64,000 nucleotides of DNA, from positions 1 through 64,000 of the forward strand of contig JAFLKM010000027.1 in assembly GCA_019163335.1 (NCBI GenBank). Direction: 5' to 3'. The DNA comes from Desulfobulbaceae bacterium (GTDB lineage Bacteria > Desulfobacterota > Desulfobulbia > Desulfobulbales > Desulfocapsaceae). A program made the position numbers and the translations under genes. Numbering within the stretch: the stretch's first letter is position 1; each line of letters starts with the position of its first letter. Positions 1 to 64,000 of this stretch are shown here, piece by piece. The notes beneath the pieces are model-generated. The model made no database searches, was not told the origin of the DNA, and saw only the letters and a program-made list of their open reading frames with translations.

Positions 1-36
1 GAGCCTAAATATAAGCAGCTGTTATTGTTTGATTAA
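1..36 (+). CDS. possible C-terminal tail of an upstream gene cut by the window edge
   Basis: Frame 1 is open from the first base and stops at TAA after eleven codons, ending in KQLLLFD. A C-terminal QLxLF-type peptide resembles the beta-clamp-binding motif of many replication and repair proteins, but eleven codons cannot identify a gene. Frame 2 is also open for a short distance, so the reading is tentative. Confidence 0.22.
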   Translation, partial: EPKYKQLLLFD

Positions 37-311
37 ACGTTGGGACACTAATGTTCAGCAATAAAACTTTAACGATATTGAACGATGCGAGAAAACCAGC
101 AGGGGAGTACGAGAAAGGAGTATGCTTTGCTCTTTTTACTCTTTTATTTTTATTATAGCTACACAATAAAGTGTTTAAAGTAATTTAACTGATAAACAAG
201 TACACTATTTGGATTAGTCTTTGTGTACTGTGGTATTTTAAACAAGTTAACCGGTCTCCTGAGGTTGACCAGAAAGCAGAAGATCCGTGCAAGCGGTGGG
301 GTGAAGAGAGA
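37..311. other. intergenic region upstream of thiE, no clear feature
   Basis: AT-rich, non-coding-looking DNA between the window edge and thiE. I looked for a TPP riboswitch (conserved CTGAGA and ACCTGATC blocks) because thiE follows, and did not find those blocks. No convincing -35/-10 pair or U-tailed hairpin was seen. The 67-codon minus-strand ORF here overlaps the thiE start and looks like a chance ORF. Confidence 0.5.
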
Positions 312-1043
312 ATGGCTCAGCATGATATCGTACGTGGTCTTTATAGCCAGCGGTTGCATCATTTTTTAGATGAGGTGACGCTCTATCCTGTGAGTTGTGA
401 GAGGCTGGCTGCAGGGAGAACAGATCAAGAGTGGTTGGAAGGCGTTCTTGCCGGTGGAGCGAGGATTGTGCAGCTGAGAGATAAAGAGAGTCCGGATAGC
501 GAGCTTCTGGCGAAAGCTAGATATTTTAGAGAGAAAACTCGCGAGGCTGGGGCTTTGTTTCTAGTAAATGACAGATTAGATATCGCGCTTCTTGCAGACG
601 CCGATGGAGTTCATGTCGGACAGAATGATCTGCCACCAGAGGAGATTAGAAGATTGGCGCCTGATTTTTTGATCGGACTTTCATGCAATACGCTTGAACA
701 GGTTAAAAACTTGGGGGCCAAGGTGAGAAAAGGGGTGTGTCCCGTATCCTATTTTAATGTGGGCCCATTATATGCAACGGCCACTAAACAGGGGCTTAAG
801 GACTATTTAGGTACGCAAGCCATTCATCATTTTATCAGGGAATGTTCCTTGCCCTTTACAGTGATGGGTGGAATTAAGGTAGATCATATTGAGGAATTAT
901 GTGCTGCCGGTGTGAAGCGGATGGCAGTGGTGACTGCAATTAGTCAGACACCTGATATCACGTTGGAAACAGCAGCATGGATCAAAAAAATGAAAGAGTG
1001 TTCGGGGGACCGGAGGGAAGACGATGCAGCATTCCAAAAATAG
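312..1043 (+). CDS. thiE: thiamine-phosphate synthase
   Basis: Joins the thiazole phosphate and HMP-pyrophosphate halves to give thiamine phosphate in the cytoplasm. Family motifs are present in order: QLRDK (residues 54-58), LVNDRLDIALLADADGVHVG, GLSCNT, GPLYATATK for phosphate binding, and MGGIK near the end. The 243-residue length exceeds the usual 205-220 because of about 20 extra N-terminal residues and a charged C-terminal tail. ATG 312 follows GAAGAGAG. The last 20 bases overlap the next gene, so the two are probably cotranscribed. No other thiamine gene is in the window. Confidence 0.9.
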   Translation: MAQHDIVRGLYSQRLHHFLDEVTLYPVSCERLAAGRTDQEWLEGVLAGGARIVQLRDKESPDSELLAKARYFREKTREAGALFLVNDRLDIALLADADGVHVGQNDLPPEEIRRLAPDFLIGLSCNTLEQVKNLGAKVRKGVCPVSYFNVGPLYATATKQGLKDYLGTQAIHHFIRECSLPFTVMGGIKVDHIEELCAAGVKRMAVVTAISQTPDITLETAAWIKKMKECSGDRREDDAAFQK

Positions 1044-1713
1044 AGAAAAACTGGTCAGTGAGATTGAATTATTTATCTCCTATGGGGTCGAAAAAAATGA
1101 GCAGCAGGCCGCGCAGCTCTTCTTGCAGCGATATAAAAATGACGACCTTGCCTTGCAGCTTATGAGGTCTTTTTACACTTCATTGCCTGAGACCTATGAA
1201 GAGGCCGTTTGCCGAATCGCCTTTATCGAGAAAAAAGATGATATTTTCTTGTTGGGATTGAACACTGCCTTGCATGGCTATTTGTATCTTGCCACTGATC
1301 AGAAAGCGCTTCTCTTGGGTGAATATGGAGAGGAACTCCTGGAACCAAAGGCACTTGCTCTTTTTGGTTATCTTGACTTAAAAGAATTTTTAAAAAAATA
1401 TCCACATATTGATAAGTGTCCGGAATATGAACCTGAACAATTAGCAGACCCAGGATTCTGCCCTGTCTGCTCGGCGGTGACGGGTGAATACCATCTTCTG
1501 GGCTGCCCGGTGGAGGTCTGTCCCTGGTGTGAGGGGCAGTTCAGTCGGTGCGGCTGTCGTTTTGAGCAATTAGGGGTTGAAGTCCTGGAAGATGAGGAGG
1601 AGCTTGAAGAGCTGGAACGACTGTTGGAAGAGAAGGGGCGTGTTCCCTATGCGGCCTGGCAATGTCCATCCTATCCGTCAGATGTTGACGAAAAGGATGG
1701 ACAGGATGAATGA
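1024..1713 (+). CDS. uncharacterised Cys-rich (zinc-ribbon-like) protein
   Basis: I do not recognise a named family. The N-terminal two thirds look helical. Residues 146-178 carry a dense cysteine block: CPVC (146/149), then C161, CPWC (166/169) and CGC (176/178), a pattern seen in many small bacterial unknowns and consistent with one or two zinc sites. A strongly acidic, Glu-rich helix (about 189-205) follows. No signal peptide or membrane segment is seen. The ATG lies inside the end of thiE in another frame, implying translational coupling. The gene converges with hflC only 11 bases away, with no obvious terminator between them. Function is unknown. Confidence 0.75.
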   Translation: MQHSKNREKLVSEIELFISYGVEKNEQQAAQLFLQRYKNDDLALQLMRSFYTSLPETYEEAVCRIAFIEKKDDIFLLGLNTALHGYLYLATDQKALLLGEYGEELLEPKALALFGYLDLKEFLKKYPHIDKCPEYEPEQLADPGFCPVCSAVTGEYHLLGCPVEVCPWCEGQFSRCGCRFEQLGVEVLEDEEELEELERLLEEKGRVPYAAWQCPSYPSDVDEKDGQDE

Positions 1714-1724
1714 TGCAGGGAGAA

Positions 1725-2660
1725 TTATTTCTTAGTCGAAATACTTTTCAGATAATGAAAAATATCCGAATCTGAAGAAAGAACAAGGGTGGTTTTGTCA
1801 CCAATAACCTTCCGGTAACTTTCCAGGGTCTTGGTAAAGGCATAGAATTCCGGATCCTGGGTGTAGGCTTGGCCAAATATCTTTGTTGCTTCTGCGTCGG
1901 CCTTGCCCTTTATGCCCATGGCGTCACGTTCAGCCGTGGAGGTAATGATCTGCAGTTCACGGTCAACGGTACCAAGAATCTCGGCCTTCTGGCCTTCGCC
2001 GGTGGAACGTTTTTCGGCGGCAATCCGCTTTCTTTCTGAAATCATGCGGTCGTAAACCTTGATCCGCACCGATTCAATATAGTTTACCCGTTTGAACATA
2101 ACATCAATCAGCTCGATCCCATACTGGGGAGTAGCGTTGGCTGCTGTTTCAATAATATAATTGGTGATAACATCGCGGCCACGTTTGGGAGCACCTGCGA
2201 TGTTCTTGCTGGCGTCTGTCATGGTTTCTTCCGACCAGTCAGAGCTGCGAATGATTTCGATGAGATCGTTCTTGTTCACCATGTCCCGCACCGTGCCGTC
2301 AATGATATCATCGAGCATGGATTGGGCGCGGGCCTCAGTTTTGACCGCCTGCATATATTTCAGGGCATCGACAATCCGCCAGCGGGCGGTGACATCAAGA
2401 TAGACATACGTTTTATCACCGGTGGGGATCTGATTAGGGTCGCCGTCCCAGATCTGAATCTTTTTGTCAAAAAGATTGACATGTTGGACAAAGGGGACTT
2501 TTAAATGCAGGCCGGCAGTGGTTTTCGGTTCACCGATCGGGGCGCCAAACTGGGTGATGACGGCCTGGGTTCCTTCTTCAAGAACGAAGAACCCGTCATA
2601 AATGACCGTAATGCCGAGAAGCACAAGGCCTGTCATGAAGAATTGAGCAATTTGTTTCAT
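1725..2660 (-). CDS. hflC: HflC, band-7/SPFH membrane protein, FtsH modulator
   Basis: HflC and HflK form a large inner-membrane SPFH assembly that encloses and modulates the FtsH protease in characterised bacteria. The protein has one N-terminal membrane segment (about residues 7-26), then the band-7 domain opening with EEGTQAVITQFG, then a long charged helical region (about 200-260) including ISERKRIAAEKRSTGEGQ, typical of HflC. Its 311 residues are normal. It starts 13 bases after hflK ends on the same strand, so the pair is an operon. Confidence 0.92.
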   Translation of the reverse strand: MKQIAQFFMTGLVLLGITVIYDGFFVLEEGTQAVITQFGAPIGEPKTTAGLHLKVPFVQHVNLFDKKIQIWDGDPNQIPTGDKTYVYLDVTARWRIVDALKYMQAVKTEARAQSMLDDIIDGTVRDMVNKNDLIEIIRSSDWSEETMTDASKNIAGAPKRGRDVITNYIIETAANATPQYGIELIDVMFKRVNYIESVRIKVYDRMISERKRIAAEKRSTGEGQKAEILGTVDRELQIITSTAERDAMGIKGKADAEATKIFGQAYTQDPEFYAFTKTLESYRKVIGDKTTLVLSSDSDIFHYLKSISTKK

Positions 2661-2673
2661 CTCAGTTTCCTTG

Positions 2674-3795
2674 TTAATTTGATTTGTGGCTTATGGAACC
2701 TGCGGGGCCTTGCAGGGTGGACAGGTTGAGCAGGGGGAGCGGCGATTTCTGGTCCTCATCGATTACATAAACAGAAGCGGTGCCCGGCATGATTTCCTGC
2801 ATGGTTTCCAGATACATGCGTCTGCGAGTGACTTCCGGTGTAGTTTTGTATTCCTTGAGGATGGCCAGGAAACGTCCTGTTTCGCCTTGGGCTTCATTGA
2901 TTCGGGCGGCGGCATAGCCATGTGCTTCTTCAATGGTTTTTTTGGCATCGCCACGGGCCTTGGGGATAACCTTGTTGTAGGTCTCTTCTGCCTCATTCAC
3001 CAGTCGCTTCATGTCCTGATCCGCTTCGTTGACTTCGTTGAATGCCGGCTTAACGGGTTCCGGGGGGTTGATGTCCTGGAACTGGACGGTGCCGATGGTA
3101 ACTCCTGCCTCGAGTTTATCCAATTGAATCTGCAGTTCTTTTTTTGCATCGGCAGCCAAAAGGTCCCGGTTGCCAAGGACGTAGTCAAAATCCATATTCC
3201 CCACAACCCGTCTGGTGATACTCTCTGAAATATCGCGGACTGCCTGACGAACATCCTTGACTTTGAAAAGAAAGTTGACAGGATCGCTGACGCGGTACTG
3301 GACGATCCAGGCAACATTGATCACATTAGTGTCGGCCGTGAGCATCAGGGATTCGGTGTCAAACCCGCTGCGATCAAATGAACTCAGTTGCCCAGGAGAA
3401 CGGCTTCGAAAACCAAATTCTTCTTTTCGGATTTCTCCCATGTCGACCTTGTAAAGGGTGTCGATGATAGGAATCTTGAAGCGTAGGCCGGGGTTGGTGG
3501 TTTGAGAGTATTTTCCAAGTCGGAGAATAATTCCGACCTCACCGGGAGAGATCTTGTAGAAAGAGGCATAAATTCCCTGGAGTACCAGAATAGCTACGAT
3601 AAATGTCAGAAGTTTACTGATTCCGGCCATGGGATTCAATGGTTGAGATGGCTTGTCCTGCTCGGAACTTCCGGAGTTTGATTTCTTCTCGTTGAAAAAG
3701 TCCTGCAGCTTTTTGATGCCAAGGGCGACCCATTCTTCCGGGGTCTGAGGCTTTTTTTTCTGACCCCATGGCGGTTGCTGTTCCTGGTTGGACAT
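2674..3795 (-). CDS. hflK: HflK, band-7/SPFH membrane protein, FtsH modulator
   Basis: Partner of HflC and the first gene of the minus-strand operon. A hydrophilic, Gln/Pro/Lys-rich cytoplasmic N-terminus (residues 1-58, with PPWGQKKK) precedes a membrane segment (about 60-80), the SPFH domain (SPGEVGIILRLGKY) and the EVNEADQDMKRLVNEAE helix found in HflK proteins. 373 residues is within the family range. ATG 3795 is preceded on the minus strand by AGGAGA. A membrane quality-control role is inferred from the family. Confidence 0.92.
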   Translation of the reverse strand: MSNQEQQPPWGQKKKPQTPEEWVALGIKKLQDFFNEKKSNSGSSEQDKPSQPLNPMAGISKLLTFIVAILVLQGIYASFYKISPGEVGIILRLGKYSQTTNPGLRFKIPIIDTLYKVDMGEIRKEEFGFRSRSPGQLSSFDRSGFDTESLMLTADTNVINVAWIVQYRVSDPVNFLFKVKDVRQAVRDISESITRRVVGNMDFDYVLGNRDLLAADAKKELQIQLDKLEAGVTIGTVQFQDINPPEPVKPAFNEVNEADQDMKRLVNEAEETYNKVIPKARGDAKKTIEEAHGYAAARINEAQGETGRFLAILKEYKTTPEVTRRRMYLETMQEIMPGTASVYVIDEDQKSPLPLLNLSTLQGPAGSISHKSN

Positions 3796-3983
3796 AATAA
3801 TTTTTCTCCTGCCTTTGCCTGATATAATGGAATAGTTATGTCATAGTATAATTAAAGAAAAGGATGATATGACAAATTTGGAGACAAGATAAGCCCTTTT
3901 CCTTGAATGGCAAATGAAAACGACAAGTTTCTTGATAGAAGAATGGCAGATCCTGTTGCAGGAGATTCTGGAGAAGAGGAAAG

Positions 3984-4889
3984 TCATTGGTGCAGAGCGA
4001 GCACCCAACTCCCAATGAGCAGGATGAAAAAGAAAACGAAGCAGAGGCATTGAAAGGACAAAGAATGACGCAGGCGGTGCAGCGGTTCATGACTCAGGAG
4101 GTATCCTGAAAGCAGTCCGCAAAGCAGTCCGAAGAAATGCGCACCAAGATCTGTGTGTTCGCCAGAACTACCAATTGCGGCGAGGAGCGCGGCCCCAGCC
4201 ATTACTGGTATGAGAAAGTGAGAGCCGGTAAATTTTCTCCGTCCCTGATGGGTGAGAACTGCCAGCATGCCAATGACGGCAAAGACTGCTGTCGAAAAAC
4301 CGACAAACTGGTATTCTGATCGATGAATGAGGACGTTGATCAGATTACCGCACCCGGCTGTCAGGACCAGTGAGCTGAGCCCAAGGCCGGTGCCTGTCAG
4401 CAGGCAGAAGGAATGGACCAGCCAACCCCCGATGAGGCAGTTGCTGAGCAGATGTACCATGTCAGCATGGAGGGTCAGGGCTGTCAGGAGTCGCCACCAC
4501 TCTCCTTTCTGCAGGATGTCGTCAGCGTTGCCGGCGCCTTGCATGAACCATATTGAGTCTTTGTTCCAGGGACCTGTTACGGAATAAAAGAGAATGATCG
4601 CGCCGATGAGAAGCAGGGTCGGGGGTTGCATCAGGGGAGTGAAGTCGTGATTCGGGGCTGGACGTTTGGGGGGCCAGTCTTTATTCTCAGCAGCGTAGCA
4701 TTCCAGCTCATGGATTGCTCGGAGCTCTTTGCCGGCAGGGACAAAAAGATGCCAGGTGTGGTTCGAATGGTAAATTTGATGCGGGATCTGAACCGCTGAC
4801 AGGATAAGGCTCCAGATGGAGGCGGTTTCCTCCTGATCCGTTGTCAGGATGGGGTTGGATTCCGGCGGGATTCTTTTTGGAGAGGTCAT
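3984..4889 (-). CDS. rhomboid-family intramembrane serine protease
   Basis: Rhomboids cleave peptide bonds within the membrane. This one has a soluble N-terminal region of about 90 residues, then six or seven hydrophobic segments. The motif GEWWRLLTALTLHADMVH with Asn150 matches the conserved loop/TM2 signature. Ser199 in GFSTA and His251 in GAHFFG sit where the catalytic dyad belongs, so it should be active. The usual Gly after the Ser (GxSG) is Thr here. It lies just upstream of hflKC on the same strand with a 188-base gap, so cotranscription is possible but not shown. The substrate is unknown. Confidence 0.88.
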   Translation of the reverse strand: MTSPKRIPPESNPILTTDQEETASIWSLILSAVQIPHQIYHSNHTWHLFVPAGKELRAIHELECYAAENKDWPPKRPAPNHDFTPLMQPPTLLLIGAIILFYSVTGPWNKDSIWFMQGAGNADDILQKGEWWRLLTALTLHADMVHLLSNCLIGGWLVHSFCLLTGTGLGLSSLVLTAGCGNLINVLIHRSEYQFVGFSTAVFAVIGMLAVLTHQGRRKFTGSHFLIPVMAGAALLAAIGSSGEHTDLGAHFFGLLCGLLSGYLLSHEPLHRLRHSLSFQCLCFVFFFILLIGSWVLALHQ

Positions 4890-5163
4890 GTCTGCGTTTG
4901 TGACTCACAGGAAGCAAAGGGGAAAATGATGATCGTCCATACGATGGATCATATTTGCAAAGTAGCCATTGATTTTCGTTTTGGCAAACAAGGGTGTGGT
5001 GGCTGATCTTCGAGCCCTAGACAGGGAGGAAAGCGATGCCGTCCCTTAATAACAAAAGAGCGCCCTGCAGGATTGCGGGAAATGGAGTTTCGTGCTATAC
5101 GCAACAAGCGGGTAGGTGCGATGTTTGGAAGAAGAAGAGGGAGAGGGGGATCGTGGTGGAGAT
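4890..5163. other. gap between rhomboid gene and tRNA-Leu terminator
   Basis: No credible gene; the 77- and 70-codon minus ORFs lack family features. A small imperfect inverted repeat around 4931-4950 (TCCAT-ACG-ATGGA core) lies upstream of the rhomboid start and could be an operator, but this is weak. No consensus promoter was found. Confidence 0.4.
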
Positions 5164-5202
5164 AAAAAAAAGGGGCTGACAATCGTTGTGAGATTGCAAC
5201 CC
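5164..5202 (-). terminator. intrinsic terminator of tRNA-Leu, possibly bidirectional
   Basis: On the minus strand GGGTTGCAATC pairs with GATTGTCAGCCCC, with two single-base bulges, and is followed by eight U residues. It starts 13 bases after the tRNA 3' end. The plus strand also ends the stem with eight Ts, so it could act in both directions. Confidence 0.75.
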
Positions 5203-5214
5203 TTTTTTTTAATT

Positions 5215-5300
5215 TGGTACCGTAGAGAAGACTCGAACTTCCACGAGGAAACCCCCACTAGGACCTGAACCTAGCGCGTCTACCATTCCGCCACTACGGC
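5215..5300 (-). tRNA. tRNA-Leu(CAG)
   Basis: The minus strand folds as a class II tRNA of 86 nt. The acceptor GCCGTAG pairs with CTACGGT (first pair G-U), the anticodon stem is CTAGG/CCTAG around loop TTCAGGT with anticodon CAG, there is a variable arm, a TTCGAGT T loop, and an encoded CCA. It reads CUG codons. Confidence 0.95.
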
Positions 5301-5312
5301 ACAACGTACAGC

Positions 5313-5341
5313 AATATGCTTGTCTTGATGAATTTTGTCAA
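5313..5341 (-). promoter_or_regulatory. sigma70-type promoter of tRNA-Leu
   Basis: On the minus strand a perfect TTGACA (5336-5341) is followed after 17 bases by CATATT (5313-5318). Predicted initiation is at about 5306, six bases before the mature tRNA 5' end. The -35 is exact; the -10 is weaker. Confidence 0.65.
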
Positions 5342-5387
5342 GCCTTTCTTCGTAGCGGTTTAAAAAAAAGAAAATTGTGGTGTATTA

Positions 5388-6359
5388 ATGGAAATTTTCA
5401 GAGAGATTGAAGCTATCAAAAATCCGTTTCCCTATTCTTGTGTTACCATCGGTAATTTTGACGGAGTACATCTTGGCCATCAATTGTTGTTTGCCGAGGT
5501 GGTGCAGCGGGCGTATCGCCATCGTGGTACTAGTGTGGCCATTACCTTTAATCCCCATCCTCTCCAAGTCCTTCGAGCAGAAGGGATCAAGCTGATTTCC
5601 ACCTGTGCCCAGAAGATAGAGATGATCAGTCACGCCGGCATTGATGTCCTCGTCATTGTCCCCTTTACCATGCAGTTTGCCGGTATTTCAGCCGATCATT
5701 TTGTAGACGAGATCCTTCTGCGTCGCATTGGGGTGAAAGAATTGGTGGTGGGGTATGATTATGCCTTTGGCAAAGGCCGGGCGGGTAATATCCCATTTTT
5801 GCAGAAGCAGGGAGAGGAAAAAGGGTTTCCGGTGTCGGTGGTTGACGCACACTATGAAAATGGGATGCTGGTTAGTTCAACCAAGGTTCGTGAATTGATA
5901 GCGGAAGGGCGGATGGCTGAAGCCAGGATGCTGCTTGGTCGTTTCTATCAAATCCGCGGCGAGGTGCAGATGGGAAAACAGAGGGGCAGCAGAGAGATAG
6001 GTTTTCCCACGGCCAATCTGCATCTGGATGCTGAAGACCTGATTCCAAGGATCGGAGTTTATGTGTGCCAGGTCATTTGTGATGGAAAATGTTACGGAGG
6101 GGTGCTTAATATTGGCTACAATCCAACTTTTGGTGAAGATAAGTTGGTGGCCGAGACCCATATATTTGATTTCAACCAAGATATCTATGGTAAGCCGATA
6201 AAGGTGAATTTGTTGCAATTTATTCGCGGTGAACAGAAATTTTCGGGTACACAGGAACTTGCTGCGCAGATTGGTCGTGATGTGATTCAGGCGAAACAGT
6301 TTTTGGCGAGTCAGCACAATGAGCTGACTCTTTCCTGTGAAGAAAAACACAACAGTTGA
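5388..6359 (+). CDS. ribF: bifunctional riboflavin kinase / FAD synthetase
   Basis: Phosphorylates riboflavin to FMN and adenylylates FMN to FAD. The N-terminal nucleotidyltransferase domain shows GNFDGVHLGH (residues 22-31) and FNPHP. The later STKVRE element marks its end. The C-terminal flavokinase domain (about 185-310) has RGSREIGFPTANL and NIGYNPTFG. 323 residues is typical. ATG 5388 has only a weak upstream ribosome-binding site. It is the first + strand gene of a flavin-related run and faces away from tRNA-Leu. Its FAD product is a cofactor of AprA, QmoA and QmoB encoded downstream. Confidence 0.95.
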   Translation: MEIFREIEAIKNPFPYSCVTIGNFDGVHLGHQLLFAEVVQRAYRHRGTSVAITFNPHPLQVLRAEGIKLISTCAQKIEMISHAGIDVLVIVPFTMQFAGISADHFVDEILLRRIGVKELVVGYDYAFGKGRAGNIPFLQKQGEEKGFPVSVVDAHYENGMLVSSTKVRELIAEGRMAEARMLLGRFYQIRGEVQMGKQRGSREIGFPTANLHLDAEDLIPRIGVYVCQVICDGKCYGGVLNIGYNPTFGEDKLVAETHIFDFNQDIYGKPIKVNLLQFIRGEQKFSGTQELAAQIGRDVIQAKQFLASQHNELTLSCEEKHNS

Positions 6360-6462
6360 GTTTGTTTGGGAGGGATATTTATAGAGATTATGGAGATTAC
6401 TCGGCGTTAATATTCAGCGGATGGATTTTCTCCTTGCAAGTGTATTGAAGGTGTCTATATTA

Positions 6463-6478
6463 TCACAAATTTTTGTGA
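6463..6478. promoter_or_regulatory. inverted repeat TCACAAA-N2-TTTGTGA, possible operator
   Basis: A perfect 7-2-7 inverted repeat in the 263-base gap between ribF and the TPR gene. The arms resemble those bound by CRP/FNR-family regulators but in reversed order (TCACA...TGTGA rather than TGTGA...TCACA), so I do not assign it to a regulator. There is no T tract suggesting termination. Confidence 0.35.
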
Positions 6479-6547
6479 GTAAGAATAAAGTGAGTCTATT
6501 TGGCAGGTTTATTGAAAGATTTCTTAAAGAAAAAAGAGAGATAGTGG

Positions 6548-6599
6548 CTTGAAATACCGACAACAGAAGGCCAGGTATGGTATTTCAGGATCCTGTTTG
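6548..6599 (+). repeat. 11-bp inverted repeat (hairpin) upstream of TPR gene
   Basis: CTTGAAATACC (6548-6558) pairs with GGTATTTCAGG (6589-6599), with one G-U pair and a 30-base loop. It ends 23 bases before the TPR gene start, within its likely 5' leader. There is no U-run, so it is not a simple terminator; it could be an mRNA structure or a protein site. Confidence 0.45.
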
Positions 6600-6622
6600 A
6601 TCAGAGTTGATAGAGGTGGAGT

Positions 6623-7264
6623 ATGTCAGAACAGTTACCGGAAGATTTGCAGGAAGATTTAGCCAAAGTTATTGAAGAATTTGAAAAAAAATGTCAGCAG
6701 AACCCAAATAATGTGATGGCGCATCATCATCTGGGGCTGGTGTATCTAAAGGCCGGACGCGTGGATGACGCTGTCCGAATGCTGGAGAGAGCCATTGCCA
6801 TTGATCCCATGAGTGCGGAAAGCATGATTAACCTCGGGGCTATTTATTTTGGCAAGGGCGATATGACTCGTGCCCAGGAGTTAAATGAAGAGGCAGTGCG
6901 GGTCGTGCCGGAAACTGCTCAGGCACATGCCAACTTAGGGTTGATCTGGCAGCAGCGTAACGAGCTCGACAAGGCTATGGATGCTTATGAAAAGGCCATT
7001 CAGCATAATCCAAAACTGGCGACGGTATGGATTAATATGACGGCGGTGTTGACGATGAAGGGTGAGGACGAAAGGGCGCTGAAGTCAGCCCGTAAAGGGG
7101 TGGAGCTTGACCCCGATTCACCGCTGGCCCAGAATAATCTGGCGGTGGCCCTTTTCTTTAGTGGGGAGTTTAAACTTGCCAAAGAGCATATGGAAAAGGC
7201 CCGCGAGCTTGGTTACTCCGTGGATCCAAATTTTGTTGATCGGCTCCAGCAGGAACTGGCGTAA
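6623..7264 (+). CDS. TPR-repeat protein
   Basis: A 213-residue soluble protein built almost wholly of tetratricopeptide repeats: about five 34-residue units from residue 29 to 195, with canonical positions such as AHHHLGLVYLKAGRVDDA and AHANLGLIWQQRNELDKA. There is no signal peptide, membrane segment or catalytic domain, so it is probably a cytoplasmic scaffold or adaptor. ATG 6623 follows a GAGGTGGAG site. It is 43 bases before the next gene and one of two TPR genes flanking an uncharacterised zinc-ribbon protein. The partner is unknown. Confidence 0.85.
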   Translation: MSEQLPEDLQEDLAKVIEEFEKKCQQNPNNVMAHHHLGLVYLKAGRVDDAVRMLERAIAIDPMSAESMINLGAIYFGKGDMTRAQELNEEAVRVVPETAQAHANLGLIWQQRNELDKAMDAYEKAIQHNPKLATVWINMTAVLTMKGEDERALKSARKGVELDPDSPLAQNNLAVALFFSGEFKLAKEHMEKARELGYSVDPNFVDRLQQELA

Positions 7265-7307
7265 ACGTTAATGTTATAGGGAGTTATGGCTACTATTCTG
7301 AAATCTT

Positions 7308-8444
7308 ATGAGTAAACAACGTCTAACAACACCACCTTGGTGTCCATTTTGCGGCCAGAAAGTCGGGCGGGCAACGGATGCCATAGAGCGGAAAATGCAT
7401 GAGTTCAAGGTTGGACGCTGTGAGTGCGGTGCGGTCTATAGTTGTGATCCCACTGGCCATAATGTCGGAGCAGCCATCGTTGAAACGCTTGTATTGGCCT
7501 GCGACAACAATTGGGACTATGCTTGGGATCTTCTCCCTGAAGATGATTATCTCACTGGCCGAATTGAAGATTACGACGAATTGACCCACCAGGTGGTGAA
7601 TACCAAAAATATGGATGGCAGGCCTGTACGCGGTGTGCTGTATTTTGTCCGTCTGCATACCGCGATTACCGAGATTTCAAAACGGGTCAAGGAGAAGAAG
7701 GGCGTTCAGGCTGGTTGTCTGAATCTGGGAGCAGAGGAGATTTCTGTAGTTATAGAGCCAGCTCCTGATCCTCAGAGAAAAAAGGTCAAGGCCACCAAAC
7801 AGAGTGTGACTGGATATGTTGAGCTGGGTGATATTGATGCCCTTGTTGCCTTGTGTTTTGATGACAAAAAGACCCTGCGTCTGTTACAAAGGTTGTTATA
7901 TGAGCCTGATGAGCGGCAACGACTTCGGATTGCCTGGATTATCGGACAGGTTAGCGCCCGAGTGGCCAGTCGAGATCCTGGCCAGGTCTCTGGAATGTTG
8001 CATCGACTTTTTGAAGCCTGTTCCGATTCTGCTGCCACTCCCTGGGGGATGGTGGAGACTCTCGGTGAGATCATTGCCGGGCGGCCCGATATCTTTGGTG
8101 CCTTTACCCGCCATCTCTTGAATTATATGGGGGATATTTCTACCCAGAGTCAGGTAGTGTGGGCGCTTAGCAAGATCGCCAAAAGTCGGCCTGATCTGAT
8201 TCGGGCAACCCCGTTTTATAATCTTTTCCATTTTCTGAATCACCCTGATCCGCTCATGCGTGGACAGGTCGCCCGTTTGTTGGGTCGTATCCGGGCAACT
8301 GAGGCCGCCCTTCAGCTCATGGCGCTGAATGATGACATGGCGGAGTTGTCCATATGGGAAGATGACAAATGGAATACTTTTACTGTTTCAGCCCTGGCCC
8401 GAGAGGCTGTGGCCAGGATTCATGAAAAAGAGGTTAACTTATGA
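7308..8444 (+). CDS. uncharacterised zinc-ribbon plus HEAT-like helical-repeat protein
   Basis: The N-terminus has WCPFCGQK (Cys12/15), CEC (38/40) and C46, likely a zinc ribbon. The stretch CDPTGHNVGAA follows, then a mixed domain with WDYAWDLLPEDDYLTG and VRGVLYFVRLH. From about residue 170 the protein is all-helical with HEAT-like repeats (RLRIAWIIGQVSAR, DPLMRGQVARLLGRI). I recall a family of unknown function in sulfate reducers, tagged after D. vulgaris DVU0298, with a similar N-terminus; this is unverified memory. It overlaps the next TPR gene by four bases (ATGA), so the two are translationally coupled. No enzyme active site was recognised. Confidence 0.7.
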   Translation: MSKQRLTTPPWCPFCGQKVGRATDAIERKMHEFKVGRCECGAVYSCDPTGHNVGAAIVETLVLACDNNWDYAWDLLPEDDYLTGRIEDYDELTHQVVNTKNMDGRPVRGVLYFVRLHTAITEISKRVKEKKGVQAGCLNLGAEEISVVIEPAPDPQRKKVKATKQSVTGYVELGDIDALVALCFDDKKTLRLLQRLLYEPDERQRLRIAWIIGQVSARVASRDPGQVSGMLHRLFEACSDSAATPWGMVETLGEIIAGRPDIFGAFTRHLLNYMGDISTQSQVVWALSKIAKSRPDLIRATPFYNLFHFLNHPDPLMRGQVARLLGRIRATEAALQLMALNDDMAELSIWEDDKWNTFTVSALAREAVARIHEKEVNL

Positions 8445-9034
8445 CAAAGACTACACTGCAATCGATTGATTCTATTGTTGCCGTGGATCAGAAGAAACCT
8501 TCTGATCCGGCACAAGCCCAATATGAAGAAGGAAGAGAGTTTTTGAAAAAAAACGAACTGTCTCAGGCTGCTCTAGCCTTTCATAATGCGCTCCTGGCCT
8601 TTGAAGAAAAGGATAATCAGGACGGGATCGCCAATGCCTCAAATCAGCTCGGCAATGTCTGCCTGCAGCGACGGGAATATGCGAAAGCCATGGCGCATTA
8701 TCAACGGGCGTGGGGTATCTGTGAGAAACAGGATGACCCTATGAGTCTGAATGTCCTGTCCTCCCAGCTTGTTCTGGCTCACCAGGGATTGAAGCAGTTC
8801 CCAGAGGCTGTCAAACTCTGTCTTGATATGCTGGAAACATATCATCGGGGTAATAATCCTCAAGGGGTTGTGGAGACTCTGGAGAAGCTGGTGAATGTTT
8901 ATATTGAAGCGGGTGATAATGCAAAGGCTGCTGATACCTATCGGACGATCGCCTCAATCCATGCCCAGTATAAACATAAGAACATTGCCGAGGGTTTTAT
9001 GAAAAAGGCTCAGGCCCTGGAAGAGTCTGCCTGA
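8441..9034 (+). CDS. TPR-repeat protein, coupled to the zinc-ribbon/HEAT protein
   Basis: 197 residues. A short polar N-terminus is followed by about four TPR-like helical pairs (for example ASNQLGNVCLQRREYAKAM and LVNVYIEAGDNAKAAD). There is no export signal or catalytic motif. The start codon sits in an ATGA overlap with the preceding stop. The product may bind its upstream partner, which is inference from coupling. ribE starts 20 bases downstream, so the module is probably cotranscribed with riboflavin genes. Confidence 0.8.
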   Translation: MTKTTLQSIDSIVAVDQKKPSDPAQAQYEEGREFLKKNELSQAALAFHNALLAFEEKDNQDGIANASNQLGNVCLQRREYAKAMAHYQRAWGICEKQDDPMSLNVLSSQLVLAHQGLKQFPEAVKLCLDMLETYHRGNNPQGVVETLEKLVNVYIEAGDNAKAADTYRTIASIHAQYKHKNIAEGFMKKAQALEESA

Positions 9035-9053
9035 GAGGGGCCTGGGGCAAATC

Positions 9054-9713
9054 ATGTTTACAGGCATTGTGGCGGGCACAGGGATATTACGGAGGAAACG
9101 AGGGGTGGATGGTGGCATGGCTTTTGATCTTGAGGCCGGATTTATTCTTGCTGATCCGGAAGAAGGAGAATCCGTCGCTATTAACGGTGTTTGTCTGACT
9201 GCTTACAGCATAAAAGATCAGCGATTTACGGTCGATGTCTCTCCTGAGACCCTGAAGCGTTCAACCCTGGGGGGGCTTGCTGCCGGGGTTTCTGTAAATA
9301 TGGAACGTGCCTTGCGGCTGTCCGATCGTTTGGGGGGGCATATTGTTTCCGGTCATGTTGATTGTGTAGCAATGCTGCAGGAACGAAGACCCGTGGGCGC
9401 CTTTACCATTTTTTCCTTTGCCCTCCCTGAACAATGGGATCGGTATGTTGTTGAAAAGGGATCGGTGACCATCGACGGGGTCAGCCTGACTGTGAATGGT
9501 TGTAGCCCGGGGAAATTCGACGTCTCAATTATTCCCCAGACCCTTCAGACAACCACCCTTGGGCTGTTAAAAAACGGCAGCCGTGTTAATATTGAGGTCG
9601 ATATCATTGGCAAATACGTGGAGAAACTGCTTGCCCCTCAGCCGTCCCAGGTTATCGGGTCAGTTGAGGGGAAGATTAGTCCCGCCTTTCTGGCAGAGCA
9701 TGGTTTCTTTTGA
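9054..9713 (+). CDS. ribE: riboflavin synthase, alpha subunit
   Basis: Dismutates two 6,7-dimethyl-8-ribityllumazines into riboflavin and the pyrimidinedione. It starts with the hallmark MFTGIV and consists of two similar lumazine-binding halves, with GVCLTA and SGHVD in the first and GVSLTVNG in the second. 219 residues is typical. It sits between the TPR module and ribBA. The symbol ribE follows E. coli/proteobacterial use; some annotations call it ribC. Confidence 0.95.
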   Translation: MFTGIVAGTGILRRKRGVDGGMAFDLEAGFILADPEEGESVAINGVCLTAYSIKDQRFTVDVSPETLKRSTLGGLAAGVSVNMERALRLSDRLGGHIVSGHVDCVAMLQERRPVGAFTIFSFALPEQWDRYVVEKGSVTIDGVSLTVNGCSPGKFDVSIIPQTLQTTTLGLLKNGSRVNIEVDIIGKYVEKLLAPQPSQVIGSVEGKISPAFLAEHGFF

Positions 9714-9766
9714 TCTCGCCTCATGAAGTTATTAAACATTATTATTTCTAATAAAGGTATTTGATC

Positions 9767-10981
9767 ATGGCAGTCAGCCCAATTGAAGAAGTCATCAAGG
9801 ACATCAAGGCCGGAAAGATGGTTATCCTGGTGGATGATGAAGATCGTGAAAATGAAGGGGATCTGTGCATGGCTGCGGAGGCGGTGACCCCAGAGGCTAT
9901 TAATTTCATGGCAAGATATGGTCGAGGTCTGATCTGCCTGACCTTGAGTCCGGATCTTGTCGAGAAGCTACAACTGCCGATGATGGTCAGTGATAATCAG
10001 TCGCCCTACGGTACCGGCTTTACCATAAGTATCGAGGCCCGGACCGGGGTGTCCACTGGTATCTCGGCTGCGGATCGGGCTCGTACCATTGAGGCGGCGG
10101 TCGCCCCCGATGCTAAACCACATGATATTATCAGTCCAGGCCATATTTTTCCGCTGCGGGCGAAGGCAGGCGGGGTGCTGGTTCGTCTGGGCCAGACAGA
10201 AGGGTCTGTGGATCTCGCACGTCTTGCCGGCTGTCGAACTGCCGGGGTTATCTGCGAGATTATGAACGATGACGGATCCATGTCGCGTATGCCTGATCTG
10301 GAAAAATTTGCAGTTGAACATGACCTGAAGATAGCAACGATTGCTGATCTTGTTGCCTATCGGCTCCGTGAGGATATCTTGGTCCACCGTGCCGCAGAGG
10401 CCCGGGTTCCCACTGATCATGCGGGGGAGTTCAAGGTTATAATTTACACCAACGATGTTGATAAAATGGAGCATCTTGCCCTGGTGAAGGGAGAGATTAA
10501 TCCTGATAAAAAGGTGTTGGTGCGTGTTCACTCCGAATGTCTCACAGGGGATGTCTTTGGCTCTGCCCGTTGCGATTGCGGGGATCAGTTGTATGCTGCC
10601 ATGCGAATGATTGATCAGGAGGGCTGTGGTGTTCTTTTGTATATGCGCCAGGAGGGGCGGGGCATTGGCTTGATCAACAAATTGAAGGCCTATCATCTTC
10701 AGGATTCTGAAGGAATGGATACGGTGGAGGCAAATATTCATCTGGGTTTTAAGGCCGATCTTCGTGATTATGGGATTGGCGCTCAGATTCTCCGGGATCT
10801 CGGAGTGCGAAAGATGAGCCTTCTGACCAATAATCCTAAAAAAATTATCGGTCTTGAGGGATATGGCATTGAGGTGGTGGATCGTTTTCCCATTGAGATG
10901 GCTGCCAGTGAAGAGAATAAGAATTATCTCATGTGCAAACGTGACCGAATGGGCCATTTGCTTGTCGTTGATGATGAGTAA
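9767..10981 (+). CDS. ribBA: bifunctional DHBP synthase / GTP cyclohydrolase II
   Basis: Makes both riboflavin precursors. The N-terminal domain (to about residue 200) converts ribulose 5-phosphate to dihydroxybutanone phosphate, with [11 protein letters not shown] at the active site. The C-terminal GTP cyclohydrolase II domain has zinc-binding [16 protein letters not shown] and RQEGRGIGL. The ORF track begins at TTG 9761, but ATG 9767 has better spacing from AAAGGT and gives the usual MAVSPIEE start (404 residues). No FMN riboswitch precedes it. Confidence 0.95.
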
Positions 10982-11045
10982 TATTGGTAAAGTTCCAGAC
11001 TCTTTTGAGAGATGGATTTATTTCTAGCGATAAGGTATTGATGAT

Positions 11046-11513
11046 ATGGCAAATATAATTGAGGGAAATCTGAAGGCAGACGGAAAAAAGTTCGCAATTA
11101 TTGTCGCCCGGTTTAATTCTTTTGTTTCCGAAAAATTACTGGAAGGAGCTCTGGATACCTTGATCCGGTCCGGCGCCCTTGATGAAGATATAGATGTGGC
11201 TCGTGTTCCAGGTGCGTATGAGATACCACTTATCGCCAAAAAGATGGCTGCTTCTCAGAAGTATGATGCCGTGATCTGTCTGGGAGCAGTCATTCGGGGA
11301 GCTACCCCCCATTTTGATGTTGTGGTGAATGAGGTCTCCAAGGGTTCTGCTCAAGTGGGGCTGGAAACAGGGGTACCCGTTCTTTTCGGGGTGTTGACCA
11401 CTGAAAACATTGAGCAGGCCATTGAACGTTCTGGATCCAAGGCTGGCAATAAAGGTTCAGAAGTTGCCGTTGCTGCCATTGAAATGGCCAACCTCCTTGT
11501 GAATCTGCAATAA
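11046..11513 (+). CDS. ribH: 6,7-dimethyl-8-ribityllumazine synthase
   Basis: Condenses the RibBA-derived butanone phosphate with the aminopyrimidine to form lumazine for RibE. Motifs are [15 protein letters not shown] at the N-terminus, VPGAYEIP, and [12 protein letters not shown] with the catalytic His region. 155 residues matches the icosahedral enzyme family. It lies 64 bases after ribBA and 37 before nusB, an order common in proteobacteria. ribD, which supplies the other substrate, is not in this window. Confidence 0.95.
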
Positions 11514-11550
11514 CTGTTGTTCAACCTTTTTCATTTGACTGTTTTATTTT

Positions 11551-12021
11551 ATGGGAATACGCCGAAAATCACGGGAGACTGCGATGCAGTTCCTCTTTCA
11601 AGGGGAATTTTATCCTGGAGGTTTCCAATTCCAGGACGATCTTGATGCCTGTTTTGCAAGTTTTTGCGACCATTATCCGGTCCAGAAGTTGGCACTTCCC
11701 TATGCCCTGGAACTGATCAGGGGAACCGGTCGCCATCTTGACCGTATCGATACGTTGATCAGGGAATGCGCCAGTAATTGGCGCATTGAGCGCATTTCCC
11801 TGACAGATAGGAATCTTTTGCGGATTGCTGTGTATGAGATGTTATACAGTGAAGAAGCGCCGGATCAAGTTGTCATTAATGAGGCGGTGGAGATTGCCAA
11901 ACGTTATGGTACAGAAGATTCGCCCCCCTTTATCAATGGTGTCCTCGATGCAGTTCGCGTAGTGATCCGTAATGGCAGTGAAGCAACGAAGGGTGAATCT
12001 GAGTCCTCAACAAAAACCTGA
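11551..12021 (+). CDS. nusB: transcription antitermination factor NusB
   Basis: Binds boxA RNA with S10 (rpsJ at 40.9 kb) in rRNA antitermination complexes. The all-helical family pattern is seen: RRKSRETAMQFLFQ, then RNLLRIAVYEMLY and VVINEAVEIAKRYG, and FINGVLDAV near the end. 156 residues is normal. ATG 11551 has no strong ribosome-binding site. Its 3' end overlaps the annotated ftsK reading frame by up to 50 bases. Confidence 0.93.
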   Translation: MGIRRKSRETAMQFLFQGEFYPGGFQFQDDLDACFASFCDHYPVQKLALPYALELIRGTGRHLDRIDTLIRECASNWRIERISLTDRNLLRIAVYEMLYSEEAPDQVVINEAVEIAKRYGTEDSPPFINGVLDAVRVVIRNGSEATKGESESSTKT

Positions 12022-14152
12022 CCAGTCAATGGAGGCGCCACCAATCAAGACAAGGCCTGGTTTACGGCAGGAGGCGGTTGCTGTCTGCGGAATTTTCTTT
12101 TCTTGTTATCTTTTTATTAGCCTCTTGTCTCTAACCTGTACCATCGATAAAAACTGGGGCGGGGAATTGGGCAGGGTCCTTTCCAGCTTTTTCTTGGAAT
12201 TTCTTGGAATAGGAGCCTATCTCCTTGATGGCTTACTTCTCTTTTGTTCCTTTCTTTTTTTTGTTCCTCGTCTGGTTTTTGATCGTTTACCACAAATAAC
12301 GGCTGGAGTTTGTGGTGCTGTTATAGCGGCCTGCGGTCTTCTCGCTTCTCTTCCATTGCAAGGTCTGGTGAATTTTGACGCCGGAGGGTTTCTAGGGAGA
12401 ACAGTTCTCACCCTTCTTGAGTCAGTGGTTGGCGGGCCAGGTGCTTTTCTTTTTTTATTGTTGATTTTTATCATTTCCATCATGCTTTCCACACGTCTAT
12501 CACCGTATGAAACTGGAAGTTTTTTTCTGAGTGGGTTGAAAAAGATCAGGGGCAAAAACAATCTTGATGTAAATGACAAATCGCAGGCAGCTCCTATCCA
12601 GTCAGGGAAAGAGAAGCGACCTGCCCGAAAGGATGGGGTGTCACTTCTTGAGGTCGCTCCGCTTCTTTTGGGTGGGGTTCCCCTTTTGAAGGAGTTGCCG
12701 GTACTGCCAGAGGCATCGAAGGCTGATGAAAGCTTCTCCCTGCACCCTTTGGCCCGGGGGGAGTGGCGTTTGCCGCCGTTGTCTTTGCTTAAAAAACCTG
12801 AGTTGGCCTTGCAGAAGGTCGATAAGGAAGAATATTATAAAATCTCCAAGCAATTGGAGCAAAAGCTGGTCAACTTTGGTGTCTCTGGAAAGGTGGTTGG
12901 AATATCACCGGGTCCGGTAGTGACAACCTATGAATATGCACCGGCGGCAGGAATCAAGATCAACAAAATCGTGACCCTGGCCGATGATCTGGCCCTCGGG
13001 CTCAAGGCTCAATCAGTAAGAGTCGTGGGTTCGGTGCCGGGCAAGGCGGCCCTTGGAATCGAGATCCCCAACAAAGACCGGCAGGTGGTGTACATCCGCG
13101 ATCTACTGACATCAGAGAAATACCGCTTATCGGTGGCTAAGCTTTCCATTGCCCTTGGTCTTGATGTGGTCGGGAATCCCGTTATTGCTGATCTGGCCAA
13201 GATGCCCCATTTGCTTATTGCCGGGGCTACAGGTGCCGGCAAGAGCGTCGCCATCAATACCATCATCTCCTCTCTCCTGTATAATGCCACCCCGGATGAA
13301 GTCCGATTGCTCATGGTGGATCCTAAACGAATTGAGTTATCGGGGTATGAAGGGATTCCCCATCTTCTTCATCCTGTAGTGGTAGAGCCTAAGCTTGCTT
13401 CGAGGGCTTTACAGTGGGCAGTTCGGGAAATGGAGCGAAGATATCGGCTGCTTGAAGAGGCAAAGGTGAAGAGTTTTGATTCATACAACGAGACTGCAGT
13501 TGAGAAATTACCTTATATCGTCATCATTGTTGATGAGCTTGCTGATTTGATGATGGTTGCTTCAAAGGATGTAGAGGCCTCCATCGCCAGGTTGGCTCAG
13601 ATGGCAAGAGCATCAGGCATGCACTTGATTTTAGCTACTCAGCGTCCTTCGGTTGATGTGTTGACTGGTCTTATCAAGGCCAACTTCCCCACTCGAATTT
13701 CTTTTAAGGTCGCATCAAAGATTGATTCCAGGACCATTATTGACACATCGGGAGCTGAACATCTGCTGGGGGCAGGAGACATGCTCTATCTACCTTCGGG
13801 TAGACCCTTGCAGAGGATTCACGGAGCTTATATTTCAGAGGCTGAGACAGTCCAGATTGTTGATTATTTAAAAAAACAGGGCAGTGCCAGCTATGACAAT
13901 TCTGTTGTGGAAGAAGTTGAAACTGAAACGGAAAAAATACAGCAAGGTGACGAGGATATCGATGAGCGTTATGATGAGGCTGTTGCCATAGTTTGTGAGT
14001 CAGGTCAGGCTTCAATTTCCATGGTGCAGCGCAGGATGCGGATTGGGTACAATAGAGCAGCAAGATTGATTGAATTGATGGAAAAGAACGGAATTATTGG
14101 CCCTGCTGATGGTGCTAGGCCTAGGGAAGTTTTGGTTCGAAAATCATATTAG
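11972..14152 (+). CDS. ftsK: DNA translocase FtsK/SpoIIIE
   Basis: A septal ATP-driven DNA pump for chromosome segregation and dimer resolution. Four or five hydrophobic segments (about residues 38-175) anchor it. A short linker follows (far shorter than in E. coli), then the motor with Walker A GATGAGKS near residue 420, the VDPKRIEL block and a Walker B region IIIVDELADLMM. A C-terminal winged-helix gamma domain (YDEAVAIV to the end) would read KOPS sites. Starts at ATG 11972, GTG 11993 or ATG 12029 are all possible; the first overlaps nusB by 50 bases. Confidence 0.93.
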   Translation: MAVKQRRVNLSPQQKPDQSMEAPPIKTRPGLRQEAVAVCGIFFSCYLFISLLSLTCTIDKNWGGELGRVLSSFFLEFLGIGAYLLDGLLLFCSFLFFVPRLVFDRLPQITAGVCGAVIAACGLLASLPLQGLVNFDAGGFLGRTVLTLLESVVGGPGAFLFLLLIFIISIMLSTRLSPYETGSFFLSGLKKIRGKNNLDVNDKSQAAPIQSGKEKRPARKDGVSLLEVAPLLLGGVPLLKELPVLPEASKADESFSLHPLARGEWRLPPLSLLKKPELALQKVDKEEYYKISKQLEQKLVNFGVSGKVVGISPGPVVTTYEYAPAAGIKINKIVTLADDLALGLKAQSVRVVGSVPGKAALGIEIPNKDRQVVYIRDLLTSEKYRLSVAKLSIALGLDVVGNPVIADLAKMPHLLIAGATGAGKSVAINTIISSLLYNATPDEVRLLMVDPKRIELSGYEGIPHLLHPVVVEPKLASRALQWAVREMERRYRLLEEAKVKSFDSYNETAVEKLPYIVIIVDELADLMMVASKDVEASIARLAQMARASGMHLILATQRPSVDVLTGLIKANFPTRISFKVASKIDSRTIIDTSGAEHLLGAGDMLYLPSGRPLQRIHGAYISEAETVQIVDYLKKQGSASYDNSVVEEVETETEKIQQGDEDIDERYDEAVAIVCESGQASISMVQRRMRIGYNRAARLIELMEKNGIIGPADGARPREVLVRKSY

Positions 14153-14182
14153 TAATTGCGCGAGTATCGATAATTAATTTTC

Positions 14183-14211
14183 TTGACAATTATTCGGCTA
14201 CAAACTATATA
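14183..14211 (+). promoter_or_regulatory. consensus sigma70-type promoter of aprBA
   Basis: TTGACA (14183-14188), 17 bases, TATATA (14206-14211). This is the strongest-looking promoter upstream of the sulfate-reduction genes. Predicted initiation near 14218 gives a leader of about 205 nt before aprB. Confidence 0.75.
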
Positions 14212-14221
14212 AATATTTAAT

Positions 14222-14275
14222 AAAAAATGAGTGAGCGTTCATTTAGTTGAAAAAAACAACTCTCACTTATTTTTT
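14222..14275 (+). promoter_or_regulatory. 5'-terminal leader hairpin of aprBA mRNA
   Basis: AAAAAATGAGTGAG (14222-14235) pairs with CTCACTTATTTTTT (14262-14275), with one G-U pair. The stem is extended by AGTTG/CAACT inside, with a nine-base bulge on the left arm. It begins within a few bases of the predicted start site, as 5' mRNA-stabilising hairpins do. The U-rich right arm could alternatively make it a weak attenuator. Confidence 0.6.
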
Positions 14276-14370
14276 ATACTCATTTTAAGGGGTTAAGTGA
14301 TTCTATGTAAGCCCCTTGTGGAGTGTTGTAAAGGTTGTAGAAAGGTGTTTTTTTGGTAGCGGTTAAAGTT

Positions 14371-14390
14371 GGCCCAGTCAGTTCTGGGTC
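14371..14390 (+). promoter_or_regulatory. second aprBA leader hairpin
   Basis: GGCCCAG pairs with CTGGGTC around a six-base loop, about 20 bases before the GAGGAGG ribosome-binding site of aprB. It is a short but GC-rich stem in an AT-rich leader. No known riboswitch consensus was recognised. Confidence 0.4.
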
Positions 14391-14423
14391 GCAAAAGTAA
14401 AAATAAGCTGAGGAGGTAGTTTA

Positions 14424-14843
14424 ATGCCAAGTTATGTAGATCCTTCCAAGTGCGATGGTTGCAAGGGTGGCGACAAGACAGCATGTATGTACATTTGTCC
14501 CAATGACCTGATGGTGCTGAACAAAGAGGAAATGCGTGCCTACAATCAGGAGCCTGATGCCTGCTGGGAATGCTATTCCTGTGTAAAGATTTGTCCTCAA
14601 GGTGCTATTTTTGTTCGTGGTTATGATGACTTTGTCCCCATGGGCGGTCAGGTTCATCCAATGCGCAGTGCTTCTGATATCATGTGGACTGTCAAGTTCC
14701 GTAATGGAAACATGAAGCGCTTCAAATTTCCTGTTCGTACCACCTCTGAAGGTGCTGCCAATGCATACATTGGTACCACCGGCGGCAGCCTGGATGATGA
14801 ATGCCTGATCCTTGAGTCAGCCCTTCCTACACCAACTAAATAA
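14424..14843 (+). CDS. aprB: adenylylsulfate (APS) reductase, beta subunit
   Basis: Carries two [4Fe-4S] clusters that pass electrons to the FAD of AprA during reduction of APS to sulfite and AMP in the cytoplasm. Ligands are visible as CDGCKGG...CMYICP and CWECYSCVKICP in the first 65 residues; the rest is the beta-rich and tail region that wraps AprA. 139 residues is slightly short for the family but complete at both ends. It is preceded by a strong GAGGAGG site and followed 69 bases later by aprA. Confidence 0.96.
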   Translation: MPSYVDPSKCDGCKGGDKTACMYICPNDLMVLNKEEMRAYNQEPDACWECYSCVKICPQGAIFVRGYDDFVPMGGQVHPMRSASDIMWTVKFRNGNMKRFKFPVRTTSEGAANAYIGTTGGSLDDECLILESALPTPTK

Positions 14844-14912
14844 TTCTGGATAAACCCTTTGGCTGGAATTAATTGCACGCAAACTCTTTTAATATTTTAA
14901 GGAGATTTTAAT

Positions 14913-16931
14913 ATGGCATTACCAAATAAACCAAACGGTGAAATTGCTGCCGTGGTAAATCCTGAAATCGTTGAGCATGATGTTGACGTTCTCATCGTTG
15001 GTGGCGGTATGGCTGCTTGCGGCACCGCCTTTGAGATCAAAAAATGGGCTCCTGCCGACATGAAGATTGTGCTTGTTGATAAGGCATCTCTCGAGCGTTC
15101 CGGTGCTGTAGCTCAGGGTCTTTCTGCTATCAATACCTATATCGGCTCTAACCCAATCGAGAGTTACGTAAAGATGGTACGTAACGACCTTATGGGCGTT
15201 GTTCGTGAAGATCTGATCTATGACTGTGGTCGTCATGTAGATGAGTCAGTAAAGTTGTTTGAAGAGTGGGGCCTTCCTATTTGGAAGCTGGATGCCGATG
15301 GTAATAACCTTGATGGCGCTGCTCCTGCTAAGTCCCTGCGTGAAGGCGGTACCCCTGTTCGTACCGGTAAATGGCAGATCATGATTAACGGCGAGTCTTA
15401 CAAGTGTATTGTTGCAGAGCCTGCAAAGACTGCCCTTGGTGCCGACAACTGCCTTGAGCGTATTTTTATCGTAAAAATGCTGTTGGATAAGAACAAGCCA
15501 AACCAGATCGCTGGTGCGGTTGGATTCTCAACTCGCGAGAACGCTGTACATGTATTCCGCTGCAAGACCGCTCTGGTTGCCTGCGGTGGTGCTGTAAATA
15601 TTTTCCGCCCACGCTCAACTGGTGAAGGAAAAGGCCGTGCCTGGTATCCAGTATGGAATGCCGGTTCTACCTATACCATGTGTGCCCAGGTCGGTGCGAC
15701 CCTGACCATGATGGAAAATCGTTTTACCCCAGCTCGTTTCAAAGATGGATATGGCCCCGTTGGCGCCTGGTTCCTTCTGTTCAAGGCTAAAGTCCAAAAC
15801 GGTCTTGGTGAGTTCTATGCTAATAGCCCAGCCGTAAAAGATGAACTTGCGAAATTTATGCCTTATGGTGCTTCAGCCGTTACTCCTACCTGCTTGCGAA
15901 ATCATTTGATGCTGAATGAGCTCAAGGCTGGTCGTGGTCCTATTTATATGGCAACCGACGTTGCACTGAATGCTTTCCTTGATGCAAAGAAAGCAGCTGG
16001 TATGGACGAAAAGGGTGTTAAGAAATATTGGAAGCATCTTGAGTCTGAGGCATGGGAGGATTTTCTTGATATGTCTGTTGGTCAGGCTGGGTTGTGGGCA
16101 GGTGCTAATATTGAGCCTGAGAAAGTTGGTTCTGAGATTATGCCGACCGAACCCTACATGCTTGGATCTCACTCAGGTTGTTGTGGAATCTGGACTTCTG
16201 GTCCAGAGGAAGATTGGGTTCCCAATGTTGCAAACCCTTCCCGCGCTCATAAGTACAAGTGGGGGTATAACCGTATGACCACCGTTGATGGCCTCTTCAC
16301 CGCTGGTGATGGCGTTGGCGCATCTGGCCATAAGTTCTCTTCCGGTGCCCATGCAGAGGGTCGTATTTGTGCCAAACAAATGGTGAAGTTCTGCCGTGAT
16401 AATGCTTCTTTTAAGCCTGAGTTGAGGCAAACCGTTCAGGAATTAGCTGATGAGATCTACGCACCAGTTAAGCTGTATCATGAGCATGTTGGGGCGTCTA
16501 CTTCTTCAAATGTAAACCCCAACTTCTGTAAACCAGCTGGTATCATGATGCGTCTGATGAAGGCTACCGATGAGTATGGTGGCGGTGTTGCTACTTACTA
16601 CATGACTTCAGGTAAACTGTTGAATATCTGCCTTGATCTTCTCAAAATGCTGCGTGAAGATGCTGAGAAGATGGCTGCTGGCGATCTGCATGAGCTTCTT
16701 CGTGCATGGGAAAATTATCATCGTATCTGGTGTGTAGAAACCCATATTCGTCACATAGAATTCCGTAAAGAATCTCGTTACCCAGGATTTTACTATCGCT
16801 CAGATTTCCCAGCGGTTGATGACGAAAACTGGAAGTGTTTTGTAAACTCAACCTTTAATCCTGAGACTCAGGAATGGTTGTGCGAAAAGGTAGAATGTAT
16901 CAACATCGTATCAACTGATCCTTGGCTGTAA
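14913..16931 (+). CDS. aprA: adenylylsulfate (APS) reductase, alpha subunit
   Basis: The FAD catalytic subunit that reduces APS to sulfite, or runs in reverse in sulfur oxidation and disproportionation. The Rossmann motif VLIVGGGMAACGTAFEI is at about residue 26, and the fumarate-reductase-like fold continues with RSGAVAQGLSAINTY and later GDGVGASGHKFSSGAHAEGR. 672 residues is full length. ATG follows AAGGAG. A 13-bp-stem terminator ends the aprBA unit 35 bases downstream. Gene order and similarity fit a sulfate reducer with QmoABC as partner. Confidence 0.97.
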   Translation: MALPNKPNGEIAAVVNPEIVEHDVDVLIVGGGMAACGTAFEIKKWAPADMKIVLVDKASLERSGAVAQGLSAINTYIGSNPIESYVKMVRNDLMGVVREDLIYDCGRHVDESVKLFEEWGLPIWKLDADGNNLDGAAPAKSLREGGTPVRTGKWQIMINGESYKCIVAEPAKTALGADNCLERIFIVKMLLDKNKPNQIAGAVGFSTRENAVHVFRCKTALVACGGAVNIFRPRSTGEGKGRAWYPVWNAGSTYTMCAQVGATLTMMENRFTPARFKDGYGPVGAWFLLFKAKVQNGLGEFYANSPAVKDELAKFMPYGASAVTPTCLRNHLMLNELKAGRGPIYMATDVALNAFLDAKKAAGMDEKGVKKYWKHLESEAWEDFLDMSVGQAGLWAGANIEPEKVGSEIMPTEPYMLGSHSGCCGIWTSGPEEDWVPNVANPSRAHKYKWGYNRMTTVDGLFTAGDGVGASGHKFSSGAHAEGRICAKQMVKFCRDNASFKPELRQTVQELADEIYAPVKLYHEHVGASTSSNVNPNFCKPAGIMMRLMKATDEYGGGVATYYMTSGKLLNICLDLLKMLREDAEKMAAGDLHELLRAWENYHRIWCVETHIRHIEFRKESRYPGFYYRSDFPAVDDENWKCFVNSTFNPETQEWLCEKVECINIVSTDPWL

Positions 16932-16959
16932 TATCTAGGATCTGTTTTATGATGGATTA

Positions 16960-17001
16960 AAAAAAATCTCCAGGAGTCTTCTGACTCCTGGAGATTTTTT
17001 T
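16960..17001 (+). terminator. strong intrinsic terminator after aprA
   Basis: ATCTCCAGGAGTC (16966-16978) pairs perfectly with GACTCCTGGAGAT around loop TTCT, flanked by an A-run and a T-run (16996-17001). The 13-bp core separates aprBA from qmoAB transcription. Confidence 0.92.
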
Positions 17002-17082
17002 CTATGTTGTGGTTGAACCAGCATAAATGTTATGAAGCCGTTTGTCCTGGTTCAGCTCCAAATTCTTAATAATTGTATGCAT

Positions 17083-17098
17083 TGATTTGCTTAAATCA
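17083..17098. promoter_or_regulatory. inverted repeat TGATTT-N4-AAATCA upstream of qmoA
   Basis: A perfect 6-4-6 repeat about 70 bases upstream of the qmoA -35. Its size and spacing recall FNR/CRP-type half sites (TTGAT-N4-ATCAA) without matching exactly. It is a possible operator; the cognate regulator is unknown. Confidence 0.35.
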
Positions 17099-17167
17099 GT
17101 AGTTAGGCCCCAAGTTGCGGTGTTGAGGAATTGATGTCTTTGATTCTTGCGTTCACTTGAATGTAAG

Positions 17168-17197
17168 TTGACTAAAGGCATTTAAGGAAAATATAAA
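17168..17197 (+). promoter_or_regulatory. sigma70-type promoter of qmoAB
   Basis: TTGACT (17168-17173), 18 bases, TATAAA (17192-17197). Initiation near 17204 would leave about 15 nt before qmoA, just enough to include the GGAGG ribosome-binding site at 17208. Confidence 0.65.
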
Positions 17198-17218
17198 GAG
17201 TACTTATGGAGGAATGGT

Positions 17219-18481
17219 ATGACTGACGAGCAAGGCGCCTCAGGTGCAATTTTGGTCGTAGGTGGTGGTATCAGTGGACTAACATCGGCACTGGAAGCAG
17301 CTGAAGTTGGTAATGATGTTTTCTTAGTGGAAAAAAATGCTTATTTCGGTGGTCGTGTTGCTCAGCTGAATCAATATTTTCCTAAGTTGTGTCCCCCCAG
17401 TTGTGGATTGGAAATTAACTTTAAGCGAGTGAAAGATAACAGACGAATCCGCCCTTTTACCATGACTACTGTTAAAACAGTGACTGGTGGACCCGGGAAC
17501 TATGAAGTAACATTGGAAACAGCTCCTCGCTATGTCAACTCCAATTGTACTGCATGCGGAGAATGTACTGCGGCCTGTCCTGATGAGATTGATAATGACT
17601 TCAACCTGGGCATGGACAAGTGCAAAGCTGCATATCTCCCTCACGAGATGGCTTTTCCACGACGTTATGTGATTAATAAAGCCGCTTTGTCTGTAGCTGG
17701 TGCTGAAGCAGTCAAAGCTGCATGTAAATATAATGCCGTTGATCTTGAGATGAAACCTGAAACAAAGGTTATTAAAGTTTCAGCCATTATTTGGGCCACA
17801 GGTTGGACTCCTTATGATCCAACCAAGATGGATAATCTTAAATTTGGACAGTCTAAGGCTATCGTCACCAATATGATGATTGAGCGAATGGCAGCCCCGG
17901 GTGGTCCAACCGATGGTGCAATAATTCGTCCCGGAGACGGCAAGCAACCGGAGTCTTTCGCTTTTGTTCAGTGTGCTGGCTCCCGAGATGAAAATCACCT
18001 GGAATTTTGTTCATACATTTGCTGCATGGCCACCTTTAAGCAAATGACATATATTCGAGAGCGCTATCCTGAAGCTAAGATTTATGTTTTTTATATTGAC
18101 TTGCGAACTCCAGGGAAGTACGAAAAATTTCGTGAGAAACTGATGGATGATAAAAACTCGACCTTTATTAAAGGAAAGGTCGCAGAAATTATTCCAGAAC
18201 TTGATGGAGGCGTTACAGTTGTCGCTGAAAATGCGGTCACTGGTGAAAAAATTCGACAGAAAGTTGACATGGCAGTTTTAGCTACCGGGATGCAGCCTTC
18301 CTTGGCTGTTCAAGGCGCACCGGTTTCGTTGAACATGGATAAGAGTGGCTTTATTATTTCAGAGCCAGAAAAAGGTATGATATCAGCTGGCTGTGCACGT
18401 AAGGCTGCTGATGTCGTCACCACTAATCAGTCATCTACTGCTGCTGCCTTAAAGGCTATTCAGATTTCCAGGAGGTCATGA
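17219..18481 (+). CDS. qmoA: quinone-interacting membrane-bound oxidoreductase subunit QmoA
   Basis: A soluble FAD protein related to HdrA. With QmoB and QmoC it is believed to move electrons from menaquinol toward AprBA. The N-terminal FAD motif VVGGGISGLTSALEA is followed by GGRVAQLNQYFPKLCPPSC, and a ferredoxin-like cluster site CTACGECTAACP sits near residue 104. 420 residues is typical. GGAGG precedes ATG 17219. qmoB starts three bases after the stop, so the two are tightly coupled. Confidence 0.95.
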   Translation: MTDEQGASGAILVVGGGISGLTSALEAAEVGNDVFLVEKNAYFGGRVAQLNQYFPKLCPPSCGLEINFKRVKDNRRIRPFTMTTVKTVTGGPGNYEVTLETAPRYVNSNCTACGECTAACPDEIDNDFNLGMDKCKAAYLPHEMAFPRRYVINKAALSVAGAEAVKAACKYNAVDLEMKPETKVIKVSAIIWATGWTPYDPTKMDNLKFGQSKAIVTNMMIERMAAPGGPTDGAIIRPGDGKQPESFAFVQCAGSRDENHLEFCSYICCMATFKQMTYIRERYPEAKIYVFYIDLRTPGKYEKFREKLMDDKNSTFIKGKVAEIIPELDGGVTVVAENAVTGEKIRQKVDMAVLATGMQPSLAVQGAPVSLNMDKSGFIISEPEKGMISAGCARKAADVVTTNQSSTAAALKAIQISRRS

Positions 18482-18484
18482 TCA

Positions 18485-20749
18485 ATGGATAAAAAGTATT
18501 GTGCCTATATTTGTACGGGTTGCGGCATTGGTGAGGCCCTGGATATTGAAGGGCTGTCTAAACTCGTAACCTCAGAGATGTCCATGGAATGCAAGGAGCA
18601 TGGCTGCTTGTGTGGAACTGATGGGCGTAAAATGATCGAGAAAGACATCAGTGAGAATGGCGTGAACACTGTGATCGTTTGTGCCTGTTCTCCTCGGGTT
18701 ATGCAGAACGAGTTTGAGTTTGGCGATGACAAAATTACCGTTCGGGCGAATCTGCGGGAGCAGGTTATTTGGTCTGCCGGTGTAGCTGAGGAAGGAAAAG
18801 AAGATTCACATAAAGAGTGGCTGCAAGAGACTGCTAGTGATTATGTGCGCATGGCTTGTACACGGGCGAAAAAAACAGAGTTGCCTGAACCCTATGAATT
18901 AGAGACCCTGAATCGTGAAATCCTGGTGATTGGTGGTGGAATCGCCGGCTTGACTGCCGCAATAGAGGCTTCTAAGGCTGGGAGTAAGGTTACTATTGTA
19001 GAGAAAACAGAGAATCTTGGAGGCAAGGCTCTTGGTTGGGCTAAGCAATTTCCAACCAAACTTCCCTATGCTGAACTTGAACCAAATTCCATTGGTGATA
19101 TTGTAGCTGCTGTAGCCGCTGATGCCAATATTACAGTTAAAACCAATACAGAGGTTGGACGAATTGGTGGGGCACCCGGAGATTTTGGAGTTACATTTAA
19201 AATTGCTGGTACAAAATCTGAGTGGGATGCGCCCGCCAAGGTTGGAGTAGACGAACAGGATCTTATCAGTAAAGGGCAGATGGAAGACCCGAACGCCGGG
19301 CTTAAACCTTACGCTGAGGCCAATCCGGAGGCCCAGAAGTTTGGGGCAGTTATTCTTGCATCTGGATGGATTCCTGCGGATGTATCACAATTTAGCCATC
19401 TTGGTTACGGTGTAATTGAAAAAGTTGTTACGAACGCTCAGTTTGAAAAAATGGCAAAAGACGGGAAGCTTGGCGGAGTTAAGTCTGTTGCTTTTGTAAT
19501 GAGTCCTGGTGGTGAAGAGAACGATCAGGATTTCCCGTATTGCAACTCTGTAACGTCGATGGTTGCCTTGAAACAGGCTAAATATGTTCGAGAGAATGAT
19601 GCTGATGCAAAGGCATATATTCTTTACCAGCACATGCGAACACCAGGTCATATGGAACTCTTTTATAAAGGGATTCAGCAAGATGATGGAATCTTTATGA
19701 CCAAGGCGGCTGTTACTGGAGTCGTTGCCTCAGGGAATGGATGTACTGTTACAGCTAAAGATACGCTCCTTGGTGAGGACTTGACACTAGATGTAGATCT
19801 TGTTGTTCTTGCCGCTGGAATGGAGCCCACAACAAAGTACGAAAATTCAATCAATTTAGCCTATCGTCAAGGACCTGCATTTTTGGATCTTGATCTTTTT
19901 GACGGATATGCGGACTCTCATTTTATTTGCTTCCCCTACGAAACTCGTCGAACAGGTGTTTACACCTGTGGTGGTGTTCGTAAGGCCATGAATATGGAAG
20001 AGACCATTGATGATGCAACGGGTGCGGCCTTAAAAGCAATTCAATGCATTGAGTCTGCTGATCGTGGAGTAGCAGTACATCCCCGCTCCGGAGACAAAAC
20101 CTATCCAGAATTTTTTATGCAACGATGCACTCAGTGTAAACGTTGTACTGAAGAATGCCCGTTTGGTGCTCTTGATGATGATGCCAAGGGGACTCCTTTA
20201 CCGAATCCAACCCGGTGCCGTCGTTGCGGTACTTGCATGGGAGCTTGTCCAGAGCGTATAATCGGATTCAAAGATTACAATATCGATCTCATTGGATCCA
20301 TGCTTAAATCCATAGAGGTCCCTGAAGATGATGATGACAAGTTGCGTATTATCATTTTTGCGTGTGAAAATGATGCCTATCCTGCCTTGGACATGGCCGG
20401 TATGAGACGGAACAAGATGAGTCATATGGTTCGTGTGATACCCGTTCGTTGTTTAGGGTCGGTGAATATGTCTTGGGTACGTGATTTACTTTCAGCAGGC
20501 ATGGATGGAGCTATGCTACTTGGATGTAAATATGGCGACGATTATCAGTGCCATTTTGTAAAGGGTTCCGAGATTGCGACAAAACGCATGGAGAATATAG
20601 GTGATTCTCTCTCTACATTGGGACTTGAGCCTGAACGAGTTCGTTCAGAGCAAGTCTCAATTACCGAATATGACAAAATTCCAAAACTTATTAATGATTT
20701 TGTGAGCGAAATTGTAGATCTTGGTCCTAATCCATTTAAGGGCTTCTAG
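18485..20749 (+). CDS. qmoB: quinone-interacting membrane-bound oxidoreductase subunit QmoB
   Basis: An HdrA-like flavoprotein fused to an MvhD-like tail. The N-terminal region has CAYICTGCGIGEAL and CKEHGCLC cysteines. The FAD motif VIGGGIAGLTAAIEA is near residue 148. Two [4Fe-4S] sites CTQCKRCTEECP and CRRCGTCMGACP lie at about 550-600, and the C-terminus is an MvhD-like domain (IIIFACEND onward). 754 residues matches the family. GGAGG lies at the end of qmoA. A strong terminator follows before qmoC, unusual if all three are needed in equal amounts. Confidence 0.95.
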   Translation: MDKKYCAYICTGCGIGEALDIEGLSKLVTSEMSMECKEHGCLCGTDGRKMIEKDISENGVNTVIVCACSPRVMQNEFEFGDDKITVRANLREQVIWSAGVAEEGKEDSHKEWLQETASDYVRMACTRAKKTELPEPYELETLNREILVIGGGIAGLTAAIEASKAGSKVTIVEKTENLGGKALGWAKQFPTKLPYAELEPNSIGDIVAAVAADANITVKTNTEVGRIGGAPGDFGVTFKIAGTKSEWDAPAKVGVDEQDLISKGQMEDPNAGLKPYAEANPEAQKFGAVILASGWIPADVSQFSHLGYGVIEKVVTNAQFEKMAKDGKLGGVKSVAFVMSPGGEENDQDFPYCNSVTSMVALKQAKYVRENDADAKAYILYQHMRTPGHMELFYKGIQQDDGIFMTKAAVTGVVASGNGCTVTAKDTLLGEDLTLDVDLVVLAAGMEPTTKYENSINLAYRQGPAFLDLDLFDGYADSHFICFPYETRRTGVYTCGGVRKAMNMEETIDDATGAALKAIQCIESADRGVAVHPRSGDKTYPEFFMQRCTQCKRCTEECPFGALDDDAKGTPLPNPTRCRRCGTCMGACPERIIGFKDYNIDLIGSMLKSIEVPEDDDDKLRIIIFACENDAYPALDMAGMRRNKMSHMVRVIPVRCLGSVNMSWVRDLLSAGMDGAMLLGCKYGDDYQCHFVKGSEIATKRMENIGDSLSTLGLEPERVRSEQVSITEYDKIPKLINDFVSEIVDLGPNPFKGF

Positions 20750-20761
20750 TCTTAAGAAATG

Positions 20762-20822
20762 TGATACTGATGTTCATTGCTATTTTTTGAAAATAGTATA
20801 AACATCAGTATCATTTTTTTTT
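20762..20822 (+). terminator. intrinsic terminator/attenuator between qmoB and qmoC
   Basis: TGATACTGATGTT (20762-20774) pairs perfectly with AACATCAGTATCA (20801-20813), followed by nine Ts. Inside, CTATTTT/AAAATAG forms a second stem with loop TTG. No good promoter was found between this element and qmoC, so it probably acts as a partial terminator that sets the qmoC level. Confidence 0.85.
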
Positions 20823-20893
20823 GAATGAAGAGATCTTACGTTTCATCTCATGCGTAACCAAATGATTAGAAAATTGAAGGGGGGAAAAGAGGA

Positions 20894-22099
20894 ATGAATG
20901 CTCAGCCGGATTTAGACTTTATTAAATATCTCAAAAGTGCTGGTGGTGACACCCTGAAGAAATGTTATCAGTGTGCTACTTGCTCGGTGGTGTGTCCACT
21001 CTCTACAGACAGTAAGCCTTTCCCACGTAAGGAAATGATATGGGCTCAATGGGGGCTAAAGGATAAACTCGTGGCAGATCCGGACATTTTTTTGTGTCAT
21101 CAATGTGGAGATTGTACAGCATATTGTCCACGTGGTGCTAAGCCTGGGGATGTGCTTGGCGCGATTAGGGCTTTTGCTTATACCCATTATGGGTGGCCTT
21201 CTGGTTTAGCTAAGCTTGCTTCTAGTTCCAAAGGATTGCCTATGTTGGTAGCTATTCCCGCTGTCATTATTTTCGTATTATGGTTAGTCTCTGGTGGGCT
21301 TGTAGTCCCTTCTCAAGCTGATTTCGCCACCCATGGGTATCAGCAATTTTTTGGACATTGGGATTTTTACTGGTTGTCGAAAAACGTATTTTATATTGAT
21401 GTTATTATGCTGTGTGCTGCTGGTTTGGCTGTTTTCTCTGTTTACAAAGGTGCCTTAAGCATGTGGAAGGGCATGAAGGAGCATTCAGGGATTCAAAGTA
21501 CTTTTCGACCCACTATTGTACAGTTTACTACAGAGTTTCTTTGGCCTTCAATTATAGAAATTGTGCGACATACCCGATTTAGAGAGTGTAAGACCAATAT
21601 CGATCGGATTCAGGGACATTTGCCTCTTATGTTGTCTTTTATAGGTCTCTTTATCGTAACTGTTTGGTCTGCTACAGCTAATGATGTGCTTGCTCTTATT
21701 CCTAGTTTTCATTTTTTGCATGGTCCCATGTCAGTTTGGAATCCAGTTAAGATTCTAGCTAATGTTTCTGCCATTGCTATGATTGTAGGTGTTGGCATTT
21801 TATGGAGTAATCGTTCAAGAAAAGAAAAAGAAGAGGGAACTAAAGGCTCATTTTATGACTGGTTTTTAATCTGGTTGATCATGGCAGTTGGAGCATCGGG
21901 GCTTTTGGCTGAAATTGCTCGCTGGGCAGGGCTTGCTGCTCCAGGGTATGTTATATATTATGTTCATTTGGTAACAGTTATGATGCTTTTTATGTACATG
22001 CCTTATACTAAGTTTGCCCATCTTGTATTCCGTACTTTGGCAATGGCATTTGAAAAATACAGAGAAAGCCCATACGGAAAAAATACACTTAATACCTGA
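20894..22099 (+). CDS. qmoC: quinone-interacting membrane-bound oxidoreductase subunit QmoC
   Basis: The membrane subunit that meets the menaquinone pool. The N-terminal HdrC-like domain has CYQCATCSVVCP and CHQCGDCTAYCP ([4Fe-4S] ligands, about residues 23-77). The rest is a cytochrome-b-like (NarI/HdrE type) membrane domain with about six hydrophobic segments and several His residues suited to haem b. 401 residues is typical. AGAGG precedes ATG 20894; an ATG four bases later is out of frame. Confidence 0.94.
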   Translation: MNAQPDLDFIKYLKSAGGDTLKKCYQCATCSVVCPLSTDSKPFPRKEMIWAQWGLKDKLVADPDIFLCHQCGDCTAYCPRGAKPGDVLGAIRAFAYTHYGWPSGLAKLASSSKGLPMLVAIPAVIIFVLWLVSGGLVVPSQADFATHGYQQFFGHWDFYWLSKNVFYIDVIMLCAAGLAVFSVYKGALSMWKGMKEHSGIQSTFRPTIVQFTTEFLWPSIIEIVRHTRFRECKTNIDRIQGHLPLMLSFIGLFIVTVWSATANDVLALIPSFHFLHGPMSVWNPVKILANVSAIAMIVGVGILWSNRSRKEKEEGTKGSFYDWFLIWLIMAVGASGLLAEIARWAGLAAPGYVIYYVHLVTVMMLFMYMPYTKFAHLVFRTLAMAFEKYRESPYGKNTLNT

Positions 22100-22128
22100 T
22101 AAATTTGTACATATTGACCTCAGACTTT

Positions 22129-22165
22129 AAAAAGGTTATGTCTTGAATGGCACGACCTTTTTTTT
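22129..22165 (+). terminator. intrinsic terminator after qmoC
   Basis: AAAAAGGTTATGTC pairs with GGCACGACCTTTTT, with one A-C mismatch and two G-U pairs and a loop of TTGAAT, ending in eight Ts. It closes the qmo region before the tRNA operon. Confidence 0.8.
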
Positions 22166-22230
22166 GTTCTAATTGATCAGATTAGACACATTCTGTCTAT
22201 AAGATGTCAGTTGTGAGAAATAAAAAAAGA

Positions 22231-22259
22231 TTGCTTTCTAGATTTTAAAGAGCTATAGT
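22231..22259 (+). promoter_or_regulatory. sigma70-type promoter of the tRNA-tuf operon
   Basis: TTGCTT (22231-22236), 17 bases, TATAGT (22254-22259). Initiation near 22266 is ten bases before the first tRNA. Confidence 0.65.
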
Positions 22260-22275
22260 ACTCCTCTTTATAAAT

Positions 22276-22351
22276 GCTGGCGTAGCTCAATTGGCAGAGC
22301 AGCTGATTTGTAATCAGCAGGTTGCGGGTTCAAATCCCATCGCCAGCTCCA
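22276..22351 (+). tRNA. tRNA-Thr(TGT)
   Basis: Cloverleaf with acceptor GCTGGCG/CGCCAGC, anticodon stem GCTGA/TCAGC around TTTGTAA (anticodon TGT), T loop TTCAAAT, and encoded CCA. First gene of the Thr-Tyr-Gly-Thr-tuf cluster. Confidence 0.96.
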
Positions 22352-22392
22352 GCAACATTATAAAACGTTCTTATGTGTTTAGAAATACGTAG

Positions 22393-22418
22393 AACAACGT
22401 GATGAGCTCGTTGTTTTT
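22393..22418 (+). terminator. terminator-like hairpin between tRNA-Thr and tRNA-Tyr
   Basis: AACAACG pairs with CGTTGTT around a nine-base loop and runs into three more Ts. It may be a weak terminator or a processing signal within the tRNA-tuf transcript. No convincing promoter lies between it and tRNA-Tyr. Confidence 0.4.
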
Positions 22419-22454
22419 CTGATAAGTAATAATTTGAAAATGTTTTTTGTGTAT

Positions 22455-22539
22455 GGAGGGGTTCCCGAGTGGCTAAAGGGAACAGACTGTAAATCTGTCG
22501 GCAGCGCCTTCGGAGGTTCGAATCCTCCCCCCTCCACCA
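22455..22539 (+). tRNA. tRNA-Tyr(GTA)
   Basis: 85-nt class II tRNA: acceptor GGAGGGG/CCCCTCC, anticodon stem CAGA/TCTG around CTGTAAA (anticodon GTA), long variable arm, T loop TTCGAAT, encoded CCA. Confidence 0.96.
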
Positions 22540-22570
22540 TTGCTTAAAAAATGTTTACTTTCAGTACAAA

Positions 22571-22646
22571 GCGGGAATAGCTCAATTGGTAGAGCATCAG
22601 CCTTCCAAGCTGAGGGTTGCGAGTTCGAGTCTCGTTTCCCGCTCCA
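22571..22646 (+). tRNA. tRNA-Gly(TCC)
   Basis: Acceptor GCGGGAA/TTCCCGC, anticodon stem TCAGC/GCTGA around CTTCCAA (anticodon TCC), T loop TTCGAGT, encoded CCA. Confidence 0.96.
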
Positions 22647-22660
22647 TTTTCAGTTCAGAC

Positions 22661-22736
<76 letters not shown>

Positions 22737-22780
22737 GTTTATTTAGTTATTATAACCAGTTACGGTCAGGGGGACGACGG

Positions 22781-23930
22781 CAATGGCAAAAGAAAAGTTT
22801 GATCGGAAAAAACCACATGTCAATGTAGGAACTGTGGGTCATATAGATCACGGCAAAACCACTCTTACGGCTGCGATTACTCGTGTTTTATCCACGAAAG
22901 GACTGGCTAAGTTCACAGATTTTAGTGAGATAGATAAAGCCCCTGAGGAAAAAGAGCGCGGAATTACCATCGCAACTGCGCATGTAGAATACGAGACAGT
23001 CAATCGCCATTACGCGCATGTCGATTGTCCGGGTCATGCTGATTATATCAAGAACATGATTACCGGGGCAGCTCAGATGGATGGAGCAATTCTTGTGGTA
23101 GGGGCTAATGACGGAGCAATGCCTCAGACACGCGAACACATCCTTTTGGCTCGTCAGGTTGGCGTTCCATGTATTGTTGTATTTTTAAATAAGTGCGACA
23201 TGGTGGATGATCCTGAACTTATTGAGCTAGTTGAGATGGAGTTGCGGGAACTTCTTGATAAGTATGATTTTCCTGGAGATGATGTTCCTATTATTCATGG
23301 TTCTGCGTTGAAGGCTCTCGAGAATCCTGAAGATCCCGAAGCAGCTAAGTGTATATGGGAATTGATGGAAGCGATTGATACATATATTCCTCAGCCAAAG
23401 CGAGATATTGATCAGCCCTTCTTGATGCCTGTTGAGGATGTTTTTTCTATATCCGGTCGTGGAACTGTTGCCACCGGTCGTATTGAGCGAGGTATCGTTC
23501 ATGTCGGTGATGAAGTCGCAATTGTAGGTATTCGTGATACTGCCAAGACCACGATAACCGGTGTAGAAATGTTTCGTAAGATCCTAGATGAAGGTCAGGC
23601 AGGCGACAACATAGGAGCCTTGCTTCGAGGTACCAAGCGAGAAGATATCGAGCGTGGCCAGGTTTTATCAAAGCCAGGTTCAATAACTCCTCATACTAAA
23701 TTCAAGGCAGAGTGTTATATTCTGGGCAAGGAAGAGGGCGGACGTCATACACCTTTTTTTAATGGATATCGTCCTCAGTTTTATTTTCGAACGACAGATG
23801 TGACTGGTATTGTGACTCTTCCTGAAGGAACCGAGATGGTAATGCCAGGAGATAATGTATCAGTTGTTGCGGAATTAATTACCCCGATAGCCATGGATGC
23901 CGGTCTTCGTTTTGCAATTCGAGAGGGTGG
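22781..23930 (+). repeat. tuf direct repeat, copy 1 (identical to 39686-40835)
   Basis: About 1150 bases match copy 2 with no difference that I could see. Identity starts two bases before the ATG and stops abruptly near the 3' end. The last 43 bases of the gene carry four synonymous differences, at 23931, 23937, 23952 and 23967. Confidence 0.9.
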
Positions 23931-23973
23931 TCGAACTGTAGGTGCGGGCGTCATTAGTGAAATTATAGCATAA
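22783..23973 (+). CDS. tuf: elongation factor Tu (copy 1, tRNA-linked)
   Basis: GTPase that delivers aminoacyl-tRNA to the ribosome. G1 GHIDHGKT, switch [10 protein letters not shown] and NKCD are all present, followed by the two beta-barrel domains, ending in GVISEIIA. 396 residues. The start follows a GGGGGACGACGGCA leader rather than a strong ribosome-binding site. It is the last gene of the tRNA cluster and encodes the same protein as the copy at 39.7 kb. Confidence 0.98.
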
Positions 23974-23990
23974 ATATTAATAATATGGAT

Positions 23991-24018
23991 CTTGTCCGTA
24001 AGGGCAAGTTTCCTTTTT
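23991..24018 (+). terminator. possible attenuator between tuf and rpmG
   Basis: CTTGTCC pairs with GGGCAAG, including one G-U pair, around a GTAA (GNRA-type) tetraloop, and is followed by TTTCCTTTTT. The U tract is interrupted, so partial termination or mRNA 3' end protection are both possible. Confidence 0.45.
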
Positions 24019-24036
24019 ACGATTGGATGGAGCAGT

Positions 24037-24186
24037 ATGAGAGATATCATTACACTTGCCTGTGGAACTTGTAAGCGTCGGAACTATACGACCACCAAAA
24101 ATAAGAAAAGCACTCCGAACAAGCTTGAGCTGAAAAAATATTGTTCCTTTTGTAGAGTTCATACCCCTCATAAAGAGACTAAATAG
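24037..24186 (+). CDS. rpmG: 50S ribosomal protein L33 (zinc type)
   Basis: 49 residues with two CxxC pairs, CGTC near the N-terminus and CSFC near the C-terminus, forming the zinc site of the C+ form of L33. The ORF track starts 15 codons earlier; ATG 24037 follows GGATGGAG and gives the family-typical start MRDIITLAC. It lies in the usual position before tRNA-Trp, secE and nusG. Confidence 0.93.
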
Positions 24187-24205
24187 TTTCTTTTCAAAAG
24201 GTTGT

Positions 24206-24281
24206 AGGCCAGTAGCTCTAATGGTAGAGCGCCGGACTCCAAATCCGGATGTTGGGGGTTCGAGTCCCTCCTGGCCTGCCA
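24206..24281 (+). tRNA. tRNA-Trp(CCA)
   Basis: Acceptor AGGCCAG/CTGGCCT, anticodon stem CCGGA/TCCGG around CTCCAAA (anticodon CCA), T loop TTCGAGT, encoded CCA. It lies between rpmG and secE. Confidence 0.96.
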
Positions 24282-24323
24282 TAATTTATTAGAATAATAT
24301 CGCTGTAATAATGGATTAACTCT

Positions 24324-24578
24324 ATGACATTAATTAATAAATCTAAATCCGTTAAAGACCCAAAAGCGATAATCGATCAGACAACAAGTTTTTCTTTTCT
24401 GAATATTAAAAAATTTATTCTTGAAGTAAAAATTGAAGCATCAAAAATTGTTTGGCCTGAGAAAAAAATAACGATGAGCCTTACAGCTGTTGTTATTGTT
24501 TTATCGACTATAGTTTCCATATATCTCGGGACAGTTGATTTTTTGCTTGGGAAATTGATTTCTTCATTTTTGAATTGA
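24324..24578 (+). CDS. secE: preprotein translocase subunit SecE
   Basis: Clamps SecY (50.5 kb) in the SecYEG channel. 84 residues with an amphipathic segment VKIEASKIVWPEKK, carrying the conserved W-P, and a single C-terminal membrane helix from about residue 50. This is the short single-span form, unlike the three-span E. coli protein. A long 179-base gap with a hairpin separates it from nusG. Confidence 0.93.
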   Translation: MTLINKSKSVKDPKAIIDQTTSFSFLNIKKFILEVKIEASKIVWPEKKITMSLTAVVIVLSTIVSIYLGTVDFLLGKLISSFLN

Positions 24579-24615
24579 AATTTGATCTGTGGAAAGAATT
24601 TTTAATAATATTTAT

Positions 24616-24655
24616 AAATCATAACTCAACCTTTCTGTTAATTGAGTTATGATTT
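24616..24655 (+). terminator. 14-bp hairpin between secE and nusG
   Basis: AAATCATAACTCAA (24616-24629) pairs perfectly with TTGAGTTATGATTT (24642-24655) around a 12-base loop. The downstream T tract is poor (GATTTTAAAT), so termination would be inefficient; it may be an mRNA structure. Confidence 0.5.
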
Positions 24656-24757
24656 GATTTTAAATGACTAAGTGATTTAAGAGCTTAATTTGTCATATAA
24701 AACATATTGTATTTTAATTTTAAAGTCCTAACCTTTAATTGATTAAAAAGTATATTC

Positions 24758-25291
24758 ATGGCAAAGAATTGGTATATCCTGCAAGTTCATTCCGGGTTTG
24801 AAGATAAAGTCAAGCTAACCCTTGAAGAACGAATTAAGAACGAATCCCTGGAAGATTTCTTTGGGGATATTTTGATACCCAGAGAACAAGTAGTTGAGAT
24901 GGTTAAAGGGGTAAGAAAAACTTCAGCTCGGAAATTTTTTCCTGGATATATACTTATTTCAATGGAGTTAAATGACTTAACTTGGCACACCGTTCATGAA
25001 AATATGCCGAGGGTCGTTGGATTCGTAGGAAATGATGAAAATCCTTTGCCTCTCCCTGATGAAGATGCCGCTAAAATTATTGGCCGAATTCATGATGGAT
25101 CAGAAACACCTCGACCTAAAGTTATATTTGAGATAGGCGAAGTCGTAAGGGTTATAGATGGTCCTTTTGCTAATTTTCAAGGCGTTGTTGATGAAGTGTT
25201 TCCTGAAAAAGGAAGGGTAAAAGTTATGGTTTCCATATTTGGTAGAGAAACACCGGTTGAATTAGAATATATTCAAGTGTCCAATAGTTAG
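24758..25291 (+). CDS. nusG: transcription termination/antitermination factor NusG
   Basis: Binds the RNA polymerase clamp and links it to Rho or the ribosome. The NGN domain begins NWYILQVHSGFEDKVK and includes FPGYILI. A C-terminal KOW domain reads VRVIDGPFANFQG. 177 residues. Followed 129 bases later by rplK. Confidence 0.96.
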   Translation: MAKNWYILQVHSGFEDKVKLTLEERIKNESLEDFFGDILIPREQVVEMVKGVRKTSARKFFPGYILISMELNDLTWHTVHENMPRVVGFVGNDENPLPLPDEDAAKIIGRIHDGSETPRPKVIFEIGEVVRVIDGPFANFQGVVDEVFPEKGRVKVMVSIFGRETPVELEYIQVSNS

Positions 25292-25420
25292 ACAGAAAGT
25301 TTATTGCTTAAAATATTGTTATTTTTGAGGACCTATTACTTTTTTATTTTAAAAGAGTAGCGACGCAGCAGTAATTATTTGTTGTGTAAATTGTTTATAG
25401 ATTAGAGTGAGGAGTAGAGT

Positions 25421-25846
25421 ATGGCCAAGAAAATTACGGCATATATAAAGTTACAGGTTGCCGCTGGTAAGGCAAATCCTTCACCACCGATTGGTCCTGC
25501 TTTGGGACAGCACGGTGTCAATATAATGGAATTCTGTAAAGATTTTAATGCTAAAACACAATCTATGGGTGATACGGTAGTGCCTGTGGTTATAACCGTG
25601 TTTCAGGATAGGTCTTTCACCTATATTACCAAGACCCCACCTGCCTCTATTTTATTGTTGAAGGCTGCCGGACTTAAAAAAGGTTCAAATAACCCTAAAA
25701 TTGATCGTGTAGCAGAAATCACTAAAGATCAGATTCGTGAAATTGCTGAAATAAAGCTGCCTGACTTAAATGCGTATGATATTGACAAAGCTATGCGAAT
25801 TATAGCCGGGACTGCTCGTAGTATAGGGATTACAGTTATAGGATAA
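25421..25846 (+). CDS. rplK: 50S ribosomal protein L11
   Basis: Stalk-base protein. The N-terminal domain carries [17 protein letters not shown], the proline-rich region of the thiostrepton site; the C-terminal domain binds 23S rRNA. 141 residues. AGTGAGGAG precedes the ATG. Confidence 0.97.
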
Positions 25847-25912
25847 TTTTATTTATTAATTTTACTACTCTTTATTGAATGTCTTAATTCCTTAAAAGTA
25901 GGAGGCCAAGAA

Positions 25913-26617
25913 ATGCCGAAACATGGAAAGCAGTATAGAAATAAAATTGATGGGATCGATCGTTCTGTATTAATGACATTGGAAGATGCAATTAAGAATG
26001 TGCTCATTAGTAGTTATGCAAAATATGATGAAACATTTGATATTGCCATTAAATTAGGGGTTGATCCAAGGCACGCTGATCAAATGGTGAGATCTTCAGT
26101 TGTGTTACCTCATGGTACAGGGAAAGTTACTCGTGTACTTGTTTTTGCGAAAGGTGAAAAAGAGGCTGAGGCAAGAGAGGCTGGTGCTGATTTTGTTGGA
26201 GCTGATGAGTTAGTGGCTAAAATTCAAGGGGGGTGGCTCGAGTTTGATAAAACAGTTGCTACACCTGATATGATGGGTACTGTTGGTAAGATTGGGCGCG
26301 TGCTAGGACCCAGAAATCTTATGCCAAATGCTAAGCTTGGGACAGTTACCTTCGATATTGCTAATATAGTTAAAGAAATTAAGAGTGGTAAAGTCGACTT
26401 TCGGGTTGATAAAGCAGGCATTGTTCATGCTGGGCTTGGCAAAATTTCTTTTGGGGACGACAAGCTTTTTGATAATGCTAAAGCTTTTTTAGAAAAAATT
26501 ATTCATTTAAAGCCTTCATCCAGCAAAGGTATTTATCTAAAATCAATTTCTGTTTCCTCAACCATTGGGCCTGGTTTTAAAGTTGATCCCATTGATGTAA
26601 GAGCAGTCATTAAATAA
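25913..26617 (+). CDS. rplA: 50S ribosomal protein L1
   Basis: Mobile L1-stalk protein and, in E. coli, translational repressor of rplKA. It has [20 protein letters not shown] at the start and [18 protein letters not shown], the hallmark block, in the middle. 234 residues. AGGAGG precedes the ATG. Confidence 0.97.
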
Positions 26618-26624
26618 ATTTTTT

Positions 26625-26740
26625 TAACCTTGTGGAGTTTTGCAAGATTTACGGTCAAAGACAGCAGGTACAGTTTGTTTAATTGTGATTATTCATATCC
26701 TGCCGAGACTAAGAGCTAATTTGTCATTTTTTCCATTGCT
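26625..26740 (+). promoter_or_regulatory. L10-type leader RNA upstream of rplJ
   Basis: The 239-base gap before rplJ contains AAAGACAGCAGG followed 30 bases later by CCTGCCGAGAC. The GCAGG/CCTGC stem (26664-26668 with 26699-26703) and the GACAGC and GCCGAG flanks match the conserved core of the L10 leader, where L10(L12)4 binds its own mRNA. An upstream stem CTTG...CAAG and downstream T-rich tracts fit the rest. Boundaries are approximate. Confidence 0.75.
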
Positions 26741-26856
26741 TTTTTAAAGTTGTGTTGACTTTATAAAGTGCAATTTTAAAAATATAATTGATAAGTTGCT
26801 TAGTAAGTGCTGTTTTTGATTAACTACTAACCCTAAACGAGCAAAGGAGGAATACT

Positions 26857-27384
26857 TTGAATCGTGAAGAAAAGTCAACAGTAGTTTCTGAGTTGAATGT
26901 TTCATTCAACCGTGCCAAATTTACTGTGGTAGCAGACTATTGTGGATTAACCGTATTAGAGTTACAGGAACTACGTGGTGAGTTGCGTAAATGTGATTCT
27001 GAAATACGAATTGCTAAAAATACTCTTTTAAAAAGAGCTGTTACAAACACAACAAGTGAATTGCTTGTAAATGAGTTTTCTGGAACGTCAGCTGTGGTAA
27101 TGGCGTACGATGATCCTGTCCTGCCTGCTAAAGCTCTTACTAAATTTGCTGATAGTCATGCCAAATTTAAAATTCGCTGCGCCACACTTGAGGGTGATAA
27201 GCTTACCCTTGATGACCTGATTGTTCTTTCAAAACTTCCTACAAAAGAAATTTTACTTGGACAATTACTTTCAGTTCTCAATGGTGTCCCAACTGGTTTG
27301 GTTCAGGTCTTGTCAGCAGTACCTAGAACTTTTTTATATGGCCTGCGAGCTGTTGAAAAACAAAAAGAACAGATTAACAATTAG
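26857..27384 (+). CDS. rplJ: 50S ribosomal protein L10
   Basis: Anchors the L7/L12 dimers and represses its own operon. The start is TTG 26857, well placed after AAAGGAGGAAT; no in-frame ATG is nearby. It begins MNREEKSTVV, continues with FTVVADYCGLTVLELQELR, and ends with the helix that carries L12. 175 residues. Confidence 0.95.
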   Translation: MNREEKSTVVSELNVSFNRAKFTVVADYCGLTVLELQELRGELRKCDSEIRIAKNTLLKRAVTNTTSELLVNEFSGTSAVVMAYDDPVLPAKALTKFADSHAKFKIRCATLEGDKLTLDDLIVLSKLPTKEILLGQLLSVLNGVPTGLVQVLSAVPRTFLYGLRAVEKQKEQINN

Positions 27385-27466
27385 GGTTCATTTTGTTGTT
27401 TTAAAATACTTGTAATTTTAATTTTACATAAAAAACTATTTATTTAAACCTCATGAGGTATTTCAA

Positions 27467-27847
27467 ATGGCTGTTTCTAAAGAAGATGTAATCGAATTTA
27501 TTGCTAACATGTCTGTTCTTGAACTTTCCGCAATGATCAAAGAACTCGAAGAAAAATTTGGTGTTTCTGCCGCAGCTCCTGTTGCTGTCGCTGCAGCGGG
27601 TGCTCCCTCAGCGGTTGCTGCTCCTGCTGAAGAGAAAACTGAATTTGATGTTGTTCTTACTGGAGCTGGCGATCAAAAAATTAAAGTGATTAAAGAGGTT
27701 CGTGCAATCACTGGTCTTGGTTTAAAGGAAGCTAAAGATTTAGTTGAAGGCACTCCGCAGACATTGAAAGAAGCTGTCTCAAAAGATGAGGCTGCAGATA
27801 TTAAGGCTAAAATTGAGGCTGTTGGTGGTGTTGTTACAATAAAGTAG
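27467..27847 (+). CDS. rplL: 50S ribosomal protein L7/L12
   Basis: Multicopy stalk protein that recruits translational GTPases. N-terminal dimer domain, Ala/Pro-rich hinge (about 35-55) and C-terminal domain with [20 protein letters not shown]. 126 residues. It is followed by a hairpin that may reduce rpoBC transcription. Confidence 0.97.
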
Positions 27848-27891
27848 TTTTGTTTTTAGTTTAGTTTTGATTGCAGGGCAACTTGTAATGA

Positions 27892-27933
27892 AGCAACACG
27901 TTACGCCGTTAGGCTTGTAGCGTGTTGCTTTTT
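27892..27933 (+). terminator. attenuator hairpin between rplL and rpoB
   Basis: AGCAACACG (27892-27900) pairs with CGTGTTGCT (27921-27929), with a small GCC/GGC stem inside the 20-base loop, and is followed by TTTT. A partial terminator at this position is known in E. coli, where it lowers rpoBC relative to L7/L12. Confidence 0.75.
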
Positions 27934-28069
27934 CACATTTTTAAAATCATTCTTGTGATAGGATGAAATTCGTTAGTACGGTTTTTCTTTTTCTCCCCCC
28001 AGAGCTTATTTTGAAGAATTTTCTTTTTTATCGAATGCGCTGGGCTGTCTTTTTATTGAGGAAGCTTAC

Positions 28070-28097
28070 TTGTTTCCATTCAATTTTCAAATAATAT
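28070..28097 (+). promoter_or_regulatory. candidate promoter of rpoBC
   Basis: TTGTTT (28070-28075), 16 bases, TAATAT (28092-28097), in AT-rich DNA about 130 bases before rpoB. Such matches are expected by chance in this composition, so support is modest. Confidence 0.35.
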
Positions 28098-28228
28098 TCT
28101 TGTTACCTCTTTTTATACTTACAGGGCTTTTTTTATAGCATTAAAAGGGTCTTGTATATCATGATACTCTTTATCTCAGCCAGTCTGTGATTTTAAATAA
28201 CGTTTTCAAGGCAACCTCGAGGACAACT

Positions 28229-31200
28229 ATGGAACGTGTAAGAAAAAATTTTGCCACGGCGTCATCTGTTATGGAGCCGCCGCATCTTATATCCATGCAG
28301 CGCTTATCTTATGAAAAGTTCCTTCAAAAGGATATTGCAGCTGATGTTCGTGAAGAATTTGGTCTGCAGGGAATATTTAAGAATATTTTCCCTATTAATG
28401 ACTTTAATGGTTTCTGTTCCCTTGAATTTGTTCGGTATAATTTTGGTGAACCAAAGTACACTGTCGACGAATGTTTACAGCGTGGCATGACCTACGAACT
28501 TCCTCTTAAAATAACTGTACGGCTTATTACTTTTGACATCGATACGGTAACAGGTGTTCAAACAATAAGAGATATTAAAGAGCAGGAGGTTTTCCTTGGA
28601 AGCCTACCATTGATGACCGGCGATGGTGTATTCGTTGTTAATGGCACGGAAAGAGTTATTGTTTCCCAATTGCAACGTTCTCCTGGTCTATTTTTCACCC
28701 ATGATAATGGTAAGAGTCATTCCAGTGGTAAATTATTATATTCTGCGAGAATTATCCCAATTAGAGGTTCATGGATCGACCTTGAGTTTGATATTAAAGA
28801 TATTCTTTTTGTACGCATTGACCGTAGACGCAAATTTCCTGTAACGACATTGTTAAAAGCAATCGGCTATTCATCCACTGAACTTCTAAGGATTTACTAT
28901 CTCACTAATACTGTTCATTTTAATGGCAATGATTATTCGATTTCATTTACCCCTGAAACATTTCAAGGACATAGGCTGGAGTTTGATCTCGTAAATCCTG
29001 AAGACGGGGAATTGCTGGCTAAGAAAGGGCATAAGATAAGTCATGCTCTATGTAAGAAAATTAAAGCCGCAGCTATTGAGTCTTTAAAAATTTCTCGAGA
29101 AGAACTCATTGGTCGTTTTCTGGTTCATGATCTTGTTCATCCTAGCACTGGAGAAATCATTGCACTCTGTAACAGCGAATTGACTGAATCTCTCTTACAG
29201 ACTTTTATTGAGAGTGGCCTTACACAATTTGAAGTCCTTTTTATTGATGGAGTGCATTATTCTGATGCCTTCAGAAAGACTTTGGCATTAGACAAGGTAA
29301 CGGGTTCAGAAGAGGCTCTACTTGAGATCTATCGTAGGTTGCGTCCTTCGAGCCCTCCTACTAAAGAGATTGCAGAAACTTTTTTTGAAAATCTTTTCTT
29401 TAATGTTGATCTTTATGATCTCTCTGAAGTCGGTAGATATAAGATTAATGCCAGGCTTGGGTTGACCACTGATATCAATCATAAAGCTTTGACTCGTGAA
29501 GATATTGTAGAATCTGTCAAATATCTGGTTCGTTTAAAAGATAGTCAGGGTACCGTTGATGATATTGATCATTTAGGTAACCGGCGAGTTCGCACCGTTG
29601 GAGAACTCATTGAAAATCAGTACCGTATGGGGTTAGTGCGTATGGAGCGAGCCATTAAGGAGCGTATGACTCTTCAGGAAATTGAGACTCTTATGCCCCA
29701 TGATCTCGTTAATCCTAAGCCAATATCGGCTGCGATAAAGGAATTTTTTGGAACAAGTCAACTGTCTCAGTTTATGGATCAGACAAATCCTCTTTCTGAA
29801 GTTACCCATAAGCGACGTCTGAGCGCCTTGGGACCTGGTGGTCTTTCTCGCGAGAGAGCTGGCTTTGAAGTTCGTGACGTTCATCCCACCCATTATGGGA
29901 GAATTTGTCCGGTTGAGACCCCTGAAGGTCCAAATATTGGGTTGATAGTCTCACTTGCAACTTACGCTCAGGTAAATCCTTATGGGTTTATTGAGACGCC
30001 CTATCGGAAGGTAGCGGATAGAATAGTTCTTGATGAGATTAAATATTTGAGTGCCCTTCAGGAGCAGAATCAAAGAATTGCTCCTGCTGCCACTTTTATA
30101 GATGACTCAGGAAAAATTAAGCCTGATTTTCTCATAGCCAGAGAGGAAGGAGAGGTTCTAACCGTTGCTTCAGATCAAATTAGTTATATTGACATTGCGC
30201 CTAATCAGCTGGTGAGTGTAGCTGCGTCACTGATTCCATTTCTTGAGAATGATGATGCTAACCGTGCGCTCATGGGTTCTAACATGCAACGTCAGGCAGT
30301 ACCGTTGATGATTACTGCGGCACCTCTTGTTGGTACGGGAATGGAACGATATGTCGCACGAGATTCAGGAGCTTGCCTTTTGGCTGCCGATGACGGTGTT
30401 GTTGAAGAAGTTGATTCTAACCGTATTGTTGTTCGATATAACCGACCTGGAGTTGATGGCTATGATACTGGAGTTGCTGTTTATCGACTCAGTAAGTATA
30501 AAAAATCAAATCAAAATACCTGTTTTACCCAGAGTCCGCTTGTCCTTCCTGGTGAACGAGTTACGAAAGGTACTGTACTCGCAGATGGCCCCTCTTGTGA
30601 AGAAGGGGAGTTAGCTCTTGGAAAAAATGTGACCATTGCTTTCATGCCATGGCGTGGATTTAATTTTGAAGATTCCATCCTTATCAATGAAAGGTTGTTG
30701 AAGGAGGACACTTTTACCTCAGTGCACATAGAAGTCTTTGAGACCATGGCCAGAGATACTAAACTTGGCAAGGAAGAAATTACACGTGATATTCCCAATG
30801 TGAGTGAAGATACTCTGAGAAATCTTGATGACTCCGGAATCGTTCGTATTGGTGCTGAGATTAAAGCTGGAGATACTCTTGTAGGGAAGGTAACTCCTAA
30901 GGGAGAGACCATGCTCTCTCCCGAAGAGAAATTGTTAAGGGCTATTTTTGGTGAAAAAGCCCAAGACGTTAAGGATTCATCTCTCCGTGTTCCGCCTGGG
31001 ATCGAAGGAGTAGTTATCGATGCAAAAGTTTTCTCTCGGAGAGGAGTTGATAAGGATGAACGCTCTTTAATGATTGAGGATCTCGAAATTGAGCGACTAA
31101 CCCAAGATAAGATTGACGAGTTAACTAGTTTGAAACGAGGTGTTTGTCGTGAAATTGGTGAGATTATCGACGGAAGGACAGTGAAAAGTGATGTAGCGGA

Positions 31201-32308
31201 TAAGCAGGGAAATATTGTTGTTAAATTAGGGAAGAAAATTAGCGCTGATCTTGCTGAAATAATTGGATTCCACGGACTGCGTACATTGGACTTCTCGGAG
31301 AAAGCTAAGCATCAGGAACAGATTGATCAGGCATATCTTCGTTATGATAAGCAGGCCGCACTTATTGCAAAGCGCTATGATGGAATTATTGACCGGATGA
31401 AAAAAGGTGATGACCTTCCCCCCGGTGTAGTTAAGATGGTGAAAGTCTATGTGGCGACTAAGCGAAAACTCTCAGTAGGAGATAAAATGGCTGGGCGTCA
31501 TGGAAACAAGGGTGTTGTTTCACGGCTTTTACCTGAAGAGGATATGCCTTTTTTTGCCGACGGGACAACCGTTGATATCGTTTTGAATCCCCTTGGCGTT
31601 CCTTCTCGAATGAATGTGGGTCAGGTTCTTGAGGTACATCTTGGATTTGCTGCAAAAAAACTTGGCCAGCAGATCAACAATTTGGCGATTCAACATGAAG
31701 TTGAGGCATTAAAAAAGAAATTAAATACAATTTATTCACCAAAAGAGTGCGCTGCGATTATTGGGACTCAAACCGATGAAGAGCTTTATGATTGGGCTCG
31801 AAAGCATCACCGGGGGCTCCATGTTGCAAGCCCGGTCTTTGATGGAGCGGATGAGGCTCAGATTCGCAGGTTGCTTGTAGAAGCTGGGGTCGATGAGGTT
31901 GGCCAGAGTCAACTTTATGATGGATTGACTGGTGAGCCATTTGAAAATCAGGTGACTGTGGGGGTGATGTACATGTTGAAGCTGCATCATCTGGTTGATA
32001 ATAAAATTCATGCCAGGTCCACAGGCCCATATTCTCTCGTAACCCAACAACCGCTTGGTGGTAAGGCCCAATTTGGTGGACAACGTTTGGGTGAGATGGA
32101 GGTTTGGGCCATGGAAGCATATGGAGCTGCATACACCTTGAAGGAATTTTTGACTGCCAAGTCTGATGATGTTGAAGGACGAACAACCATGTACGAACGA
32201 ATTGTGAAGGGTAATAATTTTCTCACAACTGGCCTGCCCGAATCGTTCAATGTTCTTGTGAAAGAACTGCAAGGTCTTTGTCTGGATATGGAATTATTGC
32301 AAGAATAA
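28229..32308 (+). CDS. rpoB: RNA polymerase beta subunit
   Basis: Catalytic core subunit. Family blocks include GTERVIVSQLQRSPGLFF, the rifampicin-site region SQLSQFMDQTNP and HKRRLSALGPGG, PVETPEGPNIGLI, KVTPKGET and DKMAGRHGNKGV. Residues matching E. coli Asp516, His526 and Ser531 are the sensitive-type ones. The ORF track starts at GTG 28187; I prefer ATG 28229, which follows CGAGGA at good spacing and gives a normal start MERVRKNF (1359 residues). Confidence 0.96.
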   Translation: MERVRKNFATASSVMEPPHLISMQRLSYEKFLQKDIAADVREEFGLQGIFKNIFPINDFNGFCSLEFVRYNFGEPKYTVDECLQRGMTYELPLKITVRLITFDIDTVTGVQTIRDIKEQEVFLGSLPLMTGDGVFVVNGTERVIVSQLQRSPGLFFTHDNGKSHSSGKLLYSARIIPIRGSWIDLEFDIKDILFVRIDRRRKFPVTTLLKAIGYSSTELLRIYYLTNTVHFNGNDYSISFTPETFQGHRLEFDLVNPEDGELLAKKGHKISHALCKKIKAAAIESLKISREELIGRFLVHDLVHPSTGEIIALCNSELTESLLQTFIESGLTQFEVLFIDGVHYSDAFRKTLALDKVTGSEEALLEIYRRLRPSSPPTKEIAETFFENLFFNVDLYDLSEVGRYKINARLGLTTDINHKALTREDIVESVKYLVRLKDSQGTVDDIDHLGNRRVRTVGELIENQYRMGLVRMERAIKERMTLQEIETLMPHDLVNPKPISAAIKEFFGTSQLSQFMDQTNPLSEVTHKRRLSALGPGGLSRERAGFEVRDVHPTHYGRICPVETPEGPNIGLIVSLATYAQVNPYGFIETPYRKVADRIVLDEIKYLSALQEQNQRIAPAATFIDDSGKIKPDFLIAREEGEVLTVASDQISYIDIAPNQLVSVAASLIPFLENDDANRALMGSNMQRQAVPLMITAAPLVGTGMERYVARDSGACLLAADDGVVEEVDSNRIVVRYNRPGVDGYDTGVAVYRLSKYKKSNQNTCFTQSPLVLPGERVTKGTVLADGPSCEEGELALGKNVTIAFMPWRGFNFEDSILINERLLKEDTFTSVHIEVFETMARDTKLGKEEITRDIPNVSEDTLRNLDDSGIVRIGAEIKAGDTLVGKVTPKGETMLSPEEKLLRAIFGEKAQDVKDSSLRVPPGIEGVVIDAKVFSRRGVDKDERSLMIEDLEIERLTQDKIDELTSLKRGVCREIGEIIDGRTVKSDVADKQGNIVVKLGKKISADLAEIIGFHGLRTLDFSEKAKHQEQIDQAYLRYDKQAALIAKRYDGIIDRMKKGDDLPPGVVKMVKVYVATKRKLSVGDKMAGRHGNKGVVSRLLPEEDMPFFADGTTVDIVLNPLGVPSRMNVGQVLEVHLGFAAKKLGQQINNLAIQHEVEALKKKLNTIYSPKECAAIIGTQTDEELYDWARKHHRGLHVASPVFDGADEAQIRRLLVEAGVDEVGQSQLYDGLTGEPFENQVTVGVMYMLKLHHLVDNKIHARSTGPYSLVTQQPLGGKAQFGGQRLGEMEVWAMEAYGAAYTLKEFLTAKSDDVEGRTTMYERIVKGNNFLTTGLPESFNVLVKELQGLCLDMELLQE

Positions 32309-32396
32309 GAGGTGTTAAGTTGAAGGACTTGAATTCATGTGGAACCAATTCATACTTAAAGCTTTTTACTCTATAAACTGAGGGAGATGTAATTTC

Positions 32397-35300
32397 GTGG
32401 AAGAACTATTCAATTTTTTTCAAAAGCCGAAAGCTCCTGTTAAATTTAAGAAAGTTAAAATAACGCTAGCCTCGCCTGAAAAGATAATGGACTGGAGTCA
32501 TGGTGAAGTCAAAAAACCTGAAACCATAAATTATAGAACTTTTAAACCTGAAAGGGACGGTCTTTTCTGTGCAAAGATTTTTGGCCCGGTTAAGGATTTT
32601 GAGTGTAATTGCGGGAAGTACAAACGCATGAAACATCGTGGGGTTGTTTGTGAGAAATGTGGAGTAGAAGTTATTCAGTCAAAAGTTCGTCGTGAACGAC
32701 TTGGCCACATTAAACTTGCTGCCCCGGTTGCCCATATCTGGTTTCTCAAGAGTCTTCCAAGTAAAATTGGGGCTGTCTTGGATTTGACTCTTAAACAGCT
32801 AGAAAAGATTCTTTATTTTGAACAATATGCTGTAGTTGAATCAAAGGAAGATTCAATTCCTGTAGGCAGCTTGCTCACAGAAGAGAAATATCGAGAGTGT
32901 AAGGCTTCATTTCCCGGACAATTTCATGTCTCGATTGGTGCTGAGGCCATTCGAGAACTTCTTGCCAAGCAAGATCTTGTTGCGTTGTCGGCTCAATTAC
33001 GAGAAGAAATGGCTTCCACGAGTTCCAAGACAAAAAGACAGAAGTTGTATAAGCGTCTGTATGTTATCGAGGCCTTTCGCGATTCTGGAAACAAGCCTGA
33101 GTGGATGGTTCTTGAGGTAATCCCGGTGTTGCCGCCAGATCTGCGCCCCCTTGTTCCTTTAGAAGGTGGCCGGTTTGCCACTTCAGATCTTAATGACTTG
33201 TATCGACGAGTAATTAACCGGAACAACCGGTTAAAGCGCCTCCTTGAATTGGATGCCCCTGATATTATTATTCGGAATGAAAAGCGCATGTTGCAGGAAG
33301 CAGTCGATGTCCTTTTTGATAATGGGCGTCGCGGGCGGGTTATAACTGGAGCTAATAAAAGGCCTTTGAAGTCCCTTTCTGATATGTTGAAAGGAAAGCA
33401 AGGTCGATTTCGTCAGAATTTACTGGGTAAACGGGTTGATTATTCTGGTCGTTCCGTTATTGTAGTGGGCCCTCATCTTCGCCTTCATCAATGCGGTATT
33501 CCTAAGAAAATGGCCTTGGAATTATTTAAGCCATTTATTTATAATAAGCTTGAATCAAAGGGATACGTCACCACCATCAAGAGTGCCAGAAAAATGGTGG
33601 AAAAAGGGGGCAAGGAGGTATGGGATGTTCTTGAAGAGGTAGTAACAGAATATCCGGTAATCCTTAACAGGGCACCAACGTTGCATCGTCTTGGTATGCA
33701 GGCATTTGAAGCGCTTCTGATTGAGGGTAAAGCGATCCAACTCCATCCCTTAGTCTGTGCAGCCTTCAATGCTGATTTTGATGGTGACCAGATGGCCGTT
33801 CATGTGCCGCTTTCCGTAGAGGCACAGGTGGAGGCTCGGGTTTTGATGATGTCCTCTAACAATATCCTCTCCCCAGCCAATGGTGAGCCCGTTATTATAC
33901 CTTCTCAGGATATTGTTCTTGGTCTCTACTATATGAGTAGAGAACGGATAAATTCTGCTGGCGAGGGGAAGACCTTCTCAAGTCCTGTTGAGGCTAAAAT
34001 TGCCTATGATTATAAAGCAGTTCATTTGCAGGCCAAGATCAAAGTCCGCATGGATGGTCAGATTGTTGACACCACCATGGGGAGGATTCTGTTGGGTGGA
34101 CTTCTGCCCGCTTCCGTTCCTTTTGCTGAAATAAACAAGGTGATGAGCAAAAAAGCCTTGGCTCAACTTATTGATTTTACATACAGGCATGGTGGTATAA
34201 AGGAAACGGTTATCTTAGCAGATCGCTTGAAAGATATCGGATATGAATATGCAACACGAGCTGGGATATCCATTTGTATCAATGATATGAAGATCCCTAC
34301 CAGCAAGGAAGACTTGATTGAGCAAGCTGAAAATGATGTGATGGACGTCGGTCAACAGTATGCCGATGGTTTGATAACATCTGGCGAAAAATATAATAAG
34401 GTCGTTGATATCTGGTCTAAAGTGAGTGAAGATGTTGCTAACAAGATGATGGATGGTATCAAAGTTGATTATGTGCGTGATCGTGATAACAACTTGATTG
34501 AAACACCAAGTTTTAATTCTATTTTTATCATGGCTGACTCAGGAGCCAGGGGCTCTCGTGACCAGATCAGGCAGCTTGCCGGTATGCGCGGTTTAATGGC
34601 AAAACCATCCGGTGCAATAATTGAAACGCCTATCAAGGCTAATTTTCGTGAAGGACTCGGTGTCCTCGAATATTTTATCTCCACCCATGGTGCGCGAAAG
34701 GGTCTCGCAGATACGGCGTTGAAAACGGCTAATTCCGGGTATCTTACCAGAAGACTCGTTGATGTGGCTCAAGATGCTACTATTGTTGAAGCTGATTGTA
34801 AAACCCTTGATGGAATCATAGCAGAACCGTTGATGGATGGCGGCGAGGTGATTGTTCCCTTGGGTGATCGTATCTTAGGGCGAGTAGCGCTGGAGGCAGT
34901 CACTGATCCTTACAGTGGTGAGTTGATTGTGTCTGAAGGTGAAGAGATTACTGAAGCAAAAGTAATCAAGATTCATGAAGCTGGGATTGATCGGGTTCAC
35001 ATTCGCTCCGTACTTACCTGTCGGACTCGTCGTGGGGTTTGTGCAGCTTGTTATGGACGTGATCTTGGTCGGGGCCATATGGTGAACATTGGTGAAGCGG
35101 TAGGTATTATTGCTGCTCAGTCCATTGGAGAGCCTGGTACTCAGCTGACAATGCGTACATTCCATATTGGTGGTACTGCTAGTCGAGCTGTTGAACAGGC
35201 CGAGGTTCAGACCCAACGGGGAGGTAAAGTAGTCTTTAAAAATATGCATTATGTTGAAAACAATCTGGGAGTAAAGATTGTTATGAATCGTAATGCTGAA

Positions 35301-36446
35301 ATTACTATCAGAGACGAACATGATCGAGATAGAGAGCGTTATAAAGTAAATTATGGTGCTCAGATATTTGTAAAGGAAAGTGAAACTGCAGCGCCAGGAA
35401 TGATCCTTGCTAAATGGGATGCTTATACTATACCCATCGTAAGTGAGGTGGGCGGTATTATTAAATATGGTGATGTGATAGAAGGCGTAACCATGCAGGA
35501 GAAACTGGATGGTGTTACCGGCAAGTCCAGTAAAGTTATTGTACATTCTACCGCTACGGCCCAACTGAATCCCCGAGTTAGTGTGAAAAATGATAAAGGA
35601 AAAACTCTAAAACTTCCTAACTCTGAATCCTATGCCAGATATAGCCTACCTGTCGGGTCCTTTATTTCCGTCGATGAAGGTGCAGTTATTGAGCCTGGGG
35701 CTATAGTTGGTAAAATCCCTCGAGAATCTTCCAAGACCAAAGATATTACTGGTGGCCTTCCGCGCGTAGCAGAATTATTTGAAGTTCGTAAATCCAAAGA
35801 CCCTGCAATTATTGCTCAGATTGACGGAAGGGTTAGCTTTGGGAAAGAATTGAAGGGGAAACGGCGTGTAATTGTAACCCCTGAATATGGACAGGCAGAA
35901 GAATATCTTGTTCCCAAGGCAAAACATACCATCGTTCATGAAGGTGATTATGTTCAGGCTGGGGAACCCTTGATGGAAGGAATAGTCCTTCCTAATGATA
36001 TCTTGAAGGTCCTTGGGGTAAAGGAACTTGCGAAATTTTTAGTTAATGAAGTGCAGGAAGTATATAGGCTACAAGGTGTCAAAATTAATGACAAACATAT
36101 TGAAGTCATTGTTCGTCAAATGCTGAAGAGAGTGCAGATTACCAGTTCCGGGGATTCGCGCTTTATGATTGGTGAGCAAGTTGAATGGTGGAAGTTCGAA
36201 GAAGAACGAGAACGGCTTTTTGCTGAGGGAAAGACGCCTGCAGTCGCTGAACCATTGCTTTTAGGAGTCACCAAGGCATCCCTATCCACTGAAAGCTTTA
36301 TTTCCGCCGCCTCATTCCAGGAAACCACAAAGGTACTGACGAATGCGGCGATGGCCGGTAAAGTTGATGACTTAGCTGGCTTAAAAGAAAATGTTATTAT
36401 GGGAAGATTGATTTCCGCAGGAACAGGATTGCGTGGGAATGTATAG
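32397..36446 (+). CDS. rpoC: RNA polymerase beta' subunit
   Basis: Catalytic core subunit with the active-site NADFDGDQ motif near residue 460, whose three Asp residues hold Mg2+. The N-terminal zinc finger is CNC...CEKC (70, 72, 85, 88). A second zinc site includes [13 protein letters not shown] near 875-885. 1349 residues. GTG start after GAGGGAGATG, 88 bases after rpoB. Confidence 0.97.
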
Positions 36447-36477
36447 GGTGATTATTTGATTAAAAGATCCTTTTTAG

Positions 36478-36506
36478 TTGACACACCTAGGTCTTTGGGG
36501 TAAATA
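36478..36506 (+). promoter_or_regulatory. promoter of the str operon (rpsL)
   Basis: Perfect TTGACA (36478-36483), 17 bases, TAAATA (36501-36506). Initiation near 36513 leaves a leader of about 100 nt. No clear terminator lies between rpoC and this site. Confidence 0.7.
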
Positions 36507-36614
36507 AACTTCTTTCGTGTTCAGTGATAGTGCTTTATCGTCAAAAGATTTTGTATGCCATTTAACTTGTAAAGAAGATTTAATTAATAAAATCGAACAG
36601 GAGCAGTAACAGGA

Positions 36615-36986
36615 ATGCCTACAATTAACCAGCTCGTTCGACAGGGCAGAAAAAAAATAGTTAAGAAAACTAATACTCCCGCATTGAAAGGATCCCCTCA
36701 AAAGCGGGGCGTCTGTGTGCGTGTTTATACAACTACTCCAAAGAAACCAAACTCTGCGTTGCGTAAAGTTGCAAGGGTAAGGTTGACTAACGGGATAGAG
36801 GTAACGTCATATATCCCTGGGATTGGCCATAATCTTCAGGAGCATTCAGTTGTGCTGATCAGGGGAGGTCGCGTGAAAGATCTACCTGGTGTTAGATATC
36901 ATATTGTTCGTGGAACTCTTGATACTCTTGGTGTTGCAAATAGACGACAAGGTCGTTCTAAATATGGTGCTAAGAGGCCTAAATAA
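36615..36986 (+). CDS. rpsL: 30S ribosomal protein S12
   Basis: Decoding-centre protein. [17 protein letters not shown] contains the Lys equivalent to E. coli Lys43, and [13 protein letters not shown] holds Lys88 and the Asp that is often methylthiolated; both are the streptomycin-sensitive form. 123 residues. First gene of the str group. Confidence 0.97.
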
Positions 36987-37031
36987 TAAGAATAGTAAAT
37001 TGTTGCTTTAGTAAGTCAAAGAGGAATAAAA

Positions 37032-37505
37032 ATGCCACGTAGAAAAATAGTAGAAAAAAGAGAGATTGAGCCAGATTCACGTTATAATTCTGTTTTAATT
37101 AGCAAGTTTACTAATGGAATTATGGAACGAGGAAAGAAAAGCGTTGCCCAGCATGTGCTCTATGGTGCGATGGACATAATTTCTACAAAGATTGTTGATA
37201 GTGATCCTTTAACAGTTTTTGAAGAAGCCATGGAGAAAGTTCGTCCTAAAGTAGAGGTAAAGTCAAGGCGTGTTGGTGGAGCGACGTATCAGGTGCCAAT
37301 GGAAGTAAGGCAATCGAGAAGAAATGCATTGGCAATGCGATGGATTATTAATTATGCTAAGTCCCGATCGGGAAGATCGATGGCCGAAAAGCTTGCTGCT
37401 GAATTAATGGATGCTTTTAATAATCGTGGGGCTGCAGTAAAAAAACGTGACGATACTCATCGTATGGCAGAGGCTAATAAGGCCTTTGCTCATTATCGAT
37501 GGTAA
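37032..37505 (+). CDS. rpsG: 30S ribosomal protein S7
   Basis: Primary assembly protein of the 30S head. [20 protein letters not shown] start, [16 protein letters not shown] in the centre, and [13 protein letters not shown] at the C-terminus. 157 residues. AGAGGAAT precedes the ATG. Confidence 0.97.
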
Positions 37506-37581
37506 TATTTATTTAACATAATAAGGAATTTTTCAGTGTGCAGCAGATATCAACTGTCATGATTTGATTCGTTAAGGGAAA

Positions 37582-39663
37582 ATGATGGCAGTTCATGAAG
37601 ATCTTTGCAAGGTTCGCAATATTGGCATAATGGCCCATATTGATGCCGGGAAAACTACTACTACTGAACGAATTCTTTTTTATACAGGAAAATCATACAA
37701 ATTAGGTGAAGTCCATGATGGAAATGCTGTTATGGACTGGATGGAGCAGGAACAGCAGAGAGGTATTACGATTACCTCGGCGGCGACGACCTGTTATTGG
37801 AATAATTTTAAAATAAATATTATTGATACTCCTGGGCATGTAGACTTCACTGTTGAAGTTGAAAGATGCCTCAGGGTTCTAGATGGAGTTGTAGCTGTTT
37901 TTTGTGCTGTTGGCGGAGTTGAATCTCAAACTGAGACAGTTTGGCGTCAAGCCAATAAATATTCTATTCCTAGAATTGCTTTTATCAATAAGATGGATCG
38001 CGTTGGGGCTGATTTTGACCGTAGCCTCAAGATGATAGCCGAGCGGCTTGGTGCTAACCCTGTCGCTGTTCAGATTCCTGTTGGAAGTGAGAGTACCTTC
38101 GAAGGGATTATTGACCTTATTAAAGGTAAAATGATCTCATTTGATGAGGCTTCATTTGGGCAGGAGTTCAGGGAGATTGATATTCCTGAACATTATAAGC
38201 AAAAATTCACGGCCGCACATATGTTCCTCCTCGAAAAGTTGGCCGACTTTGATGAGGGGATCATGGGAAAATACCTGGAAAATACACCAGTGTTACCTGA
38301 AGAGATTTATTCAGCTCTCAGGAAAGCAACACTGAATCTTGACATGGTTCCCGTCCTTTGTGGTAGTGCCTTTAAAAATAAAGGGATTCAACCTTTGCTT
38401 GATAGCGTTATTCGTTATCTTCCATCACCTCTAGACATGCCGTCAGTTGAGGGAATTAATGAGGAAGGTAATGTCGTTATTCGAAAAGCAAGTGATGATG
38501 CTCCTTTTTGTGCTTTAGTGTTTAAAATAATGAGTGATTCATTCGTTGATAATATCGCTTATTTGAGAATTTATTCTGGAACACTAAACGTTGGCGATAG
38601 AGTTTTTAATTCCGTTAAAAAAAGACACGAAAAGATCTCTAAACTTCTTAAAATACATGCCAATAAGCGTGAAGAAGTTAAAGAGATAGGCGCTGGTGAT
38701 ATTGGAGCCATAATTGGGCTCAAGTATACAACAACAGGTGATACCTTATGCAAGAGTGATGACTCCATCGTTCTTGATAGCATGGATTTTCCTGAGCCTG
38801 TGATTGGAGTCGCCATTGAAGCGAAGAGCAAGGCTGATGAAAAAAAACTTGCTGAATCTTTACAGAAGTTAGCACTGGAAGATCCTTCTTTTACAATATC
38901 TGTCAATAAGGATACAGGGCAAACCATAATATCTGGAATGGGTGAACTGCACCTGGAAATAATTATTGATCGTTTGTTAAATAATTTTAAAGCTTCTGCC
39001 AATGTTGGTAAGCCACAAGTTGCTTATAAAGAAACGATAAGTATAACCAAAGATGCTGAAGCAAAATTTGACCAGCATACAGGTGCAAAAGGTCAATATG
39101 GGCATGTTGTGTTGCAGGTAGAGCCCCTTCCAAGAGGTAAAGGTTTCCTGTTTGTTAATGAGGTAAATGGAGATCAAATACCTAAAACCTTTTTGGCAGC
39201 TATTGAAAAAGGAGTCGTTGATTCTTTGGATGCTGGGCCACTTATTGGCTATCCGCTGACTGATATTAAAGTCAAGCTTATTGGCGGATCATATCATGAA
39301 GAAGATTCAACCGAAATGGCCTTCGGTATCTCAGCATCAATGGCAATTCGGAGAGTTGTCTCTGATGCAAATCCATTACTTCTAGAACCGATCATGTTAG
39401 TTGAGGTGGCGACTCCAGATCAGTATCTCGGCGAAGTGATAAATGACCTAAATAGTAAAAGAGCTAAAATCGGCATAGTCGAGAGTAATAATTTTTTGCA
39501 GATTTTACATGCGCAGGTACCTTTAGCGGAAATGTTTGGTTATTCAACTTCGTTACGTTCCATAACTCAAGGTCGTGCCAGTTTTACGATGTCTTTTTCC
39601 CAGTTTGATGTAGTGCCAGCTATTAAAGCTGAAAGTATAGTTAAGAAGATTAGAGGAATTTAA
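37582..39663 (+). CDS. fusA: elongation factor G
   Basis: Translocation GTPase. G1 [20 protein letters not shown] and [10 protein letters not shown] mark the G domain; domains II-V follow. Residues 547-600 contain [12 protein letters not shown] and LEPIMLVEV, the domain IV-V junction. 693 residues. The ORF begins ATGATG; either could initiate. Deltaproteobacteria often have more than one EF-G; linkage to rpsL-rpsG-tuf supports this being the main one. Confidence 0.96.
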
Positions 39664-39685
39664 GTTTAATCATATTGAGGTGTGA

Positions 39686-40835
39686 CAATGGCAAAAGAAA
39701 AGTTTGATCGGAAAAAACCACATGTCAATGTAGGAACTGTGGGTCATATAGATCACGGCAAAACCACTCTTACGGCTGCGATTACTCGTGTTTTATCCAC
39801 GAAAGGACTGGCTAAGTTCACAGATTTTAGTGAGATAGATAAAGCCCCTGAGGAAAAAGAGCGCGGAATTACCATCGCAACTGCGCATGTAGAATACGAG
39901 ACAGTCAATCGCCATTACGCGCATGTCGATTGTCCGGGTCATGCTGATTATATCAAGAACATGATTACCGGGGCAGCTCAGATGGATGGAGCAATTCTTG
40001 TGGTAGGGGCTAATGACGGAGCAATGCCTCAGACACGCGAACACATCCTTTTGGCTCGTCAGGTTGGCGTTCCATGTATTGTTGTATTTTTAAATAAGTG
40101 CGACATGGTGGATGATCCTGAACTTATTGAGCTAGTTGAGATGGAGTTGCGGGAACTTCTTGATAAGTATGATTTTCCTGGAGATGATGTTCCTATTATT
40201 CATGGTTCTGCGTTGAAGGCTCTCGAGAATCCTGAAGATCCCGAAGCAGCTAAGTGTATATGGGAATTGATGGAAGCGATTGATACATATATTCCTCAGC
40301 CAAAGCGAGATATTGATCAGCCCTTCTTGATGCCTGTTGAGGATGTTTTTTCTATATCCGGTCGTGGAACTGTTGCCACCGGTCGTATTGAGCGAGGTAT
40401 CGTTCATGTCGGTGATGAAGTCGCAATTGTAGGTATTCGTGATACTGCCAAGACCACGATAACCGGTGTAGAAATGTTTCGTAAGATCCTAGATGAAGGT
40501 CAGGCAGGCGACAACATAGGAGCCTTGCTTCGAGGTACCAAGCGAGAAGATATCGAGCGTGGCCAGGTTTTATCAAAGCCAGGTTCAATAACTCCTCATA
40601 CTAAATTCAAGGCAGAGTGTTATATTCTGGGCAAGGAAGAGGGCGGACGTCATACACCTTTTTTTAATGGATATCGTCCTCAGTTTTATTTTCGAACGAC
40701 AGATGTGACTGGTATTGTGACTCTTCCTGAAGGAACCGAGATGGTAATGCCAGGAGATAATGTATCAGTTGTTGCGGAATTAATTACCCCGATAGCCATG
40801 GATGCCGGTCTTCGTTTTGCAATTCGAGAGGGTGG
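39686..40835 (+). repeat. tuf direct repeat, copy 2 (identical to 22781-23930)
   Basis: Second copy of the repeat, 16.9 kb downstream in the same orientation. The matching segment stops 43 bases before the end of the gene. Confidence 0.9.
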
Positions 40836-40878
40836 GCGAACCGTAGGTGCGGGCGTTATTAGTGAAATTATTGCATAA
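39688..40878 (+). CDS. tuf: elongation factor Tu (copy 2, str operon)
   Basis: Encodes the same 396-residue protein as the gene at 22783. The ORF track starts at GTG 39682, but ATG 39688, after TTGAGG, matches copy 1 and gives the proper [10 protein letters not shown] start. It lies between fusA and rpsJ as in the classical str operon, with only 12 bases to rpsJ. Confidence 0.98.
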
Positions 40879-40890
40879 TTTAGGTTAGAT

Positions 40891-41205
40891 ATGATTCATA
40901 CCGATAAAATCCGTATACGCTTAAAAGCGTATGATCATAAGTTGCTAGATCAGTCAACGTTGGAAATAGTGGAAACGGCTCGGCGGACAGGTGCTGCTGT
41001 TGTTGGTCCAATCCCTTTGCCAACATCCATAAATAAATACTGTGTCTTACGTTCTCCTCATGTAAATAAGAAAGCACGAGAACAATTCGAGATGAGAACC
41101 CATCGGCGATTGCTAGACATCCTTGAACCAACACAACAGACAATTGATATGCTAATGAAGCTTGAGCTTTCAGCAGGTGTGAATGTCGAGATTAAGCTGC
41201 CTTAA
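40891..41205 (+). CDS. rpsJ: 30S ribosomal protein S10 (NusE)
   Basis: 30S head protein that also partners NusB in antitermination. [17 protein letters not shown] start and [13 protein letters not shown] near the end are diagnostic. 104 residues. It is joined to tuf without a separate S10 promoter. Confidence 0.97.
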
Positions 41206-41259
41206 AGTTCATCATTAATGGTCGCATATGTTTTAATAGGAATGTAACGGAAGAATATT

Positions 41260-41889
41260 ATGCCAAAAACAATGGGTATTTTAGGTAAAAAAATAGGAAT
41301 GACAAGGGTTTATAGTGAAATGGGTAATGCTACTCCAGTTACTGTAGTGGAGGCTGGGCCTTGCAAAATTTTACAAGTTAAATCCGCAGTTAAAGATGGA
41401 TACAGTGCTATCCAAGTCGGTTTCGCTGAGAAGAAAGCATCCAAAGTAACTAAGCCACTTATTGGTCATTTTAAAAAATCAGGTTCTGAAGCTTATTATT
41501 TTATAAAAGAATTCAGAGTTTCAGATTCATCTTCTTACGAAGCAGGTCAGTCAATTAGTTTGGATGAACTCTTTAAAGTTGGTGATTTAGTAGATGTTCA
41601 GGGACAAAGTAAAGGCCATGGCTTTCAGGGCGTTATGAAAAGGCATGGTTTTAGTGGAGGTTGTGCAGGGCATGGTTCTCATCATCATCGAGCTCCTGGT
41701 TCAATAGGATGTAGTGCTTGGCCTGCTCGAGTTGTAAAAGGGAAGAAAATGCCTGGTCGTATGGGAAATGATACCGTAATGACAAAGAACGTAATCATTA
41801 TAGATGTTCGTTCTAATGAAAATATACTTTTGTTGAAGGGTCCAGTTCCAGGTGCAAAACAGGGTCTTTTAAAAATTTTCTGTAAATAA
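41260..41889 (+). CDS. rplC: 50S ribosomal protein L3
   Basis: Begins MGILGKKIGMTRVY (from residue 5) and has the peptidyl-transferase-facing loop GFSGGCAGHGSHHHRAPGSIG. The loop continues CSAWP instead of the Gln-containing sequence methylated in E. coli L3. 209 residues. Confidence 0.96.
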   Translation: MPKTMGILGKKIGMTRVYSEMGNATPVTVVEAGPCKILQVKSAVKDGYSAIQVGFAEKKASKVTKPLIGHFKKSGSEAYYFIKEFRVSDSSSYEAGQSISLDELFKVGDLVDVQGQSKGHGFQGVMKRHGFSGGCAGHGSHHHRAPGSIGCSAWPARVVKGKKMPGRMGNDTVMTKNVIIIDVRSNENILLLKGPVPGAKQGLLKIFCK

Positions 41890-41925
41890 TTGATCCTGCT
41901 ATTTATCTGGTACAAGGAGATAATA

Positions 41926-42549
41926 ATGTCAACTGTAAGCGTGCTAAATATTAAGAATGAAAAAGTAGGCGAGATCGAACTGAATGAAAATGTGTTTGAT
42001 CTTGTTGTTAAAGAACATTTGTTACATGATGTTGTTAAAATGCAACTTGCCGGCAGGCGAGCTGGAACAGCCTGTACCAAAACCAGAATTGAGGTAAGTG
42101 GTGGTGGAAAGAAACCATGGCGCCAGAAAGGTACTGGGCGGGCTAGGTCGGGAAGTAATACCTCTCCTGTATGGAGAGGTGGTGGTGTATCCTTTGGCCC
42201 TAAGCCTCGCGATTTTAGTATTAAGTTGAATCGTAAGGTAAAAAAACAAGCTTTGGCTATGGCAATGAGTGCTAGGAATCAAGAGGGTAATCTCATAATT
42301 CTTGATGACTTTACCTTAGATGCAATAAAGACCAAAGAGTTTGTGAAAGTAATGAAAGTGCTTGATATTGAGAATGGACTTATAATTACTGAAAATATTA
42401 ATGATAATGTCAATCGTTCTTCACGTAATGTGCAAGGTTTCAAGGTACTCTCTACAGCTGGTGTGAATGTTTATGATATTCTTCTTCACAAAAAATTAAT
42501 ACTTGTGAAACCTGCCATCGACGATCTTGAAAAAAGGGTGATTGCATGA
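41926..42549 (+). CDS. rplD: 50S ribosomal protein L4
   Basis: Lines the exit tunnel; in E. coli it also represses the S10 operon. The loop GGGKKPWRQKGTGRARSGS is diagnostic. The ORF track extends 12 codons upstream; ATG 41926 follows AAGGAGA and gives 207 residues. It overlaps rplW by four bases (ATGA). Confidence 0.96.
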   Translation: MSTVSVLNIKNEKVGEIELNENVFDLVVKEHLLHDVVKMQLAGRRAGTACTKTRIEVSGGGKKPWRQKGTGRARSGSNTSPVWRGGGVSFGPKPRDFSIKLNRKVKKQALAMAMSARNQEGNLIILDDFTLDAIKTKEFVKVMKVLDIENGLIITENINDNVNRSSRNVQGFKVLSTAGVNVYDILLHKKLILVKPAIDDLEKRVIA

Positions 42550-42833
42550 AAAACATATACAACGTCTTAAAAGGTCCTTGTCTTACTGAAAAAGCAGCTT
42601 TGTTGCATGAAACAGAGAAGAAAGTTGTTTTTAAGGTAAATCCTGATTCCAATAAGATTGCTATAAAGCAAGCCGTGGAAAAAATGTTTCCCGTTAAAGT
42701 TAAAAATGTAAGGGTTGCAAATATGCATGGTAAGCAAAAAAGAGTTGGCCGTTTTACTGGCTTTAGAAATGATTGGAAGAAGGCTTATGTGACACTATCT
42801 GAGGGCCAGATTAGTTTTGCAGATGAATTATAA
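42546..42833 (+). CDS. rplW: 50S ribosomal protein L23
   Basis: Tunnel-exit protein and docking site for SRP and trigger factor. GPCLTEKAALL near the start and KRVGRFTGFRNDWKKAYVTL near the end fit L23. 95 residues. Translationally coupled to rplD. Confidence 0.95.
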   Translation: MKNIYNVLKGPCLTEKAALLHETEKKVVFKVNPDSNKIAIKQAVEKMFPVKVKNVRVANMHGKQKRVGRFTGFRNDWKKAYVTLSEGQISFADEL

Positions 42834-42928
42834 TTAATTGTTAATTATCTTATAATCTGTAGGAAAATAAACTTTTCAAGAATGTAATGAAATCTATCCA
42901 AAACATCTGATGGAGCGATTGGGAAATC

Positions 42929-43750
42929 ATGAGTATTAAAACATACAAACCGACATCTGCTGGTAAGCGACATCACGTGTCGGTGCAGAATAATGAATTG
43001 TCTAAAAAAGGACCAGAGAAAGCTCTTGTTTCCAGCCTCTCTAAAAGTGGTGGTCGTAATAATTATGGACGCATTACCACTAGACATATAGGTGGTGGTC
43101 ATAAGCGTAAATATAGAATAATTGATTTTAAACGTAATAAAGTAAATATTAACGCTAAAGTTATTTCTATAGAATATGATCCAAATCGATCTGCCAACAT
43201 TGCATTATTGAGTTATTTAGATGGTGAAAAAAACTATATACTTGCTCCGGATGGAGTAGGAGTAGGAGATCAAATAATAGCTGGTGACAATGTTGATATT
43301 CAGCCCGGTAATTGCTTGCCCATGATGAATATCCCTCTTGGTACTATTATTCATAATATTGAAATGAAAATAGGAAAAGGAGCTCAAATGGTCAGAAGTG
43401 CTGGAACTTCTGCACAGTTAATGGCCAAGGAAGGTAATTTTGTTCTGGTTCGCTTGCCTTCTAATGAGGTCAGGAAATTTCACAAGCTTTGTCGTGCCTG
43501 TATAGGTCAGGTAGGTAACAGGGAATTTGAAAGTCAGAAATTGGGTAAAGCTGGGCGTAGTCGATGGTTAGGTGTTAGGCCTTCTGTCCGAGGTGTTGCA
43601 ATGAACCCAGTTGATCATCCTATGGGTGGTGGTGAAGGTAAAAGTTCTGGTGGCCGTCATCCATGTACTCCTTGGGGATATCCAACTAAAGGTTATAAAA
43701 CAAGAACTAATAAGTCTAGTGATAAATTTATTATTAAAAAGAGATCTTAA
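42929..43750 (+). CDS. rplB: 50S ribosomal protein L2
   Basis: Required for subunit joining and the peptidyl transferase centre. [15 protein letters not shown] and the C-terminal [17 protein letters not shown], with the conserved His, are intact. 273 residues. A 95-base gap follows rplW. Confidence 0.97.
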
Positions 43751-43766
43751 TTGTTGAAGGAGAATT

Positions 43767-44042
43767 ATGGCGCGTTCAGTAAAAAAAGGTCCATTTATAG
43801 ATGACCATTTAATGAAAAAGGTTGAAAAAGCCATTGAGACTACTTCACGAAAAGTAATTAAAACATGGTCTCGTCGTTCAGACATTATTCCACAAATGGT
43901 TGGACTTACCTTTGCAGTTCACAATGGGAAAAAATTCATCCCTGTTTTTGTGTCGGATAATATGGTTGGACATAAGTTAGGTGAATTTTCACCTACACGA
44001 ACATATTACGGACATACCGCTGACAAGAAAGGTAAAAAATAA
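43767..44042 (+). CDS. rpsS: 30S ribosomal protein S19
   Basis: 30S head protein. [15 protein letters not shown] start, [20 protein letters not shown] and [14 protein letters not shown] are characteristic. 91 residues. AAGGAG precedes the ATG. Confidence 0.97.
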
Positions 44043-44083
44043 TTTTTTAAACTTCTTGGTAAGACTTATTAGGAGTAAATATT

Positions 44084-44416
44084 ATGGAAGCAAGAGCAAT
44101 AGCCAAGGGAACACGCATTTCAGCTCAAAAAGCAAGATTGGTTGCTGATGTAGTTAGGGGAATGAACGTTGATAAGGCGATCAATACCTTAACTTTTATG
44201 CCCAAAAAAGGGGCTCTTATAATACGAAAAGTATTAGATTCCGCAATCGCTAATGCAACTCAAAACGATAAAATTGATGTTGATAATTTATTTATTAAGA
44301 AAATATTTATTGATGGTGGTCCGTCTCTTAAACGAATAATGCCCAGGGCACAGGGGCGAGCAACAGGAATAATTAAAAGAACAAGTCATATTACTGTGAT
44401 TTTAGATGAACAATAG
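44084..44416 (+). CDS. rplV: 50S ribosomal protein L22
   Basis: Tunnel protein. RISAQKARLVADVVRG start and RAQGRATGIIKRTSHITV beta-hairpin end. 110 residues. AGGAGT precedes the ATG; 80 bases to rpsC. Confidence 0.96.
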   Translation: MEARAIAKGTRISAQKARLVADVVRGMNVDKAINTLTFMPKKGALIIRKVLDSAIANATQNDKIDVDNLFIKKIFIDGGPSLKRIMPRAQGRATGIIKRTSHITVILDEQ

Positions 44417-44496
44417 CTTTACTTTGTTATCAGGTATTGGTATTAACAAAAGTTTTTTAACGTTGTCAAAGTAAGTTTTATCAATGGAGGATTGTT

Positions 44497-45144
44497 TTGG
44501 GGCAGAAAGTAAATCCATTAGGAATGAGACTTAATATAACCAGAACCTGGGATTCGATCTGGTATGCAGATAAAAATTATTCTCATTTTCTTATAGAAGA
44601 TCAAAAAATTAGGAAATTTTTTAAAAAACGGCTTAGTCATGCAAGTCTTTCTAAAGTAATTCTTGAGCGTACCGGTGAAAAAGTTCGTGTTAAACTTTTC
44701 ACTGCTAGGCCTGGTATTATTATAGGTAAGAAAGGTGCTGAGATTGAGATTTTAAAAAAAGATCTTGAAAAACAGATAAATAGAACAGTTGTAATTGATA
44801 TTCAGGAAATACGAAGGCCTGAAGCTGATGCTAAGTTGATAGCAGACAACGTAGCAGGTCAACTTGTACGTCGGGTAGCTTTTAGACGGGCTATGAAGAA
44901 AGCTGTTAGTTCAGCACTTCGATTTGGAGTAAAGGGTATTAAAATATCATGTTCTGGACGGCTAGGTGGAGCAGAAATGTCTCGTTGTGAGTGGATGAGA
45001 GAAGGAAGAGTTCCTTTGCATACGCTAAGAGCTGATATCGATTATGCCCTCTCTGAAGCAAATACCACATATGGAATTATTGGAGTTAAGGTTTGGATTT
45101 TCAATGGTGAAGTTTTAAGTGATTCTGAAGTTGCTGCCGGCTGA
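44497..45144 (+). CDS. rpsC: 30S ribosomal protein S3
   Basis: Lines the mRNA entry. [16 protein letters not shown] start, KH-domain motif [10 protein letters not shown], and [14 protein letters not shown]. 215 residues. Initiates at TTG 44497 after ATGGAGG; no in-frame ATG precedes the conserved start, so TTG is needed. Confidence 0.96.
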
Positions 45145-45196
45145 GAATTGTAACTTATATCTTTGAAAATTAAAAAAATTTTATGGAGTATGATAA

Positions 45197-45613
45197 ATGT
45201 TAAGTCCTAAAAAAGTCCTTCATAGAAAGGTGTTTAAGGGCCGATTGACAGGAGTAGCTTTTCGAGGATCGTCAATTTCATTTGGAGATTATGGTCTTAA
45301 AGCCTTAGATTGTGGGAAGATGAGTGCTCGGCAAATTGAAGCTGCTCGTATTGCTGTTAATCGTAAAATTAAACGTGGTGGAAAAGTTTGGATTCGGGTT
45401 TTTCCTGATAAGCCTATTACCAAAAAACCAGCTGAAACACGTATGGGTAAAGGTAAAGGTAATCCAGAGTATTGGGTAGCACAGATACATCCAGGAAAGA
45501 TGATTTTTGAAATTTCCGGGGTAGATGAAGAGTTAGCTATTCGGGCTTTGACTCTTGCAGGTAATAAGTTGCCATTTGCTACAAAAGTAGTTTCCCGGAG
45601 AAATATGATATGA
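45197..45613 (+). CDS. rplP: 50S ribosomal protein L16
   Basis: Sits near the A-site tRNA elbow. Begins [16 protein letters not shown] and has [20 protein letters not shown], the family block around the often-modified Arg. 138 residues. Stop overlaps the rpmC start (ATGA). Confidence 0.97.
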
Positions 45614-45795
45614 AAATTGTAGATCTACGAAAAATGTCTTTAGAAGAACTTAAAAGAAAAGAAGTTGAAATAAGAGAAGAAATGTCTAAGCTTTCATTTC
45701 AGCATAAGATTAGACCTCTTGAAAATACCTCACGATTGTCTTTTCTCCGTAAGGATATTGCAAGAATACAAACTTTACGAATACAGATTTCTTAA
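45610..45795 (+). CDS. rpmC: 50S ribosomal protein L29
   Basis: Small two-helix tunnel-exit protein: [19 protein letters not shown], then [12 protein letters not shown]. 61 residues. Starts inside the rplP stop overlap. Confidence 0.95.
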
Positions 45796-45859
45796 GTTTA
45801 AATATAAAATATTTAATTTGTTTAAATTCTGCTTCCTATAACTTTGAACTAATAAAAAT

Positions 45860-46120
45860 ATGAGTGAGATAAATAAATCAAAAAAAACGAAAACTGGTTC
45901 TGTCGTGAGCGATAGAATGGAAAAAAGTATCGTTGTTAAGGTAGAGAGAAAAGTTCAGCATCCATTGTACGGTAAATTTGTTAAAAAAACTGTTAAGTAT
46001 ATTGCTGATGATCCTGAAAATTTATGTAAAATTGGTGACTTAGTACTTATTGAAGAGTGTCGTCCATTAAGTAAAAGAAAACGTTGGCGTCTTAGAACAA
46101 TTTTAGATCGTTCTGCCTAA
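45860..46120 (+). CDS. rpsQ: 30S ribosomal protein S17
   Basis: OB-fold primary rRNA binder. GSVVSDRMEKSIVVKVER near the start and GDLVLIEECRPLSKRKRW near the end. 86 residues. No strong ribosome-binding site precedes ATG 45860. Confidence 0.95.
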   Translation: MSEINKSKKTKTGSVVSDRMEKSIVVKVERKVQHPLYGKFVKKTVKYIADDPENLCKIGDLVLIEECRPLSKRKRWRLRTILDRSA

Positions 46121-46183
46121 TTTTTTGTTTAAATATTCTGGATAAATTTAGTGAATTGTTGCTGAGTAAAATTAGGTGAAATT

Positions 46184-46552
46184 ATGATACAAACAGAAAC
46201 AGTGCTTAACGTTGCCGATAATTCCGGAGCTAGGAAAGTACTTTGTATGAGAGTTCTCGGTGGATCACGAAAAAGATATGCTTCCATTGGTGATGTTATT
46301 ATTGTGGCAGTGAAAGAAGCCATTCCGCACGCCAAGGTTAAAAAAGGAGATGTTGTCAAAGCAGTTATCGTTCGTACCGTTAAAGAGTTAAAACGTATGG
46401 ATGATACTTGGGTAAAATTTGATGATAATGCCGCTGTGATTCTTTCAGGTAGTGGAGAGCCTTTGGGAACTCGTATTTTTGGTCCTGTTGCGAGAGAATT
46501 ACGTAATCAAGGTTTTATGAAAATTATATCATTGGCACCAGAAGTTTTATAA
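46184..46552 (+). CDS. rplN: 50S ribosomal protein L14
   Basis: Intersubunit-bridge protein. [19 protein letters not shown] start, [13 protein letters not shown] near the end. 122 residues. Confidence 0.97.
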
Positions 46553-46606
46553 TTTTTTTCAATTCTTACGCTTAGCATTATTCTTTTGAGAGCAAAGGTA
46601 TAAAAA

Positions 46607-46942
46607 ATGTCACAAGGAAAAACATATTTAAAGAAAAATGACCAGGTAGAAATAATTACTGGCAAAGATAAGGGTAGAGTAGGAAAAATTATTCGTCTTA
46701 TGCCTGACAAAAATAAAGCAATAGTTGAGCGTGTTAATATGATTAAACGTCATAAAAAACCAACACAAATGAATCAACAGGGCCAAATTTTAGAAATTGA
46801 AGCACCTCTACATGTTTCAAACTTACAGTTGATATGTCCTGCCTGTACTAAAACTGGTCGCATAGGAAAGCGTGTACTTGATGACGGTACCAAGATACGT
46901 TTTTGTAAAAGTTGTGGTGAATCTGTTGATGCTAAGTCATAA
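46607..46942 (+). CDS. rplX: 50S ribosomal protein L24 (zinc-ribbon type)
   Basis: Assembly initiator at the tunnel exit. KOW motif [14 protein letters not shown] at the N-terminus. The C-terminal part has CPACTKTG and CKSCGE, two CxxC pairs that likely bind zinc; E. coli L24 lacks them, but they occur in many other bacteria. 111 residues. Confidence 0.95.
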
Positions 46943-46974
46943 TTTTTTTAATGAACTGATGTTAGAGGTTATAA

Positions 46975-47514
46975 ATGGGTACGCTTAAAAAATTTTACAA
47001 TGACACATGTATTGCTTCTTTGAAAGAAGAGTTTGGATATAAAAATGTTATGCAGGTTCCTAAAATTAAGAAAATTGTTCTTAATATGGGATTAGGTGAA
47101 GCCGTTCAGAATCCGAAAATTATTGAAGGAGCTGTAGAGGAACTTTCAAAGATTGCTGGACAAAGAGCAGTTATAACCAGAGCTAAAAAGTCAATTGCTG
47201 GTTTTAAATTAAGAGAAGGTGTCGCAATTGGTTGTTGTGTTACATTACGTGAAGAACGTATGTATAACTTTTTTAGTAAGTTAGTTAATGTTGCATTACC
47301 TAGAGTTAGAGATTTTCGTGGTCTATCTCCTAAATGGTTTGATGGACGTGGAAATTATTCAATGGGGATTAAGGAGCATATAATTTTTCCTGAAATCGAT
47401 TATGATAAAATTGATAAAGTTAAAGGTTTTAATGTAACTATCGTTACATCAGCTCCAACAAACCAAGAGGCTCTTTCTCTTCTTAAATATTTAGGAATGC
47501 CATTCAAGAAGTAG
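46975..47514 (+). CDS. rplE: 50S ribosomal protein L5
   Basis: 5S rRNA and P-site tRNA contact protein. [14 protein letters not shown], and [20 protein letters not shown] with [12 protein letters not shown] later. 179 residues. Confidence 0.97.
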
Positions 47515-47563
47515 GAGTTTTTGCTTCTACGTTAAACTATAGAGTTATTTATTGGAGGTTGTT

Positions 47564-47749
47564 TTGGCCAAAAAATCATTAATTGCAAAAGCAAGCCGTG
47601 AACCTAAGTTTAAGGTTAGAGGCTATAATAGGTGTCCACTTTGTGGAAGGCCTAGAGCTTTTCTGAGAAAATTTGGTATTTGTAGAATTTGTTTTCGTGG
47701 TTTAGCCTCTCATGGTGAAATTACAGGTGTCGTTAAGTCTAGTTGGTAG
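47564..47749 (+). CDS. rpsN: 30S ribosomal protein S14 (zinc type)
   Basis: The 61-residue short form with CPLC and CRIC pairs that bind zinc. The ORF track starts at TTG 47552, which lies within the ribosome-binding site TTGGAGG. TTG 47564 gives the expected [10 protein letters not shown]-terminus at good spacing from GGAGG. No ATG start exists. Confidence 0.93.
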
Positions 47750-47797
47750 ATTTGATTTTTTGAAATTATTAGTTTTTATAATAGAGGAGTGCTCACC

Positions 47798-48196
47798 ATG
47801 TCCATGAGTGATCCAGTAGCAGACATGTTAACCAGGGTAAGAAATGCAGTAATGGTTAAGTTTGATAGTGTTAAGATGCCTAAGTCTAATCTTAAGGTTA
47901 GTATTGCTAAAGTTTTAAAAGAAGAAGGCTATATTTCAGACTTTAAATTATCTGATGATGGTGTTCAGGGTACTTTGACAATTTTTTTAAAATATGGTGT
48001 TAATAACGAACCTGTAATTGTAGGTATTAAACGTATCAGTAAGCCTGGACTGAGGAAGTATGTGAAGGCTGATAAACTTACAAAAGTTTTAAATGGATTA
48101 GGTGTAGCTATAATTTCTACTTCAATTGGAATTATAACTGATAAAACTGCACGTGCTAATAATACAGGTGGAGAAATACTTTGTGAGGTTTGGTAA
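47798..48196 (+). CDS. rpsH: 30S ribosomal protein S8
   Basis: Binds 16S helix 21 and, in E. coli, represses the spc operon. [15 protein letters not shown] start and [10 protein letters not shown] end are diagnostic. The ORF track begins at GTG 47789, too close to GAGGAG; ATG 47798 (132 residues) or ATG 47804 are better. Confidence 0.95.
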
Positions 48197-48222
48197 CAAA
48201 TTCACAAATAATGGAGGTACAT

Positions 48223-48765
48223 ATGTCTCGTATTGGAAAACAACCTATTTCATTGCCTACCGGCGTAACTATCGTTATCGATGGACAATTGATTTCTGTT
48301 AAAGGTTCGAAGGGCTTGCTTCAGAGAGTTGTGCGTGATGAAATTAAAGTTGAACAGATATCAAATGAACTGCTAGTGAATACACACGAGGAAGGGTCTA
48401 AGAATAGTGCTTTTCGTGGTTTGTTTCGTAGTCTCCTTAATAATATGGTTGTTGGTGTTCATGAAGGTTTTAAGAAAATTTTACTTGTAGAAGGTGTTGG
48501 ATATAAAGCTAATGTAGTAGGAAATACATTAACTTTAAATGTAGGATATTCCAATCCGGTTGATTTTATTTTACCAGATGGTGTAATAGCAACTGTCGAA
48601 AGTAATAATAAAATTAATTTAGAATCTATAGATAAAGAATTACTTGGCTCAACCGCTTCTAAAATTCGTGCTATACGTAAACCTGAACCTTATAAAGGCA
48701 AAGGGATTCGATATTCTGACGAGCATATTGTTCGCAAGGTCGGAAAGTCAGCTGGTAAAAAATAA
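48223..48765 (+). CDS. rplF: 50S ribosomal protein L6
   Basis: Two-fold-repeat protein near the GTPase centre. MSRIGKQPISLPTGV start and PEPYKGKGIRYSDEHIVRK end. The ORF track adds 11 codons upstream; ATG 48223 follows ATGGAGGTAC and gives 180 residues. Confidence 0.96.
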   Translation: MSRIGKQPISLPTGVTIVIDGQLISVKGSKGLLQRVVRDEIKVEQISNELLVNTHEEGSKNSAFRGLFRSLLNNMVVGVHEGFKKILLVEGVGYKANVVGNTLTLNVGYSNPVDFILPDGVIATVESNNKINLESIDKELLGSTASKIRAIRKPEPYKGKGIRYSDEHIVRKVGKSAGKK

Positions 48766-48807
48766 TATTTTTTGTAAATACAGTTCATTTTATAATGGTG
48801 TTAAATT

Positions 48808-49173
48808 ATGGGTAAGACCAATCCTAAAGCTACAGCTCGAATTAAACGAGTAAGTCGTATCCGAAAAAAAATAGTAGGTACTTCTGAACGCCCACGGTTA
48901 AGAGTGTTTAAAAGTAGTAAGCATATATATGCACAGATTATAGATGACTCTGTTGGGAAAACAATTACTTACATGTCAACCATAGATAAGGAATTTGATA
49001 AGGGTGATGTAAAAGGAAAAATTGCAGCCGCAGAAAAAGTAGGAGAGCTTCTTGCTATACGTGCTAAAGCTTTTGGAATTCAAAAAGTTGTTTTTGATCG
49101 TGGTGGTTTTATATATCATGGTCGTATAAAAGCTGTTTCTGAAGGTGCTCGTAAAAATGGATTACAATTTTAA
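48808..49173 (+). CDS. rplR: 50S ribosomal protein L18
   Basis: 5S rRNA-binding protein. RIKRVSRIRKKIVGTSERPRL and VFDRGGFIYHGRIKA are conserved. 121 residues. Confidence 0.96.
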   Translation: MGKTNPKATARIKRVSRIRKKIVGTSERPRLRVFKSSKHIYAQIIDDSVGKTITYMSTIDKEFDKGDVKGKIAAAEKVGELLAIRAKAFGIQKVVFDRGGFIYHGRIKAVSEGARKNGLQF

Positions 49174-49202
49174 TAAACACATAATAATTAGGAGGTTGTC
49201 TC

Positions 49203-49715
49203 TTGTCTGATTTTAAACGTTCCAAGAGTGAAACACCTGAGGAACTAATTGAAAAGATAGTTTTTATCAACAGGGTTGCTAAAGTTGTTAAGGGTGGTCG
49301 TCGTTTTAGCTTTAGTGCAATTGTTGTTGTTGGAAATGGTAACGGTAAAGTTGGATATGGTTTGGGAAAAGCTAATCAAGTACCTGATGCAATACGTAAA
49401 GGTGTTGAGCAGGCAAAAAAAGATATGGTAACTGTTTCCCTGACAGAATTTTCAATTCCGCATACGATAATTGGAAGATATGGTGCTGGTTGTGTTCTTT
49501 TAAAACCTGCCTCTGAAGGTACTGGTGTGATAGCCGGTGGTCCTGTTCGTGCCGTATTAGAAGCTGTCGGAGTAACAAATATTTTAACCAAATGTTTAGG
49601 ATCTAATAATCCCCACAATATGGTTAAAGCAACCATGAGTGGATTAAGAAGTTTACGATCAGCTCAAAGTATAGCTAATTTGCGTGGTAAGAATTTAGAC
49701 GAAATATCCGCTTAG
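49203..49715 (+). CDS. rpsE: 30S ribosomal protein S5
   Basis: Fidelity protein with a double-stranded RNA-binding domain: [19 protein letters not shown] and [15 protein letters not shown]. 170 residues. Initiates at TTG 49203 after TTAGGAGG; no ATG alternative lies before the conserved region. Confidence 0.95.
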
Positions 49716-49802
49716 GTACTACACATTTTCCTTTATTTATTCTTACATTAAGGACGTGTGTTTTTTTTTGTTTTTTAAAAATTTTAAAGGTAAATCAATA
49801 AA

Positions 49803-49985
49803 ATGGCCGATACAATTACATATACTTTGGTCAAAAGTGGTATTGGAAGTACTCAAAAAATAAGAGCTACTTTAATAGGATTAGGATTGAACAAGATGCA
49901 GAAAACCGCTACTCGTAAAAATACCCCTGAAATTAAGGGAATGCTGAACAAGGTGAGCCATCTTATTCAAATCAAGGAGCTATAA
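49803..49985 (+). CDS. rpmD: 50S ribosomal protein L30
   Basis: Short ferredoxin-fold-like protein with YTLVKSGIGSTQKIRATLIGLGL. 60 residues, standard for bacteria. One base separates its stop from rplO. Confidence 0.94.
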   Translation: MADTITYTLVKSGIGSTQKIRATLIGLGLNKMQKTATRKNTPEIKGMLNKVSHLIQIKEL

Positions 49986-49986
49986 A

Positions 49987-50436
49987 ATGATATCTTTATC
50001 TAATCTCTCACCTAATATTGGATCAAATCGTAAACGGAAACGTGTTGGACGAGGCCAAGGTTCTGGGCGTGGTAAAACTGCTACAAGGGGTCATAAAGGT
50101 GCTAATTCACGTTCTGGGGCTTCAATTCGACCAGGATTTGAAGGTGGTCAAATGCCATTGCAACGTCGGCTTCCAAAGCGTGGTTTTCATAGTAAGTTTA
50201 AGATTGAATATTCGATTGTTTCCTTATCACAACTGAATGATCTTGATGTAACTGGAGATATAACTGCAGAAGTCTTATTTAACGCAGGTTTGATAAAAAA
50301 AGATTTACCCGTTAAAGTTTTAGCTAATGGAGATATCACAAAAGCTATTGTACTCCACATTGATAAAATTAGTCAGGAAGCAAAAGCTAAAATTGAGTTA
50401 GTCGGTGGTAAAGTTTTTGAATTTAATTCAATTTGA
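49987..50436 (+). CDS. rplO: 50S ribosomal protein L15
   Basis: Late-assembly protein with a Gly/Arg-rich N-terminal extension: RVGRGQGSGRGKTATRGHKG and RPGFEGGQMPLQRRLPKRGF. 149 residues. An ATCAAGGAG site lies at the end of rpmD. Confidence 0.96.
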   Translation: MISLSNLSPNIGSNRKRKRVGRGQGSGRGKTATRGHKGANSRSGASIRPGFEGGQMPLQRRLPKRGFHSKFKIEYSIVSLSQLNDLDVTGDITAEVLFNAGLIKKDLPVKVLANGDITKAIVLHIDKISQEAKAKIELVGGKVFEFNSI

Positions 50437-50496
50437 TTTTATACTATTAACCTTCATTTTTGTATTTTTTTCTCAAGTTAAGTATAGGTTGAATTA

Positions 50497-51801
50497 ATGA
50501 GTGGATTGCAGAGTGCGGCTAACATACCTGAGCTCCGAAAGAGATTGTTTTTTACTTTAGCCATGCTCGCTGTTTATCGTATGGGTGTTCAGATTCCAAC
50601 ACCTGGTATTAATGGTGAAGCTGTTGCTGCATTCTTTCTTCAGCATGCCGGTTCATTGTTTGGAATGTTTAATATGTTTTCAGGTGGTGCCTTGAGCAAT
50701 TTTTCAATTTTTGCCTTAGGTATAATGCCCTATATAAGTGCCTCAATTATTATTCAACTTCTGACTGTAGTTGTACCACAATTAGAGGCCTTATCGAAAG
50801 AAGGTGAATCCGGACGTAGAAAAATTACTCAATACACTCGTTACGGTACAGTTGGATTGAGTATTGTTCAAAGCTTATTTATTAGTGCTGGACTTGAAAG
50901 CATGACTGGTCCTGGAGGAGAAGTTATAGTTTTAGTTCCTGGTCTTCAGTTTAAGTTAATGACTATGCTTACATTGACATCAGGTACAGCATTTATCATG
51001 TGGCTTGGCGAGCAAATGACAGAGCGTGGCATCGGTAATGGGATGTCTTTAATTATTTTCGCAGGTATTGTTGCTGGTGGGCCAGCTGCTGTAATAAACT
51101 CAATTCAACTCATTCAAGCAGGCGAGATTGGCCTTTTTTTCATACCTTTTATCATAGCTTTTATGCTTGCAGTGGTAGCCTTTATTGTTTTTTTTGAAAC
51201 AGCCCAACGCCGGATTCCTATACAATATGCGAAGCGAGTTGTTGGTAGAAAAGTATATGGTGGTCAAAGTTCTCATCTTCCTTTAAAAATAAATATTTCA
51301 GGTGTAATTCCTCCTATTTTTGCTTCATCGATTATGATGTTCCCTGCTACTATTGGGAGTTTTATTCAGATTGAGTGGGTCCAACAAATCTCTGCTGCTC
51401 TTTCCCCTGGCACTGTTTATTATTATATAATGTTTATAGCAATGATAGTTTTCTTTTGTTTTTTTTATACTGCTGTGACATTTAAGCCTGACGATGTAGC
51501 AGAAAATCTGAAAAAAAATGGTGGATTTGTTCCTGGAATTCGACCTGGTAAAAAAACTGCTGAATTTATTGATAAGTCTTTAACTAGACTTACTGTTGTT
51601 GGTTCCATTTATTTAAGTGTTGTATGTGTATTGCCAACACTTATGATGACTAAATTTAACCTTCCCTTCTATTTTGGTGGCACAGCTCTTTTGATTGTTG
51701 TTGGTGTGGCTATTGATACTATGTCTCAAATTGAATCACATCTCGTAATGCGTAATTATGAAGGCTTTATGAAGGCCGGAAAAATTCAAGGACGAAGGTA
51801 G
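50497..51801 (+). CDS. secY: preprotein translocase subunit SecY
   Basis: The protein-conducting channel with ten membrane helices. RKRLFFTLAMLAVYRMGVQIP at the start, GIMPYISASIIIQLL (TM2), and the cytosolic-loop motifs RRIPIQYAKRVVGRK and NLKKNGGFVPGIRPG are intact. 434 residues. map follows after two bases. Confidence 0.97.
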   Translation: MSGLQSAANIPELRKRLFFTLAMLAVYRMGVQIPTPGINGEAVAAFFLQHAGSLFGMFNMFSGGALSNFSIFALGIMPYISASIIIQLLTVVVPQLEALSKEGESGRRKITQYTRYGTVGLSIVQSLFISAGLESMTGPGGEVIVLVPGLQFKLMTMLTLTSGTAFIMWLGEQMTERGIGNGMSLIIFAGIVAGGPAAVINSIQLIQAGEIGLFFIPFIIAFMLAVVAFIVFFETAQRRIPIQYAKRVVGRKVYGGQSSHLPLKINISGVIPPIFASSIMMFPATIGSFIQIEWVQQISAALSPGTVYYYIMFIAMIVFFCFFYTAVTFKPDDVAENLKKNGGFVPGIRPGKKTAEFIDKSLTRLTVVGSIYLSVVCVLPTLMMTKFNLPFYFGGTALLIVVGVAIDTMSQIESHLVMRNYEGFMKAGKIQGRR

Positions 51802-51803
51802 CA

Positions 51804-52598
51804 TTGTTTAATTCTGAAAAAAATAAAGTTGATAAGTCGATTCTTCTTAAGACTTCTGATGAAATTTCTTTAATGTATGAAGCTAATCAGATTGTTGCAG
51901 AGTTATTATGCACAATTAGAAGAATTATAGAACCTGGACTTTCAACATTTGAACTTGATCAAATTGCTGAAGATTTTTGTGTTAAAAAAAAAGCTAAACC
52001 TGCTTTTAAGGGATATAGAGGCTTCCCTTCTTCCTTGTGTGTTTCTATAAACGAAGAAGTTGTACATGGCATACCTTCTCGAAAGCGTAAGCTACTCAAG
52101 GGAGATATTGTGTCCCTTGATTTCGGTGTTTGTAAAAATGGATATTTTGGAGATTCTGCCATTACTGTTCCTGTAGATATTGTATCAAACGATAATAATA
52201 AATTAATTAAAATTACTGAAGATTCCTTATTATTGGCTATAAATGAAGTGCAAATTGGAAATAGAATAAATGATATTTCCAGAATTATTCAAGAACATGT
52301 TCAAAAAAGCGGTTTTTCTATTGTACGACAGTTTGTAGGGCATGGTATCGGTAAGTCCTTGCATGAAGGACCTGAAATTCCTAACTTTGTTCAAACTGGA
52401 CATTCGCCAAGATTATTAGCTGGAATGGTTCTGGCCATAGAACCTATGGTAAACATTGGAACACACAATGTCTCAGTGCTAAAAGATGGCTGGACTGTTG
52501 TCACCAGCGATAAAAAATGTTCGGCACATTTTGAGCATACTGTAGCAGTTACAACTAATGGTCCATTAATTTTATCTTCACAAACACTTTTTGTTTAA
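51804..52598 (+). CDS. map: methionine aminopeptidase, type I
   Basis: Removes the initiator Met. The metal ligands are visible: LDFG Asp, GDSA Asp, GHGIG His, AIEPM Glu and FEHT Glu. The substrate-pocket GYRGFPSSLCVSINEEVVHGIP is also present. 264 residues. Initiates at TTG 51804, right after the secY stop, with GAAGG inside the end of secY, so it depends on coupling. Confidence 0.93.
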   Translation: MFNSEKNKVDKSILLKTSDEISLMYEANQIVAELLCTIRRIIEPGLSTFELDQIAEDFCVKKKAKPAFKGYRGFPSSLCVSINEEVVHGIPSRKRKLLKGDIVSLDFGVCKNGYFGDSAITVPVDIVSNDNNKLIKITEDSLLLAINEVQIGNRINDISRIIQEHVQKSGFSIVRQFVGHGIGKSLHEGPEIPNFVQTGHSPRLLAGMVLAIEPMVNIGTHNVSVLKDGWTVVTSDKKCSAHFEHTVAVTTNGPLILSSQTLFV

Positions 52599-52678
52599 AA
52601 ATTATCACTTTCATTTTATGTAAATTTGTACTAAGATGATTTTTTTTGTTTTTATAGAAATAAATTTTAGGAGTAAGA

Positions 52679-52915
52679 ATGGCAAAAGAAGAAGCCATCG
52701 AAGTTGAAGGAACAATTGTTGAGCCATTGCCGAACGCGATGTTTCGTGTTGAATTAGATAATGGGCATAAAGTTTTAGCTCATATTTCTGGTAAAATGAG
52801 AATGCATTTTATTAAAATATTACCTGGTGATAGAGTAACTATTGAGCTGTCACCATATGATCTTTCGCGTGGTAGAGTTACATTTCGTGCCAAGGGCGGA
52901 AAAAAAAATAAATAG
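52679..52915 (+). CDS. infA: translation initiation factor IF-1
   Basis: OB-fold factor that blocks the 30S A site. [19 protein letters not shown] and the [19 protein letters not shown] ending are diagnostic. 78 residues with a short Lys-rich tail, slightly longer than the common 72. rpmJ follows 14 bases later. Confidence 0.96.
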
Positions 52916-52929
52916 CGGGTATATCTATC

Positions 52930-53043
52930 ATGAAAGTTCGAACTTCAGTTAAGAAAATTTGTAGTGATTGTAAAATTTTTAAGCGGAATGGGATAGTTAG
53001 GGTTACTTGTAAGTTGAAAAAACATAAACAGCGTCAAGGTTAG
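52930..53043 (+). CDS. rpmJ: 50S ribosomal protein L36 (zinc type), absent from the ORF track
   Basis: 37 codons from ATG 52930 to TAG 53043, below the 60-codon limit of the track. The product starts [19 protein letters not shown] and ends HKQRQG, with Cys11, Cys14, Cys27 and His32 as the zinc site. Its position between infA and rpsM is the standard spc/alpha junction. Confidence 0.95.
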
Positions 53044-53098
53044 TGTTTTGTTAATAAATTTTTTTTATATTTACTATTTAACTTGAGGAGATGCAATT

Positions 53099-53467
53099 TT
53101 GGCACGTTTATCAGGAGTTGACCTCCCAAAAAATAAGCACATTGATAGAGCTTTAACTTATATTCATGGAATAGGGCTCACATCAGCACGTCAGATACTT
53201 CTGAAAGCTGATTTGCCCTTTACGATGAACAGTGATGATTTAAGTGGTGATGATGTCACTCGAATTCGTAAGATTATAGAAGATGAATATACAGTTGAAG
53301 GGGATCGTCGACGTGAAGTATCCATGGACATTAAGAGGCTCATGGATTTAGGGTGCTATCGTGGTAAAAGACACAGGATGGGGCTTCCGTGTCGTGGTCA
53401 AAAAACTAAAACCAATGCTAGAACACGAAAAGGTCCACGTCGTGGAGCTGCAGCTCGTAGAAAATAA
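53099..53467 (+). CDS. rpsM: 30S ribosomal protein S13
   Basis: Head protein contacting P-site t[24 protein letters not shown] with HGIG helix-two-turn-helix motif, ending [20 protein letters not shown]. 122 residues. Initiates at TTG 53099 after TTGAGGAG; an ATG eight bases upstream is out of frame. Confidence 0.95.
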
Positions 53468-53489
53468 ATTTTATTAAAAAGGTAATCTA

Positions 53490-53888
53490 ATGGCCGGAGC
53501 AAAACGTTCAGTTGTTCGAACTAAAAAGAAAATTAAAAAGAATATACCAGAAGGTATTGTTTTTATCTATTCTACCTTTAACAATACCATTGTAACCATT
53601 TCAGATACCCAAGGTAACGTTATATCATGGTGCAGTGCTGGTATTCTCGGCTTTAAAGGCTCTCGCAAAAGTACTCCTTTTGCTGCTCAAAACGCAATTT
53701 CTGAAGCCAGTCAAAAAGCTGCTGATCATGGGATGCGAAAAGTTGAAGTTAAAGTGAAAGGTCCTGGCCCTGGTAGAGAGGCAGCATTACGAGCTTTATC
53801 TACAACAGGCTTTGAGGTGACTCGTATCTGTGATATAACTCCTGTTCCTCATAATGGTTGCAAGCCCCCCAAACGACGTCGTGTTTAA
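53490..53888 (+). CDS. rpsK: 30S ribosomal protein S11
   Basis: Platform protein next to the E site. [19 protein letters not shown] and the C-terminal [18 protein letters not shown], with the Asn-Gly isomerisation site, are conserved. 132 residues. Confidence 0.97.
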
Positions 53889-53942
53889 TTTTACTATCTG
53901 TTTTTATTTATAATAATTTTCCATAAAAAGCTGGAGGTATAA

Positions 53943-54572
53943 GTGGCTAGAGATATAGGGGCAGCATGTCGACGTTGTAGACGTGAAAACCTTAAGTTAT
54001 ATTTGAAAGGTGATCGTTGTTATTCTGATAAATGTTCATTTGAGCGTCGAGCTTTTGGACCAGGACAACATGGGCAGGCTAGATTTAAAAAAGTTTCTGA
54101 TTATGCCCTTCAGTTACGTGAAAAGCAAAAAGTAAAAAACATGTATGGCGTTCTTGAAAAGCATTTTCGAATTTGCTTTCACAAAGCGGATCAGCAAAAA
54201 GGTGTTACCGGTGAGAATTTACTGGTAAATTTGGAAAGACGTTTGGATAACACAATTTTCCGTATTGGATTGTCTTCTTCCAGAACTCAAGCAAGACAAT
54301 TTGTTTTACATAGTCATATATTAGTTAATGGAAAAAAAGTTAATATACCATCTTATCTTGTAAAAGCTGGTGATGAAATTACTGTTAAGGAAAAAAGTCG
54401 AAAAAATTCTATTATTAATGATAACTTAGAGGTCGTAGCTCGTCGTGGAATTCCTAGTTGGTTAGAACTTGATAAAGATAACTATAAGGCTATTGTTAAA
54501 TCTCTTCCTAATCGCGATGAATTAACAATGCCCATCCAAGAACATTTGATTGTTGAACTTTATTCTAAATAA
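53943..54572 (+). CDS. rpsD: 30S ribosomal protein S4 (zinc type)
   Basis: Primary assembly and fidelity protein. Cys9, Cys12, Cys26 and Cys31 (CRRC...CYSDKC) form the zinc site of the C+ version. The S4 RNA-binding domain reads RLDNTIFRIGLSSSRTQARQ. 209 residues. GTG start after CTGGAGG. A long terminator hairpin follows before rpoA. Confidence 0.96.
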   Translation: MARDIGAACRRCRRENLKLYLKGDRCYSDKCSFERRAFGPGQHGQARFKKVSDYALQLREKQKVKNMYGVLEKHFRICFHKADQQKGVTGENLLVNLERRLDNTIFRIGLSSSRTQARQFVLHSHILVNGKKVNIPSYLVKAGDEITVKEKSRKNSIINDNLEVVARRGIPSWLELDKDNYKAIVKSLPNRDELTMPIQEHLIVELYSK

Positions 54573-54612
54573 TTAATTTCTGTTTTTTACTTTTTTTAAA
54601 AAAATATTTTTT

Positions 54613-54660
54613 AAAATTAATATAGATGATGTCTTTGACATTATCTATATTAATTTTTTA
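54613..54660 (+). terminator. 21-bp intrinsic terminator between rpsD and rpoA
   Basis: A 21-bp stem (54613-54633 with 54637-54657), with one G-U pair and a TTT loop, ends in a T run. The core is ATAGATGATGTC paired with GACATTATCTAT. It interrupts the alpha operon, where rpoA normally relies on read-through. Confidence 0.82.
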
Positions 54661-54665
54661 ATATA

Positions 54666-54695
54666 TTGTGTTGATTATGTTCATTATTTTATAAT
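54666..54695 (+). promoter_or_regulatory. candidate promoter of rpoA-rplQ
   Basis: A perfect TATAAT (54690-54695) with TTGTGT 18 bases upstream (54666-54671), immediately after the terminator. Initiation near 54702 leaves about 36 nt before rpoA. The -10 is exact; the -35 matches poorly. Confidence 0.5.
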
Positions 54696-54737
54696 GAATT
54701 TTTCTATAAGAAAAAAGATATGCAGAGAAGGATTTAT

Positions 54738-55775
54738 ATGACCCAAACTGCTGAAGAAAAGATCCCGTTTTATCGTAATTGGCGTCAGTTAATTCAACCC
54801 GAAAAACTAGAGGTTGATAAAGCTAAACATTCTGAATCTTACGGTAAATTCATATGTCAGCCTTTAGAAAGAGGTTTTGCTGCTACAATCGGTAATTCTC
54901 TGCGACGTATTTTATTGTCATCAATCCAAGGTGCAGCAATTACAGTTGTAAAAATTGACGGTGCCCTGCATGAATTTACAGCAATGAAGGATGTTGTTGA
55001 AGATGTAAGTGAAATTATTTTGAATCTTAAACAGGTTCGAATTAAACTGAATAAGCCAGATTCTCAAACTGTGGTAATTGATAAAACTGGTCCATGTGTT
55101 GTAACCGCTTCTGATATTAAGGGGTCTTCATTTGTTGATATCATGAACGGCGACCAGGTTCTTTGTACCTTAACAGGTAATTCTCGTTTTCACGCTGAAT
55201 TAACTGTTGAGTGGGGAAAAGGATATCAACCTGCAGAAAAGCAGTCTAAAGAGAATCTTACCATTGGACAAATACCCATTGATGCTATTTTTACACCTGT
55301 TAAGTTAATCCAATATAATGTTTCTCAAGCTCGGGTTGGTCAACAAACTGATTATGACAAATTAACAATAGAGATTGAAACCGATGGTAGTGTGAAACCA
55401 GAAAGTGCTTTGGCCTATGCAGCAAAAATCCTTAAGGAACAGATGACTATTTTCATCAATTTTGATGAAGGAAGTGCTGAGCCTGATACTGTAGTTATTG
55501 ATACTCCTGACACTGAAAACGTTTTTCTAAATCAACCTGTAGATGATTTAGAATTATCTGTTCGTTCCGCTAATTGTTTAAAGAATGCAGAAATAAATTT
55601 TATTGGCGAGCTTTGCCAGAAAACAGATCAAGAAATGTTAAAGACTAAGAATTTTGGTCGTAAATCTCTGAATGAGATTAAAGCATTGCTTTCTGAACGT
55701 GGATTAACCCTTGGTCAAAAGTTTGACAGTTGGGTAGCCCCTGAGATTATTAAAAAAAATGAAGAACATGAATAG
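54738..55775 (+). CDS. rpoA: RNA polymerase alpha subunit
   Basis: Assembly scaffold and activator target. The N-terminal domain has [19 protein letters not shown]; the C-terminal domain has [16 protein letters not shown] and [15 protein letters not shown] for UP-element and activator contact. ATG 54738 follows AGAAGGA at good spacing; the ORF-track ATG 54720 lacks a site. 345 residues, slightly longer than in E. coli. Confidence 0.95.
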
Positions 55776-55865
55776 TTTTAAATGATTTATTAGTTAGAAT
55801 TTGAATCTATTCTTTTTGTTACTTATATTGTTTTACCATCAACATTAAAAGTTGAGGATTAATTA

Positions 55866-56252
55866 ATGAGACATCGAAAATCAGGAAGGAAATTAGGCCG
55901 AACATCTTCTCATCGTGAGGCTATGTTTAGAAATATGATAACGTCTCTTTTTGAGCATGAAAGAATTGTTACAACGACCCCTAAAGCAAAAGAAGCTAGA
56001 TGTATAGCTGATAAAATGATCACTCTTGCTAAAAAAGGTGATTTGCATGCCAGACGTCAAGCCTTGAGTTATATCCGTAGTAAAGATATAGTTGCTAAAC
56101 TTTTTGAAGTAATTCATTTGAAATTTACTGATCGTAAGGGTGGGTATACTCGAATTGTTCAAACCGGCATTCGTCGCGGTGATGCTGCTCCTATGGCCAT
56201 TCTTGAACTAGTTGGTTATCAGGAAATCATAGAGGTAAAGGCTGATAATTAA
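55866..56252 (+). CDS. rplQ: 50S ribosomal protein L17
   Basis: [20 protein letters not shown] start is diagnostic; [19 protein letters not shown] follows. 128 residues. Last gene of the ribosomal superoperon; a strong terminator lies 66 bases downstream. Confidence 0.97.
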
Positions 56253-56318
56253 TTTTATTAAATTGTTTGTACGGTAGTTATCTTTACTTTAGTTCTTGAT
56301 TTATTTCTTTATCAAGCT

Positions 56319-56354
56319 AAAAACTGACATGATTTTTCATGTCAGTTTTTTTTT
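56319..56354 (+). terminator. intrinsic terminator after rplQ
   Basis: AAAAACTGACATGA pairs perfectly with TCATGTCAGTTTTT around a TTTT loop and continues into further Ts. It ends the ribosomal protein superoperon. Confidence 0.9.
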
Positions 56355-56398
56355 GTTTTAACGATCCCGAATTGTTTGAACCTTAGGATTATAATACC

Positions 56399-57163
56399 AT
56401 GCACAATAAAGATAAATTTCCCGATGGTATGATTCCATTAGGGACAGAGACTTTTCAGTTTTCGTGTCATTCTGGAGTGAAATGTTTTACGTCCTGTTGT
56501 AAAAATGTCGATATGTTTCTTTTTCCTTATGATATCATTCGATTGAAAAACAGATTAGGTGTTGATTCTGAATCGTTTATGCGACGTTATACACGACTAA
56601 GTACTGGGAGCCATCCCTATTTCCCTGCTGTTATGCTTAAATTGAGTGATGATGTTGAGAAATCCTGTCCATTTTTAACTGATAAGGGATGTTCTGTATA
56701 TTCTGATCGGCCTTCAGCCTGTCGGACGTATCCTCTTGAACGAGCTGTAGATAGAACTCCAGAACGTGGATCATGTCTTGATTATTATTTTTTGACAAAT
56801 CATTCGTATTGTTTAGGACATCAAGAAAAAAAATCCTGTACAACTTTACAATGGATTCGAGAGCAGCAACTTCAAGAATATAATAATATGAATGATAGAT
56901 GGGCTGAACTTGACACGATTTTTCTTACAAATCCATGGAAAGGCGAAGGTAGTGGTGGTCCTCTGCAACAAATAGCCTTTATGGTCTGTTATAATGTTGA
57001 TGAGTTCAAGCTTTTCGTTGCTCGTCAACATATCTTTGAACAGTTTCAGATGTCCAATAAACAAAAAAATCGTTTTGAGTCCGATGATGTGGCATTGCTT
57101 CAGTTTGGTTTTGATTGGCTGAAATTTTTTCTGACCGGTAAATCATCGTTACAACAACGTTAA
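56399..57163 (+). CDS. YkgJ-family cysteine-cluster protein
   Basis: Residues 23-34 contain C-x5-C-x3-CC, followed by the family pattern CPFLTDKGCSVYSDRPSACRTYP (Cys90, 98, 108), and further Cys at 126, 138 and 147. Family members are thought to bind zinc or an Fe-S cluster; biochemical function is unknown. 254 residues with no membrane segment. It sits alone between the rplQ terminator and rpsB, with poor ribosome-binding sequence before ATG 56399. Confidence 0.82.
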   Translation: MHNKDKFPDGMIPLGTETFQFSCHSGVKCFTSCCKNVDMFLFPYDIIRLKNRLGVDSESFMRRYTRLSTGSHPYFPAVMLKLSDDVEKSCPFLTDKGCSVYSDRPSACRTYPLERAVDRTPERGSCLDYYFLTNHSYCLGHQEKKSCTTLQWIREQQLQEYNNMNDRWAELDTIFLTNPWKGEGSGGPLQQIAFMVCYNVDEFKLFVARQHIFEQFQMSNKQKNRFESDDVALLQFGFDWLKFFLTGKSSLQQR

Positions 57164-57371
57164 GTTCTTTTTTGATAATCTATAGATAGGTTGCAAAATA
57201 TAGTATCTAGTGGTATAAAATTCTTTTTTTATGTTGTTTGTACTTGGTAAATAATTAGTGGATAGTTAAATTCGCACACCTCTTGCTGTACTGGTGTCAT
57301 GTATAGTTTTTTATGCAAACTGTATTGTGATAAAATAGGGGTGGAGGTTAAACCAGAAAACGGAGAATAAA

Positions 57372-58148
57372 ATGTCATTTGCTTCAGTTAAAGAAATGCT
57401 TCAAGCCGGTTTGCATTTTGGTCATCAGACACGTCGTTGGAATCCTAAAATGAAGCCTTATATTTATGGGCCTCGTAATGGTATCTATATTATCAACCTT
57501 GATAAGACCAAACGCATGTTTGATACAGCGTGTGATTTTCTCACCAAGGAAATTACGCGTGGAGGTTCTGTGCTCTTTGTAGGGACTAAAAGACAAGCTC
57601 AGGCAATTGTTTCGGAAGAAGCTAAGCGATGTAATATGCATTATGTGGATCATCGCTGGTTGGGTGGTATGATGACCAATTTTCAGACGATTAAGAATAG
57701 TGTCGAACGACTTAAATTAATCGAGTCCATGCAGGAAGATGGTTCCATTCAACGCTTTCCTAAAAAAGAGATTGGTCTTATGGAAAAGGAAAGAATAAAG
57801 CTGGAAAGAAATGTTGGCGGTATTAAAAATATGAGAAAATTGCCAACAGTCCTTTTTATAATTGATCCAAAGAAAGAATCCATAGCTGTAAGTGAAGCTA
57901 AAAAATTATCCATTCCAGTGGTAGCCCTTGCTGACACCAATTGTGATCCTGATGGAATTGATTTCATGATTCCAGGGAATGACGATTCGTTACGTTCTCT
58001 TCGGTTGGTTATCTCTTGTGTTGCAGAAGCTGTTCTTGCTGGTCAAGCTAAATTGGATGGAGAGCATGCCTCTGACGAGGCCCTTGCGGCAGCGATGGGA
58101 GATGTCGCATCTGAGATGGAACAAGGTTCTGTCGAGGTTGAAAGCTAA
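57372..58148 (+). CDS. rpsB: 30S ribosomal protein S2
   Basis: Last-assembling 30S protein. Begins with [19 protein letters not shown] and has [19 protein letters not shown] and [18 protein letters not shown]. 258 residues. AACGGAG precedes the ATG. An AT-rich leader of about 200 bases precedes it; I see no clear consensus promoter there. Confidence 0.97.
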
Positions 58149-58181
58149 GTCGTTTTCACCCCTCGATTTTTTATTTTTTTG

Positions 58182-58214
58182 AAGGGGCTGTCTTAGGACT
58201 GCCCCTTTGTTTTG
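58182..58214 (+). terminator. attenuator between rpsB and tsf
   Basis: AAGGGGC (58182-58188) pairs with GCCCCTT (58201-58207), with a TGTC/GAC extension inside, followed by TGTTTTG. A partial terminator at this position occurs in other bacteria and keeps EF-Ts below S2. Confidence 0.7.
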
Positions 58215-58315
58215 TCAGGATGTTTTTTTGTGTCCTTTTTATAAGTTGTAATGGTTATCGCATATAAATGCGACTCAAAATAATGATTTAAGAGTATATA
58301 TGAGGGAGATTGGCT

Positions 58316-58909
58316 ATGAATATTACAAGTCAGATGGTAAAAGACCTGCGTGATAAAACCGGGGCTGGAATGATGGATTGCAAGAAAGCTTTGAGTGAAA
58401 ATGATGGTGATATGGAAAAGGCTATCGATTTTCTACGACAAAAGGGCCTTGCTGTTGCTGCTAAAAGAGCTGGACGAGCTACAAGTGAAGGCGTCATCGA
58501 AACGTATATCCATGCTGGTGGAAAACTCGGGGTTATGGTTGAGTTAAATTGCGAAACTGATTTTGTCGCTAAAACCGATGGCTTCCGTGAGTTTGCTCGT
58601 GATGTTGCGATGCATATTGCTGCCGCAAATCCAGTATCTTTGAGTAGAAGTGATGTGCCCGAAGAAATCGTTGAACGCGAACGTCAAATTTATATTCAAC
58701 AGGCCCTTGATTCAGGAAAGCCTGAAAATATTGTTGAAAAAATGGTTGCCGGCAAGGTTGACCGTTTTCTTTCCGAAATTTGTTTGCTTGAGCAGAAATT
58801 TGTAAAAAATCCAGATGTTAGTGTTCAGGATATGCTGACTGAGCTTATAGGAAAAATGGGAGAAAATGTTTCTGTGCGACGTTTTTCCCGTTTTCAAGTT
58901 GGAGTATAA
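58316..58909 (+). CDS. tsf: elongation factor Ts
   Basis: Nucleotide exchange factor for EF-Tu (two copies here). [19 protein letters not shown] is the UBA-like N-terminus, and [15 protein letters not shown] contains the TDF motif that contacts EF-Tu. 197 residues is the short bacterial form lacking much of the E. coli coiled-coil region. The ORF track starts at TTG 58310; ATG 58316 has better spacing from GAGGGAG. Confidence 0.95.
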
Positions 58910-59066
58910 AATTTTACAACTCTGTTGTTTCTTCATTTTTAAAGTATCAGCCATATAGTTCTCTATACGTCGTAGGTATAAGCTTTCTAAGGCTTTTTCT
59001 ACTTGATGTTAGGCTTCCCCCTCCCCACTTCTTTTATGCATTAGTCGGAATGCAAAGGATCACTTT

Positions 59067-59780
59067 ATGCAAACACAATATAAAAGAATTCTGCTGAAAT
59101 TAAGTGGCGAGGCCCTGATGGGTGATGATGCCTTTGGTATAAACACTGCGGTCATAAATTATGTGGCAGGGGAAGTCAAAGAGCTCGTGAGCCTAGGAGT
59201 TGAGCCCGGGATTGTGATCGGGGCAGGGAATATTTTTAGGGGGATGGCAGGTGCCAGCAAGGGAATGGATCGAAGTACCGCTGATAATATGGGAATGCTG
59301 GCTACTGTAATTAATAGTCTGGCCCTTCAGGATGCCCTTGAAAGAAATGGTGTTATTACCCGGGTGATGTCTGCTATTCCCATGCCTTCTGTTTGCGAGT
59401 CTTACATCAGGCGTAGGGCCATTCGCCATCTTGAAAAGGGTCGGGTTATTATTTTTGCTGGTGGAACTGGAAATCCCTATTTTACTACAGATTCAGCTGG
59501 AGTTCTTCGAGCTCTTGAAATTAATGCCGATATCGTGATTAAGGCTACCAAGGTTGATGGTATTTACGATAAAGACCCTGTCGGCGCTCCGGATGCTATC
59601 AAATTTGATCGTTTAACATACGACATGGTATTGCAGAAAGGCTTACGAGTTATGGATGCTGCAGGGATCGCTTTAGCCAGGGATGATAAAAAGCCTATTC
59701 TCGTGTTGAATATGAATAAGAAAGGCAATATCTTAAAGGCCATTTGTGGTGAACAGATAGGAACTTTGGTCACGATATGA
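59067..59780 (+). CDS. pyrH: UMP kinase
   Basis: Makes UDP from UMP; a hexameric amino-acid-kinase-fold enzyme. [11 protein letters not shown] (phosphate loop), [27 protein letters not shown] and [15 protein letters not shown] are all present. 237 residues. Part of the common rpsB-tsf-pyrH-frr order. Confidence 0.97.
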
Positions 59781-59875
59781 ATCGCCAGTTGTTGATAAGT
59801 AGCAAATAAAATTTTGATGAATTAGCAAAGATAGAGGTCGTTTTTTACCAAAATCCTCTAAGTGGAGATGAGTTG

Positions 59876-60430
59876 ATGAGTGAGATATTGATGGAAATGG
59901 CTGACAAGATCGAGAAGAGCATAGAAGCCTTGAGGCATGAACTCTCCAAGGTACGGACTGGTCGTGCCTCTCTTGCTTTGCTTGAAGGGATCTCGGTTAA
60001 TGCTTACGGGAGTTCAATGCCCTTAAATCAAGTTGGCTCCATGACCATTCCGGAGAGCCGTATGATTGTTATTACTCCCTGGGATCCTCAAATGCTGCCT
60101 GTCATTGAAAAAGCTATTCTTAAATCTGATCTTGGGTTGAATCCCGCCAATGATGGAAAGATGATTCGCCTGTCCATTCCTCAGCTGACTGAGGAGCGTC
60201 GGAAAGATCTGGTGAAACAGGTTAAGAAAATTGCCGAGGAAATTCGGATAGCTGTTCGTAATATTCGTCGTGACTCCATTGATGTATTAAAAAAACAGAA
60301 GAAAGAAAAAGAGATTTCCGAGGATGATCTGTTTAGACTTCAGGATGAGGCACAACAGAAGACGGATATGTCCATGAAGTTGATTGATACGATTGCTCTT
60401 GCCAAGGAGAAAGAGGTGATGGAGGTATAA
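59876..60430 (+). CDS. frr: ribosome recycling factor
   Basis: Splits post-termination ribosomes with EF-G. KVRTGRASLALLEGI, the IPESRMIVITPWD segment and ELTEERRKDLVKQVKK helix are conserved. The ORF track begins at TTG 59873; ATG 59876 is preferred (184 residues). Confidence 0.96.
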   Translation: MSEILMEMADKIEKSIEALRHELSKVRTGRASLALLEGISVNAYGSSMPLNQVGSMTIPESRMIVITPWDPQMLPVIEKAILKSDLGLNPANDGKMIRLSIPQLTEERRKDLVKQVKKIAEEIRIAVRNIRRDSIDVLKKQKKEKEISEDDLFRLQDEAQQKTDMSMKLIDTIALAKEKEVMEV

Positions 60431-60600
60431 TTCCTTGGTGTCATGATTGGATAATCATTCCGTTTTTTTCACACTGAGATGTTTGCAAACTTCTATAACT
60501 CTTTTTGCCTGATTCGGAGCCTTGTACTTGAGTGTTGCCAAGACTCCATCGATTGCTTCTTTTCTAAGCTGTTTCCTGATTTGAAGGTCTCCTGATTCTT

Positions 60601-61347
60601 ATGTCCCAAAGTCCCTGCATAGATTCTGCCCGTATTCCTCGTCATGTGGCCATCATAATGGATGGGAACGGACGATGGGCTCAACGACGTCACCAGCCTC
60701 GCCTTTATGGCCATAAGATTGGTGTTGAATCCGTTCAGGAGGTCGTGGAAACTGCCCGTGAAATCGGCATTGAAATATTGACTCTGTATGCCTTTTCTTC
60801 AGAAAACTGGAAACGTCCGGTTTCCGAGGTAAGTGGGCTGATGTCTATTTTGAAGAGTTATGTTCAAGCAGAACTTTCCAGGATGTTGAAGAATAATATC
60901 CGATTTACCTGTATTGGAGAGTTGGATCAATTGCCGGCTGAAGTACTTAGAGTGTTGGATCACGCGAGGTCGCAGACAGCCCAGAACACAGAGTTGCAGC
61001 TCAATCTTGCTTTGAGTTATGGTTCACGTGGTGAATTGACCAAGGTTATAAAAAAGATTGCATCGGCTTGTGTGGCCGGGACACTGAGTGCTTCTGATAT
61101 CGACGAGGAGTTGGTCAGCGGCTATCTCGATACTGCTGGAATGGTGGATCCTGATTTATTGATTCGTACAGGGGGGGAGGCCAGGTTATCGAATTTTCTT
61201 CTTTGGCAGGCATCGTACAGTGAAATTTATTTTACTGACGTTATGTGGCCGGATTTTCGTAAGGATGCTTTTCTGCATGCCATTGCCGATTATCAACAGC
61301 GAGAACGTCGTTTTGGCAAGGTCAGCGCTCAATTGCAAAATGAATAA
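60601..61347 (+). CDS. uppS: undecaprenyl diphosphate synthase
   Basis: Cis-prenyltransferase that builds the C55 lipid carrier for peptidoglycan. IIMDGNGRWAQRR holds the catalytic Asp and the P-loop; LYAFSSENWKRP and LIRTGGEARLSNFLLWQ are diagnostic. 248 residues. It shares a pathway with dxr two genes downstream. Confidence 0.96.
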   Translation: MSQSPCIDSARIPRHVAIIMDGNGRWAQRRHQPRLYGHKIGVESVQEVVETAREIGIEILTLYAFSSENWKRPVSEVSGLMSILKSYVQAELSRMLKNNIRFTCIGELDQLPAEVLRVLDHARSQTAQNTELQLNLALSYGSRGELTKVIKKIASACVAGTLSASDIDEELVSGYLDTAGMVDPDLLIRTGGEARLSNFLLWQASYSEIYFTDVMWPDFRKDAFLHAIADYQQRERRFGKVSAQLQNE

Positions 61348-61359
61348 CAGTTACGTCGG

Positions 61360-62238
61360 ATGCCCGACACACCTAAGGATGAACGTACTGGCCTGTCTCT
61401 CTGGTTTAGTGTCTTCAGGCTTAATATGAATCGTTTAATCCCTGGACTCATCCTGGCCTTATGTTGGCTGCTGCTTCTGCTTCATGGCTCTTTTCTGCTG
61501 TTTCTGTTGATTATCATTCCGGTAATCGCCATTGGTGGCCATGAATATGTAAAAATGGCATTTCCTGAAAAGGATGTTTCCTCCCATTTATTCCTGAAGA
61601 TTCTTGTTTTGTTTCCTGCTTTAGGTGCCGCTTATTTCCTTTCCCAAGGGCTCACTGCCGGTCTGTTCCTCTCGCTTCTTTTGCTGACCTGTTACATCCT
61701 TTACTCCTATCGCCAGATTGATGATCCTCTCCTGCTCTTCAGTCGTGCCTTTTTCGGAGTGATGTATGTCGGTTTTCTTGGTTCGTATCTCTTGCTGCTT
61801 CATCAACTTCCGGAAGGAAGCAGTTGGCTTCTTGTCTTGACGGCAATCACGGCAGGCTCAGATTCCGGAGCCTATTACTGTGGTCGGCGCTTTGGAAAAC
61901 ATAAACTCTGTCCCCTGGTGAGTCCCAAGAAGACCATTGAGGGAGCGATTGGCGGGATTGTAGCCGGGATTGCCGGAGCGGTTTTGATGGCCTTTCTCTT
62001 AAAGGTGCAGGTCGGTTTATTATTTCTGATTCCTGCGGCTGTTTTGTTGACCGGTGTGGGGATAGTCGGCGATCTTACAGAGTCGGTGATCAAAAGAGCA
62101 ACGGGAACCAAGGACTCCGGGACGATACTGAGAGGGCACGGTGGTATTCTTGATCGGGTTGACTCGCTGCTTTTCGCTGGTCCTGTACTCTATTATCTTT
62201 TGGTCTGGTATCAGCATCTATCGGTGATTTCCCTATGA
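61360..62238 (+). CDS. cdsA: phosphatidate cytidylyltransferase
   Basis: Makes CDP-diacylglycerol. About eight hydrophobic segments and the C-terminal signature reading [20 protein letters not shown] then ILDRVDSL. 292 residues from ATG 61360, which lacks a good ribosome-binding site; ATG 61426 or so ([10 protein letters not shown]) is an alternative. Its stop overlaps dxr by four bases (ATGA). Confidence 0.93.
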
Positions 62239-63395
62239 AAAAGATTTCTCTCCTTGGTTCTACCGGGTCCATCGGCAGGGGGGTACTTGATATTGTCAGG
62301 ATGTTTCCTGATCAATATGCCATCGCCGGGCTTGCTGCCGGAAGAAATGTTGAGCTGTTGAGCAGACAAGTCCTGGAATTTTCTCCAGAACTTGTCTCTG
62401 TGCTGGATGAATCCTGTTCGATTCAACTCAAAGCCCTGCTGCCAAAGTCTTTGCATAACACGATAGTCTGGGGAACAGAGGGCAATGTGCAAGTGGCTGC
62501 CCTTGATAGTGCAGACATAACTGTTTCTGCGATCGTTGGTGCGGCTGGATTATTGCCGACCATGGCGGCCATTGAGGCGGGGAAGGATATTGGGCTTGCC
62601 AACAAGGAAACGCTTGTTATGGCCGGAAAGCTGGTTATGGCTGCAGCCAGGCGCAAGGGAATTCAATTGTTGCCGGTGGATTCGGAACATAGTGCCATTT
62701 TTCAGGCATTGGAGGCTGGTCGTAAAGAAGATGTGGCCAAGATTATCCTTACTGCATCCGGCGGGCCGTTTTTATCGAGAAAAGCTGAGGAACTGCATCT
62801 GGTCACTCCTGAGCAGGCCCTGGCGCATCCCAACTGGAGCATGGGCAGAAAGATCTCCATTGATTCGGCAACCCTTATGAATAAAGGGCTTGAGGTCATT
62901 GAGGCGAGATGGCTGTTTGATGTTTCGGTGGACTCCATTGAGGTGGTCATTCATCCTCAATCCATTGTCCATTCTTTGGTGGAGTTCCAGGATGGGGCGG
63001 TGGTGGCCCAACTCGGGATTCCTGATATGCGAATTCCCATCGCCTATGCCCTTTCCTATCCCCGCCGGCTCCCTCTGTCGCTTAAGCCTCTGCAACTTTC
63101 CCAATGTGCTAATCTGGAATTTTTAGAACCTGATTATGATCGCTTTCCTGCCCTGGCACTGGCCTTTGAGGCCTTGCGTCAAGGAGGCGTCGTTCCTGCG
63201 GTTTTGAATGCTGCCAATGAAGTGGCGGTGGAGGCCTTTCTGGCTGGGCGTCTGTCCTTTCCGGGCATTGTAGAAACGGTGGCCCAGGTGGTGGCGACGG
63301 TGCAGGATGGCAGTGAGGATTCGTTGGAAGATATCCTGGCGGCGGATGCTATGGCCAGATCTGAGGCAGAACGGATTATTGCGACCAATGATTAA
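62235..63395 (+). CDS. dxr: 1-deoxy-D-xylulose 5-phosphate reductoisomerase
   Basis: First committed step of the MEP isoprenoid pathway. NADPH-binding [16 protein letters not shown] at the N-terminus, [11 protein letters not shown], and the metal/substrate region [11 protein letters not shown]. 386 residues. Coupled to cdsA by ATGA. Gene order uppS-cdsA-dxr-rseP is widespread. Confidence 0.97.
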
Positions 63396-63696
63396 ATGGA
63401 GCCATTGAAACGAAATGATCCGTAGCATATCTTCATCTTGACGCGACTTGTTGTGTCTTCCGAGGATTTTTTTCTGAATATTTCTCTTGAATAACGGCAG
63501 GATAGTTTTTACGGGTTGCTTCAATCAGTTCGCTTCGTTCAAAATGAGCTGAAAATTTCCTTTTGTATTTTTCATTAATGCTTAAAACTTACCAAATGAA
63601 GCATTCAGCTTCGCTCTTATCTGACTGCATGGCTGAATCGTTCATCATCCGGCCAATACGATTGGTTCACACTCTCCTGGAGGAAATTTTCCTGAT
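63396..63696 (+). other. dxr-rseP gap, nothing convincing
   Basis: About 300 bases with no credible gene; the 133-codon minus-strand ORF spans the dxr end and has no family features. A few T-rich runs and a 5-bp GAAGC/GCTTC hairpin are present, but no U-tailed terminator or consensus promoter. The gap is large for this normally tight gene pair. Confidence 0.5.
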
Positions 63697-64000
63697 ATGA
63701 ATACTGTAGTTTCTTTTATTATTGTCCTTGGCCTGCTTATTTTTGTACATGAGTTGGGTCATTTTCTTTTTGCCAAGCTGTTTAAGGTCAAGGTGCTCAA
63801 GTTTTCTCTGGGATTTGGCCCGAAAGTCATCGGGAGAACCTATGGCGATACCGAATATCTGATCAGCGCCTTTCCCTTGGGCGGATATGTGAAGATGTGT
63901 GGAGAAAATCCCGACGAACAGGACGTCTCTGCGGAGGACAGGCAAGGATCTTTTGCCCATAAGTCAGTATGGCAGCGTTTCTTCATCGTCCTTGCCGGGC
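63697..64000 (+). CDS. rseP: site-2 protease RseP (5' part, truncated by window end)
   Basis: Membrane zinc metalloprotease that cleaves anti-sigma factors within the membrane. The first helix contains the zinc motif HELGH in LIFVHELGHFLFAKLF, followed by FSLGFGP and AFPLGGYVKM, all typical of RseP/RasP. About 101 codons are inside the window; PDZ and later parts lie beyond it. ATG 63697 follows GGAGG at a long spacing of about 13 bases. Confidence 0.95.
   Translation, partial: MNTVVSFIIVLGLLIFVHELGHFLFAKLFKVKVLKFSLGFGPKVIGRTYGDTEYLISAFPLGGYVKMCGENPDEQDVSAEDRQGSFAHKSVWQRFFIVLAG

Follow-up and report, generated by a model that had tools for sequence, protein, structure and literature searches.

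Sulfate respiration is driven by DsrAB and AprBA, and to our knowledge the entry of siroheme amide and Fe-S cofactors into DsrAB is poorly described. Helical-repeat scaffolds of the HEAT/TPR type, such as MMS19 and the CpcE/F-type lyases, aid cofactor or target loading. The proteins of the three genes analysed here resemble them in their helical repeats, but no sequence relation was seen, and the HEAT model NblB scored 12.7 against a cut-off of 300. Unnamed conserved genes near dsr and apr were reportedly described by Mussmann et al. in 2005, a study cited by PMC2702500, in gene islands for sulfate respiration; part of the present module may therefore have been seen before. The accessory genes dsrD, dsrN and dsrT of the dsr cluster have been discussed in PMC10504309. 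Like the present module, these are small cytoplasmic genes that are co-distributed and co-located with dsrAB and dsrMKJOP; the trio differs from them in that no Dsr family model was among the NCBIfam matches listed for its proteins.

The module was not found described in the dsr gene-cluster literature under the terms used, and nothing was found that combined dsrAB with a HEAT repeat. No biochemical or genetic data on the module were found in the literature. Searches on DVU0298, the family name relevant to the middle gene, yielded no function; the single full-text hit, a paper on carbon monoxide use, was judged off-topic by its title, and the main text of a D. vulgaris fitness paper did not mention DVU0298. 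The D. vulgaris protein DVU2210, of YcaO-TPR type (PMC7774982), was considered and dropped because it has a YcaO domain, which the trio proteins lack.

Gene layout and protein domains of the trio

The window is the whole stretch of 64,000 nucleotides that was analysed, and comes from contig C8 of a genome of 3.2 Mb. Its named relatives suggest a bacterium of the Desulfobulbaceae/Desulfocapsaceae type. Three genes of unassigned role had been predicted between ribF and ribE in this window, and their open reading frames were confirmed on the + strand (6623-7264, 7308-8444 and 8441-9034). The predicted ATGA overlap between the middle gene and the second TPR gene was also found, and this overlap (-4) is kept in most relatives. 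The features are as follows.

5388..6359, + strand: ribF, upstream neighbour of the trio (context; Pfam)
6623..7264, + strand: TPRa, first gene of the module, 213-aa TPR protein (Pfam TPR; open reading frame)
7308..8444, + strand: ZnHEAT, middle gene, 378 aa, Cys4 N-domain and DVU0298-type HEAT domain (profiles, alignment, AlphaFold2)
7308..7667, + strand: ZnHEAT N-domain, residues 1-120 (alignments; no Pfam family)
7341..7427, + strand: span of the four conserved Cys codons of ZnHEAT, C12, C15, C38 and C40 (alignments)
7821..8411, + strand: DVU0298-family HEAT solenoid of ZnHEAT, NF045662 (NCBIfam profile; Foldseek ARM/HEAT fold)
8441..9034, + strand: TPRb, 197-aa TPR protein with ATGA overlap with ZnHEAT (Pfam; AlphaFold2)
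9054..11513, + strand: ribE, ribBA and ribH (context; Pfam), with ribE at 9054-9713
14424..16931, + strand: aprBA, sulfate-reduction neighbour in the lineage of the window (context; open reading frames; aprA search)

The Rfam scan returned tRNAs and no other element, and no promoter or terminator signals exceeded the shuffled expectation. A possible nine-codon leader open reading frame overlapping the ZnHEAT start in the window was dropped, as it is not conserved in relatives. Elsewhere in the window, a Cys-rich 229-aa protein without a confident Pfam match is encoded between thiE and hflC (1024-1713), and a relative of it adjoins hflC in another genome.

The predicted repeat content was borne out by matches over the Pfam thresholds for TPRa (TPR_1, 100.8 bits), TPRb (TPR_12, 39.4 bits) and ZnHEAT (HEAT_2, PF13646, 31.3 bits against a gathering threshold of 27.7). 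Residues 172-368 of ZnHEAT matched NCBIfam NF045662 with 190.5 bits (cut-off 75), so that by score the C-terminal half is a member of the family that NCBIfam names DVU0298 family protein without giving a function. No catalytic, DNA-binding or signalling domain was found in the three proteins with Pfam and NCBIfam, in agreement with the original prediction of an interaction-repeat module without a recognised catalytic domain. All three are strongly conserved at the protein level, and mean column identity was 66% for ZnHEAT (65 relatives), 58% for TPRb (53 relatives) and 67% for TPRa (23 relatives).

The N-domain of ZnHEAT carries two conserved Cys pairs, CPFC and CxC, and C12, C15, C38 and C40 are invariant in the 65 relatives and in 13 diverse sequences; in one relative near the window, part of the context of the Cys motif is missing and most positions are kept. 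Cys46, which had been proposed as a further ligand, was rejected because the alignments show that this position is not conserved, and the candidate metal site is thus the Cys4 set. Further invariant residues of the N-domain are D47, N52, G54, D80, Y81 and Y89. When 13 members were compared with Pfam, zinc-ribbon profiles included, no match of the N-domain had an E-value below 0.03.

The AlphaFold2 model of ZnHEAT (mean pLDDT 86.9, pTM 0.61) places the Cys4 site in an alpha/beta N-domain that extends until about residue 117 and is followed by a low-confidence linker at about 136-144. A helical solenoid starts at residue 164 (helices 164-338), followed by a short C-terminal strand pair and helices. 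TPRb was modelled as nine helices with a mean pLDDT of 92. A Foldseek search of the PDB with the ZnHEAT model matched generic ARM/HEAT solenoids only (best E 1.2e-4), and PDB sequence searches returned weak matches only, mostly to designed repeat proteins.

Distribution and forms of the DVU0298 family

The distribution of the module was analysed in 297 genomes of one phylum, which are kin to each other and hence not independent. All 58 genomes sampled around the window contained a ZnHEAT relative, and many of them contained two, one of full length and one a paralogue that is short and HEAT-only. Full-length relatives were detected in 57 of the 297 genomes. Each of these 57 carriers contained dsrA or aprA, in support of the suggested presence of the middle family in sulfate reducers; dsrA was over the cut-off in 55 of them, and the remaining two were 62-67% complete genomes with aprA present. 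In other families, the N-domain also occurs as a small stand-alone gene (14 of 297 genomes), in which the four Cys are again invariant. Thirteen of these 14 genomes contained dsrA, and in the other (L179) dsrC-, dsrM- and dsrK-like genes come after the N-domain gene.

The proposed phylogenetic profile against dsrAB and aprA was run, and the family tracked both genes (phi 0.82-0.86). DVU0298-family members were present in 127 of the 297 genomes (126 over the cut-off by the automatic tally), including 110 of the 113 genomes with both dsrA and aprA, and were missing from 148 of the 154 genomes without dsrA, where absences are soft because the genome search used a first-look filter. Several of the six genomes with the family and without dsrA were incomplete or contained fragments of dsrA or aprA. 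The family was also absent from 14 control genomes. Nineteen genomes with dsrA and without aprA (e.g. G075, G086, G136 and G206) gave no strong family match, and the family is therefore not needed for every DsrAB; the dsrA matches in these genomes tended to cover less of the model at its C-terminal end.

Within the sampled phylum, the trio is a conserved set almost confined to sulfate-respiring microbes, and broad occurrence outside sulfur metabolisers without a conserved neighbourhood was not found there. The trio could instead consist of housekeeping or lineage-marker genes, whose co-occurrence with dsr and apr reflects the shared ancestry of sulfate reducers. The relatedness of the 297 genomes favours this explanation, and the Fisher p-values for the family association (about 1e-51 to 1e-58) overstate independence for the same reason, which makes linkage the stronger argument. 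The link to dsrA is seen again and again, in 13 families with differing gene orders, and many dsr-free genomes of this phylum do not have the family; shared ancestry alone is accordingly considered very improbable.

DVU0298-type proteins are HEAT-only and about 240 aa long, whereas ZnHEAT has an additional Cys4 N-domain. ZnHEAT is not a whole-protein orthologue of the short form, which the window genome encodes separately on contig C4 (L052:6767-7501, 213 bits). In a tree of HEAT domains, those of 41 ZnHEAT proteins formed their own clade with a support of 1.0. The two forms also differ in their neighbours, which are dsr and apr genes for ZnHEAT and FprA, rubrerythrin and ferritin genes for the short form. 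Across the order and beyond, the short gene was often observed near genes of oxygen defence and iron storage (ferritin-like, FprA, rubrerythrin or desulfoferrodoxin-like). Many sulfate reducers contained the short HEAT-only form alone.

Seven families (L152, L156, L158, L159, L162, L164 and L165) encode ZnHEAT and TPRb as a single fused polypeptide of about 550-583 aa. The N-domain and the HEAT domain are encoded by separate genes in two families, and the split HEAT domains are sister to the ZnHEAT clade (support 0.97). The occurrence of the same parts in fused and split versions is a usual sign that these parts work together. In another family, a TPRa-like gene lies immediately upstream of a short DVU0298 gene (L185:8874-10244), and the pairing of TPRa with HEAT may thus extend to the short form.

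Gene neighbourhoods and competing explanations

Neighbours were labelled by testing proteins with NCBIfam, and others were labelled by BLAST to those. In most families, the module is physically linked with dsrAB, with a cbiA/dsrN-type gene, with dsrMKJOP or with aprBA, and its association with dissimilatory sulfur metabolism is evident from both co-occurrence and linkage. A dsrA gene was located within 8 kb of the full-length gene in 30 of the 57 genomes (13 families), and dsrA or aprA was nearby in 37 of the 57 genomes and 15 of the 21 families. Placement near aprA was observed in the family of the window and at least three others. Among 40 loci, TPRa was found within about 2 kb of the ZnHEAT gene in 38, and DsrA/B was near in 21. 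A CbiA/DsrN-type gene was a neighbour in 18 of these loci, and rib genes were neighbours in eight. DsrA, DsrB, DsrM, DsrK, DsrJ, DsrO and DsrP were confirmed as neighbours by NCBIfam. The CbiA-type neighbour scores over the cut-off for cobyrinate diamide synthase, and its identity as DsrN rather than a cobalamin-type enzyme is a candidate assignment.

The arrangement of ribF, trio and ribE with aprBA downstream was observed in the family of the window and in families f4 and f12, and in only part of the order. A role in assembling flavo- or Fe-S proteins of sulfate reduction had been suggested from this arrangement; the link to sulfate-reduction genes held, and the tie to flavin synthesis was not supported. 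A flavin-specific role was rejected because only eight of the 40 loci have a rib neighbourhood. A broader aid to the maturation of flavoproteins and Fe-S proteins, including the flavins of AprA and QmoAB, would agree with the position between ribF and ribE near aprBA-qmo in the window's family and a few others. However, rib neighbours occurred in eight of 40 loci against 21 for dsrAB, and genomes without sulfur metabolism lack the family, although they too make flavoproteins and Fe-S proteins. The probability assigned to this general role is accordingly low, and close to that of the regulatory role considered below.

In other families of the order, the trio is located between a cbiA/dsrN-type gene and dsrBA. 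Beyond the order, several families (L156, L158 and L164) have the module after dsrMKJOP and before dsrAB. In L162 and L165 it comes after dsrMKJOP on a stretch that has no dsrAB, and elsewhere it accompanies dsrAB in other arrangements. The main rival to DsrAB maturation is a scaffold between DsrAB and DsrMKJOP, that is, a standing structural tether that would anchor DsrAB and DsrC at the membrane complex DsrMKJOP, or AprBA at Qmo, and channel sulfite, the DsrC trisulfide or electrons. A position exactly between dsrMKJOP and dsrAB and the lack of a catalytic domain in the trio are what such a tether would lead one to expect. Gene position cannot separate assembly from scaffolding, and the neighbouring genes lean to cofactor handling: besides the CbiA/DsrN-type genes, a small PF03692-like protein with CxxCxxCC, a putative chelator of zinc or iron, is encoded near the module in about half of the 40 loci, recurring in many families at L148, L150, L152-L158, L160, L161 and L163-L167. 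Two of the CxxCxxCC proteins were tested against PF03692, and one was slightly under the threshold. A standing tether is therefore regarded as unlikely, although it is the alternative given most weight.

An RsbRD-N protein gene adjoins dsrM in six loci. Together with the invariant Cys4 site, this would be consistent with a regulatory module, with the Cys4 head as a sensor of metal, redox state or sulfide, or as a nucleic-acid-binding part, and the repeats as relays of the signal to the expression or activity of sulfur genes. The absence of DNA-binding and signalling domains from the three proteins and the helical-repeat nature of the partners argue against regulation, which we regard as quite improbable.

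A further neighbour of ZnHEAT, present mostly where TPRb is missing, is about 360-420 aa long and belongs to no Pfam family (L150:2930-4189, with relatives in L153, L154, L155, L157, L163 and L167). This protein may stand in for TPRb.

Proposed role in sulfate respiration

Gene fusion and gene order suggest that the trio proteins form a cytoplasmic complex. DsrAB maturation is a possible task of this complex, to judge by the linkage centred on DsrAB, by the adjacent CbiA/DsrN-type and putatively metal-chelating proteins, and by the fact that no catalytic or DNA-binding domain was found. Our preferred reading, held with slightly more doubt than confidence, is that the trio serves dissimilatory sulfite/sulfate reduction as a dedicated accessory module and is most likely a platform for DsrAB assembly or maturation. 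Maturation is one of several scaffold roles that would suit these proteins, as HEAT and TPR folds are generic.

In the proposed mechanism, the HEAT solenoid would form the cradle of the complex, the Cys4 domain would be its head, stabilised by zinc and used for docking or metal handling, and the TPR proteins would serve as adaptors. The complex would hold the DsrA and DsrB subunits, and possibly AprBA, through folding; siroheme amide and [4Fe-4S] clusters would be loaded and the enzyme assembled while the subunits are held, before release to DsrC and DsrMKJOP. A more specific proposal is a machine dedicated to building dissimilatory sulfite reductase, which would combine siroheme-amide and Fe-S loading into DsrAB with assembly, rely on a HEAT cradle together with a new Cys4 domain, and be general to sulfate reducers via its DVU0298-family core; this proposal is conceivable and, on balance, doubtful.

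In the window genome, dsrAB is on a different contig from the trio, and the nearby sulfate-reduction genes are aprBA-qmo; a pathway-wide role fits this lineage too. The genera that carry the module include Desulfocapsa and Candidatus Electrothrix. Desulfocapsa are known as sulfur disproportionators and Candidatus Electrothrix as cable bacteria, and both use the same enzymes partly in the opposite direction. This argues against a simple sulfate sensor, and a part in the making of the enzymes is the better fit.

The trio probably helps build or organise the machinery of sulfate respiration. A family that tracks this pathway and has no assigned function offers specific candidates for an assembly or organising step that is still missing, and may serve as a marker for sulfate-reducing genomes and as a target for souring control.
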